A DNA stretch of 12,433 nt from positions 1-12,433 of the forward strand of contig JAUZPT010000047.1 of NCBI GenBank assembly GCA_030705745.1, read 5' to 3'. Position 1 is the first letter of the stretch. Each line of letters starts with the position of its first letter. Under the pieces are notes generated by a model. It was not told the DNA's origin and made no database searches. It worked only from the letters and a program-made list of their open reading frames with translations. Source of the stretch: Bacillota bacterium. GTDB lineage: Bacteria; Bacillota; Bacilli; Bacillales; Cytobacillaceae. The translations under genes were made by a program, and so were the position numbers. This document shows, piece by piece, positions 1 through 12,433 of this stretch.

Positions 1-412
1 ACTGGTCAAGCAAATAAGCCGTTGCCATCGTGAGTGTAACCGGACAATAAAAGCCAGGCTCCGTTTGTGACAGCAAATATCCCTGAGCATACGAGTATAA
101 ATAACCGCCTTTCTTTCCCAACTCAGGAATTTCTTTATGTATATAGCCGACAATGCCAGTGTTATACGTTTCCTCAACGGTTCTCCGGTACCAGTCATTC
201 ACCCATACACTTGAAACATCCACTCCGTACGCAACGAATTTAATTAAGCGTGGCTGTCCTTCCCGGTCCGTGAACCGTGCGCGCTCGTCGATTTCATTTG
301 CACACTTCTCACCGAACAATGTCAGTTCCTTGTCGGCATACAAGAAAACATCCGGCTCCAATACCTCTTTTAATAAGGCTTGAAAAACGGGATCTTCTTT
401 GTAAAAATTCAT
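1..412 (-). CDS. AidB-like acyl-CoA dehydrogenase family protein, N-terminal part (cut by window edge)
   Basis: The reading frame runs open from an ATG at 412 to the window edge, giving the first 137 residues. The start is supported by GGAG and GGTGAT upstream, the latter matching the extended anti-SD pairing. Residues 118-137 (EPGFYCPVTLTMATAYLLDQ) and the preceding helical stretch with VNDWYRR (71-77) resemble the N-terminal domain of the AidB branch of acyl-CoA dehydrogenases; E. coli AidB has the similar CPITMTFA. These are FAD flavoproteins, usually about 550-600 residues, and AidB itself is tied to the alkylation response. The catalytic and FAD-binding parts lie outside the window, so substrate and activity cannot be judged. 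An ordinary fatty-acid dehydrogenase is the alternative, but the long N-terminal extension before the CPVT motif favours the AidB type. Confidence 0.72.
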   Translation of the reverse strand, partial: MNFYKEDPVFQALLKEVLEPDVFLYADKELTLFGEKCANEIDERARFTDREGQPRLIKFVAYGVDVSSVWVNDWYRRTVEETYNTGIVGYIHKEIPELGKKGGYLYSYAQGYLLSQTEPGFYCPVTLTMATAYLLDQ

Positions 413-474
413 ATATCACCACTCCATTCCAAATAGTACTGACGGAAATTAATTTCTGAATAATCAATAAATTT

Positions 475-483
475 ATTATATCA
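475..483 (-). promoter_or_regulatory. Candidate extended -10 promoter for the AidB-like gene
   Basis: On the minus strand the sequence reads TGATATAAT, a perfect TG-n-TATAAT extended -10. This would place the start of transcription near 468, about 56 nt before the ATG at 412. No good -35 is visible, which an extended -10 tolerates. A weaker plus-strand TATACT at 498-503 could serve the divergent gene at 534. Both are calls by eye in an AT-rich spacer. Confidence 0.4.
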
Positions 484-533
484 TGCACCACTGCGGTTAT
501 ACTATAAATAACAGAAACAAAAGGAGCAATTAA

Positions 534-1046
534 ATGGAAAAGAAACAGGCATTATCAATCATTAACATCATAGACTCATGGAGTCATTCCGGGTCACCCC
601 ATTATGAATCGAGCAGGCTTGCTGATCGCAATGGCTCATTGCACGACTTCCATCAATGGGCAAACAGAAAGCCTTTGCTCGCTGGATACGAGGTGACAAA
701 ACCTGAAGGTGACGGGTACTTTTTATTGTTTATCGACTGGCACCGAAACAATAACTTTTATTTAGTCATTTATGCGCATAACAAATCCACCACCTATGCC
801 GAACTTCAAAAAACGGTGGAAGTGGAGGGACTGCAATACATAGCATGGAAATACAATCCGTTAAAACGTGATGGAAAAAACGATCAACGAAAGATGTATT
901 TTAAGCAAGCGTTTGGATCTTTATTTGTAAACATCCAGCTTCCAACCACCACATCGGAAGTGGATGCCTTTTTCGGGCAGCTGTTCAAGCTTTGCAGCAA
1001 TAGACTAAAAGCCGATCGAATCGTTGAAGTGTTTGATTTTGAGTGA
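534..1046 (+). CDS. Hypothetical protein, 170 residues, unrecognised
   Basis: I do not recognise the family. The start ATG has AAGGAG 7 nt upstream (521-526), so expression is credible. The protein looks soluble: there is no signal peptide or membrane segment. It is rich in aromatic residues and has a central run of alternating hydrophobic strands (GYFLLFIDW, FYLVIYAH, around residues 62-83). A basic stretch WKYNPLKRDGKNDQRKMYF lies near 105-123, and the C-terminal half ends in a helix with TTTSEVDAFFGQLFKLCSNR. The layout suggests a small alpha/beta protein. It is convergent with the DUF2971 gene, with only 19 nt between stops and no clear terminator there. No function is proposed. Confidence 0.75.
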   Translation: MEKKQALSIINIIDSWSHSGSPHYESSRLADRNGSLHDFHQWANRKPLLAGYEVTKPEGDGYFLLFIDWHRNNNFYLVIYAHNKSTTYAELQKTVEVEGLQYIAWKYNPLKRDGKNDQRKMYFKQAFGSLFVNIQLPTTTSEVDAFFGQLFKLCSNRLKADRIVEVFDFE

Positions 1047-1065
1047 AAAGGGTTACGGGGGAATA

Positions 1066-2019
1066 TTAAAATCGCAACGGGATAACCGACGTTTTGATTT
1101 GTGTTCCTTCGGTCGATTCCGTGTCGTATCCAAGGGAGTTCAAAAACGTATCAAGCCCAAGGAAGGCATTGTCCATTTTGTTCGTCGGGCCAATCCAGAT
1201 TTCCTTAAGCGGGAGTTTCGTCTTATCCCCTGTTATTTCTTTGAAATTCAACTCGATAAAGGGCATAATAACCCCCTTGGACGTTCTAAATTTAACATCG
1301 GTTTTCCGTGCTTCAGGAAATGCTTCAGGAAAAAAGGCAATTCGATATTCCTCCTCCTGTTTAAACGAAGGATGCTTAAAAAAGTAGCTGTAAATCAGGA
1401 TTCTAAACATGAACTTGTCAGTAATGATGTCTAAATCTTCTTCCGAACGATCCGAAATCGACTCCCAAATATGAAAGTATTTCAGGAATTCTTCACGGAT
1501 GATTTCTTCCTGAATATCTTCATCATAGATGACAAAACCGCTTATAAAAGCATCCCGGTAACGGTATTCGAGAATTTGATGAAGATGTTCAGAGTCCAAA
1601 CCAATGTTGTAGCCATCAAACTGCGAGTAGGAAGACCAATTCGTAATCAAATCAGAAACGTCTGTCAACGACAAAACATAACATTTACTTCGATGATGCA
1701 TATTAAAATAAATGCCTTCCAAATTTCTGAAAATCGATTGCTTAAAAGGAAAGCGTGAATCCTCCTCGCATATTTGACTCGTGACGTTTTCAATCACTGT
1801 TTTAATATATTTTAATTCAGATGTATCATTCAAAAATTCACTTCTAGTTCCCCAAAAAATGCCCGTGTCAATAATCGCATACAATGCCAATAGATTGGTA
1901 TAGTGATAAAGTATACCGTTCGTCTTCATTTTGATTTTGTACTCCCGTTCAAGACTTTCCTCCAACGTGTTAATCAAGTACATTCCTTTGTTTTCATTGT
2001 CATAAAAGCCGGTACCCAC
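1066..2019 (-). CDS. DUF2971 family protein
   Basis: This 317-residue protein carries the pattern of the DUF2971 family. LYHYT is at 37-41 and FLNDTSE at 62-68. A middle LSLTD...LITNWSSY block is at 116-131, followed by GYNIGLD (136-142). A late K...EEEYRI block is at 219-227, and a KEIWIGP strand at 272-278. The start is a GTG (2017-2019) with GGGAGG at 2028-2033, 8 nt away; the internal Met at 31 has no comparable site. The molecular function of DUF2971 is, to my knowledge, not established. The spread of conserved H, Y/W and E residues recalls ADP-ribosyltransferase-like folds, but that is my inference. There is no signal peptide or membrane segment. It is divergent from tnrA and convergent with the hypothetical gene at 534. 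Confidence 0.78.
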   Translation of the reverse strand: MGTGFYDNENKGMYLINTLEESLEREYKIKMKTNGILYHYTNLLALYAIIDTGIFWGTRSEFLNDTSELKYIKTVIENVTSQICEEDSRFPFKQSIFRNLEGIYFNMHHRSKCYVLSLTDVSDLITNWSSYSQFDGYNIGLDSEHLHQILEYRYRDAFISGFVIYDEDIQEEIIREEFLKYFHIWESISDRSEEDLDIITDKFMFRILIYSYFFKHPSFKQEEEYRIAFFPEAFPEARKTDVKFRTSKGVIMPFIELNFKEITGDKTKLPLKEIWIGPTNKMDNAFLGLDTFLNSLGYDTESTEGTQIKTSVIPLRF

Positions 2020-2068
2020 TTCACATTCCTCCCTAACGATCTTTCATAAAAATTTTCAGACAAATTTA

Positions 2069-2097
2069 TTTTCATGTGAGAAAAACTAACATATAAT
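2069..2097 (+). promoter_or_regulatory. tnrA promoter: TTTTCA (-35), 17-nt spacer, TATAAT (-10)
   Basis: A perfect TATAAT lies at 2092-2097, with TTTTCA (4/6 match to the -35 consensus) at 2069-2074, exactly 17 nt away. Transcription would start near 2104, leaving a 35-nt leader to the ATG at 2139. The -10 sits in a perfect palindrome TAACATATAATGTTA (2087-2101). The spacer is filled by a TnrA/GlnR box, listed separately. Confidence 0.65.
2075..2091 (+). promoter_or_regulatory. TnrA/GlnR box in the tnrA promoter
   Basis: TGTGAGAAAAACTAACA matches the published TnrA/GlnR consensus TGTNA-N7-TNACA at every defined position. It occupies the whole 17-nt spacer between the -35 and -10 of tnrA. TnrA-activated promoters usually have the box about 50 bp before the start site, so this placement predicts repression, either by TnrA itself or by GlnR in nitrogen excess. 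Confidence 0.78.
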
Positions 2098-2138
2098 GTT
2101 AAAAACATTTATTTTGATTTTTAATGAGAGGTGAAAAC

Positions 2139-2462
2139 ATGAGCGATCCTTTTTCCTATAAAAATAAAAAAGTAATTAGCATCGGTGTGATGAAGGAGCT
2201 TACCGGCCTTTCCGAAAGGCAAATCCGTTATTACGAAGAACGAAAGCTTATTTTCCCTGAAAGATCTGCGGGCGGAAGCCGTAAATTTTCCTTTTCTGAT
2301 GTTGAGCTGTTAATGGATATAGCCAATAAAATTGAAGACGGTGTGCAAACGTACGAAATTCGACAAGAAATGATTCGTAAACAAAAGGAACAAAATGAAC
2401 AGGTCGTTCGCCAGAAAATGATCCAAGGACAAATTAATGCTCAATTTGGCATTCGCAAGTAA
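2139..2462 (+). CDS. tnrA: TnrA, global nitrogen regulator (MerR family)
   Basis: The 107-residue protein aligns along its length with B. subtilis TnrA (about 110 residues). Its winged helix-turn-helix holds [26 protein letters not shown] (12-37), followed by the wing [10 protein letters not shown] (43-52). In B. subtilis, TnrA is a dimeric DNA-binding protein that activates or represses nitrogen genes under nitrogen limitation and is held inactive by feedback-inhibited glutamine synthetase. The C-terminal segment that makes that contact is kept here ([14 protein letters not shown], 90-103), so the same control is expected. GlnR is the close alternative, but it is longer, has a different tail and precedes glnA. 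I chose the ATG at 2139, which has GAGGTG a few bases upstream. An in-frame ATG at 2124 overlaps that site and has none of its own. The next gene is amtB, a classic TnrA target. Confidence 0.93.
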
Positions 2463-2509
2463 CTCCTCCTTCATTTTATTATTGAGGAGAATAGAAAGAA
2501 CAAAAACCA

Positions 2510-2526
2510 TGTCAGATTTTCTGACT
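2510..2526 (+). promoter_or_regulatory. TnrA box upstream of amtB
   Basis: TGTCAGATTTTCTGACT matches the TnrA consensus TGTNA-N7-TNACA at all defined positions except the last (T for A), and has a perfect GTCAG/CTGAC dyad. It is centred 88 nt before the amtB ATG. In B. subtilis the transporter operon nrgAB is activated from a box about 50 bp before the start site. A weak -10 (GACAAT, 2562-2567) lies at roughly that distance, with no clear -35, as is typical of activator-dependent promoters. Confidence 0.72.
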
Positions 2527-2605
2527 CATTAGTAGAATCTCCTTTCTTTCCATGGCAAGATGACAATTAATACTTTTAAAAATTGCGATGTGAAGGAGAG
2601 AAACG

Positions 2606-3868
2606 ATGGATACTGCATATTTACTAAATAGCCTTTGGGTATTAATCAGCGCTGTGCTCGTTATTCTGATGATTGGTGGATTCATACTTCTCGAAACAGG
2701 TTCAACCCGAATGAAAAATGCGGGCCATATTGCTGGCAAGACGATTCTCACCTTCAGCATCTCCTCGATTGTCTTCTGGGCAGCCGGATATGGCTTAATT
2801 TTCGGAAAAGGAAATGCCTTGATCGGATTCACGGACTTCCTTTATTCAGGTTACGATATTGCAGGAGTAAAACTATCAGGCTCGGTATTTTTCTTATTTC
2901 AGCTCGCATTTGCTGGAATATCGTTAACGGTAGCGTTCGGTGGCTTTGCCGAACGAGCGAAACTAGTTTCTTACCTCGTCTTTTCTGTTTTGTTTTCGGT
3001 TTTTGTTTATCCACCAATCGCACACTGGATTTGGGGCGGGGGTTGGCTTTCAAAACTTGGAGAACAAGATTTTGCCGGCTCTACCGTAGTACATTTAACC
3101 GGGGCGATGGGTGCATTGGCAGCTACGATTCTATTAAAACCAAGGATTGGAAAATTCAACAAAGATGGTTCTGCTAATAATTTGGAAGGCCATAATCAAG
3201 TTTTTACCGCCTTAAGCGTATTGCTTTTGTGGGTCGGATGGTTCGGTTTTAATGCAGGAAGCACGCTTTCTGTGGATGGCGCATTTTTCGGCTATGTGGC
3301 TCTGAATACAAATCTTGCAGCGGCAGCAGGCACAGTCGCTTCCCTGATTATCTCTTGGATGGCTTTGGGCAAGGTGGATGTTCCGATGATGTTGAACGGT
3401 GCATTAGCTGGACTTGTCGCCATCACTGCCTCTTGCGCATATGTAGATACATGGGCAGCGGTGGTCATCGGTTTTATAGCGGGAATACTTGTATTTTACA
3501 GCATACGGTTCTTTGAGAGCAAAGGAATTGATGACCCGATTTTCGCCCTATCCGTTCACGGTGCCGCAGGTGTTTGGGGAACATTGTCCACCGGATTTTT
3601 CGCGACAAAAAAGCTTGCAGCCATCGGAAAACCCGGTTTATTTTATGGCGGCGGCTTAGAACAGCTCGGAGTTCAGACTATAGGTGTGCTTGCGTGCGCT
3701 GTTTACGCATTTATCGTTTCGTACATTTTCTTATCGATCATGAAGCATTTCCTTAATGGATTGCGAGTGACGGAAGAAGAAGAAATTATCGGTCTTGATA
3801 TGAGCGAGCACGGAAGCTACGGATATCCCGAATTGCTTAAAAACGAAAGAAAATTTCAAGTAAAATAA
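2606..3868 (+). CDS. amtB: Ammonium transporter AmtB/NrgA
   Basis: This is a 420-residue Amt/MEP/Rh ammonium channel of the cytoplasmic membrane, similar in size to B. subtilis NrgA (about 404). Family marks are GGFAERAK (112-119), DFAGSTVVHLTGA (155-167) and GHNQ...LLWVGWFGFNAGST (195-220). The pore twin histidines are H163 and H318 (SVHGAAGVWGT). About eleven hydrophobic segments can be traced. The cytoplasmic tail EEEEIIGLDMSEHGSYGYPEL (about 390-410) is the kind of motif that contacts PII proteins in other AmtB proteins. The start follows GGAGAG. No terminator separates it from the DUF294 gene 49 nt downstream, so the two are probably co-transcribed. The PII gene found next to this transporter in B. 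subtilis (nrgB) is absent. Confidence 0.95.
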   Translation: MDTAYLLNSLWVLISAVLVILMIGGFILLETGSTRMKNAGHIAGKTILTFSISSIVFWAAGYGLIFGKGNALIGFTDFLYSGYDIAGVKLSGSVFFLFQLAFAGISLTVAFGGFAERAKLVSYLVFSVLFSVFVYPPIAHWIWGGGWLSKLGEQDFAGSTVVHLTGAMGALAATILLKPRIGKFNKDGSANNLEGHNQVFTALSVLLLWVGWFGFNAGSTLSVDGAFFGYVALNTNLAAAAGTVASLIISWMALGKVDVPMMLNGALAGLVAITASCAYVDTWAAVVIGFIAGILVFYSIRFFESKGIDDPIFALSVHGAAGVWGTLSTGFFATKKLAAIGKPGLFYGGGLEQLGVQTIGVLACAVYAFIVSYIFLSIMKHFLNGLRVTEEEEIIGLDMSEHGSYGYPELLKNERKFQVK

Positions 3869-3917
3869 TTCCGGAAAGTTTGCTAGATGATCCTAACCTA
3901 AGGAGGGTGCAAGCGAA

Positions 3918-4889
3918 ATGGTTTACTGCACCTATAAAGAAATAAGAATGTATCGGGATACCCACATTTCCAGCGTTTCACACGATCATTTTGAGCTTAA
4001 CCGATTTCACGATGAATTGATGCGGCACGTTGTGGAGCTTGCCATTAGCCGAACGGCTGAAAAATTAGGGCCCACTCCCTGCCCTTTTTCTTTTTTTGTC
4101 ATGGGAAGTGCCGGCCGCATGGAGCAGGCGATTTGGAGCGATCAGGACAACGGAATTATTTTTCAAAACAAAAACATCGAAACAAAAACATATTTCATTC
4201 AATTAGGACAGGAAATTACAAATGGACTTTTTGAAGTAGGGTACACCTATTGTGATGGAGGTGTCATGGCAAGCAATGACCAGTGGTGCAAATCTCTATC
4301 GGAATGGGAAGAACAAATCTCGGAATGGATTGAAGAATCATCATGGGAAACCATCCGCAACCTTTTAATTCTGATAGACGGACGCCATCTGTATGGAGAG
4401 AATCAGTTTATCACTAATGTAAAAAAAGCTGCATACCGTTCTATTCATCAAGAACATTTGCTTGCACGCATGCTCGATAATACGATGCTTTTAAAAAAGG
4501 GAGTCGGTTTGTTGGGGCAGTTTTTAACCGAGACACACGGTCCTCATTCCACCTTACTCAATATAAAGGAACGAGCCCTTTATCCTTATGTAAACGCGCT
4601 CCGTCTCTTGGCCGTTAAAGAAAAAATTGAAGAAACTTCTTCTCTTGCCCGAATTCAAAAGCTACCTGCAGAAGTGATGAATTCTCATGAACGCGAAGTA
4701 TATGAAAAACAATTCTTGCAACTATTATACTACCGTATAACCTACGGTGACCATTCAAACTATGAATCCGGCCATTATCTTGTTGTAAGCCGATTGTCTC
4801 GTCAGGAAAAAAAAGAGATGAAAAGCATTATTCGAAATGGTCCACATCTGTATCAATTTGTTCGAAAACTCATCGAAAGGGACGTTTGA
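3918..4889 (+). CDS. DUF294 nucleotidyltransferase-like protein (GlnD-like fold)
   Basis: The 323-residue protein has the polymerase-beta/GlnD-type nucleotidyltransferase motif GSAGRMEQAIWSDQDN at 63-78, with D75 and D77 as likely metal-binding acids. CDGGVMASNDQWCKSLSEW (112-130) is also typical of DUF294. The second half (about 175-310), including LLNIKERALYPYVNALRLLA (213-232), matches the partner domain annotated as putative nucleotidyltransferase substrate-binding. Many DUF294 proteins also carry cNMP-binding and CBS domains; this one does not, so it is a minimal form. Its substrate is unknown. By fold it could transfer a nucleotide to a protein, as GlnD does to PII, or make a small nucleotide. 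AGGAGG at 3901-3906 precedes the ATG by 11 nt. It lies behind amtB and one nucleotide before the exonuclease, consistent with a single TnrA-controlled operon. Confidence 0.85.
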   Translation: MVYCTYKEIRMYRDTHISSVSHDHFELNRFHDELMRHVVELAISRTAEKLGPTPCPFSFFVMGSAGRMEQAIWSDQDNGIIFQNKNIETKTYFIQLGQEITNGLFEVGYTYCDGGVMASNDQWCKSLSEWEEQISEWIEESSWETIRNLLILIDGRHLYGENQFITNVKKAAYRSIHQEHLLARMLDNTMLLKKGVGLLGQFLTETHGPHSTLLNIKERALYPYVNALRLLAVKEKIEETSSLARIQKLPAEVMNSHEREVYEKQFLQLLYYRITYGDHSNYESGHYLVVSRLSRQEKKEMKSIIRNGPHLYQFVRKLIERDV

Positions 4890-4890
4890 C

Positions 4891-5622
4891 ATGGGAATGC
4901 ATGAAATGATTCATTTTTTCAGGCAAATGTCCGGAAAGCTAGATTCGGCCCTATATGCCGGTATTCAAGGTCAAACAGATCCCCGTTCCATCTCCTTTAT
5001 GCGGCAGCTTCAGAAAGACTTGAAGAAAAAAAACAGTCTTGATGTAACGCTGGAACAATTGGAGGTAGTCGTTTTTGATCTTGAAACCACTGGATTTTCC
5101 CCGGAAACTGGTGATCGTCCCATTTCGATAGGGGCCATTAAAATGACGGGAAGCCAAGTGGAAGCAGAACAGACTTTTTATTCTCTTATAAATTCAAAAA
5201 CGCCGATTCCCCCTTCAATTTCCGAACTGACGAACATTCGTGATGAAGACTTACTTAAAGCACCTGATGCTAAGGAGGTACTGTTGCAGTTTTATAAATT
5301 CATTGGCAGCCGCATCCTTATTGCCCATCATGCCATACACGAAAAATCGTTTATGCAAAAGCTGAACCGTGACTATTTACGAATCGGTTTCGATCATCGA
5401 ATCATTGATACTTCTTTTTTAATCCGACTTTCTGATCCTCATTTCAAACCGCAGTCTTTGGAGGATATATGCTCTCAATGTGGAATAGCCGTTTCAGGCC
5501 GGCACCATGCACTCAGCGATGCAAAAATGACGGCAATGCTTTGGAGCCATTATCTGAAAAAAGCACAAGGGTTAGGATTTAGCACTCTAAGAGACGTGTA
5601 CGAACATTTAGCCAGACTTTGA
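4891..5622 (+). CDS. DnaQ-like (DEDD family) 3'-5' exonuclease
   Basis: The 243-residue protein has an N-terminal region of about 55 residues and then an RNase-T/DnaQ exonuclease domain. Exo I is FDLETTG (62-68, acids D63 and E65). Exo III is RHHALSDA (204-211, H205 and D210), which makes it DEDDh type. The Exo II position reads AHHAIHEKSF (145-154): the usual Asp appears as Glu (E151) and the usual Asn as His. Family members remove nucleotides from DNA or RNA 3' ends; some act on small nucleotides. The start at 4891 lies 1 nt after the TGA of the DUF294 gene, with AAAGGGA upstream, so translation is probably coupled. An upstream in-frame ATG (4837) is inside the DUF294 gene and is less likely. 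The stop codon falls in the loop of the terminator. Confidence 0.87.
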   Translation: MGMHEMIHFFRQMSGKLDSALYAGIQGQTDPRSISFMRQLQKDLKKKNSLDVTLEQLEVVVFDLETTGFSPETGDRPISIGAIKMTGSQVEAEQTFYSLINSKTPIPPSISELTNIRDEDLLKAPDAKEVLLQFYKFIGSRILIAHHAIHEKSFMQKLNRDYLRIGFDHRIIDTSFLIRLSDPHFKPQSLEDICSQCGIAVSGRHHALSDAKMTAMLWSHYLKKAQGLGFSTLRDVYEHLARL

Positions 5623-5637
5623 TTCTGGCTTTTTTTT
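5610..5637 (+). terminator. Rho-independent terminator of the amtB operon
   Basis: AGCCAGA (5610-5616) pairs with TCTGGCT (5624-5630), with a 7-nt loop and a following run of T to 5637. The TGA stop codon of the exonuclease gene (5620-5622) lies in the loop. Confidence 0.85.
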
Positions 5638-5682
5638 GGCATAAAATTAGAGTTCTAGAAATATATATCAAGCCACGAACGA

Positions 5683-5736
5683 AGAAAAGCTTTACATTCC
5701 TTCCATGGTGGAATAATGATGGGAATAGGCTTTTCT
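5683..5736 (+). promoter_or_regulatory. Nested hairpin in the leader of the beta-helix gene
   Basis: Three nested stems can be drawn. AGAAAAGC (5683-5690) pairs with GCTTTTCT (5729-5736). Inside it, ATTCC (5696-5700) pairs with GGAAT (5722-5726). At the tip, TTCCA (5701-5705) pairs with TGGAA (5709-5713). The last stem ends in a pyrimidine-rich TTTTCTTTT, so it could act as a terminator or attenuator. It stops 8 nt before the ribosome binding site of the gene at 5757. Its function is inferred only from its shape. Confidence 0.5.
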
Positions 5737-5756
5737 TTTAAAATGAGGTGAACGGT

Positions 5757-7439
5757 ATGCTCTATCTTGAAAAAAGACATGACCCACGTAAAAATTCCAA
5801 ACTAATTGAAGAGATTACAGGGCGAAAACTTAATACAGCTGAAGCGATTCGCGAAACGGAGCTGCTTCTTCAAAACAACTCATGTTCGGTCCCACCTTTT
5901 CATGATTTTGAAGGAACTCAAGGCCTTTCTATTTTGAAAAAATTGAAGACTTCCTTTCTACGATTTTTGCTGACAGAACCTGCCCGTCCTACAGAAAATT
6001 CCGCTCCAACACTGGTAGATGAATTGGGAAATGCTTTTCCGGAGTGGAAAGAACTGTTGGATAAAGAGTACAATCATCTTCAAAATACAATTACTCGAGA
6101 AGTAAATGTGGAGAATTTTGGGGCGGTAGGCGATGGAATCACAGACTGCACGGAGGCGTTTAAAAAGGCAATCGGCAACGGAAAAGTCATCGTTAGGATT
6201 CCTGCAGGTATTTTTGTCACAAAAGGAATTACCCTTCCTTCCATGACGCGTCTCGTTGGTTCAGGCAAAGGTGTTACCACGATTAAATTGCACAAGCAAG
6301 CTTCAAAAGGGACTAGGCTGATTACCAATAGGAACCATTGGAAAGGAAACAGCCATATCTCAGTTGCGGAATTGAGTCTGGATTGGAATGTGGAACGGCT
6401 TGGCGATGCAAAAAAAACTTGCACATGGGGAAATCACTCCAGCTGCCTCACATTTGCGAATGTTACCTTCGGTTGGGTGAAGAATGTGGAAGCCATTAAT
6501 CCCGGCCTTCATGGATTCGATATTTCCTCCACTTTGTACAATTATACAGGTGACGGCTACCGGGCACGCGGAGGAAGCGAGTATATCTGGCTTGATCAGT
6601 TAAACGGACATGGCTTTGGAGACGATGGCATAACGACCCATCATAGCAAAAACATTCTGATCTCCAATTCCCATATGTGCGATCCAAGCGGCCGGGCACA
6701 TGCAAAAGGTTTTTCCAATTCGAATGGAATTGAAGTCGATGATGGCTCTCAGCATATTTGGCTCCTCAACAATTCGACAGCTAGATGCTTCGGAGGCGTT
6801 GAAATAAAGGCACACGGCAATTCATCTGCAGCCAACCATGTCCAAATAATCGGCCATCTTTCGGTCAATGATAATCGTTCCTATAATTTCCGCCATATTG
6901 GGCATCACCAAATCACAGACCCGGAGTCGAGGACCGCTTTTCAAATAATGGCGACCAATATTGTCGCATTAGCTCCCGTTTTTACCGATCTATACGAGGG
7001 CTCAACTCCTCGTGGAATGGTCATATCCGCTTATAAAAATGTAGCAGTAAACTATTTCACCTTGATTGGCGATCCTATTTATGATTATGCCAATAATCCA
7101 GTAATCGCCATACAATACCGTGCCCGAAATGTCAGCTTAAAGCACATCACAATCCGCCACTTTAAAAAAGCTGGAGTCGATATCAACGTATTCGGTGGTG
7201 CCAACCATGCGGACAATATCGCCATCAGCTCTGTCAACGTCCAGAATTCTGCTCCGCGAGCGATCCAAATCGGCTCGGGCATCAACAATGCCTCGGTTGA
7301 TCAACTCCACGCCGTTGGAAGAAACGGAAAGTATGCTTTGAAAGCCGAACCCTCAAGTACAATCGTTTCAAATGTCCAGTCAGAAGGCTACAAAATACAG
7401 ATTTCTCTTGGTGGGAAAGAAAGCCGGGAATTTAGCTGA
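5757..7439 (+). CDS. Right-handed beta-helix protein, pectate-lyase superfamily (phage-adhesin/GH28-like)
   Basis: The 560-residue protein has an N-terminal part of about 115 residues, mostly helical and charged, with no signal peptide or membrane segment. It then enters a pectate_lyase_3-type beta-helix with the entry motif VENFGAVGDGITDCTEAF (118-135). Repeating strands with N and H turns follow, including GFGDDGITTHHSKNILISNS (286-305) and GIEVDDGSQHIWLLNNS (324-340). The DD pairs (289-290 and 328-329) are candidate catalytic acids, as in GH28-like enzymes. Such proteins include phage tail adhesins, polysaccharide lyases and glycosidases; the substrate cannot be told. I chose the ATG at 5757 (GAGGTGA at 5745-5751); an in-frame GTG at 5748 lies within that site. 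It stands alone between two terminators, and no phage genes are nearby. Confidence 0.8.
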   Translation: MLYLEKRHDPRKNSKLIEEITGRKLNTAEAIRETELLLQNNSCSVPPFHDFEGTQGLSILKKLKTSFLRFLLTEPARPTENSAPTLVDELGNAFPEWKELLDKEYNHLQNTITREVNVENFGAVGDGITDCTEAFKKAIGNGKVIVRIPAGIFVTKGITLPSMTRLVGSGKGVTTIKLHKQASKGTRLITNRNHWKGNSHISVAELSLDWNVERLGDAKKTCTWGNHSSCLTFANVTFGWVKNVEAINPGLHGFDISSTLYNYTGDGYRARGGSEYIWLDQLNGHGFGDDGITTHHSKNILISNSHMCDPSGRAHAKGFSNSNGIEVDDGSQHIWLLNNSTARCFGGVEIKAHGNSSAANHVQIIGHLSVNDNRSYNFRHIGHHQITDPESRTAFQIMATNIVALAPVFTDLYEGSTPRGMVISAYKNVAVNYFTLIGDPIYDYANNPVIAIQYRARNVSLKHITIRHFKKAGVDINVFGGANHADNIAISSVNVQNSAPRAIQIGSGINNASVDQLHAVGRNGKYALKAEPSSTIVSNVQSEGYKIQISLGGKESREFS

Positions 7440-7510
7440 TTTTCATCCTTATTAGATGCAAGATAGATAGAAATTGAGAAATAATGCGTTTTCATTTCAA
7501 TGTTCCGGAA

Positions 7511-7542
7511 AAAAACCAGAGCGACTTTACGCTCTGGTTTTT
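7511..7542. terminator. Strong bidirectional rho-independent terminator
   Basis: A perfect 13-bp stem runs from 7511-7523 (A5 then CCAGAGCG) to 7530-7542 (CGCTCTGG then T5), with the loop ACTTTA. A-runs and T-runs on both sides let it work for the beta-helix gene on the plus strand and for the monooxygenase-like gene on the minus strand. Confidence 0.92.
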
Positions 7543-7656
7543 CACTTGTTCCCATTCTCTTTTCACACACACGAGAACCATCCCGGTGTATTTACGCTTG
7601 CCTGCCATAAAGGATTTAGAACGATGAGGCGTTCCAGATCTGACTGTGAGAGACAT

Positions 7657-7950
7657 TTATAATTTTTTTGCAATTTCATAGCGCTCAACGCGAGGAGCTT
7701 CGAGCAAAAGCCCTTTGGACATACTTCCAAAAGTAAGATAGTGTGGAGTGCCACCGTGGAAGCGAACGGCATCAAGATCCTTCCACTCTTCGACCATCAC
7801 AAACGCATTCGACTCTTTTGTATCTTCATAAAGATGGTAGCTAATGTTTCCTTCCTCCGCCTTTGAACCTTCCATTACTAAATTTGCAGCTTCCAGAAAC
7901 TCATCCCGTTTCTCCGGGTTTACTTTAATAAAAGCATGAATCACTATCAT
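7657..7950 (-). CDS. Antibiotic biosynthesis monooxygenase (ABM) family protein, YgiN-like
   Basis: The 97-residue protein is the normal size for the ABM/quinol monooxygenase family of dimeric ferredoxin-like proteins. Family features are the first strand MIVIHAFIKVNPEKRDEF (1-18), EEGNISYHLYED (32-43), FVMVEEWKD (50-58) and HGGTPHYLTF (65-74). Members act on quinones or polyketides without cofactor, and many have no known substrate. I chose the ATG at 7950, which has GGAGG 7 nt upstream. A longer in-frame start at 7977 has no ribosome site. No operon partner is clear: the VOC gene lies 175 nt upstream on the same strand, with no convincing terminator between them. Confidence 0.85.
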   Translation of the reverse strand: MIVIHAFIKVNPEKRDEFLEAANLVMEGSKAEEGNISYHLYEDTKESNAFVMVEEWKDLDAVRFHGGTPHYLTFGSMSKGLLLEAPRVERYEIAKKL

Positions 7951-8125
7951 CTTAATCCCTCCAATTTTTACGGCCATTGATTATTGTCCACAAAAGCCGT
8001 GCGTTTCTATGTATTACACGATAATCCAATCACATTTTTTTACAATTTTTCTGCCTTGTAGATTTTTTATAAAAGGCTTCGTTAAACGATGATGCAGATT
8101 TTTATCGCAATAAACAATCTTGAAA

Positions 8126-8557
8126 TTAAAAAGAAATCATCGCACCACGTTCGTCAAACACTGATGTTGGATTCCATGCTACCTCCCAAAGATTATTCTC
8201 TGGGTCAGAAAAATACGCTGTCCTGCCACCCCAGAAAGCATCACTTGGTTCTCTTAAGATCTTCCCGCCAAGCTCTTTAATTTTTCCAATCGTAGTGTCC
8301 ACTTGTTCTGGTTTATCAACATTAATAGCAAAAGTTACGCCGCGAAATGTATCTGCTGATTGGTTGAATGTAACCCCAGCATCTTTTGCTAACTCCTCAA
8401 TAGGAAAAATGGATAAAATAACACCTGCTGTTTTAAAAGCAGAATAATTATCAGAACTTATCTCTGTTTCTTCCCATCCTAAGCTCTTATAAAATTTACG
8501 AAGCAATGGTAAATTAAAAGCACCTATTGTTATTAAACTTACTCTTTGTGGAACCAT
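8126..8557 (-). CDS. VOC family protein (glyoxalase/bleomycin-resistance fold)
   Basis: The 143-residue protein has the two beta-alpha-beta-beta-beta repeats of the vicinal-oxygen-chelate fold. The first is VSLITIGAFNLPLLRKFYKSLGW (6-28). The second ends in GGRTAYFSDPENNLWEVAWNP (110-130), with E125 as the usual late metal ligand. The first-strand metal histidine is not seen, so the site may be incomplete and enzymatic function is uncertain. Relatives include glyoxalase-like enzymes, dioxygenases and drug-binding resistance proteins. GAGGGGG precedes the ATG at 8557 by 8 nt. A GTG at 8587 in the same frame is possible but has a weaker site. Confidence 0.87.
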   Translation of the reverse strand: MVPQRVSLITIGAFNLPLLRKFYKSLGWEETEISSDNYSAFKTAGVILSIFPIEELAKDAGVTFNQSADTFRGVTFAINVDKPEQVDTTIGKIKELGGKILREPSDAFWGGRTAYFSDPENNLWEVAWNPTSVFDERGAMISF

Positions 8558-8684
8558 TTTTAATTCCCCCTCATATTTAAAATTCACTCTATCCTTTCCC
8601 TATGCAAATATCTTTTTCCTTCTTCAATTATTCGACACGTTCGTTAAATTAGAAATCCAACACTATTTTCAAACAGATTTTTAT

Positions 8685-8717
8685 AAAAAAAAGAATCAGC
8701 ACTCATTGCACCAATTC
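8685..8717 (-). terminator. Probable terminator after the yrdB-like gene
   Basis: On the minus strand, GAATTGGTG and a TGCTGATTC-type arm (8693-8717) can form a stem of about 9 bp with several G-U pairs. Eight T follow (8685-8692). The stem is weak, so the call rests mostly on the T-run and the position 23 nt after the stop codon. Confidence 0.45.
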
Positions 8718-8739
8718 GCCATACGTATTAATAATTTCG

Positions 8740-9090
8740 TTATTGTTTCCAAATGTGCAACAGCAATAAGTTCGTCAGGGCAATGAATGTATATAAACCA
8801 GCAAGCGCAGACTGCTTTGTTAAAAATAAAGCTCCAGCCGCCGCACCGATTATGAAAAGCTCTAACAGTAGGCGCAAAAATCCCTTCAGTGGATACGGTG
8901 CACCTGGTGAACCAAAGGTCCCCCAGATGAAAGCCGCCAGGAGAGGGGTGCCAATACCTAAAAGCCATTTAACAAATGATCCATTACCTGTATAAAACCC
9001 CCAATATCCCAAGGCTGCTAGGCCAACCAACTCCAATAAAAACCTGAGCCCAATATTAGCTGCTTGTAACAATGCCAAAAACAACACCAT
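8740..9090 (-). CDS. YrdB-like (DUF2568) small membrane protein
   Basis: The protein has up to 116 residues and four hydrophobic segments (about 5-30, 39-58, 68-88, 93-112). The signature WGTFGSPGAPYPL (56-68) is typical of the YrdB/DUF2568 family, whose function is unknown. It starts 5 nt after the stop of the TetR gene, so it is the last gene of the operon and probably relies on translational coupling. The start is uncertain: AAAGG directly abuts the ATG at 9090, and the third codon (TTG, 9084) has better spacing. Confidence 0.83.
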   Translation of the reverse strand: MVLFLALLQAANIGLRFLLELVGLAALGYWGFYTGNGSFVKWLLGIGTPLLAAFIWGTFGSPGAPYPLKGFLRLLLELFIIGAAAGALFLTKQSALAGLYTFIALTNLLLLHIWKQ

Positions 9091-9095
9091 CCTTT

Positions 9096-9671
9096 TTAAG
9101 TATTCATTTCTTTAATTCCAGCGAGAAAAGCTTTTATGATAAGTTCCAAACTTTTATCTGTGTTAAGGGCAAGCCCAAAACCTCTATTTTGTTCGAGTGT
9201 TGAAAATCCGTGCAAAATGCTGCGAAGACCTCGGACGGCGTGAAGAGATGCTTCTTCTGACAAACTGTATGACTGTAAAACACTCAATGCCAGATCTACA
9301 ATTTTTTTGCCTGCAAGCTGGACTTCATGATCGGCCGGATCCGGTGCAGCGAGGGTAGCTTCATAAAGGCCTGGGTGCTTTCGGGCAAACAATACATATG
9401 CCTTGCTCAGTTCCATTATGTCTTGATCGCCTGACTCACTACCCATACAATCGGCCAAGGCAGCATAAAGATTTTCAATTCCATAAATCGCCATCAGCTT
9501 CCGTAAATGTGGCAGGCCATCAAAGTGGTTATATAACGATGGCGGACGAATGGACAGTTTTTTCGCAAGGGTCGCCAACGTTACTTCATGAAGTCCGGCT
9601 TCATCGGCAATGTCTGTTGCCGCTAGCAAAATTTCGTTCATATTTAGTGCTATTTTGGGTCTTGGTGACAT
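9096..9671 (-). CDS. TetR family transcriptional regulator
   Basis: The 191-residue protein has the TetR N-terminal helix-turn-helix: AATDIADEAGLHEVTLATL (17-35), then AKKLSIRPPSLYNHFDG (36-52), where LYNHF marks the recognition helix. The C-terminal ligand domain, with YVLFARKHPGLYEATL and HAVRGLRSILHGF, resembles the WHG-type TetR_C_33 domain. The inducer is unknown. AGAGGAG lies 9 nt before the ATG. The gene sits 14 nt after the MBL gene and 5 nt before the YrdB-like gene. Two matching palindromes over the operon promoter are its likely operators, which would make it a repressor of its own operon. Confidence 0.9.
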   Translation of the reverse strand: MSPRPKIALNMNEILLAATDIADEAGLHEVTLATLAKKLSIRPPSLYNHFDGLPHLRKLMAIYGIENLYAALADCMGSESGDQDIMELSKAYVLFARKHPGLYEATLAAPDPADHEVQLAGKKIVDLALSVLQSYSLSEEASLHAVRGLRSILHGFSTLEQNRGFGLALNTDKSLELIIKAFLAGIKEMNT

Positions 9672-9685
9672 TTCAGGTTGCTCCT

Positions 9686-10393
9686 CTAGTTCAATTTACT
9701 TTCGAATCGCTCAATTGTTTTCTGCATTTCCTTTGCAGGTTTTTTCACGATTTCTCCATGCCCGACTGCAAGCACGGACGGATTCAATTCCATCAGTTTT
9801 TTTGCGCTTATTAACGCGGTTTCCTTATGCCACGTTCCTAGTGCAGGAAATGGAAACCAAAATCTAATATCCCCGGCAACCGCCAATCCGCCTCTCGTTT
9901 GAAACGCATCACCGGCAATCAGTGCATTTGTCCGCACATCCAAAAATGACATCGAGCCGGGTGTATGGCCTGGTGTTGCAATTGCCAATAATGATCCTAT
10001 CCGATCTCCATCTTTTAGAAGGACATTAGGCCTCGTCTTTAATTTTTTGGGGACGCCGCCTTTGATTGATACATTTGGCTCATCGCTAGCAATTGACATG
10101 TCTCCGTCCATTATTCTCGCATCTCGTACCGATATATGAACGATTGCATTGGGAAACGCTTCCTTGACGGAATCCAGGGCACCCACATGATCTTCATGCG
10201 CATGGGTTAGAATAATTTTTGAGATCGATTTTCCAATTGTTTTTGCAGCTTTAAGAATACCTTTCGCACTAAATGGCATCGCCGCATCAATCAGTGTTAA
10301 TCCATCTTCTTCTTCGACGAAATAACAATTGACAGGAAAGAAACGTGGCATCGAGGTTAACTGATACAATTTTTCCTCATGAATCATTCTCAT
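9686..10393 (-). CDS. MBL-fold metallo-hydrolase
   Basis: The 235-residue protein has the full metallo-beta-lactamase metal site. HAHEDH is at 64-69, H143 in TPGHTPGS (140-147), D162 in IAGDAF (159-164), and H212 in GHGE (211-214). This supports a two-metal hydrolase of the glyoxalase II/lactonase/thioesterase-like type. The substrate is not evident; lactones, thioesters and esters are possible. There is no signal peptide, so it is cytoplasmic. I chose the ATG at 10393 with GGGAG 9 nt upstream. A TTG at 10402 directly abuts that site and is unlikely. It is the first gene of the operon with the TetR regulator and the YrdB-like protein, and is probably induced when the regulator binds its ligand. 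Confidence 0.9.
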   Translation of the reverse strand: MRMIHEEKLYQLTSMPRFFPVNCYFVEEEDGLTLIDAAMPFSAKGILKAAKTIGKSISKIILTHAHEDHVGALDSVKEAFPNAIVHISVRDARIMDGDMSIASDEPNVSIKGGVPKKLKTRPNVLLKDGDRIGSLLAIATPGHTPGSMSFLDVRTNALIAGDAFQTRGGLAVAGDIRFWFPFPALGTWHKETALISAKKLMELNPSVLAVGHGEIVKKPAKEMQKTIERFESKLN

Positions 10394-10407
10394 ATTATCC
10401 AACTCCC

Positions 10408-10430
10408 TAAAACTAATGTCGTTAGTTTTA
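10408..10430 (-). promoter_or_regulatory. TetR operator 1 (over the start site)
   Basis: A perfect palindrome with 9-bp arms TAAAACTAA and TTAGTTTTA surrounds the centre TGTCG. The core ACTAATGTCGTTAGT is nearly the same as operator 2. It covers the predicted transcription start (about 10423) of the MBL-TetR-YrdB operon. Confidence 0.8.
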
Positions 10431-10458
10431 TTTTAACTAATATCATTAGTTAAATCAA
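10430..10458 (-). promoter_or_regulatory. Promoter of the MBL-TetR-YrdB operon
   Basis: Read on the minus strand, TTGATT (10453-10458) and TAAAAT (10430-10435) are separated by exactly 17 nt. They match the sigma-A consensus at 4/6 and 5/6. The start of transcription would be near 10423. Confidence 0.72.
10432..10454 (-). promoter_or_regulatory. TetR operator 2 (in the -35/-10 spacer)
   Basis: A perfect palindrome with 10-bp arms TTTAACTAAT and ATTAGTTAAA surrounds ATC. Its core ACTAATATCATTAGT differs from operator 1 at two symmetric positions. The two centres (10443 and 10419) are 24 bp apart. It fills the spacer of the operon promoter, so binding would block RNA polymerase. Confidence 0.8.
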
Positions 10459-10492
10459 GAACTATCTTCAAAATAAATTTAACTATTTTCAT

Positions 10493-10499
10493 TGTCGAA
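10493..10499 (+). promoter_or_regulatory. Spo0A box
   Basis: TGTCGAA is a perfect match to the 0A box consensus, preceded by the often favoured T. It lies about 17 nt before the candidate -35 of the kinase promoter. A single 7-mer can occur by chance, so the call depends on the nature of the downstream gene. Confidence 0.5.
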
Positions 10500-10515
10500 A
10501 AAAATTTCACACTAT

Positions 10516-10545
10516 TTTCCATCTGCAACCCAATTATGTTATAAT
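10516..10545 (+). promoter_or_regulatory. Promoter of the sensor kinase gene
   Basis: TGTTATAAT (10537-10545) is a perfect extended -10. TTTCCA (10516-10521), a 4/6 match to the -35, lies 18 nt before the TATAAT. Transcription would start near 10552 and give a leader of about 138 nt before the ATG at 10690, in which I see no clear structure. Confidence 0.55.
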
Positions 10546-10689
10546 CCCTTTAATTTGGTTTTTCCGTACGAATAGTATCACTTTCGTAATGTCAAAGTCT
10601 TTTTTAAAAATTAACTGAATTATATGTTAATTGCACTACAAACATTACATAATAAAATCCTTCTCAGATCAGAACAGGAGCTTCAATTC

Positions 10690-12357
10690 ATGAGAAAAAA
10701 AAGACTGTTATTCTTTTTTCTGCTTACAAGCATCATTTGGATTACAGGAACAAATTACCTGCTTAATCAATTTACCCCTTCTCCCTTACTCCATTTTATT
10801 GGACATGCAAAAGAGATGTTGTACGTTGTAATTACAGGATGGTTTTTTTACGTTTCATTAAAAAAAACAGAAGAAAGAAATGTTGCCAAAATTCAGGAAG
10901 AGCGCCTCTCCACTCTCATAAACTCAATGGTCGACTTTGTTAATTTCAAAGATGGGGAAGGACGATGGATTGAATCAAATAATTTCGGCCTTAAATTGTT
11001 CCAGCTTGAAAACGTCGATTATCGTGGAAAAACAGACGCTGAATTGGCAGAGTATACACAGTTTTACGCTGATGCTCTCCGCTATTGCGAAGCATCTGAC
11101 GAAGAAACGTGGAACAACGGGACGATTACAAGAGTTGAAGAAACCATTCCATTACCAAATGGGGATGTAAAAACGTTTGACACAATCAAAGTGCCCCTTT
11201 ACCACTCCAACCATAGCCGAAAGGGACTAGTCATAATCGGAAGGGATATAACCGAGCGAAAACAAATAGAAAAACTTCTCGAAGAAAGCCGTCAGCAGTA
11301 TAAATCACTGTTTGAATTTAGCCCGGATATGGTTTATATGATGAATATGGATGGTATAATCACCAATTTAAACCCGCAATTTAAAACCATTACAGGTTAT
11401 GATGTAGATACATATATCGGGAAAAATGTAAAAGATGTTTTGCCTCACCTTTATCGCGAATCAACTCTAAGCTATTTTTCAACCGTCCTGGCTGAAAAAA
11501 AACCACAAATTTATGAAGTGCAAATGGAACATAAAAACGGCAATAACATAATATTAGAATGCACTGCCCTTCCTATCGTCGTTAACGGTGAAATTGCAGG
11601 TATTATTGGCTATGGAAAGGATATCTCCCAATTGCGCCAGGCGGAGGAAAATTTAAGAAGGACGGAAAAATTGTCGGTAGTGGGTGAACTTTCCGCAAGT
11701 GTTGCCCATGAAATCAGGAATCCACTTACTTCTTTAATTGGCTTTGTCCAGCTTTTGCTTATGGAAGACAGCAAGCATCATTTTTACTATCAAATCATGC
11801 TCGATGAATTAAATCGCATTAACCATATCGTCGGGGAGCTCTTGCTTTTGGCAAAACCGCAGCAGATTAAATACACAACAGCAAATCTGCAGACGATCCT
11901 TCATGATGTTATTTCTTTACTGTCTACTGAAGCAAGTTTGCATAATGTTCAAATTGATTTTATTACAGAGAAAAAAGCAATGCCCATTGAATGTGAACCA
12001 AATCAGTTGAAGCAGTTATTTATCAATATTATTAAAAATGCCATTGAAGCATCGTCAAGCGGCAGCTCCGTTTCGATTTCTCTTGAAAGCTCAGCACAGG
12101 ATATTGTTTCCATCACCATCACCGATCACGGATGTGGAATATCAAAAGAACGCTTGGAGAAAATCGGTGAACCATTTTATTCTTCCAAGGAAAAAGGAAC
12201 AGGACTGGGGTTAACCGTAAGTTCCAAAATCGTTGCTCAGCATCACGGCACGATTCAATTTAAGAGTGAAATCAACCAAGGTACTGAAGTGTATATTGAA
12301 TTGCCTATTAAAAATGGAAATAGTGAAAAACACAATTCTTCAATGATGGAGCAATAA
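10690..12357 (+). CDS. Membrane sensor histidine kinase with two PAS domains (sporulation-kinase-like)
   Basis: The 555-residue protein has two membrane segments (about 5-24 and 42-56), PAS 1 (about 72-190, ending IIGRDITERKQ) and PAS 2 (about 202-316, ending IIGYGKDISQ). HisKA follows, with H340 in SVAHEIRNPLTSLIGFVQLL. The HATPase domain has the N box LFINIIKNAIEA (443-454), G1 DHGCGIS (479-485) and G2 GTGLGLTVSSKIV (503-515). The H-box region strongly resembles the KinA/KinE group that feeds the Spo0F-Spo0A phosphorelay. No response regulator is adjacent, which fits that class. I chose the ATG at 10690 because AGGAG lies 9 nt upstream and the signal-anchor starts directly. An in-frame ATG at 10624 lacks a site. 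A Spo0A box and promoter lie upstream. Which Kin orthologue it is cannot be told. Confidence 0.9.
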   Translation: MRKKRLLFFFLLTSIIWITGTNYLLNQFTPSPLLHFIGHAKEMLYVVITGWFFYVSLKKTEERNVAKIQEERLSTLINSMVDFVNFKDGEGRWIESNNFGLKLFQLENVDYRGKTDAELAEYTQFYADALRYCEASDEETWNNGTITRVEETIPLPNGDVKTFDTIKVPLYHSNHSRKGLVIIGRDITERKQIEKLLEESRQQYKSLFEFSPDMVYMMNMDGIITNLNPQFKTITGYDVDTYIGKNVKDVLPHLYRESTLSYFSTVLAEKKPQIYEVQMEHKNGNNIILECTALPIVVNGEIAGIIGYGKDISQLRQAEENLRRTEKLSVVGELSASVAHEIRNPLTSLIGFVQLLLMEDSKHHFYYQIMLDELNRINHIVGELLLLAKPQQIKYTTANLQTILHDVISLLSTEASLHNVQIDFITEKKAMPIECEPNQLKQLFINIIKNAIEASSSGSSVSISLESSAQDIVSITITDHGCGISKERLEKIGEPFYSSKEKGTGLGLTVSSKIVAQHHGTIQFKSEINQGTEVYIELPIKNGNSEKHNSSMMEQ

Positions 12358-12373
12358 ACAGTCTTAATAACAT

Positions 12374-12424
12374 AAAAAAACCTTTCAAAAGGAGAATCAT
12401 GTCTTCTTTTCGAAAGGTTTTTTT
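12374..12424. terminator. Rho-independent terminator after the kinase gene
   Basis: A7-CCTTTC (12374-12386) pairs with GAAAGG-T7 (12412-12424) over 13 bp. A partly paired inner region (AAAAGGAGAA against TTCTTTT) extends the stem. The flanking A-run and T-run would let it act in both directions. Confidence 0.88.
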
Positions 12425-12433
12425 CGTCTAACG

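Follow-up and report, generated by a model that had tools for sequence, protein, structure and literature searches.

Why should the gene of an ammonium channel be followed directly by genes for a nucleotidyltransferase and an exonuclease? In the 12,433-nucleotide stretch of DNA from a Bacillota bacterium analyzed here (the window), amtB (2606..3868, plus strand) is succeeded after 49 nt by the gene of a short-form DUF294 nucleotidyltransferase (3918..4889, plus strand) and, after 1 nt more, by that of a DEDDh-type exonuclease with H-E in motif ExoII (4891..5622, plus strand; PF00929; NF005836, 280.3 bits, cut-off 261). The gene of the MerR-type nitrogen regulator TnrA (2124..2462, plus strand; NF053740 TnrA equivalog, 175.7 bits, cut-off 140) lies upstream, and an intrinsic terminator with a 7-bp stem, four G-C pairs and a T run (about 5610..5637, plus strand) closes the operon. 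Open reading frames and profile matches agree with the initial annotation in these gene positions, in both gaps and in the single terminator behind the three genes. The gaps are free of terminator-like sites, and the operon terminator is the first of 21 such sites listed in the window, against a mean of 11.0 in shuffled sequences. The exonuclease likely starts at the ATG at 4891; the mechanically called frame opens at 4837, within the DUF294 gene. The three genes are probably co-transcribed.

The operon may respond to nitrogen, and a candidate TnrA/GlnR-type box lies upstream of amtB (2510..2526; TGTCAGATTTTCTGACT, one mismatch); another precedes tnrA (2075..2091; TGTGAGAAAAACTAACA, one mismatch to the consensus, and none on the minus strand with a relaxed pattern). 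Counted within the window, such boxes are at chance level (53 of 200 shuffles reach the observed number), yet the box before amtB, already proposed as a TnrA site, is made convincing by comparison: among 47 amtB genes of its type, the window's included, 45 have a box with at most one mismatch to the relaxed pattern within 300 bp upstream, whereas a similar test on 820 shuffled upstream stretches gave 33. A tnrA-like ORF with more than 60% identity occurs in 29 of 46 loci of the host family, and 60 of the 80 named loci have one on the same strand as amtB; tnrA is therefore a frequent rather than constant neighbor. No ORF more than 30% identical to TnrA was detected near the operon in six loci of a second family, nor upstream in Metabacillus and Alkalihalobacillus loci.

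The unit of three genes is conserved. amtB adjoins the enzyme pair in 46/46 and 80/80 loci, in a single gene order and also outside the host family; the association with amtB, which the initial annotation had proposed to tabulate, goes far beyond chance and comes with a nitrogen-type box. Among at least 92 short-form matches, 65 pair with a listed AmtB match and 27 do not, and amtB was present in all 11 genomes fetched from these 27. The DUF294 and exonuclease genes are missing together in 9/9 genomes examined, a count that covers 9 of the 16 AmtB-only genomes in the host family. Among the DUF294 matches listed, no fusion to a transporter or exonuclease was seen, since the longest listed frame (721 aa) fits the long-form size class.

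Long and short forms together, DUF294 occurs in at least 153 of 193 family genomes. The long form belongs to a cluster of DUF4212, sodium/solute symporter, cNMP/CBS/DUF294 and exonuclease genes, where the same enzyme pair is again adjacent to a transporter; it differs in its sensor domains, in a serine in place of D154, and in an exonuclease with F-D rather than H-E in ExoII. Elsewhere in the phylum, all 12 loci taken from other families have an exonuclease-like ORF beside DUF294, and 6 of them have a symporter within the stretch. The exonuclease-like ORF overlaps DUF294 at one locus (L279, 23% identity) and is convergent at another (L285). Some other-family loci have genes for aconitase, flavin oxidoreductase, TPR or metallophosphatase proteins nearby. 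Since neighbors vary across these 12 loci, transporter linkage cannot be extended to all DUF294 proteins, though it holds firmly for the short form and the host family's long form.

How does this arrangement relate to PII? The idea that the pair stands in place of PII holds at the locus and fails for the genome. The window contains no PII gene, and its amtB lacks the adjoining PII gene of nrgA–nrgB and glnK–amtB operons. Those operons likewise join an ammonium channel gene to a regulator gene and a TnrA/GlnR-type box, but have a PII partner and a different AmtB type where the window operon has two enzymes. The genome's only PII match adjoins the other amtB, on contig C292 (the assembly is 85.7% complete), and both operons thus coexist in this genome; a PII gene elsewhere had been named in advance as evidence against the proposal, and it is there, with its own AmtB. 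Nor is the absence of PII a strict correlate of the pair, as 28 of the 92 short-form genomes listed for the host family also have PII, and canonical PII was not found in the remaining 64. We therefore reject a genome-level exclusion of PII by DUF294; PII comes with an AmtB of its own as an independent cassette, in a comparison of 47 strong PII matches, 42 of which were examined in sequence.

The AmtB proteins themselves fall into two types, DUF294-linked and PII-type, that share 39% identity. The window's AmtB matches the Amt family over its full length (PF00909, 388 bits, residues 10–407; TIGR00836, 400.9 bits, cut-off 343.3). The pore histidines and binding-site aspartate (D160, H168 and H318 in E. 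coli AmtB), tested here as D155, H163 and H318, are conserved at 1.00 in 105 sequences of the DUF294-linked type and likewise in 41 PII-type AmtBs. The tail motif GLDxSEHG[S/T]YGYPE contains Y405 in 104 of the 105, the remaining one having a gap, and the position is Pro in 41/41 PII-type AmtBs. We considered Y405 as a docking or acceptor site and dropped it; the residue gives no acceptor support because 9/9 AmtBs without DUF294 retain it.

The short form consists of a nucleotidyltransferase domain and a helical DUF294_C domain, both above their gathering scores (PF03445, 131.7 bits, cut-off 21; PF10335, 78.1 bits, cut-off 22.5). A fold search places the two domains in the arrangement of GlnE/DrrA-type protein nucleotidyltransferases, a kinship visible only by fold because the DUF294 profile matches no solved structure in a sequence search up to E 1. 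The protein described as GlnD-like thus has a protein adenylyltransferase fold; the matches shown are GlnE and DrrA, and GlnD is not among the matches listed. Relative to GlnE and DrrA, the protein has at most 12% identity, a single catalytic unit and no regulatory domain. Its GS-X10-D-X-D-type motif is present, with G63, S64, D75 and D77 invariant in 46/46 short and 13/13 long forms, and nucleotidyl transfer is its predicted activity. The top match is the N-terminal domain of GlnE, which removes AMP according to the available text of PMC12663964; the predicted fold leaves the addition and the removal of a nucleotide undistinguished.

DEDDh exonucleases have an acidic D-E pair, two further aspartates and a histidine five residues before the last of them. 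The window enzyme retains D63, E65, H205 and D210 and the exonuclease fold, its model being nearest to the exonuclease domains of PolC, DinG and DnaQ in structure comparison. As far as sequence goes, the catalytic motifs of both enzymes are intact. The ExoII acid is Glu in 45/45 and 79/79 enzymes and Asp in 6/6 enzymes of the second family, a conservative change at a position that is acidic throughout. We rejected 'HE' as a hallmark of AmtB-linked exonucleases, as it is confined to Bacillaceae-type loci and the second family reads 'HD'; the distinguishing feature is the residue before the acid, His in AmtB-linked enzymes and Phe in the symporter-linked ones of the host family. Exonucleases linked to the long form have F-D in 14/14 family loci, and among 11 more distant ones 6 have F-D and 5 fall outside the motif pattern used.

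The operon itself has been seen before. In the available text of a 2012 survey of GlnR in Bacilli, footnote d of Table 1 remarks that amtB–DUF294–dnaQ "seems part of an operon" (PMC3412718), a gene set beside amtB identical to that of the window. The footnote applies to eight rows (Anoxybacillus, four Geobacillus, two Paenibacillus and Brevibacillus), with an empty glnK cell in six; none of these species is among our 80 named loci. That text contains the operon remark and nothing on function, structure, the exonuclease motif, the loss pattern or the long-form link. Our literature search found DUF294 linked to amtB only in the available text of this survey, and returned no paper for DUF294 with exonuclease, AmtB with Geobacillus, nucleotidyltransferase with GlnK, DUF4212 with both enzymes, or amtB with dnaQ.

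We propose the following model, to which we assign a rough probability of 0.38. amtB, DUF294 and exonuclease genes would form one nitrogen-controlled unit, induced under nitrogen limitation. The DUF294 protein, a GlnE/DrrA-type protein nucleotidyltransferase reduced to its essentials, would place one or a few nucleotides on AmtB, at its cytosolic face or tail, or on an AmtB-bound partner, and this mark would set channel activity. The exonuclease would belong to this pathway too, its simplest role being to take the nucleotide or nucleotides off again. The DUF294-linked AmtB would thereby rely on a covalent mark, and the other AmtB type on PII. The tie to amtB, the nitrogen box, the adenylyltransferase fold and the joint absence of the enzymes speak for the interpretation first put forward in the initial annotation, and the PII gene in the genome against its PII component. 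That AmtB may be the target is suggested by neighborhood, which alone is no proof. RNase T is a DEDDh exonuclease, and its behavior counts against an eraser role: according to the accessible part of PMC12663964, it failed both in vitro and in cells to take AMP off proteins modified by SelO. Also against the model, at least nine genomes retain the DUF294-linked AmtB type but lack the pair, and deletion of Pflu5625, which is cited as predicted to act in acetate metabolism by protein nucleotidylation and whose listed domains suggest a DUF294 long-form relative, had no phenotype (PMC5715377, accessible text).

It is possible, if rather unlikely, that the pair acts instead on RNA or a small nucleotide, DUF294 extending an RNA 3' end or producing a nucleotide signal and the exonuclease trimming or destroying the product. 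Might DUF294 mark TnrA, GlnR, glutamine synthetase or another protein, amtB being adjacent through a shared need under nitrogen limitation? GlnE, the closest fold match, is an adenylyltransferase/removase that modifies glutamine synthetase, and the tnrA-like gene in 29/46 family loci would also fit. However, amtB is the constant neighbor and tnrA is not, the family's long form goes with another transporter, and the available text of PMC9249791 describes Gram-positive GSI-alpha as free of AMPylation; we consider such a target unlikely.

A functional link to the channel may be lacking altogether, the enzymes simply belonging to a regulon for nitrogen starvation, where they might serve in nucleic-acid salvage. 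Purine breakdown falls within TnrA/GlnR regulons (PMC3412718, available text), and some genomes keep AmtB alone; the invariable adjacency and order in all 46 and 80 loci, extending beyond the family, the joint absence of the enzymes and the transporter gene beside the family's other form of the pair make this quite improbable. Least plausible by far is a toxin–antitoxin-like or defense module built from a nucleotidyltransferase and a HEPN-like domain: the operon is conserved with amtB and a nitrogen box, its partners are amtB and an exonuclease rather than a separate HEPN gene as in HEPN/MNT pairs, an Rfam scan gave no match and a PADLOC scan none for DUF294 (DEDDh models are expected to match exonucleases widely), and the GlnD/GlnE/DUF294_C row is listed without a conserved HEPN motif in the available part of PMC3710099.

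One may extend the marking of AmtB to a portable two-gene switch for reversible nucleotidylation of membrane transporters, with a GlnE-like writer and a DEDDh eraser, the sensor-less short form bound to AmtB, where the pair would replace PII, and the cNMP/CBS long form bound to sodium/solute symporters. We know of no nucleotidylated transporter and no exonuclease acting as a protein-nucleotide eraser, and regard this extension as distinctly doubtful. The eraser might trim a short 3'-5' nucleotide chain on tyrosine: MntA of MntA–HepT, with a GS-X10-D-X-D motif, joins three AMP units 3'-5' on tyrosine, a product of the kind that a 3'-5' exonuclease could trim, although MntA is small, single-domain and directed at a toxin, and no exonuclease is named for the system in the available text (PMC7641770).

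What would such a system mean for these organisms? In many Bacillus-like bacteria, the enzyme pair sits where others keep the ammonium channel's usual regulator. Its two-gene size and paired loss make it directly testable. Direct gating of a transporter is classically illustrated by AmtB and PII; should the pair prove to mark AmtB, there would be a second way of gating ammonium uptake, DUF294 would gain a biochemical job, and the company that the same pair keeps with symporters would be accounted for.

The four plus-strand genes at issue, all gene calls supported by family matches, are tnrA (2124–2462), amtB (2606–3868), the gene for a 323-residue DUF294 nucleotidyltransferase (3918–4889) and a DEDDh exonuclease gene (4891–5622). 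TnrA/GlnR-like boxes precede tnrA (2075–2091) and amtB (2510–2526), and a terminator-like site (5610–5630) closes the run. As the initial annotation had described, amtB, DUF294 and exonuclease genes follow in series between the second box and the terminator, with gaps of 49 nt and 1 nt, neither of which contains a terminator-like site. A pectate-lyase-like protein (PF12708; 5748–7439) is encoded directly after the terminator. On the minus strand, 1066–2019 encodes a DUF2971 protein (37 bits) with a weak match to the PADLOC candidate PDC-S31 (E 4e-5). Searches of Pfam, NCBIfam and PADLOC yielded no family for a 170-aa open frame at 534–1046. The PAS sensor histidine kinase at 10624–12357 partially resembles the models for AtoS and the sporulation kinase KinD, below their cut-offs.

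How general is this arrangement? We scanned 193 genomes in the window's family and retrieved the neighborhoods of 46 loci of the short form, the window's type, and 14 of the long form, which carries added cNMP and CBS domains. The proposed tie between the DUF294–exonuclease pair and amtB was borne out: amtB lies upstream of the short form in 46/46 family loci, there always on the same strand, and in all of the best 80 of 372 loci from named genomes (21 of the 80 sharing exact sequence with the first set), drawn from Neobacillus, Mesobacillus, Pseudalkalibacillus, Alkalihalobacillus, Aquibacillus, Metabacillus, Fictibacillus and others. The exonuclease follows in 45/46 and 79/80, respectively; the miss in both is the same record of genome G007, a second copy, with a complete set on another contig. 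Between amtB and DUF294 the family gaps range from 4 to 440 nt, those above 150 nt containing no ATG-initiated frame longer than 61 aa, while the exonuclease frame either overlaps that of DUF294 or is at most 21 nt away from it. Gene order is identical in 6/6 loci of a second family within the class, at protein identities of 56–60% (AmtB), 33–39% (DUF294) and 36–38% (exonuclease). Since a tnrA-like frame occurs in only 29 of the 46 family loci, it is amtB–DUF294–exonuclease that forms the conserved unit. Among individual loci, DUF294 is in two open pieces in a same-genus complete genome (L039, 7029–8045; genome G001), with amtB and exonuclease intact, through degeneration or sequencing error; amtB is split in two in Neobacillus sp. 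PS3-12 (L055/L179), and DUF294 forms two overlapping frames in Neobacillus pocheonensis (L191).

The two enzymes are also absent together. Among the matches listed, 16 family genomes have AmtB without DUF294; in the nine used for this comparison, no exonuclease of the operon type adjoins amtB (0/9), and the best exonuclease matches anywhere reach at most 75 bits, the top ones in frames of about 930–970 or 1,450 residues, lengths that fit DinG and PolC. True exonucleases score 235–540 bits in three control genomes. A quick AmtB tree, built without bootstrap and with 21 of 81 inner branches open, shows at least seven switches of the DUF294 label. DUF294 and exonuclease behave as one unit. In three loci missing the pair (L219, L220, L221), amtB stands behind genes that by eye resemble glutamate synthase and asparagine synthetase.

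The initial annotation saw the pair as standing in place of PII, the usual AmtB regulator. This holds for the operon but not for the window's genome, where a single PII match lies immediately 5' of a second amtB, whose product is 39% identical to the window AmtB. Contamination is an unlikely source, because a sister genome (L126) has counterparts of both proteins, at 89% identity for PII and 88% for the second AmtB. PII matches occur in 61 of the 193 family genomes; a canonical cut of about 69 bits, our own choice, retains 42 genomes and 47 rows. The analysis covered 42 of these rows: in all 41 taken as PII-first cassettes, PII lies ahead of a second-type AmtB, with no DUF294 in the fetched stretches, and in the one further row (L228) PII sits after a third AmtB type. 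The expected absence of PII from short-form genomes was found in part: among the matches listed, 64 of 92 such genomes are without canonical PII and 28 have it. Scored against a TnrA/GlnR consensus, the window's box count is by itself within chance (matched by 53 of 200 shuffles); among relatives, a box with at most one mismatch within 300 bp occurs at 45 of 47 amtB genes of the DUF294-linked type, being absent by that criterion only at L042 and L076. PII cassettes also bear boxes (35/41, against 33/820 shuffled stretches), and with partners so divided, each AmtB type retains its own partner under boxes of the same kind. Genome G028, which has both DUF294-linked (L275) and PII-linked (L123) AmtB, carries three third-type AmtB genes, all in one orientation and inside a stretch of about 8 kb (L232, 2753–10967); genes of ~650 and ~190 aa lie upstream of third-type AmtB genes at L229, L230, L232 and L233.

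The long form offers a parallel with another transporter. In 14/14 family loci it lies 3' of a symporter gene (32% identity at L080, at least 90% at the remaining loci) and is followed by an exonuclease; symporter and long-form frames overlap in 13/14, and a DUF4212 gene precedes the symporter in 13/14. Elsewhere in the phylum, an exonuclease-like frame adjoins DUF294 in 12/12 loci from other families (convergent at L285; weak and overlapping at L279); six of the stretches also include a symporter, and the neighbors otherwise vary. The Pseudomonas protein Pflu5625 combines cAMP-binding, CBS and nucleotidyltransferase domains and is a member of the CrbS/R acetate regulon, along with actP and acs; in the available text of the study describing it, its deletion gave no phenotype and nucleotidylation is cited as a prediction (PMC5715377).

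What might the pair do? In the simplest and most likely reading, one enzyme would be a writer and its partner would work on the bond so made. DUF294 would attach one or a few nucleotides to AmtB or to an AmtB-held protein, and the exonuclease, a candidate eraser, would strip them off. RNase T is likewise a DEDDh exonuclease. MntA places three 3'-5'-joined AMP on a tyrosine, according to the portion of the report available (PMC7641770), and such a chain could be trimmed by a 3'-5' exonuclease. In the accessible part of another paper (PMC12663964), RNase Z illustrates that a nuclease can act as a deAMPylase, but RNase T failed to deAMPylate SelO products, a result that speaks directly against DEDDh enzymes being erasers in general. 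Given that result, we hold nucleotidyl transfer by DUF294 to be likely from fold and motif and AmtB a possible target from its neighborhood, with removal by the exonuclease a candidate step. A type-specific AmtB tail tyrosine, considered as evidence for an acceptor site, was dropped, since it stays where the pair is absent.

An apparent amtB–DUF294–dnaQ operon was noted in a 2012 GlnR survey of Bacilli, the available text of which states no function for it (PMC3412718), and among the papers covered our literature search for work joining these genes returned nothing beyond that survey. To this the present analysis adds how widespread the unit is and in what gene order, the fold, the signature of the exonuclease, the finding that the two enzymes are absent together, the way AmtB types divide according to partner, and the symporter parallel.
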